Shown: in pieces, positions 1-64,000 of the stretch
How positions within the stretch are numbered: the stretch's first letter is position 1
Layout of the letters: each line of letters opens with the position of its first letter
Assembly (NCBI RefSeq): GCF_009696675.1
Contig: NZ_VULN01000002.1
Location: forward strand, 1-64,000
Length of the DNA stretch: 64,000 bases
Direction of reading: 5' to 3'
Source: Acidaminococcus fermentans
GTDB taxonomy: Bacteria; Bacillota; Negativicutes; Acidaminococcales; Acidaminococcaceae
The notes under the pieces: model-generated
The model's input: only the letters and a program-made list of their open reading frames with translations
Database searches by the model: none
What the model was told of the DNA's origin: nothing
Made by a program: the position numbers and the translations under genes

Positions 1-128
1 TAATCGATTACAATGCAAACCGTATTCATTCGAGTATTGATTATTTAACTCCGAATGAAAAATACCAGCAATTAGTAAGTTAACGAGGTGTCTCGGTTCG
101 ATGTGTCTAAAAGCCTTGACACCTTTCA
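1..128 (+). mobile_element. Right end of an IS3-family insertion sequence (partial)
   Basis: The window opens inside an insertion sequence. It holds the last codons of an IS3/IS150-type transposase (3-83) and about 45 bases of terminal sequence. I place the outer end at the CA dinucleotide 127-128, because the perfect 13-bp hairpin of the nagA terminator begins at 129. The exact boundary is inferred: the left end and the target-site duplication lie outside the window. Confidence 0.6.
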
Positions 129-1260
129 GGGGTGCTGCGCAGAATGCGCAGCACCCCTTTACGTATGTCCGCAAAATCCGGAAATCTTCGTCAAACATGG
201 TGATGTCCGCCCGTTTTCCTGGTTCCAGGGTGCCCCGGTCGGTGAGGCCCAGTTCCCGGGCCGGGTTGGCGGTGGCCAACTGGACGGCCTGGGGCAGGGT
301 CAGGTGGGCCCATTTCCAGATGTTCCGGACTGCCTGTTCCATGGTCAGGATGCTGCCGGCCAGGGTGCCGTCTTCCAGGGTGGCCCGGCCGTCCTTTACG
401 TACACGGTCTGGCCCCCCAGTTCGCTTTTCCCTTCTCCCAAGAGACAGGCCCGCATGGAATCAGTGATCAGCACTATCCGGCTGAGGCCCTTGGTCCGCA
501 CCGCCAGCTCCAGGGCCGCCGGGTGGATGTGGATCCCGTCGGCAATCAGTTCGCAGGTCACCGGCAGAGTCAGGGCTGCCCCCACCAGGCCGGGCTTACG
601 GTGATGGAGGGGACTCATGGCATTGTACAGGTGGGTGATGTGGCTGGCCCCTGCAGATATGGCCCGGGCTGCCTCCTCATAGGTGGCGTCGCTGTGGCCC
701 AGGGACACGATGATCCCCGCCCGGCAGCACCGGGGAATGAAATCCATGTCCGTAAGGGTCTCCGGAGCCAGGGTCAGGATCCGGATCAGACCGGTGAAGG
801 GTTCCACCAGATCCCAGTGGGCTTTCTGGATGTGGCAGGCCTTCTGGGCTCCCTTATATCTTTCGCTGATGAAGGGTCCTTCCAGGTTGGCCCCCAGGAT
901 CTCCGCCCCGGTTGCCCTGCCCCGGGCTTCCCGGATGGCGGAAAGAGCCCGGGTGATGGCGTCTCCGCTGGACGTCATGGTGGTGGGCAGCCAGCCGGTG
1001 ACCCCGGTGGATGGCAGCAGCCGGCTCATGGTTCCAAGGGCCTCCCGGGTGCCGTCCATGGCATCTTTTCCTCCGCAGCCGTGGATGTGGAGATTAAGGA
1101 ACCCGGGGGATACGTAGGCTCCCTGGGCATCGATGATCTCCGTGCCGGCCGGCAGCCGGTCCGGCTCACAGAATCCCTCCAGGGTCTCCCCGAACAGGAG
1201 CGCCTGTCCCTCCCGGATTTCTTGTGGTAAAATAAGTCTGCCGTTGATGATTGCTTTCAT
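1..1260 (-). CDS. nagA: N-acetylglucosamine-6-phosphate deacetylase, C-terminus altered by IS insertion
   Basis: Converts GlcNAc-6-phosphate to glucosamine-6-phosphate and acetate in the cytosol. ATG at 1258-1260 follows GGAGATCC; the protein starts MKAIINGRLIL. Visible amidohydrolase motifs are NLHIHGCGG, EGPFIS, SLGHSDA, THLYNAM, ADGIHIH and the catalytic-Asp segment ITDSMRA. The family's usual end (near FDEDFRILRTYVKG) is reached about residue 370. The frame then runs through a terminator hairpin (129-157) and into the IS on its antisense strand without meeting a stop before base 1. A few native last residues were probably replaced by an IS-encoded tail. The catalytic domain is complete. 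It is divergent from murQPG, which yields its substrate. Confidence 0.88.
   Translation of the reverse strand, partial: MKAIINGRLILPQEIREGQALLFGETLEGFCEPDRLPAGTEIIDAQGAYVSPGFLNLHIHGCGGKDAMDGTREALGTMSRLLPSTGVTGWLPTTMTSSGDAITRALSAIREARGRATGAEILGANLEGPFISERYKGAQKACHIQKAHWDLVEPFTGLIRILTLAPETLTDMDFIPRCCRAGIIVSLGHSDATYEEAARAISAGASHITHLYNAMSPLHHRKPGLVGAALTLPVTCELIADGIHIHPAALELAVRTKGLSRIVLITDSMRACLLGEGKSELGGQTVYVKDGRATLEDGTLAGSILTMEQAVRNIWKWAHLTLPQAVQLATANPARELGLTDRGTLEPGKRADITMFDEDFRILRTYVKGCCAFCAAPLKGVKAFRHIEPRHLVNLLIAGIFHSELNNQYSNEYGLHCNRL
3..83 (+). CDS. IS3-family transposase (OrfB), C-terminal fragment cut by the window start
   Basis: Reading from base 3 gives a peptide ending in RIHSSIDYLTPNEKYQQLVS and a TAA stop at 81-83. 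The motif with RIHSS, then YLTP and a following Glu, is the usual C-terminus of IS3/IS150-group DDE transposases, just beyond the catalytic Glu of the rve integrase core. The rest of the protein is outside the window, so it cannot be judged intact. Its low GC differs from the adjoining nagA, as expected for a recent insertion. Confidence 0.7.
   Translation: MDYNANRIHSSIDYLTPNEKYQQLVS
129..158 (-). terminator. Hairpin at the 3' end of nagA, interrupted by the IS
   Basis: A perfect 13-bp stem (129-141 with 145-157) and 3-nt loop. It belongs to the GCTGYTGC-type terminators seen across the window. On the nagA strand the expected T-run has been replaced by the IS end. Confidence 0.6.
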
Positions 1261-1283
1261 GGTGGATCTCCTTTTTCTGCTGA

Positions 1284-1309
1284 CCATGGGGAAGGGATCC
1301 TCTCCATGG
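1284..1309. promoter_or_regulatory. Near-palindrome between divergent nagA and murQ, possible operator
   Basis: CCATGGGGA and TCTCCATGG form an inverted repeat with one mismatch, placed between the two start regions. A sugar-responsive regulator could bind here, but no regulator gene is adjacent and the role is inferred. Confidence 0.25.
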
Positions 1310-1369
1310 GGTACCTATCGACAAAACACTCTTTATTATAGCATAGCAAAAGGCTGGAGGTTTTTTTCA

Positions 1370-2206
1370 ATGATCGATCTGGACAAGCTTTCTACGGAAC
1401 AGCGGAATCCCGCTTCCGTTGCCATTGACAAGGTATCCACCCAGGAACTGGTGGAAATCATCAACCGGGAGGACCACAAGGTGGCCGATGCAGTGGAAAA
1501 GATTCTGCCGGCCATTGCCCTGGCGGTGGACCTGGTGGCGGACCGGCTGGGCCGGGGCGGCCGGCTGTTCTACATGGGCAGCGGTACCTCCGGACGGCTG
1601 GGGATCCTGGATGCGGTGGAGTGCCCCCCTACCTACAGCACCGACCCGGAACAGATCCAGGGGCTCATCGCCGGAGGCTATGAAGCCATCTTCCGGGCCA
1701 AGGAAGGGGCGGAAGACAGCGAGGAACAGGGCCGGGACGATATCTGGAACAAGGAACTGACTCCCCTGGATGTGGTGATGGGCATCAGTGCCTCCGGCCG
1801 GACTCCCTATGTGCTGGGGGGCATGAAGGAAGCACGGGAACGGGGCTGCGCGGTACTGGGGCTCTGCTGCAGCCGTCAGTCCCCCATGGCCAAACTGGCG
1901 GATCTGTGCCTTACGGTGCTGCCGGGGCCGGAAGTGATCACCGGATCCACCCGGATGAAGGCGGGCACTGCCACCAAAATGGTGCTGAACATGATCACCA
2001 CCGGAGCCATGGTGAAGCTGGGAAAGGTCCGGGGGAACCTGATGATCGACGTGAAGGCCACCAACGAAAAACTCCTGGAACGGGCCCTGCATATTGTCTG
2101 CACCGTCACCGGCTGTTCCCGGGAAGAAGCCCGGCTGAGCCTGGCCCGGAACCGGGGCAGTGCCCGGAAGGCCGTGGAGGAATGGGAGGCGGCCCATGGA
2201 AAATAA
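1370..2206 (+). CDS. murQ: N-acetylmuramic acid 6-phosphate etherase
   Basis: Cleaves the D-lactyl ether of MurNAc-6-phosphate to give GlcNAc-6-phosphate and D-lactate. The 278-residue product begins MIDLDKLSTEQRNP, the usual MurQ N-terminus. It carries the SIS sugar-phosphate fold with YMGSGTSGRLG near residue 62 and the later signatures GISASGRTPYVLG and TGSTRMKAGTATK. The start at 1370 is set by GGCTGGAGG ten bases upstream; an upstream in-frame extension has no family similarity. The end overlaps murP by 11 bp, indicating translational coupling. The product feeds the divergent nagA enzyme. Confidence 0.95.
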   Translation: MIDLDKLSTEQRNPASVAIDKVSTQELVEIINREDHKVADAVEKILPAIALAVDLVADRLGRGGRLFYMGSGTSGRLGILDAVECPPTYSTDPEQIQGLIAGGYEAIFRAKEGAEDSEEQGRDDIWNKELTPLDVVMGISASGRTPYVLGGMKEARERGCAVLGLCCSRQSPMAKLADLCLTVLPGPEVITGSTRMKAGTATKMVLNMITTGAMVKLGKVRGNLMIDVKATNEKLLERALHIVCTVTGCSREEARLSLARNRGSARKAVEEWEAAHGK

Positions 2207-3584
2207 GGACCTGGCCCGGGCCATCCTGGACTTGGTGGGGCCCCGGGACAACGTGCTCCAGGCCAGCCACTGCATGACCCGGCTCCGGCTCCAGCTGGCG
2301 GACCGGGCAGTGGACCGGCAGGCCCTGGAAAAACTGCCGGGGGTCATGGGGATCAATGAGGCGGGACCGGAGCTCCAGATCATCCTGGGGCCGGGAAAGG
2401 CTGCCCAGGTCACCGATGCTTTCCAGGCTCTGCTCCAGGAAGCACCGGATCTTCCAGGGGAAAAGAAGGAAACGGAGCAGCCTGTTCTGGGAGATTTCAC
2501 CGGAAAAGTGGGGGACGGAAAAGAACTCCATGAGGCCATCCGGGCCCGGAACGCCACCCCCGGGAAATTGTTTCTGAAACGGATCGCCGGGATCTTTGTG
2601 CCTCTCATCCCCGGGTTCATCGGCTGCGGTCTTTTGACCGGGATCCTGAACATCGTCCGTCGGCTGGATCCCCAGCTGGCCGGCCATGCTTTTTTCCAGA
2701 TCCTGGGACTGGCCGGGAATGCCGTGTTCTGGGCCATGAACCTGTTCGTGGGCTGGAACGCCGCCAAAGAGTTCGGCGGGTCTCCGGTGCTGGGCGGAGT
2801 CCTGGGGGCTCTCATCAGCCATCCGGGCCTTGCCGGGATCACCCTGTACGGCCAGGCCCTCATCCCCGGCCGGGGAGGCGTGGTGGCGGTGCTGCTGGCA
2901 GCGGCCCTGGGAGCCCTGCTGGAAAAACGGATCCGCAAACTGGTGCCGGAAGCCCTGGACCTGTTCCTGACTCCCTTCCTGGTACTGGGGATTATGGCTT
3001 TTGCCACCCTGTTTGTGTTCCAGCCTTTGGGAGACTGGGCGGCGGAAGGCATCGGCTATGCCGCCACGGAAGCGGTGAGCCGGGGCGGAGCCTTTACCGG
3101 CTTTGTGCTGGGGGGCCTGTTCCTGCCCCTGGTGATGCTGGGAGTCCATCAGGGACTGACCCCCATCCATGCCCAGTTGATCGCCCAGTACGGGTACACC
3201 ATCCTGCTGCCCATCCTGGCCATGGCCGGCGGGGGACAGGTGGGGGCCGCCCTGGCGGTCTATGCAAAGACCCGGGATCCCCGGATCCGGAAAGTGGTGG
3301 CCTCCGCTCTGCCGGTGGGGTTCCTGGGGGTGGGGGAACCGCTGATCTACGGGGTGACCCTGCCTCTGGGACGGCCCTTCATCGGGGCCTGCATCGGAGG
3401 CGCCTGCGGAGGCGCCGTCCAGGCGGCCTTCCAGGTGGGTGCGGCGGCCCTGGGGATTTCCGGTCTTCCTCTGGCTCCCAGCACCACCAACGTGCCCGTG
3501 TACCTGCTGGGGCTCATGGTTTCCTACGCAGCCGGTTTCGCGGCCACCTGGGTGCTGGGGTTTGAAGAGAAAAGTGCAGAGTGA
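2196..3584 (+). CDS. murP: MurNAc-type PTS transporter, EIIBC component
   Basis: Membrane permease that takes up and phosphorylates its sugar, most likely N-acetylmuramic acid or a MurNAc disaccharide. The 462-residue protein has an N-terminal EIIB domain with phospho-acceptor Cys26 in SHCMTRLRL. A charged linker (residues about 85-125) leads to a glucose-family EIIC membrane domain from about residue 130 (FVPLIPGFIGCGLLTG, GVHQGLTPIHAQL, GVGEPLIYGVTLPLG). No EIIA is fused, so an EIIA must be supplied in trans, as is known for MurP. Substrate is inferred from the murQ overlap and downstream mupG. Confidence 0.85.
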   Translation: MENKDLARAILDLVGPRDNVLQASHCMTRLRLQLADRAVDRQALEKLPGVMGINEAGPELQIILGPGKAAQVTDAFQALLQEAPDLPGEKKETEQPVLGDFTGKVGDGKELHEAIRARNATPGKLFLKRIAGIFVPLIPGFIGCGLLTGILNIVRRLDPQLAGHAFFQILGLAGNAVFWAMNLFVGWNAAKEFGGSPVLGGVLGALISHPGLAGITLYGQALIPGRGGVVAVLLAAALGALLEKRIRKLVPEALDLFLTPFLVLGIMAFATLFVFQPLGDWAAEGIGYAATEAVSRGGAFTGFVLGGLFLPLVMLGVHQGLTPIHAQLIAQYGYTILLPILAMAGGGQVGAALAVYAKTRDPRIRKVVASALPVGFLGVGEPLIYGVTLPLGRPFIGACIGGACGGAVQAAFQVGAAALGISGLPLAPSTTNVPVYLLGLMVSYAAGFAATWVLGFEEKSAE

Positions 3585-3594
3585 AGAGAAAAAA

Positions 3595-3636
3595 CACTTA
3601 ACCACCTAATCACTTAACCACTTAACCACTGAATGA
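3595..3636 (+). repeat. Tandem 8-bp repeat, five units
   Basis: Five consecutive octamers of the type CACTTAAC (variants CACCTAAT and CACTGAAT) lie between murP and mupG, just before the mupG ribosome binding site AAGGAGG (3644-3650). Confidence 0.8.
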
Positions 3637-3659
3637 TTCCCTCAAGGAGGCGTTCGAGT

Positions 3660-4721
3660 ATGACGAAATTGGCAAAAGGGATTTCCCTGTACCCCGGCCT
3701 GGGACGGCCTTTGGAAGACTGTCTCCGGCGGCTGGAAGAGGCTGCGGCACTGGGGATCACCCGTCTGTTCCTTTCCTTCCACATCCCGGAAACAGATCCG
3801 GAGGCCTTTGAACGGGAAGTGGCACCGCTTTTGGCCCGGGCCCGGGAACTGTCCATGGAAACCGTAGGGGATCTGGTGCCCGGGCGCCCGGTACCGGAAA
3901 CGCTGACTTCCCTGCGGCTGGATGACGGATACACTCCGGAAGCCATGAAGGCCCTCCAGGACCGGTATCCGGACCGGAAACTGGTGCTCAATGCTTCTGC
4001 GGTGGGAGAAGACCTGCTGGAAGCACTGGAACGCCAGGGGGTGGACCTGTCCCGGATGGAAGCCCTCCACAATTTCTATCCCCATCCCCACACCGGCCTT
4101 TCCGAAGGCTACCTGCGCCGGCAGAATGACCTGTTCCACCGGCTGGGAATTCCGGTAGGGGCCTTTGTGGCCAGCCGGAAGGGACGGCGGGGGCCCCTTC
4201 GGGAAGGGCTCCCCACCCTGGAACAGGACCGGCACCGGATCGTATCCCAGGGAGCCCGGCAGCTGGCGGCCCTGGGCCTGGACGCTGTATACATCGGGGA
4301 CGACGGTCCGGACCGGCAGGAACTGGAAGATCTGGCCCGGGTATCCGGTGAGGTGCTGGAACTGACCCTCCAGGTGTGGGAGGACAGGCCCCTGTACCCG
4401 GTACTGGCACACCATGTGTATGAAACCCGTCCGGACGAGGCGGAAGAAGTGATCCGCACGGTAAACAGCCGGGCCCTGTGGAAAGGGGTGGAAATTCCCA
4501 AACTGCCTTTCCGCCGCTGCCATGCCGGGGATGTGACGCTGGACAATCCTCTTTACGGCCGGTATGCCGGGGAACTGGAGATCTGTCTCACGGAACTGCC
4601 GGCGGACCGGCGGGTGGATGTGCTGGGAAGGATCCCGGAAGAGGAACGGTTCCTGCTGAAGTATCTGCCCGGAGGGAAAAAGTTCCGGTTCCGGGTGGTG
4701 AAGATGGACACCGGAATATGA
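3660..4721 (+). CDS. mupG: MupG-type 6-phospho-N-acetylmuramidase (DUF871 family)
   Basis: Members of this TIM-barrel family hydrolyse MurNAc-6P-GlcNAc inside the cell during peptidoglycan recycling. The 353-residue protein starts MTKLAKGISLYPG. It shows the family barrel with FLSFHIPE, an ALHNFYPHPHTGLSE segment near residue 140 and a C-terminal cyclophilin-like subdomain (GDVTLDNPLYGRYAGEL). Start 3660 has AAGGAGG at 3644-3650. It lies 76 bp after murP in the same direction; together murQ-murP-mupG form a recognised MurNAc utilisation set. The specific MupG activity is inferred from family and context. Confidence 0.82.
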   Translation: MTKLAKGISLYPGLGRPLEDCLRRLEEAAALGITRLFLSFHIPETDPEAFEREVAPLLARARELSMETVGDLVPGRPVPETLTSLRLDDGYTPEAMKALQDRYPDRKLVLNASAVGEDLLEALERQGVDLSRMEALHNFYPHPHTGLSEGYLRRQNDLFHRLGIPVGAFVASRKGRRGPLREGLPTLEQDRHRIVSQGARQLAALGLDAVYIGDDGPDRQELEDLARVSGEVLELTLQVWEDRPLYPVLAHHVYETRPDEAEEVIRTVNSRALWKGVEIPKLPFRRCHAGDVTLDNPLYGRYAGELEICLTELPADRRVDVLGRIPEEERFLLKYLPGGKKFRFRVVKMDTGI

Positions 4722-4759
4722 TATAATAAACAATAGTCTGCATGAAGGAGAGATACAAT

Positions 4760-5869
4760 ATGAGTTCTACCAATCTGGAAATGGGAATCGTGGGCCTGCC
4801 CAACGTGGGCAAAAGCACCCTGTTCAACGCCATCACCAAGGCAGGGGCCGAAGCGGCCAACTATCCTTTCTGTACCATAGAGCCCAACGTGGGCGTGGTG
4901 GACGTGCCCGATGCCCGGCTGAAAGTGCTGGCGGACATGTTCCATTCCAAAAAGATCGTACCGGCGGGGATGAAGTTCGTGGACATTGCCGGCCTGGTGA
5001 AAGGGGCTTCCAAAGGGGAAGGCCTGGGGAACAAGTTCCTGTCCCACATCCGTCAGACCGATGCCATCGCCGAAGTGGTCCGGTGCTTTGAAGATGGGAA
5101 CATCACCCATGTGGAAGGATCCATCGATCCGGTCCGGGACGTGGAAATCATCAACACGGAACTGTGCCTGGCGGATCTGGAAAGCGTGGAAAAGCAGCTG
5201 GTGAAGGCCCAGAAGCTGATCAAGGCCGGGGACAAGAAGGCTGCCGCCCGGGCTGACCTGCTCCAGCGGATCTCCGATGCCCTGGGAGAAGGAATCCCGG
5301 TGCGCCGGGTGGAAATGACCGACGATGAAAAAGCCGGCCTGAAGGAACTGGATCTCCTGACCTCCAAACCCATCCTCTATGTGGCCAATGTGGCGGAAGA
5401 AGAAGCGGCGGACTGGTCCGGGAATCCCTATGTGAAGGCCCTGGAAGACTATGCCGCCAAAGAAAACGCCCAGGTGATCGTGATCTCCGCCAAAGTGGAA
5501 GAAGAGATTGCCGAACTGCCGGAAGACGAAGCCAAGGAATACCTGGAAATGGAAGGCCTTTCCGAAGCCGGCCTGGACCGTCTCATCAAAGCCGGGTTCA
5601 AGCTGCTGGGGCTCCAGACCTTCCTTACCGCCGGGGAAATGGAATCCCGGGCCTGGACCATCGTCCAGGGTTCCACCGCGCCTCAGGCAGCCGGGAAGAT
5701 CCATACGGACTTTGAAAAAGGCTTCATCCGGGCGGAAATCGTCTCTTATGACGACCTGGTGAAGTGCGGCTCCAAACAGGCGGCCAAGGAAAAGGGCCTG
5801 GTGCGTCTGGAAGGCAAGGACTACATCATGCAGGACGGGGATGTAGTGGAATTCCGTTTCAACGTGTAA
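4760..5869 (+). CDS. ychF: Redox-regulated ATPase/GTPase of the YchF/OLA1 family
   Basis: Universally conserved P-loop protein that binds ribosomes and prefers ATP. The 369-residue protein has G1 GLPNVGKS near residue 12, G3 [10 protein letters not shown] near residue 75 and the atypical G4 NVAEE (NxxE in place of NKxD) near residue 220, the hallmark of YchF. A C-terminal TGS domain carries [13 protein letters not shown] and [13 protein letters not shown] 4760 is chosen because AAGGAGA (4745-4751) sits correctly; the ATG at 4742 has no ribosome binding site. A TATAAT at 4722-4727 overlaps the mupG stop and may be its promoter. Confidence 0.96.
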
Positions 5870-5893
5870 AAACAGGAAAAGAGGTGCGTGCCC

Positions 5894-6664
5894 ATGCTGT
5901 TTGATACCCATACCCATGCAGATTATTCCTGCGATGCGGAACAGACCATCCAGGATGCTGCAGCAGCGGCCAGGGCTCAGGGAATCGGGATCATCCTGAC
6001 GGAACACTGGGACCGGTACTATCCCACCAATCCGGAGATGTTCCTGTTCGACATCGACGACTATTTCAAAAAGGACGGGCCTTACCGCAGCAGCCAGGTG
6101 CTCCTGGGCATCGAGGTGGGGCTCCAGCCCCGGGCCATCGAGGAAGACCGGAAAATGGTCCAGGCCCATCCCTTTGACGAAGTGGTGGGGTCCATGCACT
6201 GTTTCGACGGGCTGGACATGTACGAACCCACCACCTATGAAGGGCTTACCAAGGACCAGGCGGTGCGCCGGTATCTGGAAGATTCCGTCCGGTGCCTGGA
6301 AAGGAAGCCGGATTTCGATTCCTACGGGCACATCGACTATATCTGCCGGTATATGCCCTATCCGGATCCCAATCTGTATTATGAAGACCATCCGGACCTG
6401 TGGGACTGGGTGTTCCGGCTGCTGATCGCAGAGGACAAGGCCCTGGAGATCAACACCCGGCGGCTGGGGGATGACAGCGTGATCCCGCCCCTCCTGAAGC
6501 TGTACAAACGGTTCCGGGAACTGGGGGGGAGATACGCCACCCTGGGCAGCGACGCCCATTACAAGGAACATGTGGGCCGGGATTTCGCCAAGGGGAAACA
6601 GATGGCCGAAGAAGCGGGCCTGACCCTGGTGTACTACAAAGAACGGAAGCGGATCCGCTGCTGA
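5894..6664 (+). CDS. PHP-domain phosphoesterase, histidinol-phosphatase-like (HisJ/K)
   Basis: A 256-residue polymerase-and-histidinol-phosphatase domain protein. Metal-binding motifs are visible: DTHTHADYSCDA at the N-terminus, TEHWD near residue 40, GSMHCFDG near 100, GHIDY near 145 and GSDAHYKEHVG near 220. The length matches class II histidinol phosphatases, which release phosphate from L-histidinol-phosphate. No other his gene is nearby, so the substrate is uncertain. ATG 5894 is preferred over GTG 5888 because of the spacing from GAGG (5881-5884). Transcription probably ends at the hairpin just downstream. Confidence 0.8.
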   Translation: MLFDTHTHADYSCDAEQTIQDAAAAARAQGIGIILTEHWDRYYPTNPEMFLFDIDDYFKKDGPYRSSQVLLGIEVGLQPRAIEEDRKMVQAHPFDEVVGSMHCFDGLDMYEPTTYEGLTKDQAVRRYLEDSVRCLERKPDFDSYGHIDYICRYMPYPDPNLYYEDHPDLWDWVFRLLIAEDKALEINTRRLGDDSVIPPLLKLYKRFRELGGRYATLGSDAHYKEHVGRDFAKGKQMAEEAGLTLVYYKERKRIRC

Positions 6665-6665
6665 C

Positions 6666-6692
6666 AAATGGGCCTTTGGGGCCCATTTTCCA
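6666..6692 (+). terminator. Intrinsic terminator after the PHP gene
   Basis: A 9-bp stem, AAATGGGCC with GGCCCATTT, followed by a short T-rich run. Confidence 0.7.
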
Positions 6693-6714
6693 TACATTTG
6701 TCACGGCTATATTC

Positions 6715-6743
6715 TTGTTTTCGTTTCTTTTCCCTGTTATAAT
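6715..6743 (+). promoter_or_regulatory. Sigma-70 promoter for the nadD-yqeK operon
   Basis: -35 TTGTTT (6715-6720), a 17-bp spacer, then a perfect -10 TATAAT (6738-6743), 37 bp before the nadD start. Confidence 0.7.
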
Positions 6744-6779
6744 ACTCTGGTATCACCATCACAAAGGAGAGTGGAGAAC

Positions 6780-7391
6780 ATGGGCCGTCAGCGCCTGGGC
6801 ATCCTGGGCGGGACCTTCGATCCCATCCACAACGGACATCTGATGATCGCCCGTGCCATGCTGGACAAACTGGGACTGGACAGGATCCTGTTCATCCCGG
6901 ACTACATTCCGCCCCACAAACGGGGCTGGCACTGTTCTCCCTCTGCAGACCGGCTGGCCATGACCATCCTGGGGGCTGGGGAAAATCCCCGGTACACGGT
7001 TTCCTCCATGGAACTGGACCGGGGCGGCGTATCCTACACCTGCGATACCCTCCGGAAGCTCCACCGGAAATGGCACCGGTTCTACGATTTGTACTTCATC
7101 ATCGGGGCCGATTCGGCAGAACAGCTGCCCACCTGGCACCATATCCGGGAGGCCATGACCTATGCCACCTTTGCGGCGGCGGCCCGGCCCGGCTTTGCTC
7201 CCCAGAAGGAGAAAGTCAGCGAGGATCTGGCCCGGCAGGGACTGAAGAATCTGGTCTGGGTGGATACACCGGAACTGGACATTTCTTCCACAGCGATCCG
7301 GGAACGGATCCGGAAAGGCGAACCGGTGGATACCATGATCCCCAAGGCAGTAGCGGAATACATCGAACAGAGAGACCTCTACCGTCAGTAG
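6780..7391 (+). CDS. nadD: Nicotinate-nucleotide adenylyltransferase
   Basis: Adenylates nicotinate mononucleotide to deamido-NAD in NAD synthesis. The 203-residue product has the nucleotidyltransferase motif GGTFDPIHNGHL at residues 9-20 and the C-terminal ISSTAIRERI motif. Other family segments are FIPDYIPPHK and GADSAEQLPTWH. ATG 6780 follows AAAGGAGA (6763-6770) at 9 nt, better than the GTG at 6771. It leads the conserved Firmicute order nadD-yqeK-LCP-rsfS, under the promoter at 6715-6743. Confidence 0.95.
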   Translation: MGRQRLGILGGTFDPIHNGHLMIARAMLDKLGLDRILFIPDYIPPHKRGWHCSPSADRLAMTILGAGENPRYTVSSMELDRGGVSYTCDTLRKLHRKWHRFYDLYFIIGADSAEQLPTWHHIREAMTYATFAAAARPGFAPQKEKVSEDLARQGLKNLVWVDTPELDISSTAIRERIRKGEPVDTMIPKAVAEYIEQRDLYRQ

Positions 7392-7427
7392 GGGCTTCTC
7401 TGTTTTTTTCTTGGGAGGGGAAAACCT

Positions 7428-8006
7428 ATGGAATTGAACGAAATGAAAGAACGGCTGGAAAAAGAACTGCCGGCCAAACGCTTCCATCATACCCTGGCCG
7501 TCAGCCAGACGGCCGTTGAACTGGCCCGGCTGTACGGAGTGGACGAAGAGAAAGCCGCCATTGCCGGCCTGCTCCATGACAGCGGGCGGCAGGTCCCCAA
7601 AAAGGATTTCATTGCCAGGGCGGCGGAACTGGGCATTGAACTGGATGAAGTGGAAAAGAACCAGCCCATCCTGATCCATGCCAAATTAGGGGTCTATTAC
7701 GCCCAACATGAATTCGGGGTCACGGATCCGGACATCCTGTCCAGCATCCGGTACCACACCACCGGGGCAGCCCATATGAGTCCTCTGGCCATGGTGATCT
7801 ACCTGGCGGACCTGGTGGAGCCCAACCGGGATTTCCCCGGGGTGGACACCATGCGGGAAGAAGTGAAGAAAGGCCTGGAAAACGGTATGCGGAAGGCCTA
7901 TGCACATACCATGGAATATCTCCTGGACCAGGAGATGCTGATCCATCCCGACTGTCTGGCCGGGTACAATGAACTTGTCCTGAAAGAGAAAAAGAATCAG
8001 AAATAA
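7428..8006 (+). CDS. yqeK: YqeK: symmetrical Ap4A hydrolase of the HD family
   Basis: HD-domain metallohydrolase of 192 residues; characterised YqeK proteins cleave diadenosine tetraphosphate symmetrically. The metal site is outlined by RFHHTLAVS near residue 18, GLLHDSGRQ near 46 (the HD pair) and IRYHTTG near 105, with ADLVEPNRDF near 130 typical of YqeK. It starts 36 bp after nadD with GGGAGGGG upstream. The position between nadD and rsfS is highly conserved in Firmicutes and supports the call. Confidence 0.92.
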   Translation: MELNEMKERLEKELPAKRFHHTLAVSQTAVELARLYGVDEEKAAIAGLLHDSGRQVPKKDFIARAAELGIELDEVEKNQPILIHAKLGVYYAQHEFGVTDPDILSSIRYHTTGAAHMSPLAMVIYLADLVEPNRDFPGVDTMREEVKKGLENGMRKAYAHTMEYLLDQEMLIHPDCLAGYNELVLKEKKNQK

Positions 8007-8023
8007 CAGGAGCAGAACAAAAG

Positions 8024-9001
8024 ATGACAGACCAAAAGAAAACAGGGAACCGGCGGTACAAGAAACGGCTGCGGAAAGGACGGGCCTTCTTTTCCCTGGT
8101 GATGATCCTTTTCCTCATGGCCAGCTGCTTTGCGGCAGGCATGCGGATCTACAACCGTTTCTTCCGGCCCCGGGCTCAGGTGGCCGAAACCCAGAAGGAT
8201 ACCCTGACTACGGAAGGGTTCTCCAACCGGATCAATGTGCTGCTCCTGGGGACGGACGATGGGGACAGCGAAGACTTTGACAAGGACGTGCCCAAACGGA
8301 CGGACGCCATGCTGTTGGTGAGCTTCGACCCGGAAAACAGCCAGGTTTCCGTCCTGAGTCTGCCCCGGGATACCCGGGTGACCATCCCCGGACGGCGGGG
8401 CCATGACAAGATCAACGCGGCCTACGCCTACGGGGGCGTGAATCTGGCCAAACGGACTGTGGCCAATCTGCTCCAGGTGCCGGTGAACCACTACATGCAG
8501 GTGGACTGGCAGGGCTTCATCAAAGTGGTGGATATGCTGGGCGGGGTGGACCTGGATGTGGAACAGGACATGGATTACGAAGACCCCTACGCAGACCTGA
8601 AGATCCACCTGAAGAAGGGAAAACAGCATCTGAACGGGGAAAAAGCCGGGGAATACGTCCGGTTCCGTCATGATGAAATGGGGGACATCGGCCGGGTGGA
8701 ACGGCAGCAGAAATTCATGAAAGCCCTGGCCAAACAGGCCTTCACCGTGGGGAACATGGTGAAGCTGCCCGTGATCATCGGCACGGCGTCAGAGTATGTG
8801 AAAACGGACATGACCTTCATCCAGCTGGTGAAGGCGGCCAACTGCCTGCGGATCTTCGGCGAAGGGGGCGTGAAGAGCGCCAGCCTGAAGGGGGATTTCG
8901 GGGACATCGGCGGCGTCAGCTACTGGGTCACCACTCCCTCCAAGATTGCTGCCACCCTGGACGAACTGAAGATCCCCCACCGGCGGATCCCCAGCATCTG
9001 A
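8024..9001 (+). CDS. LytR-CpsA-Psr (LCP) family cell-envelope transferase
   Basis: Membrane-anchored enzyme of the family that attaches undecaprenyl-linked glycopolymers to peptidoglycan. The 325-residue protein has a basic N-terminus, one membrane segment (residues about 21-42) and an extracytoplasmic LCP domain with LLLGTDDGD, RTDAMLLVSFDPE, SLPRDTRV and EYVRFRHDEMGDIGR, which carry the conserved Asp and Arg residues. In a Negativicute without classical teichoic acids its substrate is unknown. It starts 17 bp after yqeK and is followed by rsfS. Confidence 0.88.
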   Translation: MTDQKKTGNRRYKKRLRKGRAFFSLVMILFLMASCFAAGMRIYNRFFRPRAQVAETQKDTLTTEGFSNRINVLLLGTDDGDSEDFDKDVPKRTDAMLLVSFDPENSQVSVLSLPRDTRVTIPGRRGHDKINAAYAYGGVNLAKRTVANLLQVPVNHYMQVDWQGFIKVVDMLGGVDLDVEQDMDYEDPYADLKIHLKKGKQHLNGEKAGEYVRFRHDEMGDIGRVERQQKFMKALAKQAFTVGNMVKLPVIIGTASEYVKTDMTFIQLVKAANCLRIFGEGGVKSASLKGDFGDIGGVSYWVTTPSKIAATLDELKIPHRRIPSI

Positions 9002-9062
9002 GTGCACAAACGTTCTGTGAAACGAGAAATATGAGTTTTTATGAGAAAGGAAGGATGATACT

Positions 9063-9416
9063 ATGACCGGAAAAGAACTGGCCAACAAAATTGCAGCGGC
9101 GGCTGCGGACAAAAAAGCACGGGATATCCTGCTGCTGAACATGGAAGGACTGTCTTCCGTCACCGACTACTTCATGATCTGCTCGGCTCCCAGCACCACC
9201 CAGGTGCGGGCCATTGCCGACGGCATCGAAGACAAGCTGGCCCAGGAAGGGAAGTTGCCCGCCCACAAGGAAGGGTACAGCGAAGGGAACTGGGTGCTGC
9301 TGGACTACGGTGACTGTGTGGCCCATGTGTTCCAGGAATCCCAGCGGAATTTCTACAATCTGGAACAGCTGTGGGCGGACGCTCCCAGCGAAAGTTATAC
9401 GGAGACGGAAGCATGA
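9063..9416 (+). CDS. rsfS: Ribosomal silencing factor RsfS (YbeB/Iojap)
   Basis: Binds ribosomal protein uL14 and blocks subunit joining when nutrients are scarce. The 117-residue protein fits the family length and carries the signature stretch SVTDYFMICSAPSTTQVRA near residue 35 and WVLLDYGDCVAHVF near residue 80. It follows AAGGAAGGATGATACT, and its stop overlaps the next start as ATGA (9413-9416), so cvfB is probably translationally coupled. Confidence 0.95.
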   Translation: MTGKELANKIAAAAADKKARDILLLNMEGLSSVTDYFMICSAPSTTQVRAIADGIEDKLAQEGKLPAHKEGYSEGNWVLLDYGDCVAHVFQESQRNFYNLEQLWADAPSESYTETEA

Positions 9417-10306
9417 GAAAAGAGCGTGGACCGGTAACCGTCAAGACTGTGGGCCGATATCGGGTGGGGGATGTGTGCGAGATGACCGTGGCCCGTGTGG
9501 GGGAAGCGGGAGCTTTCCTGGATGCGGGCACCGGCAGCACCTCCGATGACATCCTGCTCCACCAGCACCAGCAGACCAGCCCGGTGAAGGTGGGAGACAA
9601 GGTGAAAGTGTACCTGTACCTGGACGCCAAGGGCCGGATGACCGCCAGCATGAAGCTGCCCAAAATGCGGGAAGGCCAGCTGGGCTATGTAAAGGTCCTG
9701 TCCGTCACCCGCCAGGGGGGCTTTGTGGACATCGGCGCCGAACGGGGGGTATTCCTGCCCTACAGCGAAATGCGGGGCCATGTGTCTCCGGGTCAGCTGG
9801 TATGGGTGAAGCTCTACCGGGACAAAAGCGGCCGGCAAGCGGTGACCATGCGGGTGGAAGAGGACATGGTCCGGGCTTCCGTGCCTGCCAAAGATGTGAA
9901 GGTGGGGGATGAACTCACCGGCACCGTCTACAACATCCTGCCGGAAGGGTTCTTCCTGCTGACCACCCAGCGGTATCTGGCCTTCATCCACCGGAGCGAA
10001 GTGCCTGACGGACGGCTGGACTTCGGTCAGAAGGTCACCGGACGGGTCACCTTCGTCCGGGAAGACGGCCGGGTGGACATGTCCCTCCGGGAAGTGAAGG
10101 AAAAAGCCATGGTCACCGACAGCGAACGGATCCTGGCCCTCCTGGAAAAACGCCAGGGCACCATGCCCTACAGCGATGCCACCCCGCCGGAAATCATCAA
10201 AGACGCCTTCGGCATTTCCAAAGCCGCTTTCAAACGGGCCCTGGGGCGCCTGATGAAGGAAGGGAAGATCACCCAGGAAAACGGGTGGACCAGTCTGGTG
10301 AAGTAA
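9413..10306 (+). CDS. cvfB: CvfB-type S1 RNA-binding protein
   Basis: The 297-residue protein contains consecutive S1-like OB folds. The first (residues about 15-70) has VGRYRVGDVCEMTV, the second (about 75-140) has GYVKVLSVTRQGGFVDIG, and a third OB fold follows (GDELTGTVYNI). It ends in a winged-helix segment (ISKAAFKRALGRLMKEGKI). This is the architecture of CvfB, an RNA-binding regulator of virulence genes in staphylococci. Its role here is unknown. The start overlaps the rsfS stop. A weak hairpin at 10353-10372 may end the operon. Confidence 0.85.
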   Translation: MRKERGPVTVKTVGRYRVGDVCEMTVARVGEAGAFLDAGTGSTSDDILLHQHQQTSPVKVGDKVKVYLYLDAKGRMTASMKLPKMREGQLGYVKVLSVTRQGGFVDIGAERGVFLPYSEMRGHVSPGQLVWVKLYRDKSGRQAVTMRVEEDMVRASVPAKDVKVGDELTGTVYNILPEGFFLLTTQRYLAFIHRSEVPDGRLDFGQKVTGRVTFVREDGRVDMSLREVKEKAMVTDSERILALLEKRQGTMPYSDATPPEIIKDAFGISKAAFKRALGRLMKEGKITQENGWTSLVK

Positions 10307-10324
10307 GGGAAGCTGCGCTTTCCG

Positions 10325-10372
10325 CCAATGGTCAATTGTCAATGGCCGAGGGAAGCCTGCTGGCACAGGCTT
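10325..10372 (+). repeat. Dispersed intergenic repeat, copy 1 (heptad block plus hairpin)
   Basis: CAATGGTCAATTGTCAATGG then CCGAG (10325-10349), followed by hairpin AAGCCTG / CAGGCTT (10353-10372). Similar blocks occur at 20465, 20681, 27498 and 61713. Confidence 0.6.
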
Positions 10373-10404
10373 TGAACGGTTTTTCAAAACCATGAAAAAA
10401 GTTG

Positions 10405-10433
10405 TTGACAGGAAGCCCTTTTGGGGGTATACT
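10405..10433 (+). promoter_or_regulatory. Promoter of tRNA-Ala
   Basis: Consensus -35 TTGACA (10405-10410), a 17-bp spacer and -10 TATACT (10428-10433), ending 13 bp before the tRNA. Confidence 0.85.
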
Positions 10434-10446
10434 TAAGAAGTCGTTT

Positions 10447-10530
<84 letters not shown>

Positions 10531-10534
10531 GTCA

Positions 10535-10572
10535 GTACCCATGCGGGTTTGCACCGCATGGGTACTTTTTTT
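10535..10572 (+). terminator. Terminator of tRNA-Ala supplied by the element
   Basis: A perfect 12-bp stem GTACCCATGCGG / CCGCATGGGTAC with a 7-nt loop and a run of seven T. It lies inside the element, so it replaces the chromosomal terminator now beyond attR. Confidence 0.9.
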
Positions 10573-10616
10573 GTTTATCAAGTTTAGCGTAAGGGAGACC
10601 TTATAGTAACCCTTAT

Positions 10617-10670
10617 GAAAAAACAGGACAGAAAGTTGAATGGATAAAAAACTTTCTGCCCTGTTTTTTT
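10617..10670. terminator. Bidirectional hairpin at the 3' end of the repressor gene
   Basis: A 17-bp stem with one mismatch (10621-10637 with 10650-10666), A-run on the left and T-run on the right. It probably ends the repressor transcript. Confidence 0.75.
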
Positions 10671-10690
10671 ATGCATTTATTTATGTAGTC

Positions 10691-11302
10691 TTATAACAAA
10701 GCGTTTAAATCATAGACCGGAAGTGCGGGATTTTCCCATATCTTTTTATTGTTTTTATCAAATTGTATGGCAAAGGACATCTTCTTACGAAATTCCTTAT
10801 CACTGGGAATTTTAAGTGTCAGCAGGAAGGATTTTATCTTCTCGCTCAGGGTAGGATTGTCCCATTCATTACTATGGGCTACATTGCCAACGAAAAAATT
10901 ACGGAAAAAGAGAAGGTTAAATCGATTATCAAGAGTATAAAATTTAGGCTCTTTGCCATTGTAAACATAGTTGACATAATTCTTGATTTCATTAGGCAAA
11001 TTCATAGATTCATTTAAGGCGGCGTATTTTTCAGCTCTGGAAATGGACTCCTCTGAATAAGGCGTATCACTGATACCCATCAGCCAATCAATACTGACCC
11101 CGTAAAAATGATGGATCCTTAATAGAACTTCAAAAGAAGGGCGGGCTCGCCCACTCTCAAGATCGGCTATATTGCTGCGGCTTTTGTATCTTAATAGCAT
11201 AGCTAAATCTTTTTGTGTAATTTTGTACAGTTTCCTTAACAGAATAAATCTATCAGAAAAAAGAGAACCATCATATAGACTAATGTTTTGAGCAATATCC
11301 AT
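10691..11302 (-). CDS. XRE-family repressor of the integrative element
   Basis: A 203-residue DNA-binding protein. Residues about 18-75 form a Cro/CI-type helix-turn-helix (LRKLYKITQKDLAMLL, then SRSNIADLESGRARPS and SIDWLMGIS). The remaining 120 residues, rich in Asn, Lys and Phe, match no domain I recognise. It is transcribed away from the Xis-like gene, with a 132-bp divergent region holding two identical 15-bp palindromes. That arrangement implies it controls excision genes and itself. AT-rich codon use contrasts with the chromosome. Confidence 0.85.
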   Translation of the reverse strand: MDIAQNISLYDGSLFSDRFILLRKLYKITQKDLAMLLRYKSRSNIADLESGRARPSFEVLLRIHHFYGVSIDWLMGISDTPYSEESISRAEKYAALNESMNLPNEIKNYVNYVYNGKEPKFYTLDNRFNLLFFRNFFVGNVAHSNEWDNPTLSEKIKSFLLTLKIPSDKEFRKKMSFAIQFDKNNKKIWENPALPVYDLNALL

Positions 11303-11329
11303 AAAAAACTCCAGTACATAAAAAAAATA

Positions 11330-11358
11330 TTGCGTCGATTAAATCGACGTGATATAAT
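11330..11358 (+). promoter_or_regulatory. Rightward promoter for the Xis/integrase genes
   Basis: -35 TTGCGT (11330-11335), a 17-bp spacer and -10 TATAAT (11353-11358). Operator 1 covers the spacer and the -10 lies within a third palindrome. Confidence 0.65.
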
Positions 11359-11385
11359 CACGTATAGAAGGTCGATTAAATCGAC
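11334..11385. promoter_or_regulatory. Operator pair for the XRE repressor
   Basis: Two identical perfect palindromes GTCGATTAAATCGAC at 11334-11348 and 11371-11385, 37 bp apart, flank another inverted repeat (CGTGAT-ATA-ATCACG, 11347-11361). Confidence 0.75.
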
Positions 11386-11434
11386 TTAAAAATAAATCTT
11401 TAGTTCATTATAACACAGAAAGGAGATTTCAGAC

Positions 11435-11629
11435 ATGGAAAAGAAATTCTTTACGACGGATGAGGTACGGCATGAAGTGTTCAGCGACCAAATCAGCAAA
11501 GGTACTATTTTGACGATGATTCGGGAAAAAGAGATTCCTTCTATCCGTATGCGCAAACGTTTTTTCATTCCGGCGTATTGGGTGAATGAACAGTTTAGAA
11601 TTGCGGAAGGGAAAGAAGGGTTGAAATGA
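11435..11629 (+). CDS. Excisionase-like small DNA-binding protein
   Basis: A 64-residue protein with a winged-helix/MerR-like fold outline: FTTDEVRHEVFSDQISKGT, then LTMIREKEIPSIRMRKRFFIPAYW. Such proteins next to tyrosine integrases usually act as Xis or direct recombination polarity. GGAGA at 11420-11424 precedes ATG 11435. Its stop overlaps the next ATG (11626-11629, ATGA), coupling it to the integrase arm fragment. The function is inferred from size, fold and position. Confidence 0.7.
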   Translation: MEKKFFTTDEVRHEVFSDQISKGTILTMIREKEIPSIRMRKRFFIPAYWVNEQFRIAEGKEGLK

Positions 11630-11787
11630 GAGCAGAGAAAGGAACTGGGACTAAGTATTACGATCAAAATCGCCAGCGGTACGTATTTCGGAAGTACTAT
11701 TATGCGGTAGATGGTACGAAAAAAGAAAAATTATCACCGCTAAAAAACGAAAAGATTTGGATAAAAAAATCCAAGAATGAGAAATGA
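11626..11787 (+). pseudogene. Arm-binding N-terminal fragment of the tyrosine integrase
   Basis: A 53-residue open frame starting MRAEKGTGTKYYDQ and passing through RYVFRKYYYAVDGTKKEK, typical of the Arm-DNA-binding domain of Tn916-type integrases. After about residue 36 the family-like sequence continues in another frame (IITAKKRKDLDKKIQE, 11730-11777). That points to an indel in the A-rich tract 11718-11730. The continuing frame then meets TGA at 11778-11780 where Trp would be plausible. The fragment ends in ATGA shared with the catalytic part, so coupled translation of two chains is an alternative to inactivation. Confidence 0.7.
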
Positions 11788-12851
11788 CTCTGGAGAATGG
11801 ACGAGAGACTTTTTCTACTGTTCTGACTGTTGATGATGTAGTGACGGTATGGATAAACTCAATCCAGACGACCATTAAAAAATCAACCTGTAAATTGTAC
11901 ATGAGCGTGATGAATTCTCATGTTCTCCCAGTTTTTGGCAAGCGGAAGCCGGACACGCTTACAGCTGTGGAAATCCAGTATTGGATTAATAGACTGTTAG
12001 CAAATCCTCTTAGTGCACGGACGTGTAATATAATCCGGTCTACCTGGAGTACCTGCTTTGACTGGGCAGTGGGACAGGGACTGATTCGAAAAAATCCGTT
12101 GCGAGGGGTTAGGGCTCTACGAGATAACCCCAAACCTGTCCGTGCGTTAAACCGAGAAGAACTGAAATGCCTTTTGGATGTGGCAAAAAGTGGGAGGTAT
12201 TATCCTTTCGAACAGAACGATTTTGGAGAATATAGTCAACAAGAAGTGGTAGTTGTGGTGACTTTAGCTGCACGGACTGGGATGCGCAGAGGTGAAGTAT
12301 TTGGACTGCGATGGAATGACATCGATTTTGGGACTGCGACTATACATGTAGTAAATAGTTTAGGCCCAGACCGAGAGTTATCGGCTCCGAAAACACTTAC
12401 CAGTACCAGAAATATTTTAATTGATCCGAATACATTGGATTTATTGAAATGGTGGAAGGCTTACCAGAAAGTGTACATGAAAAATTTCTGTGGAATAACA
12501 GAACATAAAAAAAATTTGGTGTTCACGACTCAGAATGGAACTCCAGTAAGCGTCGATAATTTTCGGTGCCGTCAATGGAAGGCTCTAACGGAAGCTGCTG
12601 GCTTGTCTGGCATAGGTTTTCATTCGCTTCGGCATACTCATGCAACCTTGCTTATCGCAGCTGGGGTTCCTGTGAAGGTTGTCAGTGAGCGTCTCGGCCA
12701 TAAGTCGGTGGCTCTAACCATGAAAGTGTATGTTAATGTACTTCCAACTATGCAGCAAATGGCCGTTGAGGCCATACAGAACATGACGAAAAATGAAAAT
12801 GCCCCATCGGCTGTTGGCGCAGCCGATAAGGGCCAAGGTGACGAAAAATAA
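11784..12851 (+). CDS. int: Tyrosine recombinase/integrase, core-binding and catalytic domains
   Basis: Site-specific recombinase that would join attP with the tRNA-Ala site. The 355-residue frame begins MTLENGRETFSTVLTV, so it includes the core-binding SAM-like domain (residues about 12-100) and the catalytic domain. Catalytic residues are visible: Arg in ARTGMRRGEVFGLRW, the HSLRHTHATLL box, LGHKS and the Tyr in MKVYVNVLPTMQ. The N-terminal Arm domain is separated from it by a frameshift and a TGA. The ATG overlaps the fragment's stop. Whether this chain alone can recombine is uncertain. Confidence 0.85.
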   Translation: MTLENGRETFSTVLTVDDVVTVWINSIQTTIKKSTCKLYMSVMNSHVLPVFGKRKPDTLTAVEIQYWINRLLANPLSARTCNIIRSTWSTCFDWAVGQGLIRKNPLRGVRALRDNPKPVRALNREELKCLLDVAKSGRYYPFEQNDFGEYSQQEVVVVVTLAARTGMRRGEVFGLRWNDIDFGTATIHVVNSLGPDRELSAPKTLTSTRNILIDPNTLDLLKWWKAYQKVYMKNFCGITEHKKNLVFTTQNGTPVSVDNFRCRQWKALTEAAGLSGIGFHSLRHTHATLLIAAGVPVKVVSERLGHKSVALTMKVYVNVLPTMQQMAVEAIQNMTKNENAPSAVGAADKGQGDEK

Positions 12852-12900
12852 TGCACTTCTCCGTCACCCTCCATTCTAAACAATGTAGGAGGGCTTGTAA

Positions 12901-13761
12901 ATGGAAAGACTGAAAAAAAATGAAATCTATATGGAACGATTCATACAAGTTCCATTGGAATTTTTCAAAGACCCGAAATACGCTGACTTGTCTTCGAACG
13001 CAAAACTGATGTTTGGACTTATTAAAGATCGCGTTTGGCTTTCTGAGAAAAATGGGTGGATAAATAAGGAAGGAGACATATTTTTATATTTTACGCAGAA
13101 AAAGATGGAAACTTTGCTTGGAATTGCGCATTGCACCTGTTCAAAAACAATGAAAGAATTGGAGGATCATGAATTGATTGAACGTGTCCGGCAGGGCTTG
13201 GGATTGCCGGATATCATTTACGTCGGGAAAATAGTTCCTAGCCGAATGACATCAAGAAGTACAAAAAACAAACTTCAGGAGTATGGAATTCATATCCCTG
13301 ATGTTCAAAAAACAAACACTAGATATACTGAAGTCATACAAAAAGAGGAAGAAGATAAAGAGAAAAGTTATCCACAGGAACTTTCTTCATTTTCATCGTC
13401 TCTTGATTTCTTTATGAAGAACTTCCATAAACCTGGTCCGTTTGAAGAAAAAAAGATTAATGCAGTAGTCGAAAAATACGGTGAAGAGATTGTCACTAAG
13501 GCTATGGAGGAAGCTGCATTAAAAGGAGTCCTGACAATGAAATATGTTGAAGCAATTCTCAAGAATTGGGAGAAAAATGGTGGCGACAAGAATCCCAATT
13601 CTCCCAAAACCAGCAATCAACATCCAGAATGGTGGACGCCAGAGAAACAAGCCAGAGATGTGGAAGAAATAAAAAAACAAATGAAAGAACTTGGAATACC
13701 CGAGTATCCGGATGAAAAGAGCGGAATTAAAGAAAAAAATGACGGAGGTGTCAAAAAATGA
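12901..13761 (+). CDS. RepA_N-type replication initiator with DnaD-like C-terminal domain
   Basis: A 286-residue protein. Residues about 8-105 form a RepA_N winged-helix domain (FIQVPLEFFKDPKYADLSSNAKL, GLIKDRVWLS, FTQKKMETLLGIAHCTCSKTM). Residues about 180-225 resemble the DnaB_2/DnaD domain (EKYGEEIVTKAMEEA, TMKYVEAILKNWEKNGG). Such proteins start replication of low-copy plasmids and support rolling or theta replication of some integrative elements. AGGAGGG lies at 12888-12894. The end overlaps the next start as ATGA. AT-rich codon use matches the left third of the element. Confidence 0.85.
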   Translation: MERLKKNEIYMERFIQVPLEFFKDPKYADLSSNAKLMFGLIKDRVWLSEKNGWINKEGDIFLYFTQKKMETLLGIAHCTCSKTMKELEDHELIERVRQGLGLPDIIYVGKIVPSRMTSRSTKNKLQEYGIHIPDVQKTNTRYTEVIQKEEEDKEKSYPQELSSFSSSLDFFMKNFHKPGPFEEKKINAVVEKYGEEIVTKAMEEAALKGVLTMKYVEAILKNWEKNGGDKNPNSPKTSNQHPEWWTPEKQARDVEEIKKQMKELGIPEYPDEKSGIKEKNDGGVKK

Positions 13762-14207
13762 AAAAAGAGAGAGATACCAGGACAATAGAAGCGGAAATGC
13801 AAAAAAGGCAAGAGCAGCTAAAGAAAGCCCAGAACGAAATCCGTTCCCTGAATGCGGAACTGACAACCGCTAAGAAACGAGAAAAGGCCCGGCGCTACGC
13901 TGCAATCGGATCCGCCATTGAAAAGATATTAGGTGTCGGTGAGCTGTCAAACAACGATCTGAATGTCCTGATCTATTATCTTGAAAAGCCGTTTCATTCG
14001 GCAGGTGGCTCTCAAACGACAATGGCGGCGAAGTTTTCAGAAGCAATCAAAGCCGAAAGAGCGAAGGTCAGCGCTGCCCCAAATATGGCCTCCAACAGGC
14101 CGGCCAGCGCTGCATCAAAACCAGAGGCCGTCCCATCGGGACGGCAGGGCTTCACCGGAACAGGAAATGGAAGTACGCTTCCATTCCCTTCCCCGGCAAA
14201 GCCCTAA
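13758..14207 (+). CDS. Coiled-coil protein of the mobilization region, function unknown
   Basis: A 149-residue protein I cannot assign to a named family. Residues 1-45 are a strongly charged coiled coil (EAEMQKRQEQLKKAQNEIRSL), followed by a short conserved-looking helix region (AIGSAIEKILGVGELSNNDLN) and a Pro/Ser/Ala-rich tail. It overlaps the initiator gene by ATGA and precedes the oriT-like region and mobC. A relaxosome accessory role is a guess from position. GC rises within this gene, marking a junction between the AT-rich left part and the GC-rich mob part of the element. Confidence 0.55.
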   Translation: MKKERDTRTIEAEMQKRQEQLKKAQNEIRSLNAELTTAKKREKARRYAAIGSAIEKILGVGELSNNDLNVLIYYLEKPFHSAGGSQTTMAAKFSEAIKAERAKVSAAPNMASNRPASAASKPEAVPSGRQGFTGTGNGSTLPFPSPAKP

Positions 14208-14395
14208 CCCCACTACCGCCGATGGTGGTAGGCAAGTTTCGCCTACTGGATAGCCACTCGCTTCGCTCCGGCCATCCAGTAGGCTTCCCGGGTACGGTCG
14301 ATGCTCCTCGCATCGCCCTGCCGGGAAACTTGCAAGGGGGCTTCGCTCCCCTTTGAACCCCCAAAAAATTTGCTTCGCAAATCAAAAGAAGAAGG
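14208..14395 (+). other. Candidate origin of transfer: cluster of five inverted repeats
   Basis: A 194-bp gap just upstream of mobC and the relaxase. Hairpins: 14213-14231 (CTACCGCC/GGTGGTAG), 14244-14281 (12-bp arms, one mismatch), 14285-14327 (TTCCCGG/CCGGGAA with inner CGATGC/GCATCG), 14337-14351 (GGGG/CCCC) and 14368-14382 (ATTTGC/GCAAAT). Position and structure fit an oriT; the nick site cannot be assigned by eye. Confidence 0.55.
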
Positions 14396-14401
14396 TGCAA
14401 A

Positions 14402-14902
14402 ATGAATCAAACCGTGACCCCAAAAACTCATCGCTTGCGGAACCATCAGGCCCTGGTCCGCTTCACCGATGAGGAATGGAACGACTTGCAAGGCAAGCTG
14501 AAAGTCAGCCAACAGACCCTGCAAGCCTACGCACTCAATGCCCTGCGCCATTCCCGGATTTCCACGGCTAGCGAAGTCCGAGAAATCCAAATGATTGGCC
14601 ATCATTTCGATTTCGCCAACCAGCAACTGCGAGGCGCTTGCTCCAATTTGAACCAGCTGGCGAAAGCCCTGAACAAGCTGAACCGGATCATGGAAACCCA
14701 GACAGTCAGCCAGCAGCAGTTTCTGTCGCTGGTTGGCCTGATTCCCACACGCCCTGAACTTGATAACTGCATGCTAACCATCCAGAACTGGCGAAAGGAG
14801 ATGGAAATTCCATGGCAGTCCTTAAGGCAATTTCTGGCCCGCCAAAGACCCACGGCGGCCTCCGGAACACCATCGAGTACGTCCTGCGAAACGACAAAGT
14901 AA
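14402..14902 (+). CDS. MobC-family relaxosome accessory protein
   Basis: A 166-residue protein with an N-terminal segment typical of MobC (RNHQALVRFTDEEWNDLQGKL), probably a ribbon-helix-helix DNA-binding unit. It is followed by a helical region with FDFANQQLRGACSNLNQLAKALN, the usual MobC signature. These proteins bind oriT and help the relaxase open the strands. It begins right after the hairpin cluster and overlaps the relaxase gene by 91 bp in a different frame. Confidence 0.85.
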   Translation: MNQTVTPKTHRLRNHQALVRFTDEEWNDLQGKLKVSQQTLQAYALNALRHSRISTASEVREIQMIGHHFDFANQQLRGACSNLNQLAKALNKLNRIMETQTVSQQQFLSLVGLIPTRPELDNCMLTIQNWRKEMEIPWQSLRQFLARQRPTAASGTPSSTSCETTK

Positions 14903-15873
14903 AAGACGGCTACATGGATATGACCGGCCCGGCTCCGGAAACGCTGACCTGGGATTCCGTATATCGCTCCTTTCGGGAAGAAAAAGAAATCTGGAATAAG
15001 GACTCCGGCCGGATGTGCGCCCATTACGTGCTTTCCTTCCACAAAGACGAAAAAATCACACCGGAAGAGGTGCTGGCCTTTGGTCAGGAATTCGCTGGAA
15101 AAGCATTTCCCGGCTACCAGGTCCTTCTGGCCGTTCACCAGGACCGGGGGCATCTCCATCTCCACATGGTGTCCAACACGGTCAGCTATGAGGACGGTCA
15201 CAAACTCCACACCACTACCAAGGACCTGGCGGACATGAAGGAAGCTATGAACCAGATGTGCCGGGATCGTGGCCTGACCGTAGCCGAAAAGGGGAAACAT
15301 TTTGATGGCAGCCGGATGGAAGAAGGCGAAGGGATTGCCTGGAACCATAAAAAATACCGGGCCATGAGCAGCGAAAAAAAGCCGTCCTATCTGGTGGAAT
15401 GCTTTCAGGCTGTAATGGAAGCCAAGGAAAAAGCCGTTTCCAGGGATACCTTCATTACGGCCATGGAACAATCCGGCTGGAACGTCCACTGGTCCGACAA
15501 GCGGAAGCACATAACATTTGAGAACAAAGACCATCAAAAGGTCCGTGACTCCAACCTGTCCAAGACCTTTACCGTAAACATCAGCAAGGAGGCGTTGCAA
15601 AATGAACTACAAAACCAAGCCGAAAGACAACAGCGAGAAGAGCTCGCAGCCTACTACCGACAGCTCCAGGACTCCATCTCCGGATCAGCTCCTGAAGATG
15701 CAGTCAGCAAGGATTACCCAGTTGGAGCAGGAAATTGCAAAAAGGACCGCCCGGATCAAAGAACTGGAAGACCAGCTCAAAGAACAATCCAAGGGCATAT
15801 CCATGGAGGACCTCAACGCTCTGTCCGGCCAGTTAAACGAAGCCATAAGCAAGACTATGACTTTGAACGATAA
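14812..15873 (+). CDS. Relaxase/mobilization nuclease (HUH type)
   Basis: Nicks oriT and pilots single-stranded DNA to the recipient. The 353-residue protein starts MAVLKAISGPPKTHGGLRNT, with a candidate nucleophile Tyr in NTIEYVLRN near residue 25. The metal-binding HUH motif HQDRGHLHLHMV lies near residue 105. The domain layout (N-terminal nuclease, then a basic, Gln-rich tail) is that of VirD2/MobA-like relaxases of small mobilizable elements. Its last 90 codons are overprinted by the next gene in another frame. No coupling protein accompanies it. Confidence 0.88.
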   Translation: MAVLKAISGPPKTHGGLRNTIEYVLRNDKVKDGYMDMTGPAPETLTWDSVYRSFREEKEIWNKDSGRMCAHYVLSFHKDEKITPEEVLAFGQEFAGKAFPGYQVLLAVHQDRGHLHLHMVSNTVSYEDGHKLHTTTKDLADMKEAMNQMCRDRGLTVAEKGKHFDGSRMEEGEGIAWNHKKYRAMSSEKKPSYLVECFQAVMEAKEKAVSRDTFITAMEQSGWNVHWSDKRKHITFENKDHQKVRDSNLSKTFTVNISKEALQNELQNQAERQQREELAAYYRQLQDSISGSAPEDAVSKDYPVGAGNCKKDRPDQRTGRPAQRTIQGHIHGGPQRSVRPVKRSHKQDYDFER

Positions 15874-16213
15874 ACAGTTTGAATACCAAAGCGAACGCAT
15901 CCGGGATGCAGTAAGCCGGGAAATCAAGAATATTCATATCCCCAGGCCCAACATCCCCCGTCCACCGTTCTGGTGGTACATAGAACCATATGTTCTCATT
16001 GGCGTAGCCGTATTTTCATTTTTCTTTCTTTACGGTATGCGTATGGTCAGTCACATTGATAACAAAACCGAAGTCCTGGCAAGAATGGATGAACGGATAG
16101 CCCGGATCCAATGGAATGTATCCTTCCCTGATGATCCCGTTGGACTCACCACCCCCATCCATGACCGCTGGGTAAACCAATTAAAATATGAATCAGAACA
16201 GCAAAAGGAATAA
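15602..16213 (+). CDS. MobB-like coiled-coil membrane protein overlapping the relaxase
   Basis: A 203-residue protein with a polar N-terminus, a coiled coil at residues about 30-115 (QSARITQLEQEIAKRTARIK), a Pro-rich stretch (HIPRPNIPRPPFWW) and one membrane helix near residues 128-148 (YVLIGVAVFSFFFLYG). A 55-residue tail follows. GCAAGGAGG sits just before ATG 15602, which supports translation although 272 bp overlap the relaxase. Proteins in this position often aid mobilization. No family is recognised with certainty. Confidence 0.65.
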   Translation: MNYKTKPKDNSEKSSQPTTDSSRTPSPDQLLKMQSARITQLEQEIAKRTARIKELEDQLKEQSKGISMEDLNALSGQLNEAISKTMTLNDKQFEYQSERIRDAVSREIKNIHIPRPNIPRPPFWWYIEPYVLIGVAVFSFFFLYGMRMVSHIDNKTEVLARMDERIARIQWNVSFPDDPVGLTTPIHDRWVNQLKYESEQQKE

Positions 16214-16237
16214 GTCACACCGGCTCATTCCTTTTCT
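16203..16237 (+). terminator. Terminator of the mob operon
   Basis: AAAAGGAAT (16203-16211) pairs with ATTCCTTTT (16227-16235), separated by 15 nt and ending in T. Confidence 0.65.
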
Positions 16238-16295
16238 CTTTCCACAGGGAATGTGATACAATACACCCAATAGAACTTTGTTATGGGGGATGGAC

Positions 16296-19085
16296 ATGGA
16301 AGATCAGAAACGACAAGCAGCTAAGGATTTTGCAGAATATTGGCAAGATAAAGGCTATGAAAAGGGAGAAAGCCAAAAGTTCTGGCTTTCTCTCCTTCGT
16401 GACGTGTATGGAGTATCCCACCCGGAACGGTATATCAGCTTTGAAGACCAGGTCCACCTGGATCATACCAGCTTCATCGATGGGATGATTCCCTCTACCC
16501 ACGTGATGATTGAACAGAAAGGCCGGAACAAGAACCTGAAAGCAGCCATCAAGCAATCGGACGGTTCCCTGCTGACCCCGTTCGTACAGGCTAAACGGTA
16601 CATTACCGAACTTCCGGTCAGCATGCACCCCAAATACGTGATTACCTGCAACTTCCAGGAGTTCCTGATTTATGACATGGACAACCCCCAGGGAGAACCG
16701 GAACAGCTCCTGCTGAAAAACCTGCCCAAGGAATACTACCGCCTAAATTTCCTGGTCAATGAAAAGAGCAAAGTACTGAAACAGGAAGAAGAAATCTCCG
16801 TGAAGGCCGGGGATTTGGTGGGGAAAATGTATGATGCCCTCCGGAAACAGTACCTGGATCCGGATTCTAACCATGCCCAGAAGAGCCTGAATATCCTGTG
16901 CGTCCGGCTGGTATTCTGCCTGTATGCGGAAGATGCTGGTGTTTTCGGCAGCCACAGCCAGTTCCATGACTATCTGGAAACCTACCGAACCCGGAATCTC
17001 CGGGATGCTCTGATAAAGTTATTCCGTATCCTGGACCAGAAACCGGAAGACCGTGATCCTTATGAGGCCCCGGAACTGCTGGCCTTCCCCTATGTGAACG
17101 GTGGTCTTTTTGCCGATGAAAACATTGAAATTCCCCGGATAGATGAAGAAATCGCTGAACTGCTGATTAAAGAGTGCAGCGAGCAGTTCGACTGGTCCGA
17201 GATCAGCCCCACCATCTTCGGGGCCGTATTCGAAAGCACCTTGAACCCGGATACCCGGCGGAAAGGCGGGATGCACTACACCAGCATCGAGAACATCCAT
17301 AAGGTTATTGACCCCCTATTCCTGGATGATTTGAAAAAGGAACTGGAAGAAATTAAAAGCATCCAGGTGGAAAATACCCGGAAAAAGAGTCTGGTGGCCT
17401 ACCAGGAGAAGCTGGCTTCCCTGAAATTCCTGGATCCGGCCTGTGGCAGCGGAAACTTCCTAACAGAAACCTATCTGTCCCTGCGGAAGCTGGAAAATGA
17501 AGCCGTTTCCTGCTACTATGAAGGCCAGATGGTACTGGGAGACTTCGTAGACCCCATCAAAGTCTCCATCAGTCAGTTCTACGGCATCGAAATCAACGAC
17601 TTTGCCGTAACCGTGGCCAAGACGGCCCTGTGGATTGCCGAAAGCCAGATGATCCAGGAAACCCAGAAAATCGTCCACATGGACATTGATTTCCTGCCCC
17701 TGACTACCAATGCCTTCATTCATGAAGGGAACGCTCTGCGGATGGATTGGAACAATGTATTACCCCATGGGGCTTGCTCGGTCATAATTGGCAATCCTCC
17801 GTTCCGAGGATATAGTTTGCAAACCAAAGAGCAGAAAGCCGATATTCTTTCCATCTATGTAGACGAAAATGGAAAGCCTTATAAAGCGGCCGGGAAGATT
17901 GACTATGTAGCCGGGTGGTATTTTAAAGCAGCCCAGTATATGCAAAGGACTTCTATCAGAGCAGCTTTTGTTTCTACCAACAGTATTACCCAAGGTGAAC
18001 AGGTAGCCGGAGTCTGGAAGCCAATTATGGAACGCTTTGAAACCCACATTGATTTTGCATGGCGAACCTTTGTCTGGAGCAGTGAAGCATCTGAAAAAGC
18101 AGCCGTTCATTGTGTGATTGTTGGATTTAGTGATGCGCCAAATAATACAGATAAAATTATTTTTGATGGCTCTACAAAAAAAGTAGTAGAAAATATCAAC
18201 CCGTATCTCATAGAGGCACCGATGGTATTTATTGATAGTCGAAAAAAGCCTATATCCAGAGTCCCAGAAATGGTATACGGAAACAAGCCAACAGATGGAG
18301 GCTTTCTCTTTCTCACACCGGCAGAAAGAAACGAAGCTATCAAAAAAGAACCGTCACTAAATAAATACATAAAACAAATTTACGGAGCAAAAGAATATAT
18401 TAACAATATTGAGCGGTACTGTTTCTGGCTTGAGAATATCTCTCCAACAGAAATTAAAAAATCGGCTTTTCTAAAAACGCGTATTGAGGGCGTACGTAAA
18501 TTTCGCTTGAATAGTCCTAAAAAGGCAACTCAGAAAAGTGCTGAAACTCCTTATTTATTTCAAGAAATTAGACAACCACATAATAATTACATCATAATTC
18601 CAAGGCATTCATCTCAGACGCGCAGATATGTTCCGGTTGGCTTCGTATCGCCAGACATAATTGTCAATGATGCCGTACAAATAATTCCCGATGCTAGTTT
18701 GTATATGCTAGGAGTAATATCATCCAATGTTCATATGGCGTGGATGCGGGCTATTTGTGGCCGAATAAAAAGTGACTATCGTTATTCAAAAGATATTGTC
18801 TACAACAATTTTCCCTGGCCTACTCCCACCCCGGCTCAAAAAGCCAAAATCGAAAAAACGGCACAGGCCATTCTGGATGCACGGGCCAAATATCCGGATT
18901 CCAGCCTGGCAGATCTGTATGACGAACTGACTATGCCCCCGGAACTCCGGAAGGCCCATCAGGAAAATGACAAGGCCGTCATGGAAGCCTATGGGTGGAA
19001 TTGGCGGGGAATGACCGAAAGTGACTGTGTGGCCGAACTGATGAAGTTGTATCAGAAGCTGATTGACACAGAAAAGGAAGAGTAG
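16296..19085 (+). CDS. MmeI-like (type IIL) fused restriction endonuclease-methyltransferase
   Basis: A single 929-residue polypeptide expected to cut and adenine-methylate DNA at the same asymmetric site. The N-terminus holds a PD-ExK-like nuclease pattern (FIDGMIPSTHVMIEQKG, residues about 62-80). The methyltransferase has motif I FLDPACGSGNFL near residue 374 and motif IV NPPF near residue 500. A target-recognition domain lies at about 620-840, with a C-terminal helical part. ATG 16296 is set by GGGGG at 16285-16289; ATG 16290 is too close. The stretch 17.8-18.8 kb is markedly more AT-rich than both ends, suggesting replacement of the recognition region. It likely defends the host against phage. 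Confidence 0.85.
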   Translation: MEDQKRQAAKDFAEYWQDKGYEKGESQKFWLSLLRDVYGVSHPERYISFEDQVHLDHTSFIDGMIPSTHVMIEQKGRNKNLKAAIKQSDGSLLTPFVQAKRYITELPVSMHPKYVITCNFQEFLIYDMDNPQGEPEQLLLKNLPKEYYRLNFLVNEKSKVLKQEEEISVKAGDLVGKMYDALRKQYLDPDSNHAQKSLNILCVRLVFCLYAEDAGVFGSHSQFHDYLETYRTRNLRDALIKLFRILDQKPEDRDPYEAPELLAFPYVNGGLFADENIEIPRIDEEIAELLIKECSEQFDWSEISPTIFGAVFESTLNPDTRRKGGMHYTSIENIHKVIDPLFLDDLKKELEEIKSIQVENTRKKSLVAYQEKLASLKFLDPACGSGNFLTETYLSLRKLENEAVSCYYEGQMVLGDFVDPIKVSISQFYGIEINDFAVTVAKTALWIAESQMIQETQKIVHMDIDFLPLTTNAFIHEGNALRMDWNNVLPHGACSVIIGNPPFRGYSLQTKEQKADILSIYVDENGKPYKAAGKIDYVAGWYFKAAQYMQRTSIRAAFVSTNSITQGEQVAGVWKPIMERFETHIDFAWRTFVWSSEASEKAAVHCVIVGFSDAPNNTDKIIFDGSTKKVVENINPYLIEAPMVFIDSRKKPISRVPEMVYGNKPTDGGFLFLTPAERNEAIKKEPSLNKYIKQIYGAKEYINNIERYCFWLENISPTEIKKSAFLKTRIEGVRKFRLNSPKKATQKSAETPYLFQEIRQPHNNYIIIPRHSSQTRRYVPVGFVSPDIIVNDAVQIIPDASLYMLGVISSNVHMAWMRAICGRIKSDYRYSKDIVYNNFPWPTPTPAQKAKIEKTAQAILDARAKYPDSSLADLYDELTMPPELRKAHQENDKAVMEAYGWNWRGMTESDCVAELMKLYQKLIDTEKEE

Positions 19086-19127
19086 AGAAAAGAAGATGCC
19101 GGATGAATGGATAGACAGTATCCTCCA

Positions 19128-19258
19128 GCTCCAGGATACCGTTAGGATGCTCCAGGTGCTCTTCTGACGAGAGATAAGCCAAAATACGAAGCCAGTTGTA
19201 CCATGAAAAGCAAATCCCGTCAGAACGCTTCTAAAATGAGATTCTGACGGGCTTTTTA
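19128..19258 (+). repeat. 130-bp repeat unit ending in a terminator, copy 1
   Basis: Shares a long identical core (GCTCTTCTGACGAGAGATAA) with copy 2 at 19989-20121. It ends in hairpin CCCGTCAGAA/TTCTGACGGG plus a T-run (19216-19257). It follows the restriction-methylase gene. Confidence 0.85.
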
Positions 19259-19279
19259 CACCCATGAAAGGAAAGTATC

Positions 19280-20038
19280 ATGATTTATCTCACAGGAGAC
19301 ACCCACGGCCCTCTGGATTTTGACCGGATCCGGCCGGAAAATCTGATTCTCCGGGGCGTGGACTGCCAGCCGGAGGACATTCTTATTGTTTGTGGAGATT
19401 TCGGGATTCCCTGGACGGACCCCGCCCAGGGCCCGGACCGGGAAATGCTGGAGGAAATCGCCCGCTGGCCCTATACAGTGGCCTTTGTGGACGGGAACCA
19501 TGAGAACTTTGCCCTGCTGAATCAGTACCCAGTGGTAGAATGGAAGGGCGGACAGGCCCACCAGCTTCTGCCCAACCTGTACCACCTGATGCGTGGGGAG
19601 CTGTTCACCCTGGAAGGCCATACCTTCTTCACCATGGGCGGAGCCATGAGCATGGACCGTTGGATGCGGAGAGAAGGGATCTCCTGGTGGCCGGAAGAAA
19701 TCCCTTCCGAAGCGGAATGGCAGCACGCCTGGGACACCTTGGACCGGGCCGGATGGAAGGTAGACTACGTGGTGACCCACACGGCCCCCACTCGCTGGAA
19801 AATCCAGGGCGGTATGCGGATGGTGGCCCACCTGGGCGACAAATGCCCGGTGGCCCGGAAGCTGGAAGAACTGGAAAGCCATCTCACCTACCACCGCTGG
19901 TTCTTCGGCCATCTCCATGACGATAGGATTACCCAAGATGCGAAAGGCGTTTGGCTGTATGAAAAGGTTGTGGTCCTGGAAGAGTATGGCTCCAGGATAC
20001 GGTCAGGGTGCTTCAGACGCTCTTCTGACGAGAGATAA
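19280..20038 (+). CDS. Calcineurin-like metallophosphoesterase
   Basis: A 252-residue dinuclear-metal phosphoesterase. All signature blocks are present: GDTHG (residues 6-10), CGDFG near 38, GNHE near 73, VTHTAP near 170 and GHLHDD near 212. The substrate is unknown. The last 20 codons lie in the repeat copy 2, so the C-terminus may have been set by the duplication. The gene is sandwiched between two copies of a 130-bp repeat at the right end of the element, next to the restriction enzyme. A defence or nucleic-acid role is possible but unproven. AGGAAAG precedes the ATG. Confidence 0.85.
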   Translation: MIYLTGDTHGPLDFDRIRPENLILRGVDCQPEDILIVCGDFGIPWTDPAQGPDREMLEEIARWPYTVAFVDGNHENFALLNQYPVVEWKGGQAHQLLPNLYHLMRGELFTLEGHTFFTMGGAMSMDRWMRREGISWWPEEIPSEAEWQHAWDTLDRAGWKVDYVVTHTAPTRWKIQGGMRMVAHLGDKCPVARKLEELESHLTYHRWFFGHLHDDRITQDAKGVWLYEKVVVLEEYGSRIRSGCFRRSSDER

Positions 20039-20121
20039 GCCAAAATACGAATCCCGGTGGTGACATGAAAAAGAAACCCCGTCAGAACACCTCTAAAATG
20101 AGGCTCTGATGGGCTTTTTTT
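19989..20121 (+). repeat. 130-bp repeat unit ending in a terminator, copy 2
   Basis: The 5' part overlaps the last codons of the metallophosphoesterase. It ends with a hairpin on CCCGTCAGA and a run of seven T (20078-20121), closely similar to copy 1. Confidence 0.85.
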
Positions 20122-20362
20122 AGGGGGAACAGGAGTATTTGTATGGGTCAATTGCAACTTTTTGAAAATTGAAAAACAAAATTTGGCATAGAAAAAAATG
20201 AATAAAAAAACGGATCTATAAGAAAGGGGAAGAGACCTAAAAAGAGACCTTATGCTATTGCTTTTTTTGTTTCAAATGAACTGCTTGCACAAGATGTTGA
20301 TATAATTATTCTTAACACTACTAATTAGCGTATATGAACAAGATAATAAATGAAAAGTGGAG
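20122..20362. other. AT-rich right margin of the element, no gene seen
   Basis: About 240 bp of low-GC sequence between the second repeat unit and attR. Only short frames occur, and I see no promoter or hairpin of note. It may hold integrase arm-binding sites, which I cannot recognise. Confidence 0.5.
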
Positions 20363-20415
20363 ATGGCATGCAAGAGGTCAGGAGTTCGATCCTCCTTGTC
20401 TCCACCAAATGAAAA
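20363..20415 (+). repeat. attR: 53-bp direct repeat, orphan tRNA-Ala 3' end
   Basis: Identical to attL 10478-10530. Only the tRNA 3' half is present, so this copy is not a functional tRNA. Confidence 0.95.
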
Positions 20416-20420
20416 ACCAA

Positions 20421-20456
20421 TACCCTTGCGGTTGTGAAGCCGCAAGGGTATTTTTT
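20421..20456 (+). terminator. Original chromosomal tRNA-Ala terminator, now beyond attR
   Basis: An 11-bp stem TACCCTTGCGG / CCGCAAGGGTA followed by six T. It mirrors the element-borne terminator at 10535-10572 in layout but not in exact sequence. Confidence 0.85.
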
Positions 20457-20464
20457 GTATCTGG

Positions 20465-20526
20465 GGCCGTTGAACGTTGACAGCTGAACGTTGAGGAGCT
20501 GTTGCTCATGCAACAGCCCTTTTTTA
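20465..20526. repeat. Dispersed intergenic repeat, copy 2 (inverted heptads plus terminator hairpin)
   Basis: GGCCGTTGAACGTTGACAGC and onward to 20495 is the reverse-complement form of the heptad block. It joins hairpin GCTGTTGC-TCAT-GCAACAGC (20498-20517) and a run of six T. Confidence 0.6.
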
Positions 20527-20538
20527 TTCCGTTTTACT

Positions 20539-20650
20539 TCATCGAAGGCGGTATAAAAATTCTCTCTGGTTCTCCATGCTCATGGCTACCCAGATGGTGA
20601 CCGTGGCCATAGCGCTGTTGATCAACTGGCAGTGAAAAAGGGGGAATATT
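20539..20650 (-). pseudogene. Possible remnant of a membrane-protein gene (C-terminal tail only)
   Basis: Reading leftward from about 20650 to TGA at 20539-20541 gives a peptide ending SAMATVTIWVAMSMENQREF then LYRLR. It is hydrophobic first and polar last, like the last helix and tail of a transporter. No start or upstream body is present. It adjoins the element insertion and repeat copies, so it may be debris. The family is not recognised. Confidence 0.3.
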
Positions 20651-20680
20651 GCACGTGAAAAATATGTATGCAATATCCCC

Positions 20681-20787
20681 GTCAATGGTCAATCGTCAAT
20701 GGCCGAATGATAAAATTTGCAGGCAAATTTTTGGATGTGTAAATCGGTACCGTAGGGGCTGCTGCTTATGCAGCAGCCCCTTTTTTT
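20681..20787 (+). repeat. Dispersed intergenic repeat, copy 3, with terminator hairpin
   Basis: Heptad block GTCAATGGTCAATCGTCAAT then GGCCGA (20681-20706), followed at 20754-20781 by AGGGGCTGCTGC / GCAGCAGCCCCT and seven T. The hairpin overlaps the stop codon of the convergent membrane-protein gene. An inverted repeat (20641-20680, GGGGAATATTGCA / TGCAATATCCCC) precedes it. Confidence 0.65.
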
Positions 20788-21842
20788 CCGCTGTCCGGCT
20801 TGAAGAACCTCCGGATCACAAAGGGCACTCCCATGGCCAGCATGAGCACCCGGACCAGCTGGTAGGTAAGGATCACGGCCACATCCTGGTGCATTTCCAG
20901 GCCGGTAAGGCACATTTCCGCAATGCCTCCGGGGGCCAGGGCCAGAAAGGCGGTAAGGGTGGAAAAACCGTAGAGCCGGGACATGAACAGGGACAGGGCG
21001 ACGCTGGAAGCCACCATCAAAAGGGAACCCAGGAGTACATTGGGAATCAGTTCCCGGGTCTTCAGCAGTTTTTCCCGGTCCATCATGGTGCCGATGTACA
21101 GGCCGATGTGGAGCTGGGCAAAAGCCATGGCGGGAGCCGGGACCCGGGGCACACTGCCCTGCCACAGAGCAAAGAGGGAAGTGATCAGAATGGGTCCCAG
21201 CAGCTGCCCTGTGGGCATATGGGTCTTTTGGGCCAGGAACCGGCCCAGGAACACCAGGGGGACCACTAGCAGCCAGCCCGGATGGAACAGGCTCCGGAAA
21301 TCACCCAGGGTGGTGACCCACAGACTGGCGCCGGCGGCCCGGGTGATCTGGCCTCCGAACAGGTTGATGGCCAGGAAGGGCACGCTGACTTCCACCACGA
21401 ACAGCCGCAGGCACTGGGAGACTACCACCACGTTTTCGTCCGCTTCCTCATAATCGTCCATGAGCACGGTCATGGCTGTCAGGCCTCCCGGCAGGCAGCC
21501 CATAATGGAACTGAGCAGGTTGGCGAAGGTGTGCCGGTGCATGTGGATGGCCACGGCCACGGAAACGCCCAGGGTGAACAGGCTGGCACCCAGGATCCCC
21601 AGGGTTTCCTGGCTCATTTTAAGGAAGGTGTCCGGGGTGCAGTTGCTGCCGATGCCGTAGCCGGCTACCCCCAGCATCAGCCCCCGCCAGGCCCGGGGCC
21701 ATTGGAAGGAATTATCCAGAAAAGTGCGTACAACAAAACCGGTGATGATACCTCCCAGCAAATAGGGAATGGGGATGGCCAGCTGCCGGAGCAGGAAGCC
21801 CAGCAGGGCGGATGCCAGTAAGGCGGGAAAACGTTGTTTCAT
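20766..21842 (-). CDS. AbrB-family integral membrane protein (putative transporter)
   Basis: A 358-residue, very hydrophobic protein with about ten membrane helices. It has the internal two-fold pattern of the AbrB/PF05145 family, once annotated as ammonia monooxygenase regulators and now regarded as transporter-like: LGFLLRQLAIPIPYLLGGII at the start, CLPGGLTAMTVLMDDY in the middle and ALAPGGIAEMCLTGLEM late. ATG 21842 follows AAAGGAG; an upstream in-frame extension is not family-like. The stop lies within a terminator hairpin. A LysR gene, now frameshifted, is divergent. The substrate is unknown. Confidence 0.8.
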   Translation of the reverse strand: MKQRFPALLASALLGFLLRQLAIPIPYLLGGIITGFVVRTFLDNSFQWPRAWRGLMLGVAGYGIGSNCTPDTFLKMSQETLGILGASLFTLGVSVAVAIHMHRHTFANLLSSIMGCLPGGLTAMTVLMDDYEEADENVVVVSQCLRLFVVEVSVPFLAINLFGGQITRAAGASLWVTTLGDFRSLFHPGWLLVVPLVFLGRFLAQKTHMPTGQLLGPILITSLFALWQGSVPRVPAPAMAFAQLHIGLYIGTMMDREKLLKTRELIPNVLLGSLLMVASSVALSLFMSRLYGFSTLTAFLALAPGGIAEMCLTGLEMHQDVAVILTYQLVRVLMLAMGVPFVIRRFFKPDSGKKGAAA

Positions 21843-21891
21843 GGAAAGATCTCCTTTGGAAGCCGGAGCGCCTGTCCGGCAGGATACTTTT

Positions 21892-21920
21892 ATTATAGAC
21901 AATGGGTTCCATACTGTAAA
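21892..21920 (-). promoter_or_regulatory. Promoter of the AbrB-family gene
   Basis: On the minus strand, -35 TTTACA (21915-21920), a 17-bp spacer and -10 TATAAT (21892-21897). Confidence 0.65.
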
Positions 21921-21936
21921 ATCTTAATAGTATAAT
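21911..21936. promoter_or_regulatory. Possible LysR operator in the divergent region
   Basis: Inverted repeat ATACT-N13-AGTAT (21911-21933) overlaps the -35 of the leftward promoter and the TATAAT (21931-21936) toward the regulator. It fits LysR autoregulation; inferred. Confidence 0.35.
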
Positions 21937-21977
21937 AGGGATATAGCAAAAATGATATAACAAAAGGAGGGACTGCC

Positions 21978-22905
21978 ATGTTCCATGAAAAATACCTGCG
22001 GGATTTCCTGAAAGTCTGCGAAAACGGCAACATTACCGCTGCCGCCGCCCAGCTGGGCCTGTCCCAGCCTGCTCTCAGCCGGATCGTGAAAACGGTGGAA
22101 AAGGAAGCAGGGATGCCTCTCCTGGTCCGGGAAGCCAGCGGAGTCTACCTGACACAGGCGGGAGAAATCTATGCCCGGATGGCCCAGGCCATGGTGGAAA
22201 ACTACCAGAACGGTCTCCGGGAGATCCATGACCTGCGGGATTCCCAAAGCGGCCAGATCCGTCTGGGGCTGTCCCGGATCTCCAGTGAGACCCTGCTGCC
22301 GGTGATCCTGGAGCAGTTCCGCACCCTGTATCCCCAGGTGGAACTCCGTTTGACGGAAACCCTGATCCGACAGCTGAATCCTCTCCTCCGGCAGGGAAAA
22401 ACTGGACCTGGCCCTGACCTATTTCCCTGACGATCCGGAGTTGGAATACACCCGGCTGCTGACGGATACGGTGTATCTGGAGGCCCCTCCCGGCTTCAGC
22501 CGGCAGTTTTCCTGGACCCCGGGTACCGGCCATGTGATGGAGGATGTGGGGCGGCTCCGGAATCAGCCCTTTATCCTGCTGAAACCGGGGCGGGGGCTCC
22601 GGTACAAGGCGGATCAGTTCTTCCGGGAGGGGAAGATCCAGCCCCGGATCATCCTGGAAACGGACAGCGTGGAACTGGCTCACCGGCTGGCCCTGGCCAA
22701 CCACGGGTTCGCCCTGATCCCCCGGCTGGCTTTTCCCACCCTGGCCCGGACGGATCAGTCGGTGTTTTTCCAGGTGAAAGACCATCCTCTGGACCGGACC
22801 CTGTACCTGGCCCGGCGGAAGGGGGCCTACATGACCCGGGCCATGGAAGCCCTCTGCGGCCTGATCCGGACCAGTGTAACAGGATCCCGTTCTATGGTAC
22901 AATAA
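21978..22905 (+). pseudogene. LysR-family regulator disrupted by a frameshift
   Basis: The N-terminal part (21978-22430) encodes the winged HTH (DFLKVCENGNITAAAAQLGL, SQPALSRIVKTVEKEAG) and the start of the effector domain. Within GGGAAAAACTGG at 22394-22405 the frame shifts by +1. Family sequence (LDLALTYFPDDPELEY, then LILETDSVELAHRLALA-like segments to 22905) continues in the other frame. Joined, the product would be about 308 residues, normal for LysR. One extra A in the A5 run explains it. It may be a true mutation, phase variation or a sequencing error. It is divergent from the AbrB-family gene, its likely target. Confidence 0.85.
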
Positions 22906-22929
22906 GGCAAGTGAACGGAGGTGTTTTCT

Positions 22930-24336
22930 ATGAACAGAAAACAGATGGCTCTGCTGGTTGGACTTTCTCTGGCTTTGGGGCAGACGGCTTTTGCCGCCGA
23001 CCATGTGGCCGTGGTGGAGAAAGACGGAAAGCAGGGCGTGATCGACCGGGCAGGGAAGGAAATCCTGCCCCTGGTCTATAAAAAAATCGCAGTGGGGGAT
23101 CCGAAAGAGGATCCGGCGATCCTGGTCCAGCTGAAGGGAAAATACGGCCTTTATGACCGGGAGGGAAAGCAGCTGCTGGCCCCCACCCTGAAGAAGATCA
23201 CCGATATCAATGAAGGAATCATCGGCGGCGTGACGGAAAAGAAGTGGAATTTCTACACCCTCCAGGGAGCCAGGCTTCCCGGGGAATGGGAAGAGGCCCG
23301 GGCCTTCCAGGAAGGGCTGGCCCCGGTGAAAACCCAGGGCAAATGGGGCTTTGCGGACAAAACCGGGAAACTGGTGATCCCTGCCCAGTACAAGGAAGTC
23401 CGCAGCTTCAGCGAAGGGCTGGCCGCGGTGAAAAAAGACAGCCAGTGGTTCTATATCCGGAAGGACGGGAGCCTGCTGCCCAGCATGAGCGTGAAAAAGG
23501 CCGGGGACTTCCACCAGGGGGTGGCCGTGGTGGACGGAGGCTGGCTCATGGATACCCAGGGAAAGAAATACGCCAAACTGAAGCCTTATGCCTTCGTAGG
23601 GGACTTCCAGGACAATGGATTGGCGGAAGTGGGTGTCCGCCGGGCCAGCCACAGCTTCCTGGATTACATCTCCATCGGCTGGGGCTGGGGAGACGGCTGG
23701 GGCTGGGGCGGTCCCTACTGGGGCGTGGGCCCGGGCTGGGGTCCCTATTGGGGAGATTACGGCTACCACCATCATCACCATCATCACGGCTGGGGTGGCA
23801 GCATCGGCATCTCTCCGGGAGCAGTGATGCCCTCCAGTATGTACCGGGGCTATGTGAACAAACAAGGCCAGGAAGTGATTTCCCCCACCTACAGTTTTGT
23901 GTCCCCCTTCTACGGGAAACTGGCCCTCATCCGGGACGAGGGCCACTGGGGCATGGTGGATGCCAAAGGCCAGGTGGTGATCCCGGCAGCCTACGATGCC
24001 CTGCTGCCCTTCAGTGAGGGACTGGCCGCCTTCCAGTCGGACAAAAAGTGGGGGTTCATCGACGAGACCAACAAAGTGGTGATCCCCAACCGGTTCGACA
24101 GTGTCCAGAATTTCTTCCAGGACCGGACCACAGCAGTGGAAAAGGAAAAAGGCGGGATCATCGACAAAACCGGGAATCCGGTGGCCCCTTTCCGGTCCGA
24201 GCTCCGGGAGCTGGGGCCTCTGACAGCGGACCGGGCGGCCTACAAGGACGCCCAAAAGAAGAAATGGGGCTATGTGGATGAAAATGCAAAGGTCGTAATC
24301 TCTCCGCAATATGACAAGGCTGGAATTTTCGACTGA
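22930..24336 (+). CDS. Exported WG-repeat protein with a Gly/Trp/His-rich loop
   Basis: A 468-residue protein with a Sec signal peptide (MNRKQMALLVGLSLALGQTA, cleavage after AFA). At least eight WG/KWG beta-repeats of about 50 residues follow, for example KWGFADKTGKLVIPAQYKEV and KWGFIDETNKVVIPNRFDSV. Residues about 250-295 break the pattern with a Gly-Trp-Tyr-rich insert ending in seven consecutive His. This could bind metal. ATG 22930 is set by CGGAGG at 22916-22921. The function is unknown; such proteins are usually periplasmic or surface-exposed. It is monocistronic, with no clear terminator before the leu promoter. Confidence 0.8.
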   Translation: MNRKQMALLVGLSLALGQTAFAADHVAVVEKDGKQGVIDRAGKEILPLVYKKIAVGDPKEDPAILVQLKGKYGLYDREGKQLLAPTLKKITDINEGIIGGVTEKKWNFYTLQGARLPGEWEEARAFQEGLAPVKTQGKWGFADKTGKLVIPAQYKEVRSFSEGLAAVKKDSQWFYIRKDGSLLPSMSVKKAGDFHQGVAVVDGGWLMDTQGKKYAKLKPYAFVGDFQDNGLAEVGVRRASHSFLDYISIGWGWGDGWGWGGPYWGVGPGWGPYWGDYGYHHHHHHHGWGGSIGISPGAVMPSSMYRGYVNKQGQEVISPTYSFVSPFYGKLALIRDEGHWGMVDAKGQVVIPAAYDALLPFSEGLAAFQSDKKWGFIDETNKVVIPNRFDSVQNFFQDRTTAVEKEKGGIIDKTGNPVAPFRSELRELGPLTADRAAYKDAQKKKWGYVDENAKVVISPQYDKAGIFD

Positions 24337-24362
24337 TTTTTCAAATCGGCTACAAAAAACTA

Positions 24363-24391
24363 TTGACAGAAACAGAGTGCAGTGGCATAAT
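24363..24391 (+). promoter_or_regulatory. Promoter of the leuCDB T-box transcript
   Basis: -35 TTGACA (24363-24368), a 17-bp spacer and -10 CATAAT (24386-24391). Confidence 0.8.
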
Positions 24392-24397
24392 GTAAAC

Positions 24398-24634
24398 CAT
24401 ACCATTTCAAACAAACACAGGTAATGAACGGGAGCGGAATCGCAGAAACTTCCAGAGAGCCGGCGGCGGGTGTGAGCCGGTAAGCTTCGAGGATTCCTCT
24501 CACCCGGGAGCCGCAGGGGGGAAAGACCAGTAGTCCCTGCCGTCCACAGTGCGTTAAGCTGAATGAGACCCAACATAGGGTGGTACCGCGTCCATTCGCC
24601 CCTATCTGCTTTGCAGCAGGTAGGGGCTTTTTGT
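24398..24634 (+). promoter_or_regulatory. T-box leader of leuCDB
   Basis: An uncharged-tRNA-sensing leader. It has the stem I AGAGAG element, a stem I core (GGTGTGAGCC), the conserved antiterminator sequence AGGGTGGTACCGCG (24577-24590) and a terminator GCCCCTATCTGCT / AGCAGGTAGGGGC plus T-run (24598-24634). CTC (Leu) in GATTCCTCTCACCC is the likely specifier, which fits the regulated genes but was not proven by folding. Confidence 0.92.
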
Positions 24635-24653
24635 GCAAGAGAGGGGAATACGT

Positions 24654-25919
24654 ATGGGAATGACAAGAACACAGAAAATCCTGGCCCGGCATGCCGGCCG
24701 TCCGGAGGTGGAAGAAGGGGAACTGCTGGTTTCCCAGGTTGACCTGACCCTGGCCAACGATATTACCGGGCCTCCGGCCATTGACGAATTCGACAAAATC
24801 GGCCGTCCGGTATTCAACAAGGACAAGATCGCATTGGTGCCGGATCATTTCTCTCCTCCCAAGGACATCAAATCCGCCACCCTGTGCAAGCATATGCGGG
24901 ATTTTGCCCGGAAGCATAACATCACCAACTATTTCGAAGTGGGCCGGATGGGCATCGAACACGCCCTGGTGCCGGACAGCGGGCTGGTGGCTCCCGGGGA
25001 ACTGGTGATCGGGGCTGACTCCCACACCTGCACCTACGGGGCTGTCAACGCCTTCTCCACCGGGGTGGGCCAGACGGACCTGGGGGCAGCCATGGCCAGC
25101 GGCCAGACCTGGTTCAAGGTCCCCAAGGCCATCAAAGTGGTGCTCACCGGCAAAAAGCCGGACTACATTTCCGGCAAGGACGTGATCCTGACCCTGATCG
25201 GGATGATCGGGGTGGACGGTGCCCTGTACCAGTCCCTGGAATTCTTCGGAGAAGGAGTAGGGGAACTGGCCATGGCGGACCGGTTCACCATCTGCAACAT
25301 GGCCATTGAAGCCGGGGCCAAAAACGGCATCTTCCCGGTGGATGACAAGACCCGGGCATACCTGAAGGAACGGGGAGTCACCCGGGAATGGGAACCGGTG
25401 GAAGCCGATGAGGATGCGGTCTACGACCGGACCATCACCATCGAACTGGACAAGCTGGTGCCGGTGGTGGCCTATCCCCATCTGCCGGAAAACACCCATC
25501 CGGCAGCGGAAGGCAAAGACCTGGCCATTGACCAGGTGGTGATCGGGTCCTGTACCAATGGACGGTATGAGGATCTGGTATCCGCCGCCCGGATCCTGAA
25601 GGGACGGAAAGTGGATCCCCGGGTCCGGTGCATCATCATCCCGGCTACCCAGGAAATCTACAAACGGGCCATGGACAACGGGCTGCTGGATATCTTCATC
25701 GAAGCCGGTGCAGCGGTTTCCACTCCCACCTGCGGACCCTGCCTGGGCGGCTACATGGGCATCCTGGCTGCCGGGGAACGGTGCGTTTCCACCACCAACC
25801 GGAATTTCCGGGGCCGCATGGGCCATGTGGACAGCGAAGTCTACCTGGCCAGCCCGCTGACGGCTGCTGCCAGCGCCGTTACCGGTCACATCACTGATCC
25901 CAGGGAGGTACTGAAATGA
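24654..25919 (+). CDS. leuC: 3-isopropylmalate dehydratase, large subunit
   Basis: With LeuD it isomerises 2-isopropylmalate to 3-isopropylmalate in leucine synthesis. The 421-residue product belongs to the short, bacterial/archaeal-type LeuC group. [4Fe-4S] cluster ligands are visible in [13 protein letters not shown] and the CGPCLGG pair; [13 protein letters not shown] is the other signature. ATG 24654 follows GAGGGG (24641-24646) at 7 nt. It overlaps leuD by ATGA and is regulated by the upstream T-box. Confidence 0.96.
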
Positions 25920-26398
25920 GTAAAGTATGGCGTTACGGAGACCATGTGGACACGGATGTAATCATCCCCGCCCGCTACCTGAACATCTCCGATTTCAAGG
26001 AACTGAGTGAACATGCCATGGAAGACATCGACACCACCTTTGCCCCCAATGTAAAACCCGGGGACATTATGGTGGCCGGCCGGAACTTCGGCTGCGGGTC
26101 TTCCCGGGAACACGCCCCCATTGTGATCCAGCAGAAAGGGGTCGCCTGCATCATTGCGGAAAGCTTTGCCCGGATCTTCTACCGGAATGCCATCAACATC
26201 GGCCTGCCGGTGCTGGAAATCGGGGAAGAAGCCAAAAAGATCCAGGCTGGGGACCAGGTGGAAGTGGATTTTGACAAGGGAGAAATCCATGTGGTGAACA
26301 AGAACCTGACCATCAAGACCCATCCCCTGCCAGCCTTTGTCCGGAAAATCGCCGAAGCCGGCGGTCTCATCAATTATGTGAAAGGAGTCCATGCCTGA
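25916..26398 (+). CDS. leuD: 3-isopropylmalate dehydratase, small subunit
   Basis: The 160-residue swivel-domain partner of LeuC. Family motifs are [16 protein letters not shown] at the N-terminus, [16 protein letters not shown] near residue 57 and [16 protein letters not shown] near residue 83. The length is typical of the short LeuD class that pairs with 420-residue LeuC. Its start overlaps the leuC stop (ATGA) and its stop overlaps leuB (TGATG), so the three genes are translationally coupled. Confidence 0.96.
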
Positions 26399-27471
26399 TG
26401 AAAGTCACTGTATTGGCCGGGGACGGCATCGGCCCTGAAATCACCGATGCGGCTCTGGAAGTCCTGAAGAAAACGGCGGAAGTGTTCGGCCTGGACATTT
26501 CCTACGATCATAAGCTTATGGGGGGCTGTGCCTATGACCAGTTCGGCACTCCCCTGCCGGAAGAAACCATCGCCAGCGCCAAGGCTGCTGACGGGGTCCT
26601 GCTGGGGGCCGTAGGGGGTCCCAAATGGGATCATATCGAAGACGTGACCAAACGGCCGGAGAAGGGCCTTTTGGGCATCCGGAAGGCCCTGGGACTCTAC
26701 TGCAACCTGCGTCCGGTCCAGGTGCGGCCCTACATGGCCCATCTGTCTCCCCTGAAGACGGAACGGGCGGAAGGGGCCGATCTGGTCATCGTCCGGGAGC
26801 TCACCGGGGGCATCTATTTCGGGGAACACCGGGAAGCTGCCCTGGTGGACGGGGTGGAAACCGCCTCTGACGTGGAAAAATACACCCGTCCGGAAGTGGA
26901 ACGGATCGCCGTGAAAGCCTTCGAGGCAGCCCGGCTGCGCCGGGGCAAGGTGACCAGCGTGGACAAGGCCAATGTGCTGGGGGCCTCCCGGATGTGGCGG
27001 AAAATCGTGGAAGAAATCCATGAGGCCAAGTATCCTGATGTGGAACTGAACCATTTTTATGTGGACAACTGCGCCATGCAGCTGGTGCTGAACCCGAAAC
27101 AGTTCGACGTAATCCTTACCAACAACATTTTCGGGGATATCCTCAGCGACGAAGCCTCCACCATTGCCGGCAGCATCGGGCTCCTGCCTTCTGCCAGCCT
27201 GGGGGACGGCACCGGGCTCTATGAACCCATCCACGGCAGCGCCCCGGACATTGCCGGAAAGGACATTGCCAATCCCCTGGGGACCATCCTGTCTGCTGCC
27301 ATGCTGCTGCGCTATTCCCTCCATCAGGAAGAAGCCGCCCGGGCCATCGAAAGGGCCGTGGACGAGGTGATGAAAGCCGGCTACCGGACTCCGGACCTGG
27401 CCGGAGAAGGACTCACCACCGTAGGCACGAAGAAAATGGGCCAACTGGTGGCGGAAGCGGTGAGAAAATAA
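26398..27471 (+). CDS. leuB: 3-isopropylmalate dehydrogenase
   Basis: Oxidatively decarboxylates 3-isopropylmalate with NAD to the precursor of leucine. The 357-residue protein has [16 protein letters not shown] at the start, VGGPKWD near residue 76, [13 protein letters not shown] near 137, [10 protein letters not shown] near 222 and the [20 protein letters not shown] signature near 270. It ends the leuCDB operon. leuA is not in this window. Confidence 0.97.
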
Positions 27472-27473
27472 GG

Positions 27474-27564
27474 GGTCTGCTGCCTGGGCAACAGACCGTC
27501 AGCGGTCAGCTGTCAAGGGTCAGCGGCCGAAGGAAAAAAGCTGCCTGGAAAGGCAGCTTTTTTT
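27474..27564 (+). repeat. Dispersed intergenic repeat, copy 4, with operon terminator
   Basis: Hairpin GGTCTGCTGC / GCAACAGACC (27474-27497), then the heptad block GTCAGCGGTCAGCTGTCAAG continuing to 27531 with GGCCGA. A second hairpin AAAGCTGCC / GGCAGCTTT with T-run (27537-27564) is the likely leuB terminator. Confidence 0.65.
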
Positions 27565-27583
27565 GATGAAGGAGATGAAAATT

Positions 27584-28153
27584 ATGACCCAATGGGCGGA
27601 CGGGAAAATACGGTGTTTCTGGGCCAATCCCAACAATCCCCGGTACATCCGGTACCATGATGAGGAATGGGGACGGCCGGTCCATGAAGACCGGAAACTG
27701 TTTGAGATGCTGCTGCTGGAAACCTTTCAGGCCGGTCTTTCCTGGGAATGTGTGCTGAACAAGCGGGAAGGGTTCCGGCAGGCCTTCGACGGCTTCGATC
27801 CGGAAATCATTGCCGGCTATACGGAAGCAAAAACAGAAGCTCTCCGGCAAAATCCCGCCATTATCCGGAACCGGCTGAAGATCCGGGCCGCCGTGACCAA
27901 TGCTCAGGTGTTCCTGGCCATCCAAAAGGAATGGGGGAACTTCGACCGGTACCTGTGGCACTGGACGGAAGGAAAGACCATCCGGGAAACGGGTCTTGCC
28001 CATTCCCCTCTGTCCGATGCCCTGTCCAAAGACCTGAAGAAGCGGGGTATGAAATTCGTGGGCACCACGGTGGTCTACTCTCTCCTCCAGGCCGTAGGAG
28101 TCATCTGGAGCCACGAGAAGGGGTGCTGGCTGGAGCAGCAAAAGGGGGTGTGA
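27584..28153 (+). CDS. tag: DNA-3-methyladenine glycosylase I
   Basis: Removes 3-methyladenine from alkylated DNA. The 189-residue product shows the Tag fold: RCFWANPNNPRYIRYHDEEWG near the start, LFEMLLLETFQAGLSWECVL near residue 40 and the C-terminal HEKGCW. The Cys and His of the first and last motifs correspond to the structural zinc ligands of E. coli Tag. ATG 27584 has AAGGAG (27569-27574) at 9 nt. It is convergent with ilvN; a shared bidirectional terminator lies between them. Confidence 0.93.
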   Translation: MTQWADGKIRCFWANPNNPRYIRYHDEEWGRPVHEDRKLFEMLLLETFQAGLSWECVLNKREGFRQAFDGFDPEIIAGYTEAKTEALRQNPAIIRNRLKIRAAVTNAQVFLAIQKEWGNFDRYLWHWTEGKTIRETGLAHSPLSDALSKDLKKRGMKFVGTTVVYSLLQAVGVIWSHEKGCWLEQQKGV

Positions 28154-28178
28154 AAAAATTCACACCCCCTTTTTTCAT
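28140..28178. terminator. Bidirectional terminator between tag and ilvN
   Basis: AAAGGGGGTGTGAA / TTCACACCCCCTTT, A-run on one side and T-run on the other. Confidence 0.9.
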
Positions 28179-28682
28179 TTACATCTTCTTCACCGGCACC
28201 AGCCCCCGTCCCAGGGAAATCTGCCCGGTCCGGGCGATTTCGATGATCTGGTAGTCTTCCAGGACTTCCAGCAGGGCGTCGATGTGGTCTTCCCGGCCGG
28301 TGAGCCGGAGCACCAGGGACTTTTTCTGCACGTCCACCACTTTGGCATGGAACAGGTCCGCCAGGTTGGTCAGCTCTTCCCGCGCCTGGGGGGTGGGGGC
28401 GCTGACTTTGATCATGGCCAGTTCGTAGCTCACAAAGGGAGCGTCGTCCAGGTTCACCACCTTGATCACATCGATAAGCTTGGCCAGCTGTTTGATGGCC
28501 TGGTCCAGCTCGTACCGGTCCTCCACGGACACCACGATGTTGATCCGGGTCACGTCCCGTTCTTCCGTATAGCCGGCGTTGATGAACTCGATATTGATGG
28601 CCCGGCGGCTGATCAGTCCGGCTACATGGGTCAGGACCCCGGGCTTGTTGTCGGCCAGGATGGCCAGATGCTGTCGAATCAT
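28179..28682 (-). CDS. ilvN: Acetolactate synthase small (regulatory) subunit, copy 1
   Basis: The 167-residue regulatory subunit that conveys valine feedback to IlvB. The N-terminal ACT domain (HLAILADNKPGVLTHVAGLI, residues 4-75) is followed by the ACT-like C-terminal domain (AMIKVSAPTPQAREEL, residues 85-160). The gene overlaps ilvB by 4 bp and is last in ilvC-ilvB-ilvN. It is closely similar to the second copy at 36383 but lacks that copy's C-terminal tail. Confidence 0.95.
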   Translation of the reverse strand: MIRQHLAILADNKPGVLTHVAGLISRRAINIEFINAGYTEERDVTRINIVVSVEDRYELDQAIKQLAKLIDVIKVVNLDDAPFVSYELAMIKVSAPTPQAREELTNLADLFHAKVVDVQKKSLVLRLTGREDHIDALLEVLEDYQIIEIARTGQISLGRGLVPVKKM

Positions 28683-30376
28683 GATTGTTCGCCTCCTGTT
28701 ACCATTTCATCCAGTTTCTTCCCACCAGGGACCATGGGGTAGACATTTTCGTCCGGCGGGATGGTCACTTCCAGAAGGGCCGGGCCGTCCTGGGCAAAAA
28801 GTCTGTCCAGGGCTTCCGGCAGCTGGTCTTCCGTTTCCACTGTCCAGGCCGGTACGCCCATGGACTGGGCAATCCCTGCAATGGACGGATTGGCCGTCAG
28901 GTCGGATTCGGCAAAATGGCCCTGGTAGAACATGCCCTGCCACTGATGGACCATGCCCAGGGTGTTGTTCCGCAGGACGACGGTCTTTACGGCAATGCCG
29001 TATTTGTGGAGGGTGGCGAATTCCTGACAGTTCATCAGGATGCTCCCGTCTCCGGTAATGAGCACCACCGGGTTGTCCGGAGCCCCCAGCTTGGCTCCCA
29101 GGGCGGCGGGCAGACCGTAGCCCATGGTCCCCAGGCCTCCGGAAGTGATGAAGTGATGGGGCTGGGAAACCGGGTAGAACTGGGCGGCCCACATCTGGTG
29201 CTGGCCCACATCGGTGGCGGCAATGGAATCGGGACCGGCCTTTTGGGCCAGCTGTTCCAGCACTACCTGGGGAGAAAGCCCTCTGTCAGAGGAAGGACGG
29301 GTACCGGAAGGATGGCCGGCCTTCATTTCCTGGAGCTCCTGGCGCCAGGTGACGGTCTGGACCGCCGGAATGGGGGCGGCTTCCAATTTCTTCCAGAAGG
29401 CGGGCAGGGACCAGCGGAGATCCCCGTTCACACTGAGATCCGCGTGGACGATCTTGTTGATCTCCACCTGATCGATGTCGAAATGGACGATCCGGGCTTT
29501 GGGAGCGAAGTTGGCCACAGAGCCGGTGACCCGGTCGTCGAACCGGGCTCCCACTGTGAGCAGCAGGTCACACTGGGTGATGGCCATGTTGGCGGTCCAG
29601 GTGCCGTGCATACCGGCCATGCCCAGGTTTTCCTCCCAGGCATCGGGGATGGCTCCTTTGCCCATAAGGGTGTATACCACCGGCAGCTGGGCGGCTTGGA
29701 CGATCTGCCGGAGGGTGTCCGCAGTGTCGGACAGGACCACTCCGCCGCCCACCATCAAAAGGGGACGGTGAGCCTTACGGAGAGCCTCCAGGGCCCGGTC
29801 CACTTCTTCTTCCCGGCCTTCCTGGAGGGGCTGATACCCCCGGAGGGAGACGGTTTCCGGATATTCGTAGTCAAAGGCCGTGTCGAACACATCCTTGGCC
29901 ACGTCCACCAGCACCGGTCCCGGCCGGCCGCTCCGGGCGATGTAGAAGGCTTCCTTCAGCACCCGGGGCAGGTCCTGAACCTTTTTCACCAGGTAGTTGT
30001 GCTTGGTGATGGGGGTGGTGATGCCGGAGATGTCCGCTTCCTGGAAGGAATCCCGGCCGATGAGATGGGTGGCCACCTGGCCGCTGATCACCACCAGAGG
30101 GATGGAATCCATATTGGCGGTGGCAATGCCGGTGACCATGTTGCAGACTCCGGGACCGCTGGTGGCAAAGCAGACACCCACTTTCCCGGTGGCCCGGGCA
30201 TAGCCGTCCGCTGCATGGACGGCCCCCTGTTCATGGCCGGTGAGGATATGGGGGAATTTCATCCGGTACAGAGCATCATACAGGCTCAGTACGGCCCCTC
30301 CAGGATAGCCGAAGACAACCTGGACCTGTTCTTTTCGCAAACTTTCGATGACGGCTTCTGCACCGGTGATTTTCAT
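28679..30376 (-). CDS. ilvB: Acetolactate synthase large subunit, copy 1 (W479 type)
   Basis: ThDP-dependent synthase giving 2-acetolactate or 2-aceto-2-hydroxybutyrate. The 565-residue protein has the three expected domains: ThDP-PYR (FGYPGGAVLSLYD, GHEQGAVHAADGYAR), the central FAD-binding fold, and ThDP-PP with GDGSILMNCQEF. The substrate-channel motif is GMVHQWQ with Trp at residue 479. In E. coli AHAS II the equivalent Trp464 favours 2-ketobutyrate, so this copy should serve both Ile and Val/Leu synthesis. It starts 39 bp after ilvC. Confidence 0.95.
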   Translation of the reverse strand: MKITGAEAVIESLRKEQVQVVFGYPGGAVLSLYDALYRMKFPHILTGHEQGAVHAADGYARATGKVGVCFATSGPGVCNMVTGIATANMDSIPLVVISGQVATHLIGRDSFQEADISGITTPITKHNYLVKKVQDLPRVLKEAFYIARSGRPGPVLVDVAKDVFDTAFDYEYPETVSLRGYQPLQEGREEEVDRALEALRKAHRPLLMVGGGVVLSDTADTLRQIVQAAQLPVVYTLMGKGAIPDAWEENLGMAGMHGTWTANMAITQCDLLLTVGARFDDRVTGSVANFAPKARIVHFDIDQVEINKIVHADLSVNGDLRWSLPAFWKKLEAAPIPAVQTVTWRQELQEMKAGHPSGTRPSSDRGLSPQVVLEQLAQKAGPDSIAATDVGQHQMWAAQFYPVSQPHHFITSGGLGTMGYGLPAALGAKLGAPDNPVVLITGDGSILMNCQEFATLHKYGIAVKTVVLRNNTLGMVHQWQGMFYQGHFAESDLTANPSIAGIAQSMGVPAWTVETEDQLPEALDRLFAQDGPALLEVTIPPDENVYPMVPGGKKLDEMVTGGEQS

Positions 30377-30415
30377 GGTTTCCCCTGCCTCCTTTAAAGC
30401 TGGAATGGTTGTGGA

Positions 30416-31772
<1,357 letters not shown>

Positions 31773-31779
31773 TGGTGTC

Positions 31780-31808
31780 AGTATACATTGCACAAGAACA
31801 GTTGTCAA
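31780..31808 (-). promoter_or_regulatory. Promoter of the ilvCBN transcript
   Basis: On the minus strand, perfect -35 TTGACA (31803-31808), a 17-bp spacer and -10 TATACT (31780-31785). Confidence 0.88.
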
Positions 31809-31879
31809 CATGATTTTTAAAAAAGTTCCAAAAGCACAAAACGAAAATAAAAAGTGTAAAGAATGTAATAGCCGTTTTT

Positions 31880-32566
31880 CTATTTCCGGAACCGGTAGCC
31901 CACGCCCCATACGGTTTCGATGTACTCCGGTTTGGTGGTGGAGGTTTCGATCTTTTCCCGAATCCGGTTCACGTGGACGGAAACCGTGGCCGTGTCCCCC
32001 AGGGAATCTTCTCCCCAGATCCGCTCGAACAGGGTCTCTTTGCTGAACACGATCCCCGGATGTTCCGCCAGGAACAGCAGCAGGGCGAATTCCTTGTTGG
32101 GCATGATCACTTCTTTCCCGTCCACATAGACCCGGTGGCCTTCCCGGTCGATGGTCAGGCCTCCCCGCTGGAGCACCGGGCTGGCGGCTTTCTGGCCGGT
32201 GAGCTGCCGGTACCGCTGGAGATGGGACTTTACCCGGGCCACCAGTTCTCCCGGGCTGAAGGGCTTCACGATATAGTCATCGGCGCCCAGGCCCAGGCCC
32301 CGGATCTTGTCCACATCTTCCTGCCGGGCGGACACCATAAGGATGGGGATGTTCCGCTTTTCCCGGATCTGCCGGCACACCTGGAACCCATCCAGCCCCG
32401 GCAGCATAATGTCCAGCAGCACCAGATCCACCTCTGGTTCCAGGGCTTTCTTTTCCCCGGAGGGGCCGTCCGGGGCGATTTCCACCTGATAGCCGTTGGC
32501 TTCCAGATAATCCCGTTCCAGTTCCGCTATATCCCTGTCATCTTCAACAATCAGGATCTTTTCCAT
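31880..32566 (-). CDS. OmpR/PhoB-family response regulator
   Basis: A 228-residue two-component regulator. The receiver domain (residues 1-120) has the acidic pair in VEDDRD, phospho-acceptor Asp in LVLLDIMLPGLDGFQ and the conserved Lys in YIVKPFSPGELVARV. The winged-helix output domain (about 130-228) has IWGEDSLGDTATVSVHVNRI and VWGVGYRF. ATG 32566 is preferred over 32575, which is too close to GAGGAGA. It overlaps the histidine kinase gene by 23 bp. The stimulus and targets are unknown. Confidence 0.92.
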   Translation of the reverse strand: MEKILIVEDDRDIAELERDYLEANGYQVEIAPDGPSGEKKALEPEVDLVLLDIMLPGLDGFQVCRQIREKRNIPILMVSARQEDVDKIRGLGLGADDYIVKPFSPGELVARVKSHLQRYRQLTGQKAASPVLQRGGLTIDREGHRVYVDGKEVIMPNKEFALLLFLAEHPGIVFSKETLFERIWGEDSLGDTATVSVHVNRIREKIETSTTKPEYIETVWGVGYRFRK

Positions 32567-34049
32567 TGTTCCCATTCTCCTCCAAAGAAAATTCCATGCA
32601 TATTTTCAGGCCCCTGGGCTGATTGGCCTCCGCCCAGATCTTTCCCTTCATGGTTTCCACGATTTTCCGGACCACCGCCAGGCCCAGGCCGCTGCCGGCG
32701 GACACATGGCTCCGGGCCCGGTCCGTCCGGTAGAAGCTTTCAAAGATCCGGTCCAGCTGGTCTGGTGCCACCCCGGATCCGTTGTCCGCCAGTTCCAGCC
32801 GTACCCGGTTCTTTCCGTCAGAGAACAGGTGGAATTGGGCGGTGCCGGTTTTTTCCGTTTTGTATTTCCAGCTGTTGCTCAGCAGGTTGTCCAGCACCCG
32901 GGCAAACTGGTCCCGGTCCATTTTCACAGGGGCCCGGTCCAGGGTGCTTTCCAGAGTCACCTGGAGGCCGTTCTGTTCCCAGTGATCCTTTTGTTCCTCC
33001 ACATAGTCCTTCAGACAGGCGCAAAGATCCACCGTTTCCCAATGGAAGGGAACCTGGTCCAGATCCAGTTTGGAAAACAGGAACAGGGTCTGGTTCAGTT
33101 TGGCCATGCTTTCGGTGGTTTCCAGGATTTTCTGGAGGTACCGCTGCTGTTTTTCCGGGGTGTCCGCGATCCCGTCCTGGAGCCCGGAGGCATAGCCCTG
33201 GATTTTGGTGAGAGGGGTGGCCAGGTCGTGGGCGATCCCTGCCAGCATTTCCTTCCGGCTCCGGTCATACTGCTCCCGTTTTTCCCGGGCATGGCGCAGT
33301 TCCAGCCGGGTGGTCTCAAAGGCCCGGAGGGTGTCTCCGATTTCATCCCGGCTGTCGGCTTTCACCGGGGTATCCAGGTCTCCCCGGCTCACCTGGGCGG
33401 CCACCCGGCGGAGTTTGTTCAAAGGCTTCAGCAGCTGGACGGCCATAAGCCGGCTGAGAGCCAGGCCTGCCAGGGCAGCGGTCAGCATCACCAGCAGGAA
33501 GGCTCCTACGAAGCTGCCCTTGAACAGTTCCTTGGAGTGCATGGCGAACCGGTCGTCGGTTTCCACCAGCGGGTCAGCCCCCACCACATAGGTTTCCACG
33601 CCGGTCTGGAGGGAACGGTAGTAGAAGGCCACTCCTTTTTTTCCCCAGCTGATGCCACCCCGGCCTTCCGGTACCTGCTGGAGAGTGGCGGTGCGGATTT
33701 CCTCCGGCTGCTGCCCTTCCGTCACATAGAAGGGCTGGCCGTTCCGTTCCAGCAGTACCCGGAGCCCCTGGTCTTCCAGATGGTCACTGACCAGCAGCAG
33801 AGGTTTGGGTTTGTCCGGGTTGTAATGGTCTGACCGGACCCGGAGCCGGGTCAGTTCAAACTGGATGGACAGAGTGGGGCCGCTTTCCGGCCAGATGAAG
33901 GAAAGGACGCTGGCACGGTTCAGGTTTTCTATACCAAAGATCCAGAAAATCCCCACACTGAGCACCATGAAGCAGAGTACAGGGGTCAGGATCATCAGAT
34001 AGTTGGCGGCCAGCAGCCGTTTCCGGATGGGAAGGTCTTTCCAGCGCAT
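32544..34049 (-). CDS. Membrane sensor histidine kinase
   Basis: A 501-residue kinase. A first membrane helix (residues about 15-38) is followed by an extracytoplasmic sensor region of about 115 residues. A second helix (GAFLLVMLTAALAGLALSRL) leads to a HAMP linker. The HisKA box is MLAGIAHDLATPLTKI, with the HATPase N box (NLLSNSWKYK), G1 (DNGSGV) and G2 (GSGLGLAVVRKI). It is transcribed with, and overlaps, the response regulator. GTG at 34058 is an alternative start. The sensor region matches no domain I recognise. Confidence 0.9.
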   Translation of the reverse strand: MRWKDLPIRKRLLAANYLMILTPVLCFMVLSVGIFWIFGIENLNRASVLSFIWPESGPTLSIQFELTRLRVRSDHYNPDKPKPLLLVSDHLEDQGLRVLLERNGQPFYVTEGQQPEEIRTATLQQVPEGRGGISWGKKGVAFYYRSLQTGVETYVVGADPLVETDDRFAMHSKELFKGSFVGAFLLVMLTAALAGLALSRLMAVQLLKPLNKLRRVAAQVSRGDLDTPVKADSRDEIGDTLRAFETTRLELRHAREKREQYDRSRKEMLAGIAHDLATPLTKIQGYASGLQDGIADTPEKQQRYLQKILETTESMAKLNQTLFLFSKLDLDQVPFHWETVDLCACLKDYVEEQKDHWEQNGLQVTLESTLDRAPVKMDRDQFARVLDNLLSNSWKYKTEKTGTAQFHLFSDGKNRVRLELADNGSGVAPDQLDRIFESFYRTDRARSHVSAGSGLGLAVVRKIVETMKGKIWAEANQPRGLKICMEFSLEENGNNGKDPDC

Positions 34050-34235
34050 AGGTTCCACAGTCCCGCCCGGGAAAAGCGGGAGGCTCCTTTCTTTTTGAAT
34101 GTCTTCATATTATAGCATTTTTCCTGGGGCCTCCGAATGGAAGGAAAGATTGTTTCGAAAGAGTTTATGGGCTGTTTCTTTCTTTACAATTAAAAAATAA
34201 AAAACAGGAGAATGCAACAAAAACACAAAAAGATA
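34050..34235. other. Intergenic region upstream of the kinase, no gene seen
   Basis: About 185 bp separating the kinase from the divergent T-box promoter. It becomes AT-rich toward 34.2 kb and contains CCCGGGAAAAGCGGG, a minor inverted repeat near 34068-34082. No frame or RNA gene is evident. Confidence 0.4.
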
Positions 34236-34264
34236 TTGACAAGCGTCCTCACGGGAGATAAAAT
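34236..34264 (+). promoter_or_regulatory. Promoter of the second ilvB-ilvN operon
   Basis: -35 TTGACA (34236-34241), a 17-bp spacer and -10 TAAAAT (34259-34264). Confidence 0.82.
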
Positions 34265-34270
34265 AGCGAC

Positions 34271-34548
34271 AATTCACAATTTCAAATCCCAATCCCATGA
34301 GGGGAAAGAGTAGTCCGGGGGAAGCTGACAGAGAGATGGCGGCAGGTGCGAGCCATCAGGGGAACCTGGAGGAAACTGGTCCCGGAGGAGACAGGCTGAA
34401 GCAGTGCAGTAGGCCTGGACGGTGTTCCCCGTTACCGGAAGCGCGTATGACTGTACGTGGCAAAGTGTCCCGGACCAGCAATGGACCGGGGAAACAGGGT
34501 GGTACCGCGGATTTTTCCGTCCCTTTGGAGGGACGGATTTTTTTTATT
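34271..34548 (+). promoter_or_regulatory. T-box leader of the second ilvB-ilvN operon
   Basis: AGAGAG and GGTGCGAGCC in stem I, the antiterminator sequence AGGGTGGTACCGCGG (34496-34510), then terminator TCCGTCC / GGACGGA with a T-run (34516-34546). The specifier lies in GAAACTGGTCCC, where GTC (Val) or CTG (Leu) are candidates. Confidence 0.9.
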
Positions 34549-34672
34549 TCTGCGGCCACCGTCAAATCGACTTTCCCCACCCGGGTTCCGATACCAGAAC
34601 CCATTGAAAAGGATCAGGGCCACGATACCAGGGCCCAGTTGAAAAGGAAACAGCGTTGAAGGAGGACCTCTT

Positions 34673-36370
34673 ATGGAAATGACCGGCGCAGAAGCCATCC
34701 TTGCATGTCTCAAAGCAGAACAGGTCCCGGTGGTTTTCGGCTACCCGGGAGGGGCCGTACTGGGCCTGTATGATGCCATTTACAAAACCAACTTTCCCCA
34801 TATTCTCACCGGCCACGAACAGGGGGCCATCCACGCGGCGGACGGGTACGCCCGGGCCACCGGAAAGGTGGGGGTGTGCATTGCCACCAGCGGCCCCGGG
34901 GTCTGCAACATGGTGACGGGGATTGCCACCGCCAACATGGATTCCATTCCCCTGGTGATTATCAGCGGTCAGGTGGCCACCTCCCTGATCGGTCAGGATG
35001 CCTTCCAGGAGGCGGACACCGCAGGGATCACCACTCCCATCACCAAATACAACTATCTGGTCCGGAAGGTGGAGAACCTGCCCCAGGTGCTGAAAGAAGC
35101 CTTTTACATTGCCCGGACCGGCCGGCCGGGACCGGTGCTCATCGACATCGTCACCGACGTGTTCGATGCCAGACTGGATTTCCAGTATCCCCAGGAGGTC
35201 CATCTCCTGGGCTACCAGGGGAGTCTCCATCCCCGGCAGTCCGATGTCCGGCGGGCGGCGGAAGCCCTCTGCCGGGCCCACCGTCCGGTGATCATGGCCG
35301 GAGGCGGGGTGATCCTGTCTGGCACCGGAGGAGTGCTTACGGAACTGGCCCGAAAAACCGGGATCCCGGTGGTCACCACCCTGATGGGGAAAGGGGCCGT
35401 GCCCGATTCCCTCCCCCAGAACCTGGGGATGCTGGGGATGCACGGCAGCTACGCCGCCAATATGGCAGTATCCGGCTGTGACCTGCTGCTGGCTTTCGGG
35501 GTCCGGTTCGACGAACGGTCCACCGCCAAGGCCAGCCTGTTTGCCCCGGCGGCCCGGATCGTCCATTTCAATGTGGAACCGGGGGAAATCAACAAGATCA
35601 TCCCGGTCCAGGTGGCGGTGCCCGGCGATCTCCAGGAATCCCTGCCCCTTTTTGCCAGTCTGGTGGAACCTCTGGCAGAAGCCGTTAAAGAGCAGACGGC
35701 TCCCTGGCGGGAACAGGGAGAAGAAATGAAACGGGAGGTCCCCTGCAGCGCCCATGGGTGCACCGGGGGGATTTCTCCGGAAACCGCCCTGAAACAGGCG
35801 GCGGCCCGGGCTCCCCAGGACACCCTTGTGGTCACCGACGTGGGCCAGCACCAGATGTGGGCGGCCCAGTTCTTCCCTACGGAACAGCCCCGGCATTTCC
35901 TTACGTCCGGAGGGCTGGGCACCATGGGGTTCGGCCTTCCTGCCGCCCTGGGAGCCAAAGTGGGGGAACCGGACAAAACCGTCCTCCTGATTACCGGGGA
36001 CGGGAGCATTTTGATGAACTGTCAGGAATTCACCACCCTGCCCACCTACGGCATCCAGGTGAAGACCATCGTCCTGCGGAACGGCCAGTTGGGCATGGTG
36101 CGCCAGCTCCAGGGCCTGTTCCGGGGAGGCCGGTATTCCCAGACCAAACTGATCCGGAAGCCCTCCATGGCCAAAATCGCGGAAGCCATGGGGATCCCTT
36201 CCCGGAGCATTTCCCGGCCGGAAGAGCTGGCAGAAGGTCTGGAGTTCCTGTTTGGGTCGGAGGGATCCGCCCTGCTGGAAATCACCATTCCCGAGGATGA
36301 ACGGGTCTATCCCATGGTCCCGGGCAGCAAAGGGCTGGATCAGATGATCCTGGGCCCGGAAGAGAAATAA
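34673..36370 (+). CDS. ilvB: Acetolactate synthase large subunit, copy 2 (L479 type)
   Basis: A 565-residue paralogue of the ilvB at 28679, collinear with it. It has FGYPGGAVLGLYD, GHEQGAIHAADGYAR, the FAD fold and GDGSILMNCQEF. The key difference is the substrate-channel motif GMVRQLQ: residue 479 is Leu where copy 1 has Trp. Replacement of this Trp in E. coli AHAS II lowers 2-ketobutyrate preference and gives herbicide resistance. This copy is therefore predicted to favour acetolactate (Val/Leu). It has its own T-box and small subunit. Confidence 0.93.
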   Translation: MEMTGAEAILACLKAEQVPVVFGYPGGAVLGLYDAIYKTNFPHILTGHEQGAIHAADGYARATGKVGVCIATSGPGVCNMVTGIATANMDSIPLVIISGQVATSLIGQDAFQEADTAGITTPITKYNYLVRKVENLPQVLKEAFYIARTGRPGPVLIDIVTDVFDARLDFQYPQEVHLLGYQGSLHPRQSDVRRAAEALCRAHRPVIMAGGGVILSGTGGVLTELARKTGIPVVTTLMGKGAVPDSLPQNLGMLGMHGSYAANMAVSGCDLLLAFGVRFDERSTAKASLFAPAARIVHFNVEPGEINKIIPVQVAVPGDLQESLPLFASLVEPLAEAVKEQTAPWREQGEEMKREVPCSAHGCTGGISPETALKQAAARAPQDTLVVTDVGQHQMWAAQFFPTEQPRHFLTSGGLGTMGFGLPAALGAKVGEPDKTVLLITGDGSILMNCQEFTTLPTYGIQVKTIVLRNGQLGMVRQLQGLFRGGRYSQTKLIRKPSMAKIAEAMGIPSRSISRPEELAEGLEFLFGSEGSALLEITIPEDERVYPMVPGSKGLDQMILGPEEK

Positions 36371-36382
36371 GGAGGAAAACCC

Positions 36383-36946
36383 ATGAAATGGCAGCATATC
36401 GCCCTTCTGGTCAACAACCGGCCGGGAGTCCTGTCCCATGTGGCCGGACTCATCGCCCGCCGGAACATCAATATAGAATGCCTGAACGTAGGCTACACGG
36501 AAATCCCGGAAATCAGCCGGATCAACCTGGTGGTGGGAGTGGAAAGCCGGTTCCAGCTGGACCAGGCCATCCACCAGCTGAGCCATCTCATCGATGTAAT
36601 CAAGGTGGTGAACCTGGATGATGCCCCCCTGGTGAGCTATGAACTGACCCTGATCAAGGTCAGCGCCCCTACCCCCCAGATCCGGGAAGAACTGACCAAC
36701 ATTGCTGGCCTGTTCCATGCCAAGATCGTGGATGTGTATCCGGATTCCCTGATTTTCCGGCTTACGGGACGACAGGATCATATTGAGGCCTTAAAGCAGA
36801 TGCTCCGGAGCTACACCGTCCTGGAAATCGCCACCACCGGCCAGATTGCCCTGGGACGGGGGCCCCAGACGGTGAAGGACAGCCTGCTGGCCGCACCTCG
36901 GCCGGAAGAAACGGAACCGGCTGAAAGGAAAGGAGAACAGCCATGA
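36383..36946 (+). CDS. ilvN: Acetolactate synthase small subunit, copy 2, with C-terminal tail
   Basis: A 187-residue regulatory subunit: ACT domain (HIALLVNNRPGVLSHVAGLI) and C-terminal domain (TLIKVSAPTPQIREEL). Compared with copy 1 it has about 20 extra charged residues at the end (RPEETEPAERKGEQP). It follows ilvB copy 2 by 12 bp with AAGGAGG before the start, and overlaps the DUF815 gene by ATGA. Pairing with the L479-type subunit is inferred from gene order. Confidence 0.93.
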   Translation: MKWQHIALLVNNRPGVLSHVAGLIARRNINIECLNVGYTEIPEISRINLVVGVESRFQLDQAIHQLSHLIDVIKVVNLDDAPLVSYELTLIKVSAPTPQIREELTNIAGLFHAKIVDVYPDSLIFRLTGRQDHIEALKQMLRSYTVLEIATTGQIALGRGPQTVKDSLLAAPRPEETEPAERKGEQP

Positions 36947-38193
36947 GCCAGAACCAGACCGCGGATTTCCGCCTGTTTGCCCGTTTGTCCGTCCTCCGGA
37001 ACCTTCGCCGGGATCCGGTGATCCACAGCCTGGCCAAAGCCCAGGCCCATCCGGAACGGGAGAAACACCTGGCCCGGGCCCGGGAAGCTGTCCTGGCCGC
37101 CGCTGAAGAGCTGGGCCTTGCCGGGAACCTGTGGCAGGGATACTTTTTCCATCTCCTGGCAGAAGGGGACAACCTGGCCGCCCAGGTGGCGGAAAACCGG
37201 GGCACCGCCGGCAGCGGCCTTCTGGCGGCTCTCACCCGGGACCTGGAGGCCCTCCGTCCCTTTTTGGACCTGTCCGGGCAGGCGGTGTTCCAGGACGGGT
37301 TCTATGACCATTATGAACCCAGCCGGCCGGCCCGGGAGAACCTGGAAAGCCAGCTGGCCCGGCAATTGAAAGAAACCCCTGAAGCCGCCGGACAGGCCCG
37401 GCTGCTGCTCCACCATTACCAGCGGTACGGCCGGGGAAAAATGGCCCGGTATGAAGCCTTCTGCCTGGATGCCAAAGGACGGTTCCAGGGGATTGCCGAC
37501 TTTCCCCATTACGCCTGGGACGATATCCTGGGTTATGAGGACCAGAAGGAGAAGCTCCTGGCCAATACCCGGCAGTTCATGGCCGGCCGGGGCTGCAACA
37601 ATGTGCTGTCCACGGGCAGCCGGGGCACCGGGAAGTCCACCTCCATCAAGGCCCTGATCCCCCTGTTCAGTGCCCAGGGCCTGCGTCTGGTCCAGATCAA
37701 GCGGGATCAGCTCCAGCTCTTGGCGGAAGCCATGGAACGGGCCGGGAAGATCCGCAGCCACCGGTTCCTGTTCTTCTTCGACGACCTGTCCTTTGATGAG
37801 AACGAAAAGGAATACAAGTACCTGAAATCCGCCATTGACGGAGGGGCTGCTCCCCAGCCGGACAATGTGATGCTGTGCGCCACCAGCAACCGGCGGCACC
37901 TGCTGAAGGAAACCTGGACGGACCGGAGTGACGACCTGGAGGCGGAAGTGTACCGGGAAGACGCCACCAACGAATCCATTTCCCTGTCCGACCGGTTTGG
38001 GCTGATCCTCCATTTCGGGGCTCCCACCCAGCAGGAATACCTGGCCATCATCGACCACGAACTCCGGAAAGAAGGCATCCAGCTGTCCCCGGAAGAACTC
38101 CGGGTGGAAGGGGTCCGGTGGGAAATGGAACACTCCGGCCGGAACGGAAGGATTGCCAAACAGTTCGTCCAGTGGTATCTGGGGAATCATTGA
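36943..38193 (+). CDS. DUF815-family AAA ATPase, function unknown
   Basis: A 416-residue P-loop protein. The N-terminal 190 residues are helical and family-specific. Walker A is GSRGTGKSTSIKAL near residue 225 and Walker B is RFLFFFDDLSFDEN near residue 275. A sensor 1 stretch (NVMLCATSNRRHLL) follows, then DRFGLILHFGAPTQQEYL. This layout is DUF815, an uncharacterised bacterial family. The start overlaps ilvN copy 2 (ATGA), so it is co-translated with the T-box operon. There is no obvious link to amino-acid synthesis. A terminator follows at once. Confidence 0.8.
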   Translation: MSQNQTADFRLFARLSVLRNLRRDPVIHSLAKAQAHPEREKHLARAREAVLAAAEELGLAGNLWQGYFFHLLAEGDNLAAQVAENRGTAGSGLLAALTRDLEALRPFLDLSGQAVFQDGFYDHYEPSRPARENLESQLARQLKETPEAAGQARLLLHHYQRYGRGKMARYEAFCLDAKGRFQGIADFPHYAWDDILGYEDQKEKLLANTRQFMAGRGCNNVLSTGSRGTGKSTSIKALIPLFSAQGLRLVQIKRDQLQLLAEAMERAGKIRSHRFLFFFDDLSFDENEKEYKYLKSAIDGGAAPQPDNVMLCATSNRRHLLKETWTDRSDDLEAEVYREDATNESISLSDRFGLILHFGAPTQQEYLAIIDHELRKEGIQLSPEELRVEGVRWEMEHSGRNGRIAKQFVQWYLGNH

Positions 38194-38195
38194 GA

Positions 38196-38226
38196 GGGTT
38201 GCTGCGTCTGCAGCAGCCCCTTTTTC
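38196..38226 (+). terminator. Terminator of the second ilv operon
   Basis: GGGTTGCTGC-GTCT-GCAGCAGCCC and five T. A member of the GCTGYTGC hairpin family. Confidence 0.85.
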
Positions 38227-38292
38227 CTGTCTGATAACCGCCGGTTTTTTCTTTTTTTCTGGTACAATAAAGGCAGAACAGGAGGGAAAACC

Positions 38293-38853
38293 ATGAAAAA
38301 GACGGTGTTGTATATGGATAAGGTGGAAAGTCCCTTGGGGACCATCCTCTTGAGCAGCCATGGAGAAAAACTGAACGGGCTGTGGTTCCAGGGAGAGAAG
38401 TATGAAGAAATCCGGATGAAAAACGAAGACGGTGTGGAAGAACGGCCGGATCTCCCTGTATTCCAGGAAACCCGGCGTTGGCTGGACCTGTATTTCCAGG
38501 GGAAAGATCCAGGCTTCACGCCTCCCCTTGAACTGTCCGGCAGTGATTTCCGGCAGCAGGTAGGGCGGATCATGCTGACCATTCCTTACGGAAAGACCAT
38601 GACCTATGGCGCCATTGCCCGGGAAATGGCCCGGAGGGAGGGAAAGGAGCGGATGTCGGCACAGGCCGTGGGAGGAGCGGTGGGCCACAATCCCATCAGC
38701 TTGATTATTCCCTGCCATCGGGTGGTGGGGACCAGCGGAAGCCTGACCGGATACGGCGGCGGTATGCCCCGGAAAGTGTGGCTGCTGGAACATGAAGGAA
38801 TCGATCTGAAAGCCTCCGGTTTCACCATACCGAAAAAAGGGACTGCCCTGTAA
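38293..38853 (+). CDS. ogt: Methylated-DNA-[protein]-cysteine S-methyltransferase
   Basis: A suicide repair protein that takes the alkyl group from O6-alkylguanine. The 186-residue protein has a short N-terminal domain and the C-terminal DNA-binding domain with IPYGKTMTYGAIAREMA and the active-site IPCHRVVG (Cys near residue 141), followed by GYGGGMPRKVWLLEHE. GGAGGG precedes the ATG. It is monocistronic between two terminators. It joins tag nearby as a second alkylation-repair gene, although the two are not in one operon. Confidence 0.95.
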   Translation: MKKTVLYMDKVESPLGTILLSSHGEKLNGLWFQGEKYEEIRMKNEDGVEERPDLPVFQETRRWLDLYFQGKDPGFTPPLELSGSDFRQQVGRIMLTIPYGKTMTYGAIAREMARREGKERMSAQAVGGAVGHNPISLIIPCHRVVGTSGSLTGYGGGMPRKVWLLEHEGIDLKASGFTIPKKGTAL

Positions 38854-38872
38854 CAGGGACAGTCCTTTTTGC
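38833..38872. terminator. Terminator between ogt and the convergent GT39 gene
   Basis: AAAAAGGGACTG and CAGTCCTTTTT form the stem, usable in both directions. Confidence 0.8.
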
Positions 38873-38883
38873 TTCCAGGAGAT

Positions 38884-40389
38884 TCAGTTTCTTCCCCACA
38901 CGGTCCAGCGTCCTCCTTCTCCCAGCTTCTCCCAGTCTCCCGGGACCTGCTGGAGGAAGTCTTTCTGGCTGCTCTGGTCCACCAGCACAATGAGCCGTCC
39001 CGTATTCGGCAGATCTTCCAGGGCTTGGAAGGGCATCATGTTCTTGGCGTTCCAGTTGATTCCTTCCGGCCGCATCTGCTGCAGCCGCTGCCGGGTTACC
39101 AGCCGGGGAGCGGGAATCTTGCTGTAATAGGTGAAGGAAACCGGATACCGGCCCCCGTACACGTACACCGGCACCCCGGGCACATGATGGACGGAAACCA
39201 GCTGGGCTACATCCCAGGCGGAAGCCTGGCGGCACAAAGGGGCGGCCAGCACAAAAGACAGCACCGTGAACAGCAGGACCATGGCCGCGGCTGCCCGTTT
39301 CACCCAGTACTGGAAATCCAGCCGGCTGACGGCACAGGCCAGGCCTATGGCCAGCGGGGGCAGGTAGGGGAAGGTGTAGGTGGGATATTTGGTGGCCATG
39401 CATTCAAAGAAGAACCAGGTGACCAGCACCCACAGGAACAGGAAGCGCTGCTGGTCGTCCAGGCTCTTCCAGAAGGTCCGGGTCTTGATCCGTTCCTTCA
39501 GGGTCTTCCCGTACTTCTTCCACAGCCAGGGCAGGCTCAGGCTCCAGGGGAAGCAGCCAATGAGGAAAATCAGGAAGTAATACCACCAGGTGTTGTTCCG
39601 GGGATGTTCAGACACCGTGGCCCGGAGCACATTGTGGACCCCGATGAACCCGTCCAGGAAGGCGAAACCGTGGAGAAGTGTCATGGGGACGTACCAAAGG
39701 GCGGCAATGGCCAGAGCCAGCAGGATCCCCCGGAACAGCTTCATGTGGGCCAGGGTCTTGAAATCTCGGTTCCCGGCCAGGTAGGCCAGGATGATCAGGC
39801 CGGGGAGCACCAGACCCAGAGGCCCTTTGGTCAGGATGGCCACCCCGGCCAGGACATAGGCTCCGTAATACAGACGGGGCCGTTTTTCTGTCTTGGCAAG
39901 GTAGAACAGCATCAGGGCTCCATCTATGGCAACAAACAGGGTCATGTCGGTGATCACCGCCTTGGCCAGGTAGAAATATTCCACACTGGTGGCCATAATG
40001 AGACCACTGAGGAATCCCACATTCCGGCTGTACAGCTTCTGGGTGAACCAGTAGGTCTGGAGCACCCCGATGGTGCCGAAAACCGCCGGGAAGAACCGGG
40101 CGGCAAAGGAAGTCTCTCCAAACAGTTGGAAGGCCGCCAGCAGTTCTCCGTAGAACATCCAGGGTTTGTCATACCAGTAGTTTCCGTAGATCCGGGGGGA
40201 AAGCCAGTCCCCGGAAGCCAGCATCTCCTTGGCGGTAAGGACATAGTTGGATTCCACCGGATCGGTGATCAGCAGCTGTCCGTTGCCGGCAAAGAACAGC
40301 ACCAGGCTCAGCAGCAGAAGCAGAAAAGCAGGCCAGTGCCGATGATAAAAGCCCAGCAGCGGATTGTCGTCATGTTCCCAATATTCCAT
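38884..40389 (-). CDS. GT39/ArnT-like membrane glycosyltransferase
   Basis: A 501-residue polytopic protein. Family traits are a first helix (AFLLLLLSLVLFFAG), then the catalytic loop with acidic residues in LLITDPVESNYV and the YDKPWMFY motif. About ten further helices follow, and a periplasmic C-terminal domain of roughly 130 residues. ArnT-like enzymes move a sugar from a polyprenyl carrier to lipid A or protein; the acceptor here is unknown. It is consistent with an outer-membrane-bearing cell. It is divergent from the adhesin gene by 118 bp. Confidence 0.82.
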   Translation of the reverse strand: MEYWEHDDNPLLGFYHRHWPAFLLLLLSLVLFFAGNGQLLITDPVESNYVLTAKEMLASGDWLSPRIYGNYWYDKPWMFYGELLAAFQLFGETSFAARFFPAVFGTIGVLQTYWFTQKLYSRNVGFLSGLIMATSVEYFYLAKAVITDMTLFVAIDGALMLFYLAKTEKRPRLYYGAYVLAGVAILTKGPLGLVLPGLIILAYLAGNRDFKTLAHMKLFRGILLALAIAALWYVPMTLLHGFAFLDGFIGVHNVLRATVSEHPRNNTWWYYFLIFLIGCFPWSLSLPWLWKKYGKTLKERIKTRTFWKSLDDQQRFLFLWVLVTWFFFECMATKYPTYTFPYLPPLAIGLACAVSRLDFQYWVKRAAAAMVLLFTVLSFVLAAPLCRQASAWDVAQLVSVHHVPGVPVYVYGGRYPVSFTYYSKIPAPRLVTRQRLQQMRPEGINWNAKNMMPFQALEDLPNTGRLIVLVDQSSQKDFLQQVPGDWEKLGEGGRWTVWGRN

Positions 40390-40474
40390 ATCCGGATCCT
40401 CCCATATCTTGATGGTTTCAGTATAGAAGGGAATCTTAAAGGAAAATTAAACACAATCGAAGGATTGATTAAAG

Positions 40475-40511
40475 AAAAGGAGGACAGCTGTACGTACGAC
40501 TGCTGGTATGA
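40475..40511 (+). promoter_or_regulatory. Misplaced strong ribosome binding site and tiny frame before the adhesin
   Basis: A near-perfect AAAAGGAGG (40475-40483) lies 24 nt before ATG 40508, too far for that start. In the gap, CTG 40488 opens a 7-codon frame (LYVRLLV) whose TGA overlaps the ATG as ATGA. Coupled re-initiation is possible but speculative. Confidence 0.3.
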
Positions 40512-42436
40512 CAGGAAGAGGAAAAATAAAATACGGAAAATTCCAAGTGAATCCGGAAGGCGGTAACCGGGACCGGAATTATCTCAATGATGGAGCCAAG
40601 GGAACCGATTCCCTGGCAGTAGGGGCCGGGGCTTATGCCGATGGGACCATGGGGGCAACCGCCCTGGGCAATGATGCCCATGCAGAAGGGGAACGGGCTT
40701 TGGCCGTAGGGAACGGATCCCGGGCCACAGGGTTGGATGCCATTGCCATCGGCACCGGGTCCCAGGGAGAAGCCAATGGCACCAATGCCATTGCCATTGG
40801 GGAACAGAGCCATGCTGTAGGCCTGTACACCACAGCGGTAGGCAGTTATTCCGAAGCCACTGCAGAAGGGGCCGTGGCCCTGGGGCAGCAGGCCAAGAGC
40901 AAAGGGGCATACAGCACCAGCATCGGCCTTATGGCCAACGGCATGTATGAAGGAGGCACGGCCGGGGATCATTCCACCGCCGTAGGCGCCTATTCTGAAT
41001 CTTCCGGACTGGCTTCCACAGCTTTGGGCGGCTTCAGCAAAGCCACTGAGAAATTTGCCACTTCCCTGGGGTATGCCAGTGGAGCCGGCCTGCGGGGGAC
41101 GGCGGTGGGAGCCGCCAGTCTGGCAGAAGGAGAAGGGGGAACGGCTGCCGGTATCCTGAGCCGTGCTGTTGCCTCCGGGTCCGTGGCTCTGGGCATGGAA
41201 TCCGTGGCCGACCGGAAAGCGGGCTGGCAGGGCTACCATCCCGTATACGGCCAGATGGTCGATTCGTCTCCTGCCTGGCAGTCCTCGTGGGGCGCCGTGT
41301 CCGTAGGAGCTGGGCCTCAGGATCAGGATGAAAACGGCAGGCCGATTCCCCAGCGGACCCGGCAGATCATCAACCTGGCTGCCGGCACGGAAGATACGGA
41401 TGCCGTGAACGTAGCCCAGCTGAAGGAAGCCATGAGCGATGCCCGGATCTCCATCCATGCCGGAGAAGGGATCATTGTGGAGAAACGGGGAACGGAATAC
41501 ACCATCAAAGCCAATCTCAACGGATTGAGCAACGAACATGGAACGGTACATATCCTGTCCGACCCCAGTGAGCTTCCCGGCACCCAGGATGAGCCGGAAC
41601 TCAGACCGGCCAGAGCTGCCCTGCGGGCGGTGGCGGAACCGGAAACTGACGACGGAGGTCCGGTCCATGTAGGTTACGTGGCCAACGAGGTGGATTTTGC
41701 CACCGACGATGGGAATACCGCCAAACTCAACGACGGGGGCACCGTCAAGGTACTGGGCGGGGACAACATCCATACGGCTTCCAGTTCCACTACAGTCGAA
41801 AATGGCCGGACTGTGGACAAAATCCACATCCATCTGAAACCGGACATCAAGGTGGACAGTGTGACCATCGGGGAAAAGGGCCCGGTGCTGGATGGAAAGG
41901 GTATGGATATGAAAGGTCTGTCCATTACGGGACTGGCACCTGGTGAAGTGTCGGCTGCCTCTACCGATGCAGTGAACGGCAGCCAGCTTCACGCCACCAA
42001 CCAGATGGTCCAGGAAAATCGGCAGAACATCACCCAGTTGGGGAACTCTCTGAACAAACTGGATGCCCGGGTGAACCGGGTGGGTGCCGGGGCCGCCGCG
42101 CTGGCAGCTCTCCAGCCCCTGGACTTTGATCCGGATGACAAATGGGATTTTGCCGCCGGATACGGCAATTATGCAGGAGCCCATGCCATGGCCATCGGGG
42201 CCTATTACCGGCCCACGGAAGATGTGATGTTCAGTGTGGGAGGCTCCTTCGGCGGAGGCGAGAATATGGTCAATGCCGGAGTCACCTTCAAATTGGGCAA
42301 AGGAGGCAAAGTGACCACCTCCAAGACGGCCATGGCCAGGGAAATCAGCATCCTCCGCAGCAATGTGGAAGAACTGAAAGCCATCGTCAACCGCCAGAGT
42401 GCCCTGATCGATCAGCTGACTGCAAAAGAACGGTAA
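40508..42436 (+). CDS. YadA-like trimeric autotransporter adhesin without a visible signal peptide
   Basis: A 642-residue surface adhesin. Residues about 30-245 are YadA-type head repeats of about 14 residues (SLAVGAGAYADG, TALGNDAHAEG, ALAVGNGSRATG). A neck/stalk follows (AGTEDTDAVNVAQLKEA, then ASTDAVNGSQLHATNQMV). The beta-barrel anchor is at about 530-595 (DDKWDFAAGYGNYAGAHAMA). A 45-residue coiled-coil tail lies beyond the barrel, as often seen in Negativicutes. The N-terminus, MTGRGKIKYGKFQV, is basic and lacks a Sec or ESPR signal. The gap to the next gene is too short to hold one, so the 5' end looks truncated or unusual. Confidence 0.85.
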   Translation: MTGRGKIKYGKFQVNPEGGNRDRNYLNDGAKGTDSLAVGAGAYADGTMGATALGNDAHAEGERALAVGNGSRATGLDAIAIGTGSQGEANGTNAIAIGEQSHAVGLYTTAVGSYSEATAEGAVALGQQAKSKGAYSTSIGLMANGMYEGGTAGDHSTAVGAYSESSGLASTALGGFSKATEKFATSLGYASGAGLRGTAVGAASLAEGEGGTAAGILSRAVASGSVALGMESVADRKAGWQGYHPVYGQMVDSSPAWQSSWGAVSVGAGPQDQDENGRPIPQRTRQIINLAAGTEDTDAVNVAQLKEAMSDARISIHAGEGIIVEKRGTEYTIKANLNGLSNEHGTVHILSDPSELPGTQDEPELRPARAALRAVAEPETDDGGPVHVGYVANEVDFATDDGNTAKLNDGGTVKVLGGDNIHTASSSTTVENGRTVDKIHIHLKPDIKVDSVTIGEKGPVLDGKGMDMKGLSITGLAPGEVSAASTDAVNGSQLHATNQMVQENRQNITQLGNSLNKLDARVNRVGAGAAALAALQPLDFDPDDKWDFAAGYGNYAGAHAMAIGAYYRPTEDVMFSVGGSFGGGENMVNAGVTFKLGKGGKVTTSKTAMAREISILRSNVEELKAIVNRQSALIDQLTAKER

Positions 42437-42439
42437 GGA

Positions 42440-42472
42440 AAAGGGGCTGTTGCGTATGCAACAGCCCCTTGT
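42440..42472 (+). terminator. Terminator of the adhesin gene
   Basis: AAGGGGCTGTTGC / GCAACAGCCCCTT, GCTGYTGC family. It overlaps the 3' end region of the convergent MetE-like gene. Confidence 0.8.
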
Positions 42473-42474
42473 TT

Positions 42475-43596
42475 TCACGCATCTTCCCAGACTTTTTCCG
42501 CAATGGACCGGATCAGACGGAGCTTGGCCCACTGTTCTTTTTCCGTCAGCAGGTTCCCTTCTTCGGTGGAGGAGAAACCGCACTGGGGACTCAGGCACAG
42601 CTGGTCCAGGGGTACGTATTTTTCCGCTTCCCGGATCCGGGCGATGATGTCTTCTTCCTTTTCCAGTTCCGGGGTCTTGGAGGTCACCAGGCCCAGGACC
42701 ACCTGCTGATCTTTGATGAACCGGAGAGGTTCGAAGCCTCCGGCCCGGTCGCTGTCGTATTCCAGGAAGAATCCGTCCACATGGCAGCGGCCGAAGAGGG
42801 TTTCCGCCACCGGTTCGTAGCCGCCGCTGGAGAACCAGGTGGAACGGAAGTTCCCCCGGCAGATGTGCATGGTGATGGTCATGTCCTCCGGTTTGGCTTC
42901 CAGGGCCCGGTTGATCATATCCACATAGTGGTTGGCCAGTTCATCCAGGTCAAAGCCCCGTTCTGCATAGGCTTTCCGCTTGTCTGCGTCGCAGAATTCT
43001 CCCCAGCTGGTGTCATCCAGCTGCAGGTACCGGCAGCCGGCAGCGTAGAAGGACCGGATGGCCTGCTGGTAGGCCAGGGCAATGTCCGTGAACAGCCGGT
43101 TCTGGTCCTGGTATTGGGGAATGGGTTCATAGTGTTTTTCCCGGACGCAGCAGATCAGGTGCAGCATGCTGGGAGAGGGGATGGTCATTTTGGCCAGGGT
43201 GTCCCCGGCCGCTTCCTTCAGGAACCGGAAATGGTCCAGGAAGGGGTGGCTGCCGAAGCTGATGGGACCGGTGATCTTGGCAGTCCGGGCTTTGGGCTGG
43301 GCCCCTTTGAAATGGACGGACCAGTTTTCTGCGGAAATCTCCGTAACTCCTTCCAGTTCCGTCAGGAAATCCAGGTGCCAGTACCGGCGGCGGAATTCCC
43401 CGTCGGTAACGGCCCGGAGTCCCACTTCTTTTTCCTTGGCCACCAGGTCCCGGATGGCTTCGTCTTCCGCAGCCTTCAGGTCAGCGGCAGTGATGGTCCC
43501 GGCGGCAAAAGCCTCCCGTTTTTCCTTCAAAGCAGCCGGCCGCAGAAAGCTCCCTACAATATCATACCGAAAAGGCGGTTTGTTCTTTACAGTCAT
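42475..43596 (-). CDS. MetE C-terminal-like methyltransferase (YxjG/YxjH type)
   Basis: A 373-residue TIM-barrel protein of the cobalamin-independent methionine synthase superfamily, with the catalytic half only. Zinc-site residues are visible: His and Cys in TITMHICRGN near residue 225, Glu in FFLEYDS and Cys in LSPQCGFSS near residue 325. Short proteins of this type use simpler methyl donors than full-length MetE; the donor here is unknown. ATG 43596 follows GGGAGGATA. It is monocistronic and probably makes methionine. Confidence 0.82.
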   Translation of the reverse strand: MTVKNKPPFRYDIVGSFLRPAALKEKREAFAAGTITAADLKAAEDEAIRDLVAKEKEVGLRAVTDGEFRRRYWHLDFLTELEGVTEISAENWSVHFKGAQPKARTAKITGPISFGSHPFLDHFRFLKEAAGDTLAKMTIPSPSMLHLICCVREKHYEPIPQYQDQNRLFTDIALAYQQAIRSFYAAGCRYLQLDDTSWGEFCDADKRKAYAERGFDLDELANHYVDMINRALEAKPEDMTITMHICRGNFRSTWFSSGGYEPVAETLFGRCHVDGFFLEYDSDRAGGFEPLRFIKDQQVVLGLVTSKTPELEKEEDIIARIREAEKYVPLDQLCLSPQCGFSSTEEGNLLTEKEQWAKLRLIRSIAEKVWEDA

Positions 43597-43709
43597 GAAT
43601 ATATCCTCCCACATCATTCACATTTTGTTCATGGGAAAAGTATAGCATACGCATAGGGATTTGGATAATGCAGAAAAACAACCGGTTGCTATAGATTTTG
43701 GGAATAACA

Positions 43710-43744
43710 AAAAAGGCCTGCTGCGCCGGCAGCAGGCCTTTTCT
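43710..43744 (-). terminator. Terminator of the giant activase gene
   Basis: AAGGCCTGCTGC / GCAGCAGGCCTT with a T-run on the minus strand, immediately after the stop codon. Confidence 0.85.
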
Positions 43745-46700
43745 TTAAATCATGATCTCCCTCTTCGCCAGATTCTCGTCGAAGAAGCCTTTTTTCTTTT
43801 CTGCTTTGGGAGCGGGAGCCGGGGCGGCGCTGGTGCGGATGTTCTCCACAAACAGCAGCAGCCGGTTGGTCACGTTCACGTCGCTGACCCCGCTGTCGAA
43901 GTCCAGGCTCAGCAGGTTCATGTGGGGATAGAGGGATTTGATCTTCTTTTCAATCCCCTTGGAGATGATGTGGTTGGCGATGCAGCCGAAAGGCTGGAGG
44001 CTGATCACATTCTCGATGCCGTGCTTGGCGAAGTTCACCACTTCCGCCGGCAGCAGCCACCCTTCCCCGAACTGGGCGGCCATGTTGATGATGTTCTTCC
44101 CGTCGTTGGCCAGTTCGAAAATGTCCTCGATGGGAGTGAAGTATCGGAATTCTTCACCGATCTCGTTGAACTTCTTCACCTGCTTGTTCACCCACATGTA
44201 CAGCACATCGGCGATCACATTGGGCATATGGTGCCGTTCCAGGCCGAATTTCCGGTTGGTGATCCGGTTCACGAAGGCCTGCATGAAGAAGGGTGTCAGG
44301 AGAGGCGGCATCACTTCGATGGAATGCTCCATGAGCCAGCCAGTGATGTTCTTATGGGCGAAGGCGTTGAATTTCAGGTAAATCTCCCCTACGATCCCCA
44401 CCTGGGGCAGCCGCACATCCGGTTTGGCCAGGTCGTTGAATTCCGCCGCCGCTTCCTTCAGCAGCTTCAGAAGGCCGCTGGAGCTGTTGGCTTCGATTTC
44501 CTTCTTGGCCAGATCCAGGTACTTGTCCTTCAGTTCTTCTGCCTTGCCCTTTACGGTTTCCCGGACTACGGAGGCATTGAAGAACTTGGCCAGGCAGTCG
44601 GAGAACAATACGGTGGAAACGGTGATCTTGGCAATCTTCAGCCAGTTCAGTTCAAACCCCGGCTGGTCGTTCTGGATGTTCTTGCTGGTGGCCAGGGACA
44701 GCACCGGGGTGTCCTTGAACCCGGCAGAAATCAGGGCGTGCTTGATGAGACCGAAATAGTTGGAGGCTCGGCACTGGCCGCCGGTCTGGGTAATGGCCAC
44801 AGCCGTGTGGGAGGGGTCGTATTTCCCGGACTGGAGCGCCCGGATAAAGTCCCCCACCACCAGGGTGGCCGGGTAGCATACTTCGTTGTTGGCGAATTTC
44901 AGCCCCAGATCCGCACTTTGGACAGTGCTTTCCGGCAGGGTTTCCACATGGAAGCCTGCATTCTTCATCACCGAAGGGATCAGCGGGGAGATGAAGGGAG
45001 TGAAATAGGGAGCCAGGATGGTGTAGTCCCGCATGCTCTTTTCGAAGCGGGGAGGCTGTTCGAAGGGGGTGGAAGTGAATTTGGCATCCCGGTTGTACCG
45101 GATGCTTTCCACCACGGACCGGACCCGCAGTTTCAGGGAGCCGATATTGGACACATCGTCGATCTTCAGCAGGGTCAGGGCCTTCCCGTGACGCTGGAGG
45201 ATGCCCCGGACTTCGTCCTGGAGGAAGGCATCCGGGCCGCAGCCGAAGGAGGTCATTTCCATAAAGTGGACGCTGTTGTCCTGACGGGCCACCCAGTCGG
45301 CAGCCTTGGAAATCCGGTTGATATAGGCCCACTGGCGGACCAGATAGGAATCATCGATGGTGATGGTGCTGTCATCCCGGACCAGGTCCTCGTTGATCAC
45401 ATTGATGCCCATGGCTGCAATGGATTCGCTGAGTTTGTGCTGGATCAGGGGGTCCGTATGGTAGGGACGTCCTGCCAGCAGGATGGTCAGCTGTTTATTG
45501 TCCCGGCTTTTCCGGAGAATTTCCTCATTCTTTGCCTTGATGGCCCGGCCGTATTCTTCCTGGGCCTTCAGGGCCGCCTTCAGGGCCTTGTCCGCGGTGA
45601 ACCGGTCAAAGCCGATGTAGCTCAGGTATTTCCGAATCTGCTTCTTCAGCAGGGATTCATCCTGGAAGTTGATGGGCGGGGAATCAATGGGGATCTCCGT
45701 GTTCACCACGCTTTTGATCACGTCGGAATAGCCGGAGACCACCGGGCAGTTGTAGCTGTTCAGCTGCCGCTTGTCATCCTGCCGTTCGTAGATCACATAG
45801 GGCATGAAGATCCGGTTCACCCGCTTCCGGATCAGGTTGTTGATGTGGCCGTGGACCAGTTTGGCCGGGAAGCAGATGTTGTCGCTCATCACATCGTGGA
45901 TCCCGCCTTCGTAGTTCTTGAAGGTGGAGGGATCGGACAGCTGGACCTTCAGGCCGCAGGTGGTGAACAGGGCATGCCAGAAGGGATAATCCTCGTAGAT
46001 GTTCAGGCACCGGGGAATCCCGATGACCCGCTGGGCATCCTCGTTTACCGGACGGTCGAAGAGCAGCTTGTATTTGTAGTCGTAGATGTTTTCTCCGGGC
46101 TTGTGGTCTTCCCCGTTGTTGGTGAAGAATTTCTCACATTTGTTCCCGGAATAATAGATGCTGCCGTTGCTGAAGTTGTACTTCTTGATCAGGCAGTTGT
46201 TTTCGCAGCCGTGGCACTGGAGCTGGCTGTCAGTGTAGTTGGCCACATGGATCATGTCATCCAGGGTGGCTTCCCCTTCCGCCCGGCTCCGGGCAAACAG
46301 GGCACAGCCGTAGGCTCCCATGATTTCCGGGATGTTGCTCCGGTGGACAGTGGTGCCGGTCAGCAGTTCGAAGGCCCGGACCACCGCATCATTCTTCATG
46401 GTGCCTCCCTGGAGGACGATGTCGTTCCCCAGGTCATGGGTGTTCTGGAGCTTCAGCACCTTGTACAGGCAGTTCTTGATCACGGAATAGGCCAGACCGG
46501 CGGAAATGTCCCCGATGGTGACTCCTTCCCGGAGGCTCTGTTTTACCTTGGAGTTCATGAACACCGTGCACCGGGTACCCAGGTCGCAGGGTTCCTTGGC
46601 TTCACAGGCCAGTTTGGCAAAGTCGCTGACGGAATAGTTCAGCCCCTTGGCGAAGGTTTCCAGGAAGGTGCCGCAGCCGGAGGAGCAGGATTCGTTCAGT

Positions 46701-48031
46701 TCCATCCGGTTCAGGACCCCGTGGTCCACGAAAATGGCCTTCATGTCCTGGCCCCCGATGTCCAGGATAAAGGAAACGTCCTGGTGGATTTTCCGGGCGG
46801 CCAGATAATGGGCGATGGTCTCGATGATGCCAGTCTTCAGGTCGAAGGCGGCTTTGATCAGGTCTTCCCCGTAGCCGGTGGAACAGCTGCCCAGGATCCG
46901 GGGGTTGGCTCCCACCTTCAGGCATTCTGCATAGAACGCTTCGAAGGCTTCCTGGACGGCGCCGATGGGATTCCCGTTGTTGGGCCCGTAATGGGTGTAC
47001 AGGATCCGGTCTTCCGGGTCCGTAACCACCAGCTTGGTGGTGGTGGAGCCGGAGTCGATGCCCACATAGACTGCGTCGGTTTCCGGGGTGAGAGGGGTCA
47101 GCTGGATGGCGTCCGCTTCCTTGGCCTTTTTCCAGGCGGCATAGTCTTCCGGGGATTTGAAAATGGGAGGCAGGATGTCATCGGACCGGACGGCCACTTT
47201 GGGAGCGCTTTCCAGTTTTTCCACCAGCTGGTCGAAAGTGATGGAAGGAGCGTCTGCCGCACTGAGGGCAGTGCCGTAGGCCGGAATCAGATTGGCGTTG
47301 TCCGGCACCACGAAATTCACATAGGGGATCTGGAGACAGTCCATGAGAGCCTTCCGCAGAGCGGGCATAAAGGTCAAAGGACCGCCGCAGAGCAGGATCT
47401 TGGGCTCGATGGTGCAGCCGTGGCTCAGGGTGGAAATCACCTGGACCGCCACTGCATGGAAAATGGAAATGGCAATGTCTTCCCGGCTCACGTTCTTGGC
47501 CAGCAGGTTCTGGATATCCGTTTTGGCAAAAACTCCGCAGCGGGAAGCGATGTAGTGGACGTGCTGGGCCATTTCCGCCAGCCCGTTCAGCTGTTCGATG
47601 GGAATCCCCAACAGCACAGCCATCTGATCCAGGAAGGCCCCGGTGCCACCGGCACAGTTCCCGTTCATCCGCAGATCACAGCTGCCATCTTTTTTAATAT
47701 ACACGATTTTGGCGTCTTCGCCGCCGATGTCGATCAGGGTGGCCACGTCCGGATATTTGGCTTTGACGAATTTGGTGGCGGCGATGACTTCCTGTTCAAA
47801 AGGAATGTTGAATTTTTCCGCCACCCCCATGCCCACGGAACCAGTGATCTTCAGCTTCAGGCTGGCGGCTCCGATCTGGGAACGCAAAGTCTGCAGTTCT
47901 TCCCGCAAAACGCCAGCCACATTGGCCTGGTGCCGCTTGTAGCGGGAAAACACCACATGGGAATGATTGTCCAGCACGACGATTTTACACGTGGTGGACC
48001 CGATGTCTAAACCTACACGATACGTACTCAT
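43745..48031 (-). CDS. Giant acyl-CoA dehydratase activase fusion (BadF/BcrA ATPase plus reductase-like half)
   Basis: A 1,428-residue protein. Residues about 1-260 form an ASKHA ATPase like the 2-hydroxyglutaryl-CoA dehydratase activator (GLDIGSTTCKIVVLD, DIGGEDAKIV, GGTGAFLDQM). A second such unit spans about 310-570 (GIDSGSTTTKLVV, DIGGQDMKAIF, SGCGTFLETF). A Cys-rich stretch (GCENNC, NKCEKFF) follows. The C-terminal 750 residues resemble DUF2229/HgdB-type cluster proteins, with Cys in ICFPAKLVHGH, SFGCGPDAF, EVCYPATLVVGDF and TGGQCRASNY. ATP-driven low-potential electron transfer is expected; the substrate is unknown. Start 48031 follows GAGG. No partner gene is adjacent. Confidence 0.85.
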   Translation of the reverse strand: MSTYRVGLDIGSTTCKIVVLDNHSHVVFSRYKRHQANVAGVLREELQTLRSQIGAASLKLKITGSVGMGVAEKFNIPFEQEVIAATKFVKAKYPDVATLIDIGGEDAKIVYIKKDGSCDLRMNGNCAGGTGAFLDQMAVLLGIPIEQLNGLAEMAQHVHYIASRCGVFAKTDIQNLLAKNVSREDIAISIFHAVAVQVISTLSHGCTIEPKILLCGGPLTFMPALRKALMDCLQIPYVNFVVPDNANLIPAYGTALSAADAPSITFDQLVEKLESAPKVAVRSDDILPPIFKSPEDYAAWKKAKEADAIQLTPLTPETDAVYVGIDSGSTTTKLVVTDPEDRILYTHYGPNNGNPIGAVQEAFEAFYAECLKVGANPRILGSCSTGYGEDLIKAAFDLKTGIIETIAHYLAARKIHQDVSFILDIGGQDMKAIFVDHGVLNRMELNESCSSGCGTFLETFAKGLNYSVSDFAKLACEAKEPCDLGTRCTVFMNSKVKQSLREGVTIGDISAGLAYSVIKNCLYKVLKLQNTHDLGNDIVLQGGTMKNDAVVRAFELLTGTTVHRSNIPEIMGAYGCALFARSRAEGEATLDDMIHVANYTDSQLQCHGCENNCLIKKYNFSNGSIYYSGNKCEKFFTNNGEDHKPGENIYDYKYKLLFDRPVNEDAQRVIGIPRCLNIYEDYPFWHALFTTCGLKVQLSDPSTFKNYEGGIHDVMSDNICFPAKLVHGHINNLIRKRVNRIFMPYVIYERQDDKRQLNSYNCPVVSGYSDVIKSVVNTEIPIDSPPINFQDESLLKKQIRKYLSYIGFDRFTADKALKAALKAQEEYGRAIKAKNEEILRKSRDNKQLTILLAGRPYHTDPLIQHKLSESIAAMGINVINEDLVRDDSTITIDDSYLVRQWAYINRISKAADWVARQDNSVHFMEMTSFGCGPDAFLQDEVRGILQRHGKALTLLKIDDVSNIGSLKLRVRSVVESIRYNRDAKFTSTPFEQPPRFEKSMRDYTILAPYFTPFISPLIPSVMKNAGFHVETLPESTVQSADLGLKFANNEVCYPATLVVGDFIRALQSGKYDPSHTAVAITQTGGQCRASNYFGLIKHALISAGFKDTPVLSLATSKNIQNDQPGFELNWLKIAKITVSTVLFSDCLAKFFNASVVRETVKGKAEELKDKYLDLAKKEIEANSSSGLLKLLKEAAAEFNDLAKPDVRLPQVGIVGEIYLKFNAFAHKNITGWLMEHSIEVMPPLLTPFFMQAFVNRITNRKFGLERHHMPNVIADVLYMWVNKQVKKFNEIGEEFRYFTPIEDIFELANDGKNIINMAAQFGEGWLLPAEVVNFAKHGIENVISLQPFGCIANHIISKGIEKKIKSLYPHMNLLSLDFDSGVSDVNVTNRLLLFVENIRTSAAPAPAPKAEKKKGFFDENLAKREIMI

Positions 48032-48257
48032 AATGCACCTCATCTTAAAGTGTATTTAATTATAGCACAAATCCCGGAGAACTCCAGTGGTTAATCCAAC
48101 ATAGGGTATGTGGCAGCAGGTCCTGAATGAAACCCTTATCGCAGTGCAGAGTGAAGGGGGCAGAGGATTCCCTCCAAGCCCGGTGTTGGGGGCATAAGGC
48201 CCTGAAAGGATAATTGTGATACAATGACAGAAGACAAAGAAAGGGAAGGAATCCATC

Positions 48258-49106
48258 ATGGGAATTTCAGTAAGGAAACTTCTCCCAGTCTGCCTGGCCG
48301 CCTGGCTGCCGGCGGCTGCCGCCTGGGGATGCACTCTGTTCGGAGCTCAGGGGAGCCGGGTCTTGGGAGGGGGAAGTCTGCTTGTAAAGAATCGGGACTG
48401 GCGGCCGGAATATCAGGAAATGCGGCTGGTCCAGGGACCTTTATACCGGTATTATGGAATCTATGGGGGAGCGGAAAACCATATGGCTCTCAAAGGCGGG
48501 GTTAATGAAGCCGGCCTGGCGGTGTTCTCAGCATCTGCCAGCAGCATCCCGCGAAAGGAACGGCTGGCCATGGGGCCTTGGGGAAAGGGGGCGCTGAAAG
48601 AACTTCTGGGCAGCTGTGCCACAGTAGAAGAGGCGCTGGCCAGGGGTACGGATTTGGGAGGTCCCAAATTCCTGCTGCTGGCAGATGCTTCTGAACTGGC
48701 CTGGGTGGAAGTGGGGGATCATGACCAGGTGGCTGTGCGCCGGGTCAGCAACGGTACCCTTTCCCATACCAATTTTTATCTGAGCCCGGAGTTCCAGCGT
48801 CTGAATCTGAAAGAGGGCGTTTCGGCTCGGCACCGGTACCGCCGGATCGAAGAACTGCTGGCAAGCCAGCAGACCCCGTATGTGTTGGAAGATTTGATCC
48901 GCTTCAGCCAAGACAAGGCGGAAGGACCGGACAACAGCATCTGGCGGCTGGGCAGCCGGCCGGACGGACCTCAGACCCTTGCTGCTTTTGGGGTGTGGCT
49001 GCATCCGGGAGCTCGGCCGGATGTGTTTGTCAAGATCCGCTACAGCCCCGGAGACCAGGGAAGGGAGGATGAGTATCAGCTGGATGGAGAACATTTATTT
49101 CCCTGA
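48258..49106 (+). CDS. Exported Ntn-hydrolase (linear amide C-N hydrolase / C45 family)
   Basis: A 282-residue protein with a signal peptide (MGISVRKLLPVCLAAWLPAA) predicted to be cut before Cys25 in AAAWG-CTLFG. That would make Cys25 the N-terminal nucleophile of the Ntn fold. The following VKNRDW and NEAGLAVFSAS match the choloylglycine hydrolase/acyltransferase-like superfamily. Likely substrates are N-acyl amides such as bile-salt conjugates, N-acyl amino acids or beta-lactam side chains, but none is proven. The cell location is the periplasm or outside. A SpoVB-type flippase follows after 121 bp with no clear terminator. Confidence 0.78.
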   Translation: MGISVRKLLPVCLAAWLPAAAAWGCTLFGAQGSRVLGGGSLLVKNRDWRPEYQEMRLVQGPLYRYYGIYGGAENHMALKGGVNEAGLAVFSASASSIPRKERLAMGPWGKGALKELLGSCATVEEALARGTDLGGPKFLLLADASELAWVEVGDHDQVAVRRVSNGTLSHTNFYLSPEFQRLNLKEGVSARHRYRRIEELLASQQTPYVLEDLIRFSQDKAEGPDNSIWRLGSRPDGPQTLAAFGVWLHPGARPDVFVKIRYSPGDQGREDEYQLDGEHLFP

Positions 49107-49170
49107 TCCATGGGAGAAATGCCCACAACCTGCCAAAATATGATAAAATAATACAATTACAGTGCAAATC

Positions 49171-49202
49171 CCAGGAGCCCGGCGGACCCGTCGGGGTTCC
49201 TG
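49171..49202 (+). promoter_or_regulatory. Hairpin in the leader of the flippase gene
   Basis: CAGGAGCCCGGCGG pairs with CCGTCGGGGTTCCTG (G-U pairs allowed), 25 nt before the ATG. The role is unknown; no T-run follows. Confidence 0.35.
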
Positions 49203-49227
49203 CAGAAACCGATAAAGGAAGGGCAGT

Positions 49228-50841
49228 ATGGAACAGCAAGGACAAACTTCCGGCAACAGCAAGACGAAAAAATTTTTGAAGGGTACTTTGATTCTCACCA
49301 TTTCCAGCATCGTGGTGAAGGTGATCGGGGCCCTGAACTGGGTGATCCTCTCCCGGGTCATGGGGGGCGAAGGCATTGGTCTGTACCAGATGGGCTTCCC
49401 CATCTATCTCATGGCCATCACCGTTTCTTCCGCCGGGATCCCGGTGGCCATTTCCATCATCACCGCGGAAAAAGTGGCCAAGGAGGACTATACCGGGGCC
49501 CAGCGGGTGTTCCGGGTATCCCTGCGGATGCTGTTCTGCACCGGACTGTTCTTCTCCCTGTGCCTGCTGGTGATGGCCAGATGGCTGGTGTCTTCCGGGA
49601 TCATCCCGGATCCCCGGGCCTACTATTCCATCATCGCCCTGGCACCGGCGGTGTTCTTCGTTACCTTCCTTTCCAGCTTCCGGGGGTACTTCCAGGGCTG
49701 GCAGATCATGACTCCCACCGCCTGTTCGGAAATCACCGAGCAGCTGGTCCGGGTGGTCACCATGATCGCCTTTTCCTATCTGCTGATGCCCTACGGTCTC
49801 ACCTATGCGGCAGCCGGGGCCAGCATGGGGGCTGGGGCCGGGGCCCTGTGCGGCCTCCTGCTCCTCCAGGTGTTCTACCTCCGGCTGAAGCACAAATTCT
49901 TCCCCAAAGGGGAACAGAAGGTGCCGGAAGCGGAACAGGAACCGGCCGGGAAAATCATCCGCCGGCTCATCGCCCTGGCCCTGCCCGTATCCATGTCCAG
50001 CCTGATGCTGCCCATTGTGTCCAACCTGGACATGATGATCGTGCCCCGGCGGCTCATGGTGGGAGGCTGGTCCATGTCCGAAGCCACCACTCTGTTCGGG
50101 TATCTCACCGGCATGGCGGTGCCTCTCATCAACATGTCCACCATCCTGACGGCGGCTCTGTCCATCAGTCTGGTGCCTGCCATCAGTGAATCCCGGGTGC
50201 TGGAAGACAGGGAAGGGATCCGGGAAAAAGTGGCGGCGGCCTTCTCCGTGGCGGCGGTAATCACCATTCCCTGCAGCATCGGCCTTCATGTACTGGGAGG
50301 ACGGGTGGCGGCCCTGATTTATAACGCCCCCAAGGCCGGGCCCTCCATTGAGACCATGAGCTGGGCCATTTTCCTCCTGGGGCTCCATCAGGTGAGCACC
50401 GGGATCCTCCAGGGGTTGGGGAAGACCAAGATCCCGGTGATCAATATGATCATTGCGGCGGCTTCCAAAGTGCTCCTGAACTGGAACCTGACCCCCACCC
50501 TGGGAATCGTGGGGTCCTCCTGGGCCACTGTGGCGGATATCGGGATCGCCGCCATCCTGAACCTTTTCTTCATTAAAAAGTACACCGGCTTCTCCCTGGA
50601 ACTGAAGCAGCTGGGAAAAACCGCCCTGGCTGCCCTGGTCATGGGAGCGGCGGTGAAAGGCTTCCTGGCCCTGGTGCCCAACTGGGGTGCCTGGAGCATC
50701 TTGGGCGGCATGGCCGTAGCCATTCCCGTCTACGGCCTCCTGCTCCTGGTGCTGAAGACCATGCCCGAAGAAGAACTGAACCAGATCCCCTTCCTGGGAA
50801 GGAGAATGGTGATGGTGGGGAAGAAACTGAAATTGCTGTAA
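49228..50841 (+). CDS. Oligosaccharide flippase of the SpoVB/MurJ superfamily
   Basis: A 537-residue polytopic protein with about 14 membrane helices. The N-terminal half has GTLILTISSIVVKVIGALNW and RVMGGEGIGLYQMGFPIY, a signature of the SpoVB/PST group. The second half has MMIVPRRLMVGGWSMSEAT and QGLGKTKIPV. Relatives flip lipid-linked sugars such as lipid II. The specific cargo is unknown, and MurJ function is possible. A short cytoplasmic loop (residues about 225-250) separates the halves. AAAGGAAGGG precedes the ATG. Confidence 0.85.
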   Translation: MEQQGQTSGNSKTKKFLKGTLILTISSIVVKVIGALNWVILSRVMGGEGIGLYQMGFPIYLMAITVSSAGIPVAISIITAEKVAKEDYTGAQRVFRVSLRMLFCTGLFFSLCLLVMARWLVSSGIIPDPRAYYSIIALAPAVFFVTFLSSFRGYFQGWQIMTPTACSEITEQLVRVVTMIAFSYLLMPYGLTYAAAGASMGAGAGALCGLLLLQVFYLRLKHKFFPKGEQKVPEAEQEPAGKIIRRLIALALPVSMSSLMLPIVSNLDMMIVPRRLMVGGWSMSEATTLFGYLTGMAVPLINMSTILTAALSISLVPAISESRVLEDREGIREKVAAAFSVAAVITIPCSIGLHVLGGRVAALIYNAPKAGPSIETMSWAIFLLGLHQVSTGILQGLGKTKIPVINMIIAAASKVLLNWNLTPTLGIVGSSWATVADIGIAAILNLFFIKKYTGFSLELKQLGKTALAALVMGAAVKGFLALVPNWGAWSILGGMAVAIPVYGLLLLVLKTMPEEELNQIPFLGRRMVMVGKKLKLL

Positions 50842-50878
50842 AAAAGAGGCTGTTGCGCGTGCAACAGCCTCTTTTTTC
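50842..50878. terminator. Terminator shared by the flippase and ridA
   Basis: AAAAGAGGCTGTTGC / GCAACAGCCTCTTTTTT, GCTGYTGC family, between convergent genes. Confidence 0.88.
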
Positions 50879-51302
50879 ATTCCTTCTCCTTCACCACAGC
50901 CAGCAGGCTGATTTCCACCGGAGCGTTGCCCGGGAGCCCAGCCATGCCCAGGGCACAGCGGGCACACCGGCCGGCGTCTCCCAGTTCTTCCAGCAGGTAT
51001 TCAGAAGCAAAATCCGCCAGTTTGGGGTGGGCGGTAAAATCCGGAGCTCCGTTCACGTACACGTCCATCCGTAGGATCTTTTCCAGCATTTCTCCGGTCC
51101 GGAGCTGGTTCCGGGCGGCTGTCAGGGCATTGGCCGCCGCCTGGACCACCGCCTCCCGATAGGTTTCCAGGGGAACCGCCCCCTGGACTTTGCCCTGCAT
51201 GATCAGGACGCCTTCTTTCCTGGGGGTCATGCCGGCAGTGGCAATGAGCCGTCCGCTGCGGGCTGCCGGTACATATTTCCCCTGAGGGATGGGATTTTTC
51301 AT
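50877..51302 (-). CDS. ridA: RidA-family reactive-intermediate deaminase
   Basis: A 141-residue YjgF/RidA-fold protein that typically hydrolyses reactive enamines/imines released by PLP enzymes. Segments are YVPAARSGRLIATAGMTPRK, then ILRMDVYVNGAPDF and the C-terminal GLPGNAPVEISLLAV. The conserved Arg expected near residue 105 falls in GDAGRCARCALG, so the exact subfamily (Rid1-7) is uncertain. It is the last gene after two PLP enzymes, 15 bp downstream of the class V gene, with AAAGGAG upstream. Context supports detoxification of their products. Confidence 0.82.
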   Translation of the reverse strand: MKNPIPQGKYVPAARSGRLIATAGMTPRKEGVLIMQGKVQGAVPLETYREAVVQAAANALTAARNQLRTGEMLEKILRMDVYVNGAPDFTAHPKLADFASEYLLEELGDAGRCARCALGMAGLPGNAPVEISLLAVVKEKE

Positions 51303-51317
51303 TGGAAGACTCCTTTC

Positions 51318-52604
51318 TCAGCAGCCCTGGGCTTTGGCAATGTCCCAGGTGACTTCCAGGAAACGGTCGATATCGCTGAAGTCGTGGCAGTGGAGAGGGG
51401 ATACCCGCAGCAGGCCGGTGCGGCCCAGGGATTCCACGATCCGCTTGGAATATTCACTGGTGTTGATCCGTTCGAAGACCAGTACCCCCCGTTTGTCATA
51501 TTCTTCCCGGAGTGTGGTGTAATCCATCCCTTTCAGACCCATGGCCACCACCAGGTCCCGGCTGTCATCCACCGGTCCATCGAAATACAGCTCCACTCCC
51601 GGGATGTGGCGCAGACCCGGCAGGGCTTCGGTGCCTTCCAGCATCCGTTCCAACAGGCTGTTTTCGTGGGCGTGGCAGTACTGGAAACCTGTCACATACT
51701 GGGTACGCCGATCCTGGCTGTCTGTATAGTGACGGCCGATCCAGCAGATGTAGTCCACCATGGCACTCATGGCTGCGAAGTTGGCGTGAGGGTAGGTACC
51801 CAGCTCCCATTCCTTTTCCGGTTTGGCCAGCAGTTTGTCATGGGGCAGGGCGGCCACCCGGTCAGAGACGTATCCATAGCCGCAGCCCCGGATACCCATG
51901 GCTTTGTAGGGAGCGATCACCAGTCCGTCCAGCTGCAGGTCATGGGCGTACAGGGCTGCATGGGGAGCGTGCTGTACCGCATCAGAGAGGATGAACAGAT
52001 CCGGTTTGATCTGCCGGGCTTTTTCCACGATTTCCTTCATGGGGAACACTTTCCCGGAGATGTTGGAGGCACTCATGACACTGAGCAGGCAGGTGTCCTG
52101 GTCCACCAGCTTCAGGATTTCCTCCACATCCACCCCGCCGGTTTCCGGATTGGCCCTGGCCACCCGGAATTCCTTCCCGGTCTTTTCCGCATACATCCGG
52201 GCGGCATCGTAGGCGGAAGGATGCTCGATGGCCGTGGTGACCACATTGGTCCCCGGCACATTTTCCACAATGGCCCGGGTGATACTGAAGGTGACCTTGG
52301 AAGGGGTCAGTTCCGTCACCAGGGCTCCTTCTCCCGGGGCAGCGCCAAAAAGCACTTCCATCAGGTCCCGGATCCCCTTGTCCTTCACTTCATGGAGCTT
52401 CAGGGAAACATCATGATACCGGAGGGGACAGTCAGGGATCTGCTCATAGCGGGCCTTGGCTTCCACACAGGCTTTGAGACGGAGGGAGCCTCCAGAGTTT
52501 TCAAAGAACAGCCGTTTCCGGCCCAGGGGATTCTCATCCATATAACAGAATCTGCTTTTGATTTCCTTCTGCAGTTCCGGATCGAATACAAAATGTTTTT
52601 CCAT
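51318..52604 (-). CDS. Class V-fold PLP-dependent enzyme (cysteine desulfurase-like)
   Basis: A 428-residue PLP enzyme. It shows the class V aminotransferase/NifS fold: LFFENSGGSLRLKACVEAKA at the start, TAIEHPSAYDAARMYA near residue 125, FILSDAVQHAPHAAL near 205 and the PLP-Lys in VIAPYKAMGIRGCGYG near 235. The catalytic Cys loop of true desulfurases is not evident, so lyase, epimerase or transaminase activity is equally possible. It is flanked by a class I aminotransferase and ridA in one operon, suggesting catabolism of an amino acid. Confidence 0.78.
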   Translation of the reverse strand: MEKHFVFDPELQKEIKSRFCYMDENPLGRKRLFFENSGGSLRLKACVEAKARYEQIPDCPLRYHDVSLKLHEVKDKGIRDLMEVLFGAAPGEGALVTELTPSKVTFSITRAIVENVPGTNVVTTAIEHPSAYDAARMYAEKTGKEFRVARANPETGGVDVEEILKLVDQDTCLLSVMSASNISGKVFPMKEIVEKARQIKPDLFILSDAVQHAPHAALYAHDLQLDGLVIAPYKAMGIRGCGYGYVSDRVAALPHDKLLAKPEKEWELGTYPHANFAAMSAMVDYICWIGRHYTDSQDRRTQYVTGFQYCHAHENSLLERMLEGTEALPGLRHIPGVELYFDGPVDDSRDLVVAMGLKGMDYTTLREEYDKRGVLVFERINTSEYSKRIVESLGRTGLLRVSPLHCHDFSDIDRFLEVTWDIAKAQGC

Positions 52605-52636
52605 AGTTTGGCCTCCTGTACTGAATTTACCTGCTG

Positions 52637-53857
52637 TTACCGGCTGCGGTACCGTTCCATGATCTGGAGCACCCGGTCAATGGCATCATGGGTATTTTGG
52701 GGATCCTGGGAGAAGTTCACCCGGAAACTGTGGGTGAACTGGGGACCGAATTCTGTGCCCGGAGTGATGATGACACCGGTGAGTTTCCGGACGATCTTGG
52801 CAAAATCACTGATGCTCACGTCCATAGGCGGCAGAGTGGGGAAAATATAGCTGCCTCCTTCGGTTTTCCGGACGCTGCATCCTGCATGGCTCCGGACCAG
52901 GGCAATCAGATCATCCCGGATGGCCTGATGGACGGCAATCCGGTCCTTCAGCCATCCTTCCGGTTCCCGGAACCAGCTGCGGAACACATACTGGCTGTAG
53001 CCCGGGGCCCGGAGGGTCACAATGGCCTGTAGTTTTTCCATCCGGTCGATGATCCAGGAGGAACCGAAAGCCGTGCCCAGACGGAACCCGCTGAGAGATT
53101 CGGTCTTGGACGGTCCCATGATGGTCAGCAGGCTGTCCGGACGGTCGGCTTCGGGCAGGGCCCGGAGATGGGTATAGGGATGATTGTCAAAGATCTGCCG
53201 GGAATACAGCTGGTCCACCAGGAGGATTACATGGTATTTTTTCGCCAGCCGGGCGATTTCCCGGGTCTCTTCTTCAGAAAAGATCACGCCGGTGGGGTTG
53301 TTGGGGTTGGAATACAGGAACAGCTTCACACCCTGTTTGAAAGATTCTTCCAGGGCCGCCAGATTCACTCCGGCATTTTTATCCTGGCTCAGGTAGTCCA
53401 GTTTTACAGGAACCAGTTCCCCTTCAAAGAATTCCACCAGTTTCCGGTTGTCGAAGTAATCCGGTTCCACGATGGCCACTTTGTCGCCCCTGCCCACCAG
53501 GCTGCCCAGGGCCAGGAACAGAGCCCCCTGGGTCCCGGGGGTCAGGATCAGTTCCGTTTCCGGGTCGATGGGAGCTCCGGTGAAGGCTGCCAGTTTGGCT
53601 GCCACATCTTTCCGGATATCTTCTCCGCCCCGGTATTCCGTATAGGCCACGCAGCCCCCTTTCCGGAACCCTTCCACAAAGGTTTCCAGGGTGCCGGGAG
53701 CCGGCTGGTGGGCGTCCACGTCGCCGTGAGAGAAGTTGACCGCCGGACCGGGCAGGGGTTCTCCCCGCAGATCCAGTTCCACTTTTTGCTGCCGGCTTTC
53801 CTGTCCCGGAGCATTGTCGATTCCCAAACGCTGGAATTTTGCTGTCATCAGATCCAT
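52637..53857 (-). CDS. Class I/II PLP-dependent aminotransferase
   Basis: A 406-residue fold-type I enzyme. Motifs are YTEYRGGEDIRKDVAAKLAA near residue 72, LTPGTQGALFLALGSL near 105, YSNPNNPTGVIFS near 185, LLVDQLYSRQIF near 215 and the PLP-Lys in MGPSKTESLSGFRLG near 250. The extended N-terminus (about 40 residues) precedes the core. The substrate is unknown. AAAAGGAGA precedes ATG 53857. It is followed after 32 bp by the class V enzyme. A small frame lies just upstream in the same transcript. Confidence 0.85.
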   Translation of the reverse strand: MDLMTAKFQRLGIDNAPGQESRQQKVELDLRGEPLPGPAVNFSHGDVDAHQPAPGTLETFVEGFRKGGCVAYTEYRGGEDIRKDVAAKLAAFTGAPIDPETELILTPGTQGALFLALGSLVGRGDKVAIVEPDYFDNRKLVEFFEGELVPVKLDYLSQDKNAGVNLAALEESFKQGVKLFLYSNPNNPTGVIFSEEETREIARLAKKYHVILLVDQLYSRQIFDNHPYTHLRALPEADRPDSLLTIMGPSKTESLSGFRLGTAFGSSWIIDRMEKLQAIVTLRAPGYSQYVFRSWFREPEGWLKDRIAVHQAIRDDLIALVRSHAGCSVRKTEGGSYIFPTLPPMDVSISDFAKIVRKLTGVIITPGTEFGPQFTHSFRVNFSQDPQNTHDAIDRVLQIMERYRSR

Positions 53858-53902
53858 GGTTGATTCTCCTTTTTTATAGATTGCGCTGTTGCTGAATGTT
53901 TT

Positions 53903-54073
53903 TTACATTCCCGGCAGGACAGTGGCTTTTGCCTGCTGGCAGCGGCAGCTGACGGAGGCAGACGATTTCTTTCCGGGAACCGGGGCGGATGCCAGTTTTC
54001 CCGCCAGACGGGTCCGGATGAATTCGTCTTTTTCCAAACCAGTCAGTAATTTATCCATGAAGCTCTTTTTCAT
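53903..54073 (-). CDS. Small protein upstream of the aminotransferase operon, function unknown
   Basis: A 56-codon frame beginning MKKSFMDKLLTGLEKDEFIR and ending TVLPGM, with GAGAGGG about nine bases before the ATG and a good promoter at 54136-54164. The peptide is basic, with a Ser/Cys stretch (SASVSCRCQQ), and has no hydrophobic segment. Being first in the transcript, it could be a small protein or a leader peptide. It is not recognised from any family. Confidence 0.45.
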   Translation of the reverse strand: MKKSFMDKLLTGLEKDEFIRTRLAGKLASAPVPGKKSSASVSCRCQQAKATVLPGM

Positions 54074-54135
54074 AGCACTCACCCTCTCTTTATCAATCTT
54101 TCTGTTTCTCAGGAATGTTTTCCTTGGATGGTTTC

Positions 54136-54164
54136 AGTATAAGTCAGAAGGAAACAGTTGTAAA
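54136..54164 (-). promoter_or_regulatory. Leftward promoter of the aminotransferase operon
   Basis: On the minus strand, -35 TTTACA (54159-54164), a 17-bp spacer and -10 TATACT (54136-54141). Confidence 0.75.
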
Positions 54165-54169
54165 ACAAC
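54157..54169. promoter_or_regulatory. Palindrome over the shared -35 elements, probable LysR site
   Basis: GTTGT-AAA-ACAAC. It covers the -35 boxes of both divergent promoters, so one bound regulator could affect both. Confidence 0.5.
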
Positions 54170-54186
54170 TTATTTTACTTTATAAT
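54158..54186 (+). promoter_or_regulatory. Rightward promoter of the LysR gene
   Basis: -35 TTGTAA (54158-54163), a 17-bp spacer and -10 TATAAT (54181-54186). Confidence 0.75.
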
Positions 54187-54219
54187 ATTCTAAAAACGAC
54201 TATTAAAAGGAACGGAAAA

Positions 54220-55110
54220 ATGGATACGGAATCACTCTACCTGTTCCGGGATCTTTGCCGGACCCGGAACATGACCCAGACCGCCAAGAATTTTTATCTG
54301 ACCCAATCCACCCTCAGCAAACGGCTGGCCCGGCTGGAAGAGGAACTGGGATATCCGCTGCTGCTGCGGAGCAAAGGGCGGCAGGAAGCGGAACTGACCG
54401 GGAAGGGAGAACAGTTCCTGGGGGTGGCGGTCCATATGCTGGAATTGTACGAGGAAGGGCTTTCTTTTCGGGAAGAAAAGGAAAGGTATCTGCTGCGGCT
54501 TGGGTGCATGCGCAGTGCCCAGGAATATTTCCTGGCCGGGTTCCTCCAGGATTACCTGGGGGAGCATCCCAGGTGCAGCCTTACCCTGGAAGACCATCAC
54601 AGTGTGGAAATCCGGGATTTGCTGCTGGAAGGGATGCTGGATGTGGGCATTGTGCAGTTCCCCCTTTCCAACAGAGGACTGGTCAGTGTGCTGCTCCACG
54701 AAGAGCCGTTCCTGGTGGTGATGAAGGATCCGGGAGACTTCCAGGGGAAAAAGGTCATTTCCATGGAAGACCTCAACGGGAAACAGGAAATCTTCCAGAT
54801 CTTCACGGAAGAATTCCGCAGCTGGCATGATCAGTACTGGCGGGCCATGGACAGCAAGATCCGGGTGAACAGCACACCCACCGCCGAAAAGTATTTCCAG
54901 GCTCCGGAAGACTGGATGCTGGTGCCCCGGTCGGTGGCCGCCGCCATGGGCGAAAGAGGATTTTCCGTATTCCCCCTGGCGGAAAGGACTCCTTTCCACC
55001 GGCTGTACCTGGCCTGCCGTCAGGGAGAAGACCGGCTCTGGGTAAAAGAAATGGCCACCGCCCTCCAAAAGCATTTTCAGGAATTGGAAAAAGGAGCTGT
55101 GAAGAAATGA
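54220..55110 (+). CDS. LysR-family transcriptional regulator
   Basis: A 296-residue regulator. The winged HTH (residues about 3-62) reads LYLFRDLCRTRNMTQTAKNF and TLSKRLARLEEELG. The effector domain (about 90-290) has the LysR substrate-binding fold (RLGCMRSAQEYFLAGFLQDY, then DVGIVQFPLS). ATG 54220 follows AAAAGGAACGG; the longer upstream frame runs over its own promoter. It is divergent from the aminotransferase operon with overlapping promoters, so it very likely controls that operon. The inducer is unknown. Confidence 0.9.
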   Translation: MDTESLYLFRDLCRTRNMTQTAKNFYLTQSTLSKRLARLEEELGYPLLLRSKGRQEAELTGKGEQFLGVAVHMLELYEEGLSFREEKERYLLRLGCMRSAQEYFLAGFLQDYLGEHPRCSLTLEDHHSVEIRDLLLEGMLDVGIVQFPLSNRGLVSVLLHEEPFLVVMKDPGDFQGKKVISMEDLNGKQEIFQIFTEEFRSWHDQYWRAMDSKIRVNSTPTAEKYFQAPEDWMLVPRSVAAAMGERGFSVFPLAERTPFHRLYLACRQGEDRLWVKEMATALQKHFQELEKGAVKK

Positions 55111-55140
55111 GGATTCATTTCTTCACAGCTCCTTTTTTAT
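55088..55140. terminator. Bidirectional terminator between LysR and the M23 gene
   Basis: A long stem, AAAGGAGCTGTGAAGAAATG with its complement, ending in a T-run; it includes the LysR stop codon. Confidence 0.88.
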
Positions 55141-56093
55141 CCCACCGGCCTTGCAAAATTCAGCGGATTCACCGGACTCCCGTTCTGGCGCACTTCGAAA
55201 TGCACGTGAGGGCCGGTGCTGTAGCCGCTGCTGCCGGCGTAGCCGATGATGTCTCCCCGGCGTACGGTCTGGCCCGGCTGGACGGCGATGGCGCTCATGT
55301 GGCCGTAGCAGGTGGTGAGCCCGTTGCCGTGGTTGATGCTGACGAACCGGCCGTAGCCCCCGTTCCACTGGGCATCTTCCACCGTTCCGGCAGCGGATGC
55401 CTTGATGGGGGTGCCGTAATCCACGGCGATGTCCACCCCGGGATGGTAATCACTGCCGTTCCCGAAAGGATCTGCCCGGAGACCGAAGAAGGAACTGATC
55501 TCCCCGCCGCTCACCGGCCAGCCGTAGGTGCCGTCCCCGGTATCTGACAGGGCCAGCAGCATGTTGGTGAGGTTTTCCTTCTTGTAGGCCAGCTTCTTCC
55601 AGTTGATTTCATCCTGGACTTCCAGTACGGAAAGCTGGTCAGCGGTGGTGGAGCCTCCCTGGCCCCCTTTGTCCAGTTCCTTGGACTTTTTGTCCACGGC
55701 ATCTTCTCCGATTTTCACCCCGTCCTTGGCCAGCTTCTGGCGGACGGCGTTTTCCACCTGGACCACCTGGGCCAGTTCCCGCTGGAGCTTTTCATTGTCA
55801 TCCATGAGCTTGGCCAGCCGTTCCGTGTAGACCCCATAGTCCGCCCGGTAGTTGGCCAGTTCCGTCTGTTCGTCCCAGGCCTTGAACAGCAGCCCGGCAC
55901 ACACCGCCAGCCCCATTAGGCTGGCCAGGAAGGCACCGCAAAAGCCCACCAGCAGCTTGGGCCCTGCATGGAATTCCTGGATCTGTCCGTCTGCATCTTT
56001 CCACTGGAAAGAAAAACCGGCTCCCACCAGGTGCCCGGAAGGGAGGATCCCCTTGATTCCTTTCAATTTATCCGTCAGTTCCTTTTTCTCCAT
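55137..56093 (-). CDS. M23-family peptidoglycan endopeptidase, membrane-anchored
   Basis: A 318-residue LytM-type protein. The cytoplasmic N-terminus of about 45 residues is followed by one membrane helix (KLLVGFCGAFLASLMGLAVC), a coiled coil (residues about 75-120) and the M23 domain. Zinc and catalytic residues are in SDYHPGVDIAVDYG, CYGHM and GPHVHFEVRQNG, all intact, so it should be an active hydrolase rather than an EnvC/NlpD-type activator. It acts in the periplasm on cell-wall cross-links. It is separated from the upstream padR gene by a terminator. Confidence 0.88.
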   Translation of the reverse strand: MEKKELTDKLKGIKGILPSGHLVGAGFSFQWKDADGQIQEFHAGPKLLVGFCGAFLASLMGLAVCAGLLFKAWDEQTELANYRADYGVYTERLAKLMDDNEKLQRELAQVVQVENAVRQKLAKDGVKIGEDAVDKKSKELDKGGQGGSTTADQLSVLEVQDEINWKKLAYKKENLTNMLLALSDTGDGTYGWPVSGGEISSFFGLRADPFGNGSDYHPGVDIAVDYGTPIKASAAGTVEDAQWNGGYGRFVSINHGNGLTTCYGHMSAIAVQPGQTVRRGDIIGYAGSSGYSTGPHVHFEVRQNGSPVNPLNFARPVG

Positions 56094-56104
56094 ACCTGCT
56101 CCTT

Positions 56105-56133
56105 ACAAAAAGGACGTGCCAGCGGCACGTCCT
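56105..56133 (-). terminator. Terminator of the padR transcript
   Basis: AGGACGTGCC-AGC-GGCACGTCCT with a T-run on the minus strand. Confidence 0.8.
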
Positions 56134-56234
56134 GTACAACTCTTCGATTGTTCTGCACATCTTGACTACCGAGTCAATATTTTATCGCGAAAATCCGGTG
56201 CCTTCAACCGTTTCCCCAAAAAATTTACAAATTG

Positions 56235-56774
56235 TTAAATCTCCGCCAACTGCTTCTTTTCCCACTCCAGCTTCCGGGTTTCCCGCTGGATGGCTTCCTG
56301 GAGGATCAGGGCGTGGCCGTATTCTTTTTCCCGGTCTTCCTGGTTGGGGAACAGCAGCTGCCAGCGGAGCCGGAGGTGGGACAGCCGTTCTTCGTGGCGC
56401 CGGATGTCTTCCAGGAACAGCTGCCGGAGCTGGGGGTCTTTCCGGCTGCGGATCAGGTACAGCTTCATGGTGAATTCGTCCCGGGTGGGCATGATGCTGC
56501 CAAAAGGCTGGGCCAGCCAGTCCCGAAGCCGCTGGCGGCCGGAAGGGGCCAGGCGGTAGTATTTTTTCTGGAGCTTGGTGCCCACAGTGCCGGTATAGCT
56601 GGTGATCTGTCCGCTTTCTTCCAGCTTCCGGAGTTCCGGATACACCTGGCTGTGCCGGGCGCTCCAGAAGTCTCCCACTTCCTGGGCAAAGATCTTCCTG
56701 ATGTCGTAGCCGGTGAGATCCTGCTTGGCCAAAAGGCCCAGCAGAACATACTGGAGGGTGTTTTCTTTCGTCAT
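56235..56774 (-). CDS. PadR-family transcriptional repressor
   Basis: A 179-residue regulator. The N-terminal winged helix has YVLLGLLAKQDLTGYDIRKI and SQVYPELRKLEESGQI. The C-terminal helical dimerisation domain (residues about 90-179) is of the PadR C-terminal (Vir_act_alpha_C) type. ATG 56774 has AAGGAG upstream. It is divergent from an esterase and a LigB-type dioxygenase. The 26-bp palindrome at 56872-56897 contains the ATGT-N8-ACAT element preferred by PadR proteins. PadR members often sense phenolic acids. Confidence 0.88.
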   Translation of the reverse strand: MTKENTLQYVLLGLLAKQDLTGYDIRKIFAQEVGDFWSARHSQVYPELRKLEESGQITSYTGTVGTKLQKKYYRLAPSGRQRLRDWLAQPFGSIMPTRDEFTMKLYLIRSRKDPQLRQLFLEDIRRHEERLSHLRLRWQLLFPNQEDREKEYGHALILQEAIQRETRKLEWEKKQLAEI

Positions 56775-56831
56775 GGGAGGGCTCCTTTCTTCCGTTGTAT
56801 TATATCATAGAAAAAAGGACATCCAGGCATA

Positions 56832-56861
56832 TTGACAGCCTGTCTGCCAACATGCTACACT
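56832..56861 (+). promoter_or_regulatory. Promoter of the esterase-LigB operon
   Basis: -35 TTGACA (56832-56837), an 18-bp spacer and -10 TACACT (56856-56861). Confidence 0.75.
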
Positions 56862-56871
56862 CGTGACAACC

Positions 56872-56897
56872 AAAACATGTAAATATTTACATGTTTT
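56872..56897. promoter_or_regulatory. PadR operator: perfect 26-bp palindrome
   Basis: Half-site AAAACATGTAAAT followed by its exact complement. It lies 10 bp after the -10 box, where a bound repressor would block transcription, and contains ATGT-N8-ACAT. Confidence 0.8.
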
Positions 56898-56946
56898 CCT
56901 TCAGCAGGAGGAAGACAGTCTGAGAGCGAGTGAGGGAGGCAGTTTT

Positions 56947-57930
56947 ATGAAAATGAAAGGAAAAATGAGCCGGCTGGTGCTGTCCAGTCTGCTGCTGCTG
57001 GGCATGACGGGATTTTCCGGGGCAGAAGGGGCAGAGCATTATGCCAGCAAGACCCTGGAGGTGACTCCGGTGAAAACGGAAGTGAAGCAGATTTCCGGTG
57101 TGGTCTATGAACAGGTGCCCACCCGGGGCTATCCCAATGTGCCCATGGCCATGGATCTGCTCCAGCCCCAGAAAAAAGAGAAAATGCCCGCCATCGTCTT
57201 TGTCACTGGTGGGGGCTTCATCAACGCCAACCGGGACAACGGGGTCCAGCTGCGGAACTACCTGGCGGAAAAAGGCTATGTGGTAGCCAGCATTACCTAC
57301 CGGGTGGCGCCCACCGCCCGGTTCCCGGAACCCTTGGAAGATGTGAAGGCATCCATCCGGTATCTTCGGGCCCATGCGGACAAATGGAACATCGACAAAA
57401 ACCGGATCGGCATCGTGGGAGGCAGCGCCGGGGGTTATCTCTCCGCTTTTGCAGGGACCACCAGCGGCACCAGGACCTTTGACAAGGGAGAGAACCTCCA
57501 GGAATCCAGCCAGGTGAACTGTGCCGTGGATCTCTACGGGCTCTCCGACCTGAGCCGGGTGGGCATGGACTACCGCCCGGAAAACCAGAAGCTCCATCAG
57601 TCCGCCGGAGCCACGGAAGCCCTGTGGATCAACGGCAGTCCGGTGTTCGGCGGAAAAGACGGCGGGGTCAGCGCCGATCCCAAAGCCACGGAAGCAGCCA
57701 ACCCCATTGCCTATATCGGGAAAAACAGCGCCCCCATGCTGCTGATGCACGGGACGGCGGACAAAGTGGTGTCCCCGGGCCAGACGGACCTGCTGTACCA
57801 GGCCCTGAAAACCAAGGGGGTGCCGGCAGAACGGTACGAAATCCCCGGAGCCGCCCATGGAGGCGTGTACTGGGTTCAGGACAATGTGCTCCAGGTGATT
57901 GGAGATTTCTTTGACAAGTATCTGAAATAA
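56947..57930 (+). CDS. Exported alpha/beta-hydrolase (BD-FAE-like esterase)
   Basis: A 327-residue enzyme with a signal peptide (MSRLVLSSLLLLGMTGFSGA region, residues 7-27). Fold features are an oxyanion-hole motif VTGGGFINANRDN near residue 90, the nucleophile Ser in GIVGGSAGGYLSAF near 160, an acid in LMHGTADKVVSP near 270 and the catalytic His in GAAHGGVYWV near 308. This suits bacterial dual-function feruloyl/acetyl-xylan esterases and carboxylesterases. It is next to a PadR repressor and a LigB dioxygenase, so phenolic esters are plausible substrates. AGGGAGG precedes ATG 56947. Confidence 0.82.
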   Translation: MKMKGKMSRLVLSSLLLLGMTGFSGAEGAEHYASKTLEVTPVKTEVKQISGVVYEQVPTRGYPNVPMAMDLLQPQKKEKMPAIVFVTGGGFINANRDNGVQLRNYLAEKGYVVASITYRVAPTARFPEPLEDVKASIRYLRAHADKWNIDKNRIGIVGGSAGGYLSAFAGTTSGTRTFDKGENLQESSQVNCAVDLYGLSDLSRVGMDYRPENQKLHQSAGATEALWINGSPVFGGKDGGVSADPKATEAANPIAYIGKNSAPMLLMHGTADKVVSPGQTDLLYQALKTKGVPAERYEIPGAAHGGVYWVQDNVLQVIGDFFDKYLK

Positions 57931-57943
57931 AAGGAGAGAAACC

Positions 57944-58735
57944 ATGGAAGATCAGAAAATCATGCCGGTGGTGTTTTCCGGCCATGGCAGCCCCATGATT
58001 GCCCTGGCACACAATGCAATCACGGAAGGGATGGACCGGATCGGCCGGGCCGTGGAAAAGCAGTTCGGCAAACCCAAGGCCATCCTCATGGTGTCCGCCC
58101 ACTGGTATACCCACGGGACCTTCGTCCAGAGCGCCCCGGAACCCCGGCAGGTCTATGACATGTATGGGTTCCCCAAGGAACTGTACCAGGTGAGGTATCC
58201 CGCCAAAGGGGACCGGGAACTGACCGGGAAGGTGCAGGAACTGCTGGGTTCCGCCGTGGCCGTCAATGACGACTGGGGCATCGATCACGGGGCCTGGACG
58301 GTGCTGGTGCACATGTTCCCCAAGGCGGATATTCCCGTGGTCCAGCTGTCCGTGGACGGGGATATTTCCCATGAGGAAGAATTCCAGCTGGGCCGGAAGC
58401 TGGCAGATCTCCGGAAACAGGGATATCTGATCCTGGGCAGCGGCAACGTGGTCCACAACCTCCGGGAAGTGGAATGGGACAACAAGGGCGGTTCTGCCGC
58501 CACTCTCCGGTTCAATGACTATATTACCGAAGCGGTGCTCCAGGGAGACACGGACAAGGTGATCGGGTTCGGATCCCATCCGGATGCGGCGTATGCCGTA
58601 CCCACTCCGGACCACTACCTGCCCCTGCTGGTGTGCCTGGGAGCCGCCGGAAGCGACCGGGCCCAGGTGGTCAACAAAGTCTGCAACCTGGGATCCATGG
58701 CTATGACCGGGTATGCCTGGGGGATGGAGAAATAA
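57944..58735 (+). CDS. LigB-family extradiol dioxygenase (YgiD / 4,5-DOPA dioxygenase-like)
   Basis: A 263-residue class III ring-cleaving dioxygenase. Metal and catalytic His are in FSGHGSPMIAL (His near residue 14), VSAHWYTHG near 50, WGIDHGAWTVL near 112 and GSGNVVHNLRE near 165; the C-terminal TPDHYLPLL is also typical. Family members open catechol rings such as L-DOPA. It follows the esterase by 13 bp, under the PadR-controlled promoter. A dioxygenase in an anaerobe is unusual, so an oxygen-independent role is possible. Confidence 0.85.
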   Translation: MEDQKIMPVVFSGHGSPMIALAHNAITEGMDRIGRAVEKQFGKPKAILMVSAHWYTHGTFVQSAPEPRQVYDMYGFPKELYQVRYPAKGDRELTGKVQELLGSAVAVNDDWGIDHGAWTVLVHMFPKADIPVVQLSVDGDISHEEEFQLGRKLADLRKQGYLILGSGNVVHNLREVEWDNKGGSAATLRFNDYITEAVLQGDTDKVIGFGSHPDAAYAVPTPDHYLPLLVCLGAAGSDRAQVVNKVCNLGSMAMTGYAWGMEK

Positions 58736-58755
58736 AGAGAATACAGGGCTGCTGC

Positions 58756-58788
58756 AGGAACTGTTGCATATGCAACAGTTCCTTTTTA
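58756..58788 (+). terminator. Terminator of the esterase-LigB operon
   Basis: AGGAACTGTTGCA / TGCAACAGTTCCT and five T, GCTGYTGC-like family. Confidence 0.85.
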
Positions 58789-58812
58789 ATTAATAAAAAT
58801 TCTTAAAAACAC

Positions 58813-58841
58813 TTGCGCTTCTGGAAGCCATATCGTATAAT
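58813..58841 (+). promoter_or_regulatory. Promoter of the aldehyde dehydrogenase gene
   Basis: -35 TTGCGC (58813-58818), a 17-bp spacer and -10 TATAAT (58836-58841). Confidence 0.7.
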
Positions 58842-58896
58842 ATGGTTAACTGTAAACGACATAAATACAATTGAAAAAAATAAAGGAGGAACAAAG

Positions 58897-60291
58897 ATGG
58901 CTTATCAGACGATTTACCCCTATACCAATGAAGTGCTCCAGTCCTATGAAAATCTGTCCGATGCTGGGGTGGAAAAAGCCCTGGAACGGGCCTATGGACA
59001 ATATCAGGCCTGGCAGCAAGACAATGATGTGGAAGGCCGGAAAGCTGTCCTGCGTCAGGTAGCCGCACTGCTCCGGAGGGATTTGGACCGGTATGCGGAA
59101 ACCATGACCAAAGACATGGGCAAACTGTTTGTGGAAGCCCAGGGAGAAGTGTCCCTCTGCGCCGCCATTGCCGAATATTATGCGGACCAGGCGGATGGAT
59201 TCCTGGCTCGGGAACCGGTGGAAACCCCTGCCGGCAAAGCCTATATCCTGAAACAGGCCCGAGGTGTGATCATGGCGGTGGAACCCTGGAATTTTCCCTT
59301 CTATCAGGTGATGCGGGTGTTTGCTCCCAACTTCATCATAGGGAATCCGCTGCTGCTGAAACATGCCTCCAATTGTCCTGGCTCTGCCCTGGCCTTTGAA
59401 GCCCTGGTCCGGGAAGCGGGGGCTCCGGAAGGAGCTTTCCAGAATCTGTTTGCCAGCTATGATCAGGTTTCCCGGATCATCGAGGATCCCCGGGTGGCCG
59501 GAGCCTGCCTGACAGGATCGGAACGGGGAGGTTCCTCTGTAGCAGAGCATGCCGGAAAGGCCCTGAAGCCTTCCTCCCTGGAATTGGGGGGCAATGATGC
59601 CTTCATTGTCCTGGATGATGCGGATATGGACGAAGTGAAGTCCCAGCTGTTTGCCGCCCGTTTGTACAATGCAGGGCAGGTCTGTGTTTCTTCCAAACGG
59701 TTCATCGTGACGGAAAAGAACTATCACCGGTTCCTCCAGGATCTGACCGAAGTCTTTGCTTCCGCCCAATGGGGGGATCCCATGGATCCGGCTACCACGC
59801 TGGCACCTCTGTCCTCCGCCACAGCCAAGCGGGATGTGCTGGCCGCCATTGACCAGGCTGTCCAGGCCGGTGCCCGGGTGGTGTACGGGAACCAGCCTAT
59901 CGAGAGCCCCGGTTATTTCGTGATGCCCACCATCCTGACCGATGTGACGAAAGACAATCCCCTCTACAACAAAGAAGTCTTCGGCCCGGTAGGTGTGGTA
60001 TACAAAGTCCGGGACGAAGAGGAAGCCATTGCCTTGGCCAATGATTCCAGTTATGGACTGGGGAACACGGTGTTCAGCAGTGATATGGACCATGCAGGCC
60101 GGGTGGCGGCCCGGATCGAAACCGGTATGAGCTTCATCAATCATGGCTGGACCTCTCTGCCGGAACTGCCCTTCGGAGGCGTAAAGAATTCCGGTTACGG
60201 CCACGAACTGTCCCGGAGCGGATTCGATACCTTCGTGAATCAGCACCTGGTGTTCATTCCTCAGGCTGTATGGGAACGGCACGGGAAGTAA
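58897..60291 (+). CDS. NAD(P)-dependent aldehyde dehydrogenase, succinate-semialdehyde type
   Basis: A 464-residue ALDH-superfamily enzyme. It has KDMGKLFVEAQGEVSLCAA, the Rossmann-side AVEPWNFPFYQVMRVFAPN near residue 128, catalytic Glu in SLELGGNDAFIVLDD near 230 and catalytic Cys in YNAGQVCVSSKRF near 265. The closest subfamily by eye is the short SSADH (GabD/YneI-like) group. The aldehyde is not certain. AAAGGAGGA precedes ATG 58897. It is monocistronic, between its promoter and the terminator at 60297. Confidence 0.88.
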   Translation: MAYQTIYPYTNEVLQSYENLSDAGVEKALERAYGQYQAWQQDNDVEGRKAVLRQVAALLRRDLDRYAETMTKDMGKLFVEAQGEVSLCAAIAEYYADQADGFLAREPVETPAGKAYILKQARGVIMAVEPWNFPFYQVMRVFAPNFIIGNPLLLKHASNCPGSALAFEALVREAGAPEGAFQNLFASYDQVSRIIEDPRVAGACLTGSERGGSSVAEHAGKALKPSSLELGGNDAFIVLDDADMDEVKSQLFAARLYNAGQVCVSSKRFIVTEKNYHRFLQDLTEVFASAQWGDPMDPATTLAPLSSATAKRDVLAAIDQAVQAGARVVYGNQPIESPGYFVMPTILTDVTKDNPLYNKEVFGPVGVVYKVRDEEEAIALANDSSYGLGNTVFSSDMDHAGRVAARIETGMSFINHGWTSLPELPFGGVKNSGYGHELSRSGFDTFVNQHLVFIPQAVWERHGK

Positions 60292-60296
60292 AAATT

Positions 60297-60336
60297 AAAA
60301 GGGGGTGTGAATTTTTTCACACCCCCCCTTTTTTTA
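60297..60336. terminator. Bidirectional terminator between the ALDH and the M29 gene
   Basis: GGGGGTGTGAA / TTCACACCCCC with A-run and T-run. It has the same GGGGGTGTGAA stem as the tag-ilvN terminator at 28140. Confidence 0.88.
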
Positions 60337-61575
60337 CGCCCAATCCCCGTCCACGAACACGGGCACCCGGGTGCCGTCTTTCCGGATCCCGGTGATGGAA
60401 AGATCCGGGCTGCCCACCATGAAGTCCACGTGGATCATGGAATCGTTGAGGCCGGCTTTTTTCTGCTCTTCGTCGCTCATGTCCGCTCCCTTTTCCACAC
60501 AGGTGGGATAGGCATCTCCCAGGGCCAGGTGGCAGGAGGCGTTTTCGTCCAGGAGGGTTTCGTAGAAAACCCTGTCCATAAGGGAAATGGGGGAGTGGTA
60601 GGGAATGAGAGCCACTTCCCCCAGCCGGCAGGCGCCTTCGTCCATTTTCAGCAGGTCTTTCAGGATTTCTTCTCCTTTTTCTGCCGTGGCCTCCACCACT
60701 TTTCCGTTTTTAAAGGACAGCCGGAAATTTTCAATGAGATTGCCGCTGTACACCAGAGGCCGGGTGCTGCACACCACCCCGTCCACCCGATCCGCCTGGG
60801 GAGCGGAATAGACTTCTTCCGTGGGGATGTTGGCGTTGAACAAAAAGCCCCGGCCGGTAGTTTCGGCTCCGCCCTGCCAGATGTGACGGTCCGGCAGGCC
60901 CACGGTGAGATGGGTGCCCAGGCTGTTTCTATATTCCAGGGAAGTGAACTGCTGGGCGGTCAGCCATTCCCGCCGCTGTTTCAGCTCTGCCAGATGCTTG
61001 TCCCAGTCCGCCAGCGGGTCTTCTCCCAGACACCGGGCCGCATCCAGCAGCTGGATCCACAGCCGGTCCCTTCCTTCCTGTTCCGGCAGATCCGGATACA
61101 GCAGGCGGGCCCAAACGGTACTGGGGACGGCGGCCACCAGCCAGTTGGTCTTGGAAGCCATCATCCCGTCGGAATACTCCTTTACCGCCTGGTGGAACGC
61201 CTTCTGCCAGGCCATGATCTTGTTCCGGTCGATGCCCTTCATGGCATAGGGGTCTGCGGAGATCAGGCTCAGGAAGGCCGCTCCCTTCCGGTAGTAGTAC
61301 AGGTTGAATTCGCTGCGCCAGCCCGGGACGGATTCAAACTTGTCCTGGGTTTCATATTCGTACCGGAGCCGGGTGGTGCCGTTGCAGTACCAGTTGAACA
61401 CCACCTGGGAAGCACCGGCCCGATAGGCCTCTTCCGTCAGCAGAGTGGCGAAAGAACTGGCCTCCACCGGGGCGTTGATCACCAGGATCTGGTCCTTCTG
61501 GAGGCAGATTCCTTTCTTCACCAGCACCCGGGCATACAAAGGCAGCTGCCGGGTCAGGGTTTCTTGTATATCCAT
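60334..61575 (-). CDS. M29-family metallo-aminopeptidase (AmpS/PepS/AmpT)
   Basis: A 413-residue cytoplasmic aminopeptidase. Thermophilic M29 metal ligands correspond to Glu in FNANIPTEEVYSAPQADRVDG near residue 250, Glu in ACRLGEVALIPYHS near 316, and His/Asp in MIHVDFMVGSPDL near 375. The N-terminal half is the family's partner domain (NAPVEASSFATLLTEEAYRA). Such enzymes trim peptides, consistent with an amino-acid fermenter. AAAGGAGAG precedes ATG 61575. It is convergent with the ALDH gene. Confidence 0.88.
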   Translation of the reverse strand: MDIQETLTRQLPLYARVLVKKGICLQKDQILVINAPVEASSFATLLTEEAYRAGASQVVFNWYCNGTTRLRYEYETQDKFESVPGWRSEFNLYYYRKGAAFLSLISADPYAMKGIDRNKIMAWQKAFHQAVKEYSDGMMASKTNWLVAAVPSTVWARLLYPDLPEQEGRDRLWIQLLDAARCLGEDPLADWDKHLAELKQRREWLTAQQFTSLEYRNSLGTHLTVGLPDRHIWQGGAETTGRGFLFNANIPTEEVYSAPQADRVDGVVCSTRPLVYSGNLIENFRLSFKNGKVVEATAEKGEEILKDLLKMDEGACRLGEVALIPYHSPISLMDRVFYETLLDENASCHLALGDAYPTCVEKGADMSDEEQKKAGLNDSMIHVDFMVGSPDLSITGIRKDGTRVPVFVDGDWA

Positions 61576-61990
61576 GGAAAATCTCTCCTTTACAGTGTTA
61601 GTATGAATCTATTATAGCGGAAAAACAGGAACAGGCCAATGGAAGGGAGCGGGGCCAACGCCCCTACGGTTTGTACTGGCTCAAAATCAATTTGCTGAAA
61701 TGGATTTCTTTTGGCCGCTGACCGTTGAGAAGGCTGCTGTGCAGGCAGCGCCTCTTTTTATATTTGTACCAAATGATACAAAAACTTTTGATAATGGAAC
61801 AAAGTCAGGAAAAACTCTTAAATTTCCACAAAGTTTATGTTACAAAAATAGATACAGTATAGTATAATGGGTCTATAGTATACCAGCAGGAATTTTTCTG
61901 TTTTTGTTGAAATACTATATTGTTACCGCAATTTTATTTTTCATTGGAATCCGGAAGGCACAGCCTTCCCTGTGCAAAGGTGGTGATACC
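61576..61990 (+). other. 415-bp intergenic region: repeat copy 5 and V-ATPase promoter
   Basis: Contains an inverted heptad block (GGCCGCTGACCGTTGAGA, 61713-61730) followed by a GGCTGCTGTGCAGGCAGC hairpin and T-run (61733-61758). AT-rich sequence and a promoter come next. A hydrophobic in-frame stretch at 61904-61990 (LKYYIVTAILFFIGIR) precedes the first ATPase gene but lies before its ribosome binding site. I regard it as non-coding. Confidence 0.5.
61840..61868 (+). promoter_or_regulatory. Promoter of the V-type ATPase operon
   Basis: -35 TTACAA (61840-61845), a 17-bp spacer and -10 TATAAT (61863-61868). Confidence 0.7.
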
Positions 61991-62302
61991 ATGTCCATGC
62001 TGGAAGACATCAAAAATGCCGAACAGAAGGCGGATGACCTGAAGAAACAGGCCACCCTGGAAGCCCGGAACACCGTACGGGATGCTCAGGCAGAAGCCCA
62101 CAAGGAGGCGGACGCCCTGATTGCGGAAGCCCGGAAACAGGCCGCCGCAGCCATTGCCCAGGCGGAAACCCAGGCCAAACAGGAAGCAGACGCCCTGGTG
62201 GAAGAAAACCGGAAACGGGATGAGGCCCAGGCGGCGGAAGCCCGGAAAAATCTGGATGGGGCAGTCCAGTATATTATGAAGAAGGTCGTGATCGAATGTT
62301 AG
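61991..62302 (+). CDS. V-type ATPase peripheral-stalk subunit (G/H-like, NtpF-type)
   Basis: A 103-residue, almost wholly coiled-coil protein rich in Ala, Glu, Lys and Gln (DDLKKQATLEARNTVRDAQA). That is typical of the G/H peripheral-stalk subunit that starts bacterial V-type ATPase operons and binds subunit E. ATG 61991 is set by AAAGGTGG upstream; the longer frame from 61904 would add a hydrophobic N-terminus unlike the family. It overlaps subunit I by 7 bp. Confidence 0.82.
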   Translation: MSMLEDIKNAEQKADDLKKQATLEARNTVRDAQAEAHKEADALIAEARKQAAAAIAQAETQAKQEADALVEENRKRDEAQAAEARKNLDGAVQYIMKKVVIEC

Positions 62303-64000
62303 TACCCATGCAAAAACTGACCCTCTATGCTCTGAAAGCCGATCGCGATGCCCTGCTCCTGGCCCTCCAGAAGGACGGGAGTGTGATGCTGGAACCGGAA
62401 GCGGGAACCAAGGCCCTGCCCGGATCAGAAAAAGTCAGCGCCCAGCTGGATAAGACCGGCCAGGTGCTCCAGTTCCTGGTCCAGAACGGTGCCAAGAATC
62501 CTCTGTTTCCCCAAAAAGAAGCCATTTCCTATGGAAATTTCCTGAAAGAGACCCAGGAAGGCCGGCAGCTGACGGAGAAACTGGATACTACGGCCAGCAA
62601 GATCGCTTCCCTGGAAAGTGAAGCGGCCGCCCTCCGGACTCAGGCAGAAAGCCTGGATCCCTGGCTGAAACTGGATATTCCCCTGGAGCAGCTGAGCTTT
62701 ACGGAAACCACCCGCTGCCATGTGGGTTTCCTGCCGGAAAAGGAACTGCCGGAATTCCAGAAGGCCATCAGCAGCCTCCTGGCGGATGTGAGCCTCTATG
62801 ACTTGACCCAGGACGGCCAGGCCATGGTGATCCTGGCTTATGAAGACGCTGACAATGAGGTGAAGCATCTCCTGAAGGAACATGATTTCAGCGAGGCGGT
62901 GCTGCCCAAGCGCAGCGGCCTGGCAGCGGATGTCCGGAAGGAACTGCTCCAGGAAGCGGAAGAAAAGGAAAGTCGGATCACCCGGCTGAAAGAGGAAACC
63001 CGGCAAAGCATCCCTCAGAAACAGCAGGTGGAACTGTACTACGACCAGCTGAACGCCGCCCATGACCGTCTCCAGAACGGCGGGGTGGAAACCGTCAGTG
63101 CCTTCAAGGTACAGGGCTGGGTCCGGAAGGACCGGGTCCAGCGGGTGGAAAAAGTGGTCCAGGGCGTCACCGATGCTTACCAGCTGACCTTTGCCGACCC
63201 GGCGGAAGGGGAGATCCCTCCCACGGTGCTGGAAAACGGGAAGCTGGTAGAACCCTACGAAAGCGTAGTGGAATTGTACTCTCTGCCCAAAGCCGGGTCC
63301 ATCGATCCGGACCTGATCATGGCTCCTTTCCATTTCATCTTTTTCGGGATGATGCTTTCGGACGCAGGCTACGGGCTGGTGCTCACGGTGATGCTGTATT
63401 TCGCTCTGAAGAAGTTCCGGCCTACGGGCTTTGCCCGGCAGCTGGCCATGGTGATTTTCTTCGGCAGCATTTCCACCATCCTGTGGGGGGCCATGTTCGG
63501 AGGCTGGTTCGGGCTGGAGTGGAAACCTCTGCTCTTTGTCCCCATGAAGGAACCCCTGAAGATGCTGGCCCTGTGCTTCGGCCTGGGGGCCATCCATCTG
63601 GTGGCCGGCATGCTGGTGAAGGTCTACATGCTCTTCCGGGAGGGAGACATTGTGGGAGCGGTCTGTGACCAGATCAGCTGGCTGATCATGTTCCTGGGCT
63701 TTTTCCTGATGGCTCTGGTTCCGGGGCCTGTGGGCAAATACCTGGCCTGGCTGGGTGCCGGGATCATCATCCTTTTTGGAGGCCGGGAGAAAAAAGGCAT
63801 CGTCAGCCGGCTCCTGGGAGGGCTGCTGACTCTGTACAACATCAGCGGCTATCTCAGCGATCTGTTGAGCTATTCCCGGATCTTTGCCCTGGGACTGGCC
63901 ACCGGGGTCATCGCCATGGTCATCAACACGGTGGCCCAGATGCTCTGGAGTGCAGGACCGGTGGGCATTGTGGCCGCCATCCTGGTGCTTCTGGCCGGTC
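62296..64000 (+). CDS. ntpI: V-type ATP synthase/ATPase subunit I (a), truncated by the window end
   Basis: The 568 codons visible begin MLVPMQKLTLYALKADRDAL, the usual subunit I start. The soluble N-terminal half has coiled coils (residues about 85-120 and 215-255). The membrane domain starts near residue 335 with FHFIFFGMMLSDAGYGLVLT, a signature of subunit a/I, and SDLLSYSRIFALGLATGVIA lies near the end. It forms the ion half-channels for H+ or Na+. It overlaps the preceding gene. The last helices and the following K, E, C, F, A, B and D genes lie beyond the window. Confidence 0.92.
   Translation, partial: MLVPMQKLTLYALKADRDALLLALQKDGSVMLEPEAGTKALPGSEKVSAQLDKTGQVLQFLVQNGAKNPLFPQKEAISYGNFLKETQEGRQLTEKLDTTASKIASLESEAAALRTQAESLDPWLKLDIPLEQLSFTETTRCHVGFLPEKELPEFQKAISSLLADVSLYDLTQDGQAMVILAYEDADNEVKHLLKEHDFSEAVLPKRSGLAADVRKELLQEAEEKESRITRLKEETRQSIPQKQQVELYYDQLNAAHDRLQNGGVETVSAFKVQGWVRKDRVQRVEKVVQGVTDAYQLTFADPAEGEIPPTVLENGKLVEPYESVVELYSLPKAGSIDPDLIMAPFHFIFFGMMLSDAGYGLVLTVMLYFALKKFRPTGFARQLAMVIFFGSISTILWGAMFGGWFGLEWKPLLFVPMKEPLKMLALCFGLGAIHLVAGMLVKVYMLFREGDIVGAVCDQISWLIMFLGFFLMALVPGPVGKYLAWLGAGIIILFGGREKKGIVSRLLGGLLTLYNISGYLSDLLSYSRIFALGLATGVIAMVINTVAQMLWSAGPVGIVAAILVLLAG

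Follow-up and report, generated by a model that had tools for sequence, protein, structure and literature searches.

A single-chain protein with two ASKHA ATPase units and two dehydratase-like domains in Acidaminococcus fermentans, a candidate ATP-driven reductase

The fusion gene and its modules

The window, i.e. the whole stretch of 64,000 nucleotides analysed here, comes from Acidaminococcus fermentans (contig NZ_VULN01000002.1). It carries on the minus strand an intact open reading frame, whose product combines two ATPase units with a large cysteine-rich half. The features of the locus are listed below; residue numbers refer to a 1,432-aa form of the protein (P0001) and are brought to the 1,428-aa numbering by subtracting 4.

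43745..48031, minus: fusion gene, ATPase-ATPase-C4-COG3580-COG3581, 1,428 aa (intact ORF; Pfam domains)
47249..48031, minus: ASKHA unit 1, residues 5-265, putative cluster cysteines 130 and 169 (TIGR00241; cysteine alignment with HgdC)
46268..47092, minus: ASKHA unit 2, residues 318-592, putative cluster cysteines 453 and 492, extra invariant Cys457 (PF01869; PDB 1hux)
46136..46216, minus: C4 site, Cys 610, 613, 617 and 636 (CxxCxxxC-x18-C), predicted extra [4Fe-4S] (invariant in 128/128)
45074..46063, minus: COG3580/DUF2229 domain, residues 661-990, HAD/BzdN/DCCP-like fold, Cys 724, 766 and 935 (PF09989, E 1.2e-77; fold match)
43826..45046, minus: COG3581 domain, residues 1000-1406, HAD/BzdN/DCCP-like fold, Cys 1056, 1091 and 1354 (structure model; fold match)
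48059..48067, minus: promoter-like extended -10, TGcTATAAT (read directly; consensus match only)
43709..43744, minus: Rho-independent terminator straight after the stop codon (16-bp hairpin in the folded RNA, U-rich tail)

The Pfam search detected two BcrAD_BadFG (PF01869) stretches and DUF2229, all far above the cut-offs, and TIGR00241 (NCBIfam) matched the protein twice above its curated cut-off. This agrees with the preliminary description of a 1,428-residue frame in which two BadF/BcrA ATPase units are joined to a cysteine-rich part. Unit 2 matches PDB 1hux with an E value of 2.7e-29, and the ASKHA phosphate motifs DxGSTxxK and DIGGxD are present (motif positions 13, 105, 330 and 428). The pairs Cys130/Cys169 and Cys453/Cys492, all invariant, align with Cys127/Cys166 of the HgdC encoded in the same genome; in the HAD activators, two cysteines per monomer bind the cluster at the monomer interface (PMC11574389). 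The four C4 cysteines are also found at the C-terminal end of the ASKHA protein of the split form described below and, judging from the sequences, the site belongs to the ATPase module. The region is modelled at low confidence (pLDDT about 52-82).

An alternative in-frame ATG lies four codons upstream, at 48043, and gives the 1,432-aa form. The start at 48031 is the better one: an AGGTG lies 4 nt upstream of it, and the extended -10 at 48067-48059 precedes it. The terminator hairpin (-27.6 kcal/mol, z -6.3) was missed by a pattern-based terminator scan and was found by reading the sequence. Since a promoter-like -10 precedes the gene and a strong terminator follows its stop codon, the gene is most likely transcribed alone, in line with the initial remark that it stands alone; the only gene that stays beside it throughout the genus encodes a divergent SpoVB-like flippase. 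An operon with the adjoining MetE-like gene was considered and rejected, as the terminator lies between the two and their adjacency is not conserved.

The opposite strand is open over almost the entire gene:

43661..48010, plus: antisense frame, open for 1,449 codons, explained by codon usage and not counted as a gene

The frame, 1,420 codons of which lie inside the fusion gene, had been noticed at the outset and attributed to codon bias. TTA, CTA and TCA codons occur once (TTA) in the 1,432 codons of the gene, vs about 3.3 expected from the codon usage of the window, taken as that of twelve ORFs regarded as genes. When the gene was recoded 1,000 times with matched usage, the median length of the longest antisense frame was 763 codons; this frame reached at least 700 codons in 58% of the recodings and 1,400 in 4.4%. 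Long frames thus arise as a by-product of codon usage, as had been supposed, and a second gene on this strand was rejected.

Fold and cysteines of the reductase half

A profile search of the C-terminal half against the PDB sequences matched no solved chain. For this reason, fold comparison was used. The model of residues 592-1406 reached a pLDDT of 90.5 and a pTM of 0.87, and the COG3581 part, modelled alone, a pLDDT of 92.6. The best match of the COG3580 part was HadBC (3o3n_B, VIA Z 15.4, 3.6 A, 270 aligned residues), followed by DCCP (Z 14.4) and BzdN (Z 14.2); the COG3581 part gave VIA Z scores of 13.9 to HadBC (3o3m_D), 13.1 to DCCP and 12.9 to BzdN. Unrelated folds scored about 8 in both comparisons, and Foldseek agrees with a HadBC/BzdN/DCCP fold for both domains. 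These matches indicate that, as modelled, the C-terminal half is a pseudo-heterodimer of two HAD-like domains.

At the sequence level, hhalign aligned the fused-form profiles weakly with HGD-D (E 9e-7 for COG3580, 1e-3 for COG3581), while the split forms aligned better. Both DUF2229 and HGD-D (PF06050, above cut-off) are matched by the reductase proteins of the split form, which thereby provide a sequence link between the fusion and the dehydratase family. The fold prediction and these homologues thus agree with the original proposal of an HgdB-like, cysteine-dependent part fused to two ASKHA activator units.

That proposal had mentioned several conserved cysteines, and had named their conservation as a point to be checked. 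The wording proved an understatement: 15 cysteines (130, 169; 453, 457, 492; 610, 613, 617, 636; 724, 766, 935; 1056, 1091, 1354) are invariant in all homologues having residues at these positions, i.e. in 106 to 128 sequences per position.

The distribution of these cysteines bears on the type of cluster. In BzdN, the [8Fe-9S] cluster is held by six ligands within one subunit (Cys36/73/100/263/293/327), while BzdO binds a single cluster by Cys95/128/380 (PMC11971306). Each reductase domain of the fusion has three invariant cysteines, at proximal-type positions only, and the same 3+3 arrangement is kept in the split operons. In the model, all of them sit directly before helices, as described for the proximal BzdN ligands; in the COG3580 domain, the N-terminal cysteines were mapped by this position before helices, and not by residue-level structural alignment. 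Comparison by hhalign of the split COG3581 with DCCP-type proteins paired its first cysteine with the proximal ligand of the CPxIK motif and its last with QFC. The invariant cysteines of either domain include no equivalents of the distal ligands Cys263 and Cys293.

The cluster had initially been supposed to be of the double-cubane type. Were this so, the protein would be a DCCP-like enzyme, reducing small molecules by an [8Fe-9S] double cubane. The structural comparison proposed along with that idea came out in its favour as far as the fold is concerned, DCCP being among the top matches of both domains, and in the window lineage Cys679 lies near a distal-ligand position. The distal ligands, however, are missing: Cys679 is present in only 17 of 128 sequences, neither domain has the six cysteines needed in one subunit (PMC11971306), and the DCCP-type relatives scanned do keep their cluster ligands. 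A double cubane is thus very improbable, and on sequence and model we predict a single [4Fe-4S] in each reductase domain. The fusion resembles DCCP/DCCP-R (6eno, 7yyl) in fold and in the type of ATPase partner, but differs in lacking the distal cluster ligands and in not being homodimeric. Similarly, it shares with the class I benzoyl-CoA reductase BzdNO(PQ) two homologous reductase parts and two different ATPase parts, but its domains have proximal-type cysteines only, whereas BzdN carries an [8Fe-9S].

Distribution, split forms and neighbourhood

Full-length orthologues of about 1,400-1,450 aa are widespread in the anaerobic Bacillota, Bacteroidota and further phyla; they keep the domain order and align along almost the entire chain at 37-96% identity. 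DUF2229 was detected in 273 of 299 sampled genomes of the same phylum, with many frames of about 1,400-1,490 aa. Within the class, 214 of the 250 genomes searched contained a match to P0001, a count that includes matches through a single ATPase unit only. A scan of named genomes yielded 80 loci from Bacteroidota, Bacillota, Desulfobacterota, Spirochaetes, Actinobacteria and others. The rarity implied by the preliminary description does not hold, as a fusion of about 1,430 aa is the ordinary form of the family in anaerobes. In public annotation, these proteins appear either as '2-hydroxyacyl-CoA dehydratase' or as 'acyl-CoA dehydratase activase'; being widespread and already annotated, the fusion itself is known and is not a discovery. 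What is new here is the set of invariant cysteines, the predicted folds, the split form, the single-cubane prediction, the C4 site and the probable horizontal replacement described below.

Two divided arrangements were observed. In a three-gene operon of Bacillota (loci L164-L170), COG3580, COG3581 and ASKHA (COG1924) proteins of 330, 365 and 325 aa represent the same modules and carry the same cluster cysteines, C4 included. It differs from the fusion in its three genes and in a single ASKHA unit, carrying C4 and presumably homodimeric; its COG3581 protein is 19-22% identical to that of the fusion, and the operon is often next to spoVA genes. In the two-gene form (L172-L175), an ASKHA-ASKHA-C4-COG3580 protein of about 1,000 aa is accompanied by a COG3581 protein of about 430 aa. 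Internal TGA codons were considered as selenocysteine sites in two retrieved orthologues (L038 and L039) and rejected: in both, the 1,423-aa frame runs from stop to stop without a break and aligns as far as residue 1417, so that the TGAs lie at the gene end.

Identity to the window protein is 79-96% within its own genus, 63-64% in two genomes from a second genus of the family and up to 56% in Bacteroidales. The rest of the Negativicutes, among them further genera of its own family, carry a native form that is about 37-40% (roughly 39%) identical. In a FastTree phylogeny the window clade falls inside Bacteroidota (support of the enclosing nodes 0.998-1.0), and an interim IQ-TREE maximum likelihood topology, computed without bootstraps, agrees. 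DUF2229 is encoded only once in the window genome, and no second fusion was found in other genomes of the genus. From this position in the tree and the single copy, the native form was probably replaced by horizontal transfer from Bacteroidota.

The neighbourhood was surveyed in 78 named loci, over six genes on either side. The only recurring partner is a TetR-type regulator, next to the fusion gene in 12 loci, 11 of them from Bacteroidota; no cluster of CoA-transferase, CoA-ligase or acyl-CoA dehydrogenase genes recurs. Elsewhere in the same genome HgdA, HgdB, HgdC and GcdA are encoded together, as described for A. fermentans (PMC3035267), and the role of activator in that pathway thus does not fall to the fusion.

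These data weigh on the reading given by public annotation, which makes the protein a genuine single-chain 2-hydroxyacyl-CoA dehydratase. The three-cysteine, single-cubane-type sites of both halves, as in HadBC and HgdAB, agree with it, as does HadBC being the best fold match of both domains. We nevertheless consider it unlikely: the genome already encodes HgdA, HgdB, HgdC and GcdA together, the genes expected of such a pathway do not recur beside the fusion, and the fusion is present in Listeria and the DUF2229 domain in Lactococcus. Neither genus is known for a 2-hydroxyacyl-CoA dehydratase pathway.

Alternatively, the protein could be an electron injector, i.e. a reductive activase that returns a partner protein or cofactor to its reduced state, in the way in which corrinoid activators serve corrinoid proteins. 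In favour of this possibility, the gene stands alone in most genomes and lacks a conserved pathway partner, its very wide distribution fits a general redox role, and a MetE-like protein adjoins the fusion in the window. That adjacency, however, is limited to the closest species, and a plain injector would have no need of two reductase domains that are complete and conserved throughout, as they are here. We regard such a role as rather unlikely.

Proposed mechanism and relation to known systems

ATP-driven injection of electrons at very low potential is a rare chemistry, used by nitrogenase, benzoyl-CoA reductase, the dehydratases and DCCP. The reading that we favour, and hold to be probable, is that of a self-contained ATP-driven reductase of the 2-hydroxyacyl-CoA dehydratase/benzoyl-CoA reductase/DCCP superfamily, in which paired ASKHA units inject electrons intramolecularly into a HAD-like pseudo-heterodimer. 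The modules, the cysteine conservation, the predicted folds, the split operon and the solitary gene were computed; for cluster occupancy, electron path and catalysis we infer the following scheme, whose path and chemistry are modelled on the HAD and BCR enzymes.

The two ASKHA units would pair within the chain and share one [4Fe-4S], bound by Cys130, 169, 453 and 492, as the HgdC homodimer does. Electrons may enter through this cluster or through the C4 site (610/613/617/636), an in-built extra [4Fe-4S] that would probably serve as electron entry or relay. Binding and hydrolysis of ATP by the paired units would raise the reducing power of the electrons, and a low-potential electron would pass from the ASKHA cluster to the C-terminal half, where each HAD-like domain would hold one three-cysteine [4Fe-4S] (724/766/935 and 1056/1091/1354). 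One of these clusters may relay electrons, while a one-electron radical reduction may take place at the open iron site of the other.

ATP-driven reduction of a substrate, as suggested initially, is the best, if hypothetical, reading of the function. As no CoA-pathway gene travels with the fusion, we give equal odds to an acyl-CoA substrate and to a general metabolite or non-CoA compound. The further idea of a separate branch beside BCR, HAD and DCCP, made up of single-chain reductases with two single-cubane sites and a built-in C4 relay and devoted to one near-universal reduction of a substrate other than a CoA ester in anaerobes, is tentative, and we lean against it.

The scheme is closest to HadBC/HadI (R-2-hydroxyisocaproyl-CoA dehydratase) and HgdAB/HgdC, in which a [4Fe-4S] between two ASKHA units of the ATPase feeds a dimer of homologous subunits, with similar three-cysteine cluster sites and, in HadBC, the nearest fold. 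Unlike these systems, made of four chains, the fusion is a single one, with the additional C4 site; it also lacks a CoA-pathway neighbourhood, and its C-terminal half has no sequence match to solved chains. A whole ATP-driven electron-injection machine would thus be encoded by one gene, of a family present in most genomes of the sampled phylum. The cysteine inventory yields testable predictions, namely single cubanes in the reductase half and an extra cluster site on the ATPase, and a single chain is easier to express and to solve structurally than the multi-subunit relatives are.

A literature search, with the primary DCCP papers outside its scope, found no functional study of, or experiment on, any family member. 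Two reports concern genes linked to the family by annotation alone: SMU_438c of Streptococcus mutans is up 2.2-fold under Mn limitation (PMC6952196), and a Rex-like site precedes the activase gene of Lactobacillus oligofermentans (PMC4972977).

Genes flanking the fusion gene

The gene for the 1,428-residue fusion protein (43745-48031, minus strand) has these neighbours in the window:

48258-49106, plus strand: AAT/C45-type Ntn-hydrolase gene, with a leader-like N-terminus
49228-50841, plus strand: gene for a SpoVB-like flippase, transcribed divergently to the fusion gene

The pairing with the flippase gene is conserved genus-wide, and the Ntn-hydrolase gene is found at the locus only in the closest species. 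At 11 Bacteroidota loci, including L052, L071, L075 and L079, a TetR-type regulator immediately adjoins the fusion gene, on either side of it.

Related forms in other genomes

The loci L164-L171 are split COG3580-COG3581-ASKHA operons, in which the modules are separate genes; at one of them, L171, no ASKHA gene was found. Because several of these operons are immediately adjoined by spoVA genes (SpoVAD, SpoVAE, GerA/SpoVAF family), a sporulation or spore role of the split form may be hinted at.

Loci L177-L180 represent a fusion subfamily of about 1,350 residues, devoid of the C4 cysteine region; at three loci its gene is adjoined by an ABC-transporter ATPase gene.

Other features of the window

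40508-42436, plus strand: trimeric autotransporter adhesin-like gene

Judged by eye, its product, with repeated AxGxxAxA head motifs and a C-terminal anchor, looks like such an adhesin. The segment 10001-14000 has a G+C content of 0.42, versus about 0.58 in its surroundings, and is possibly a recent acquisition.
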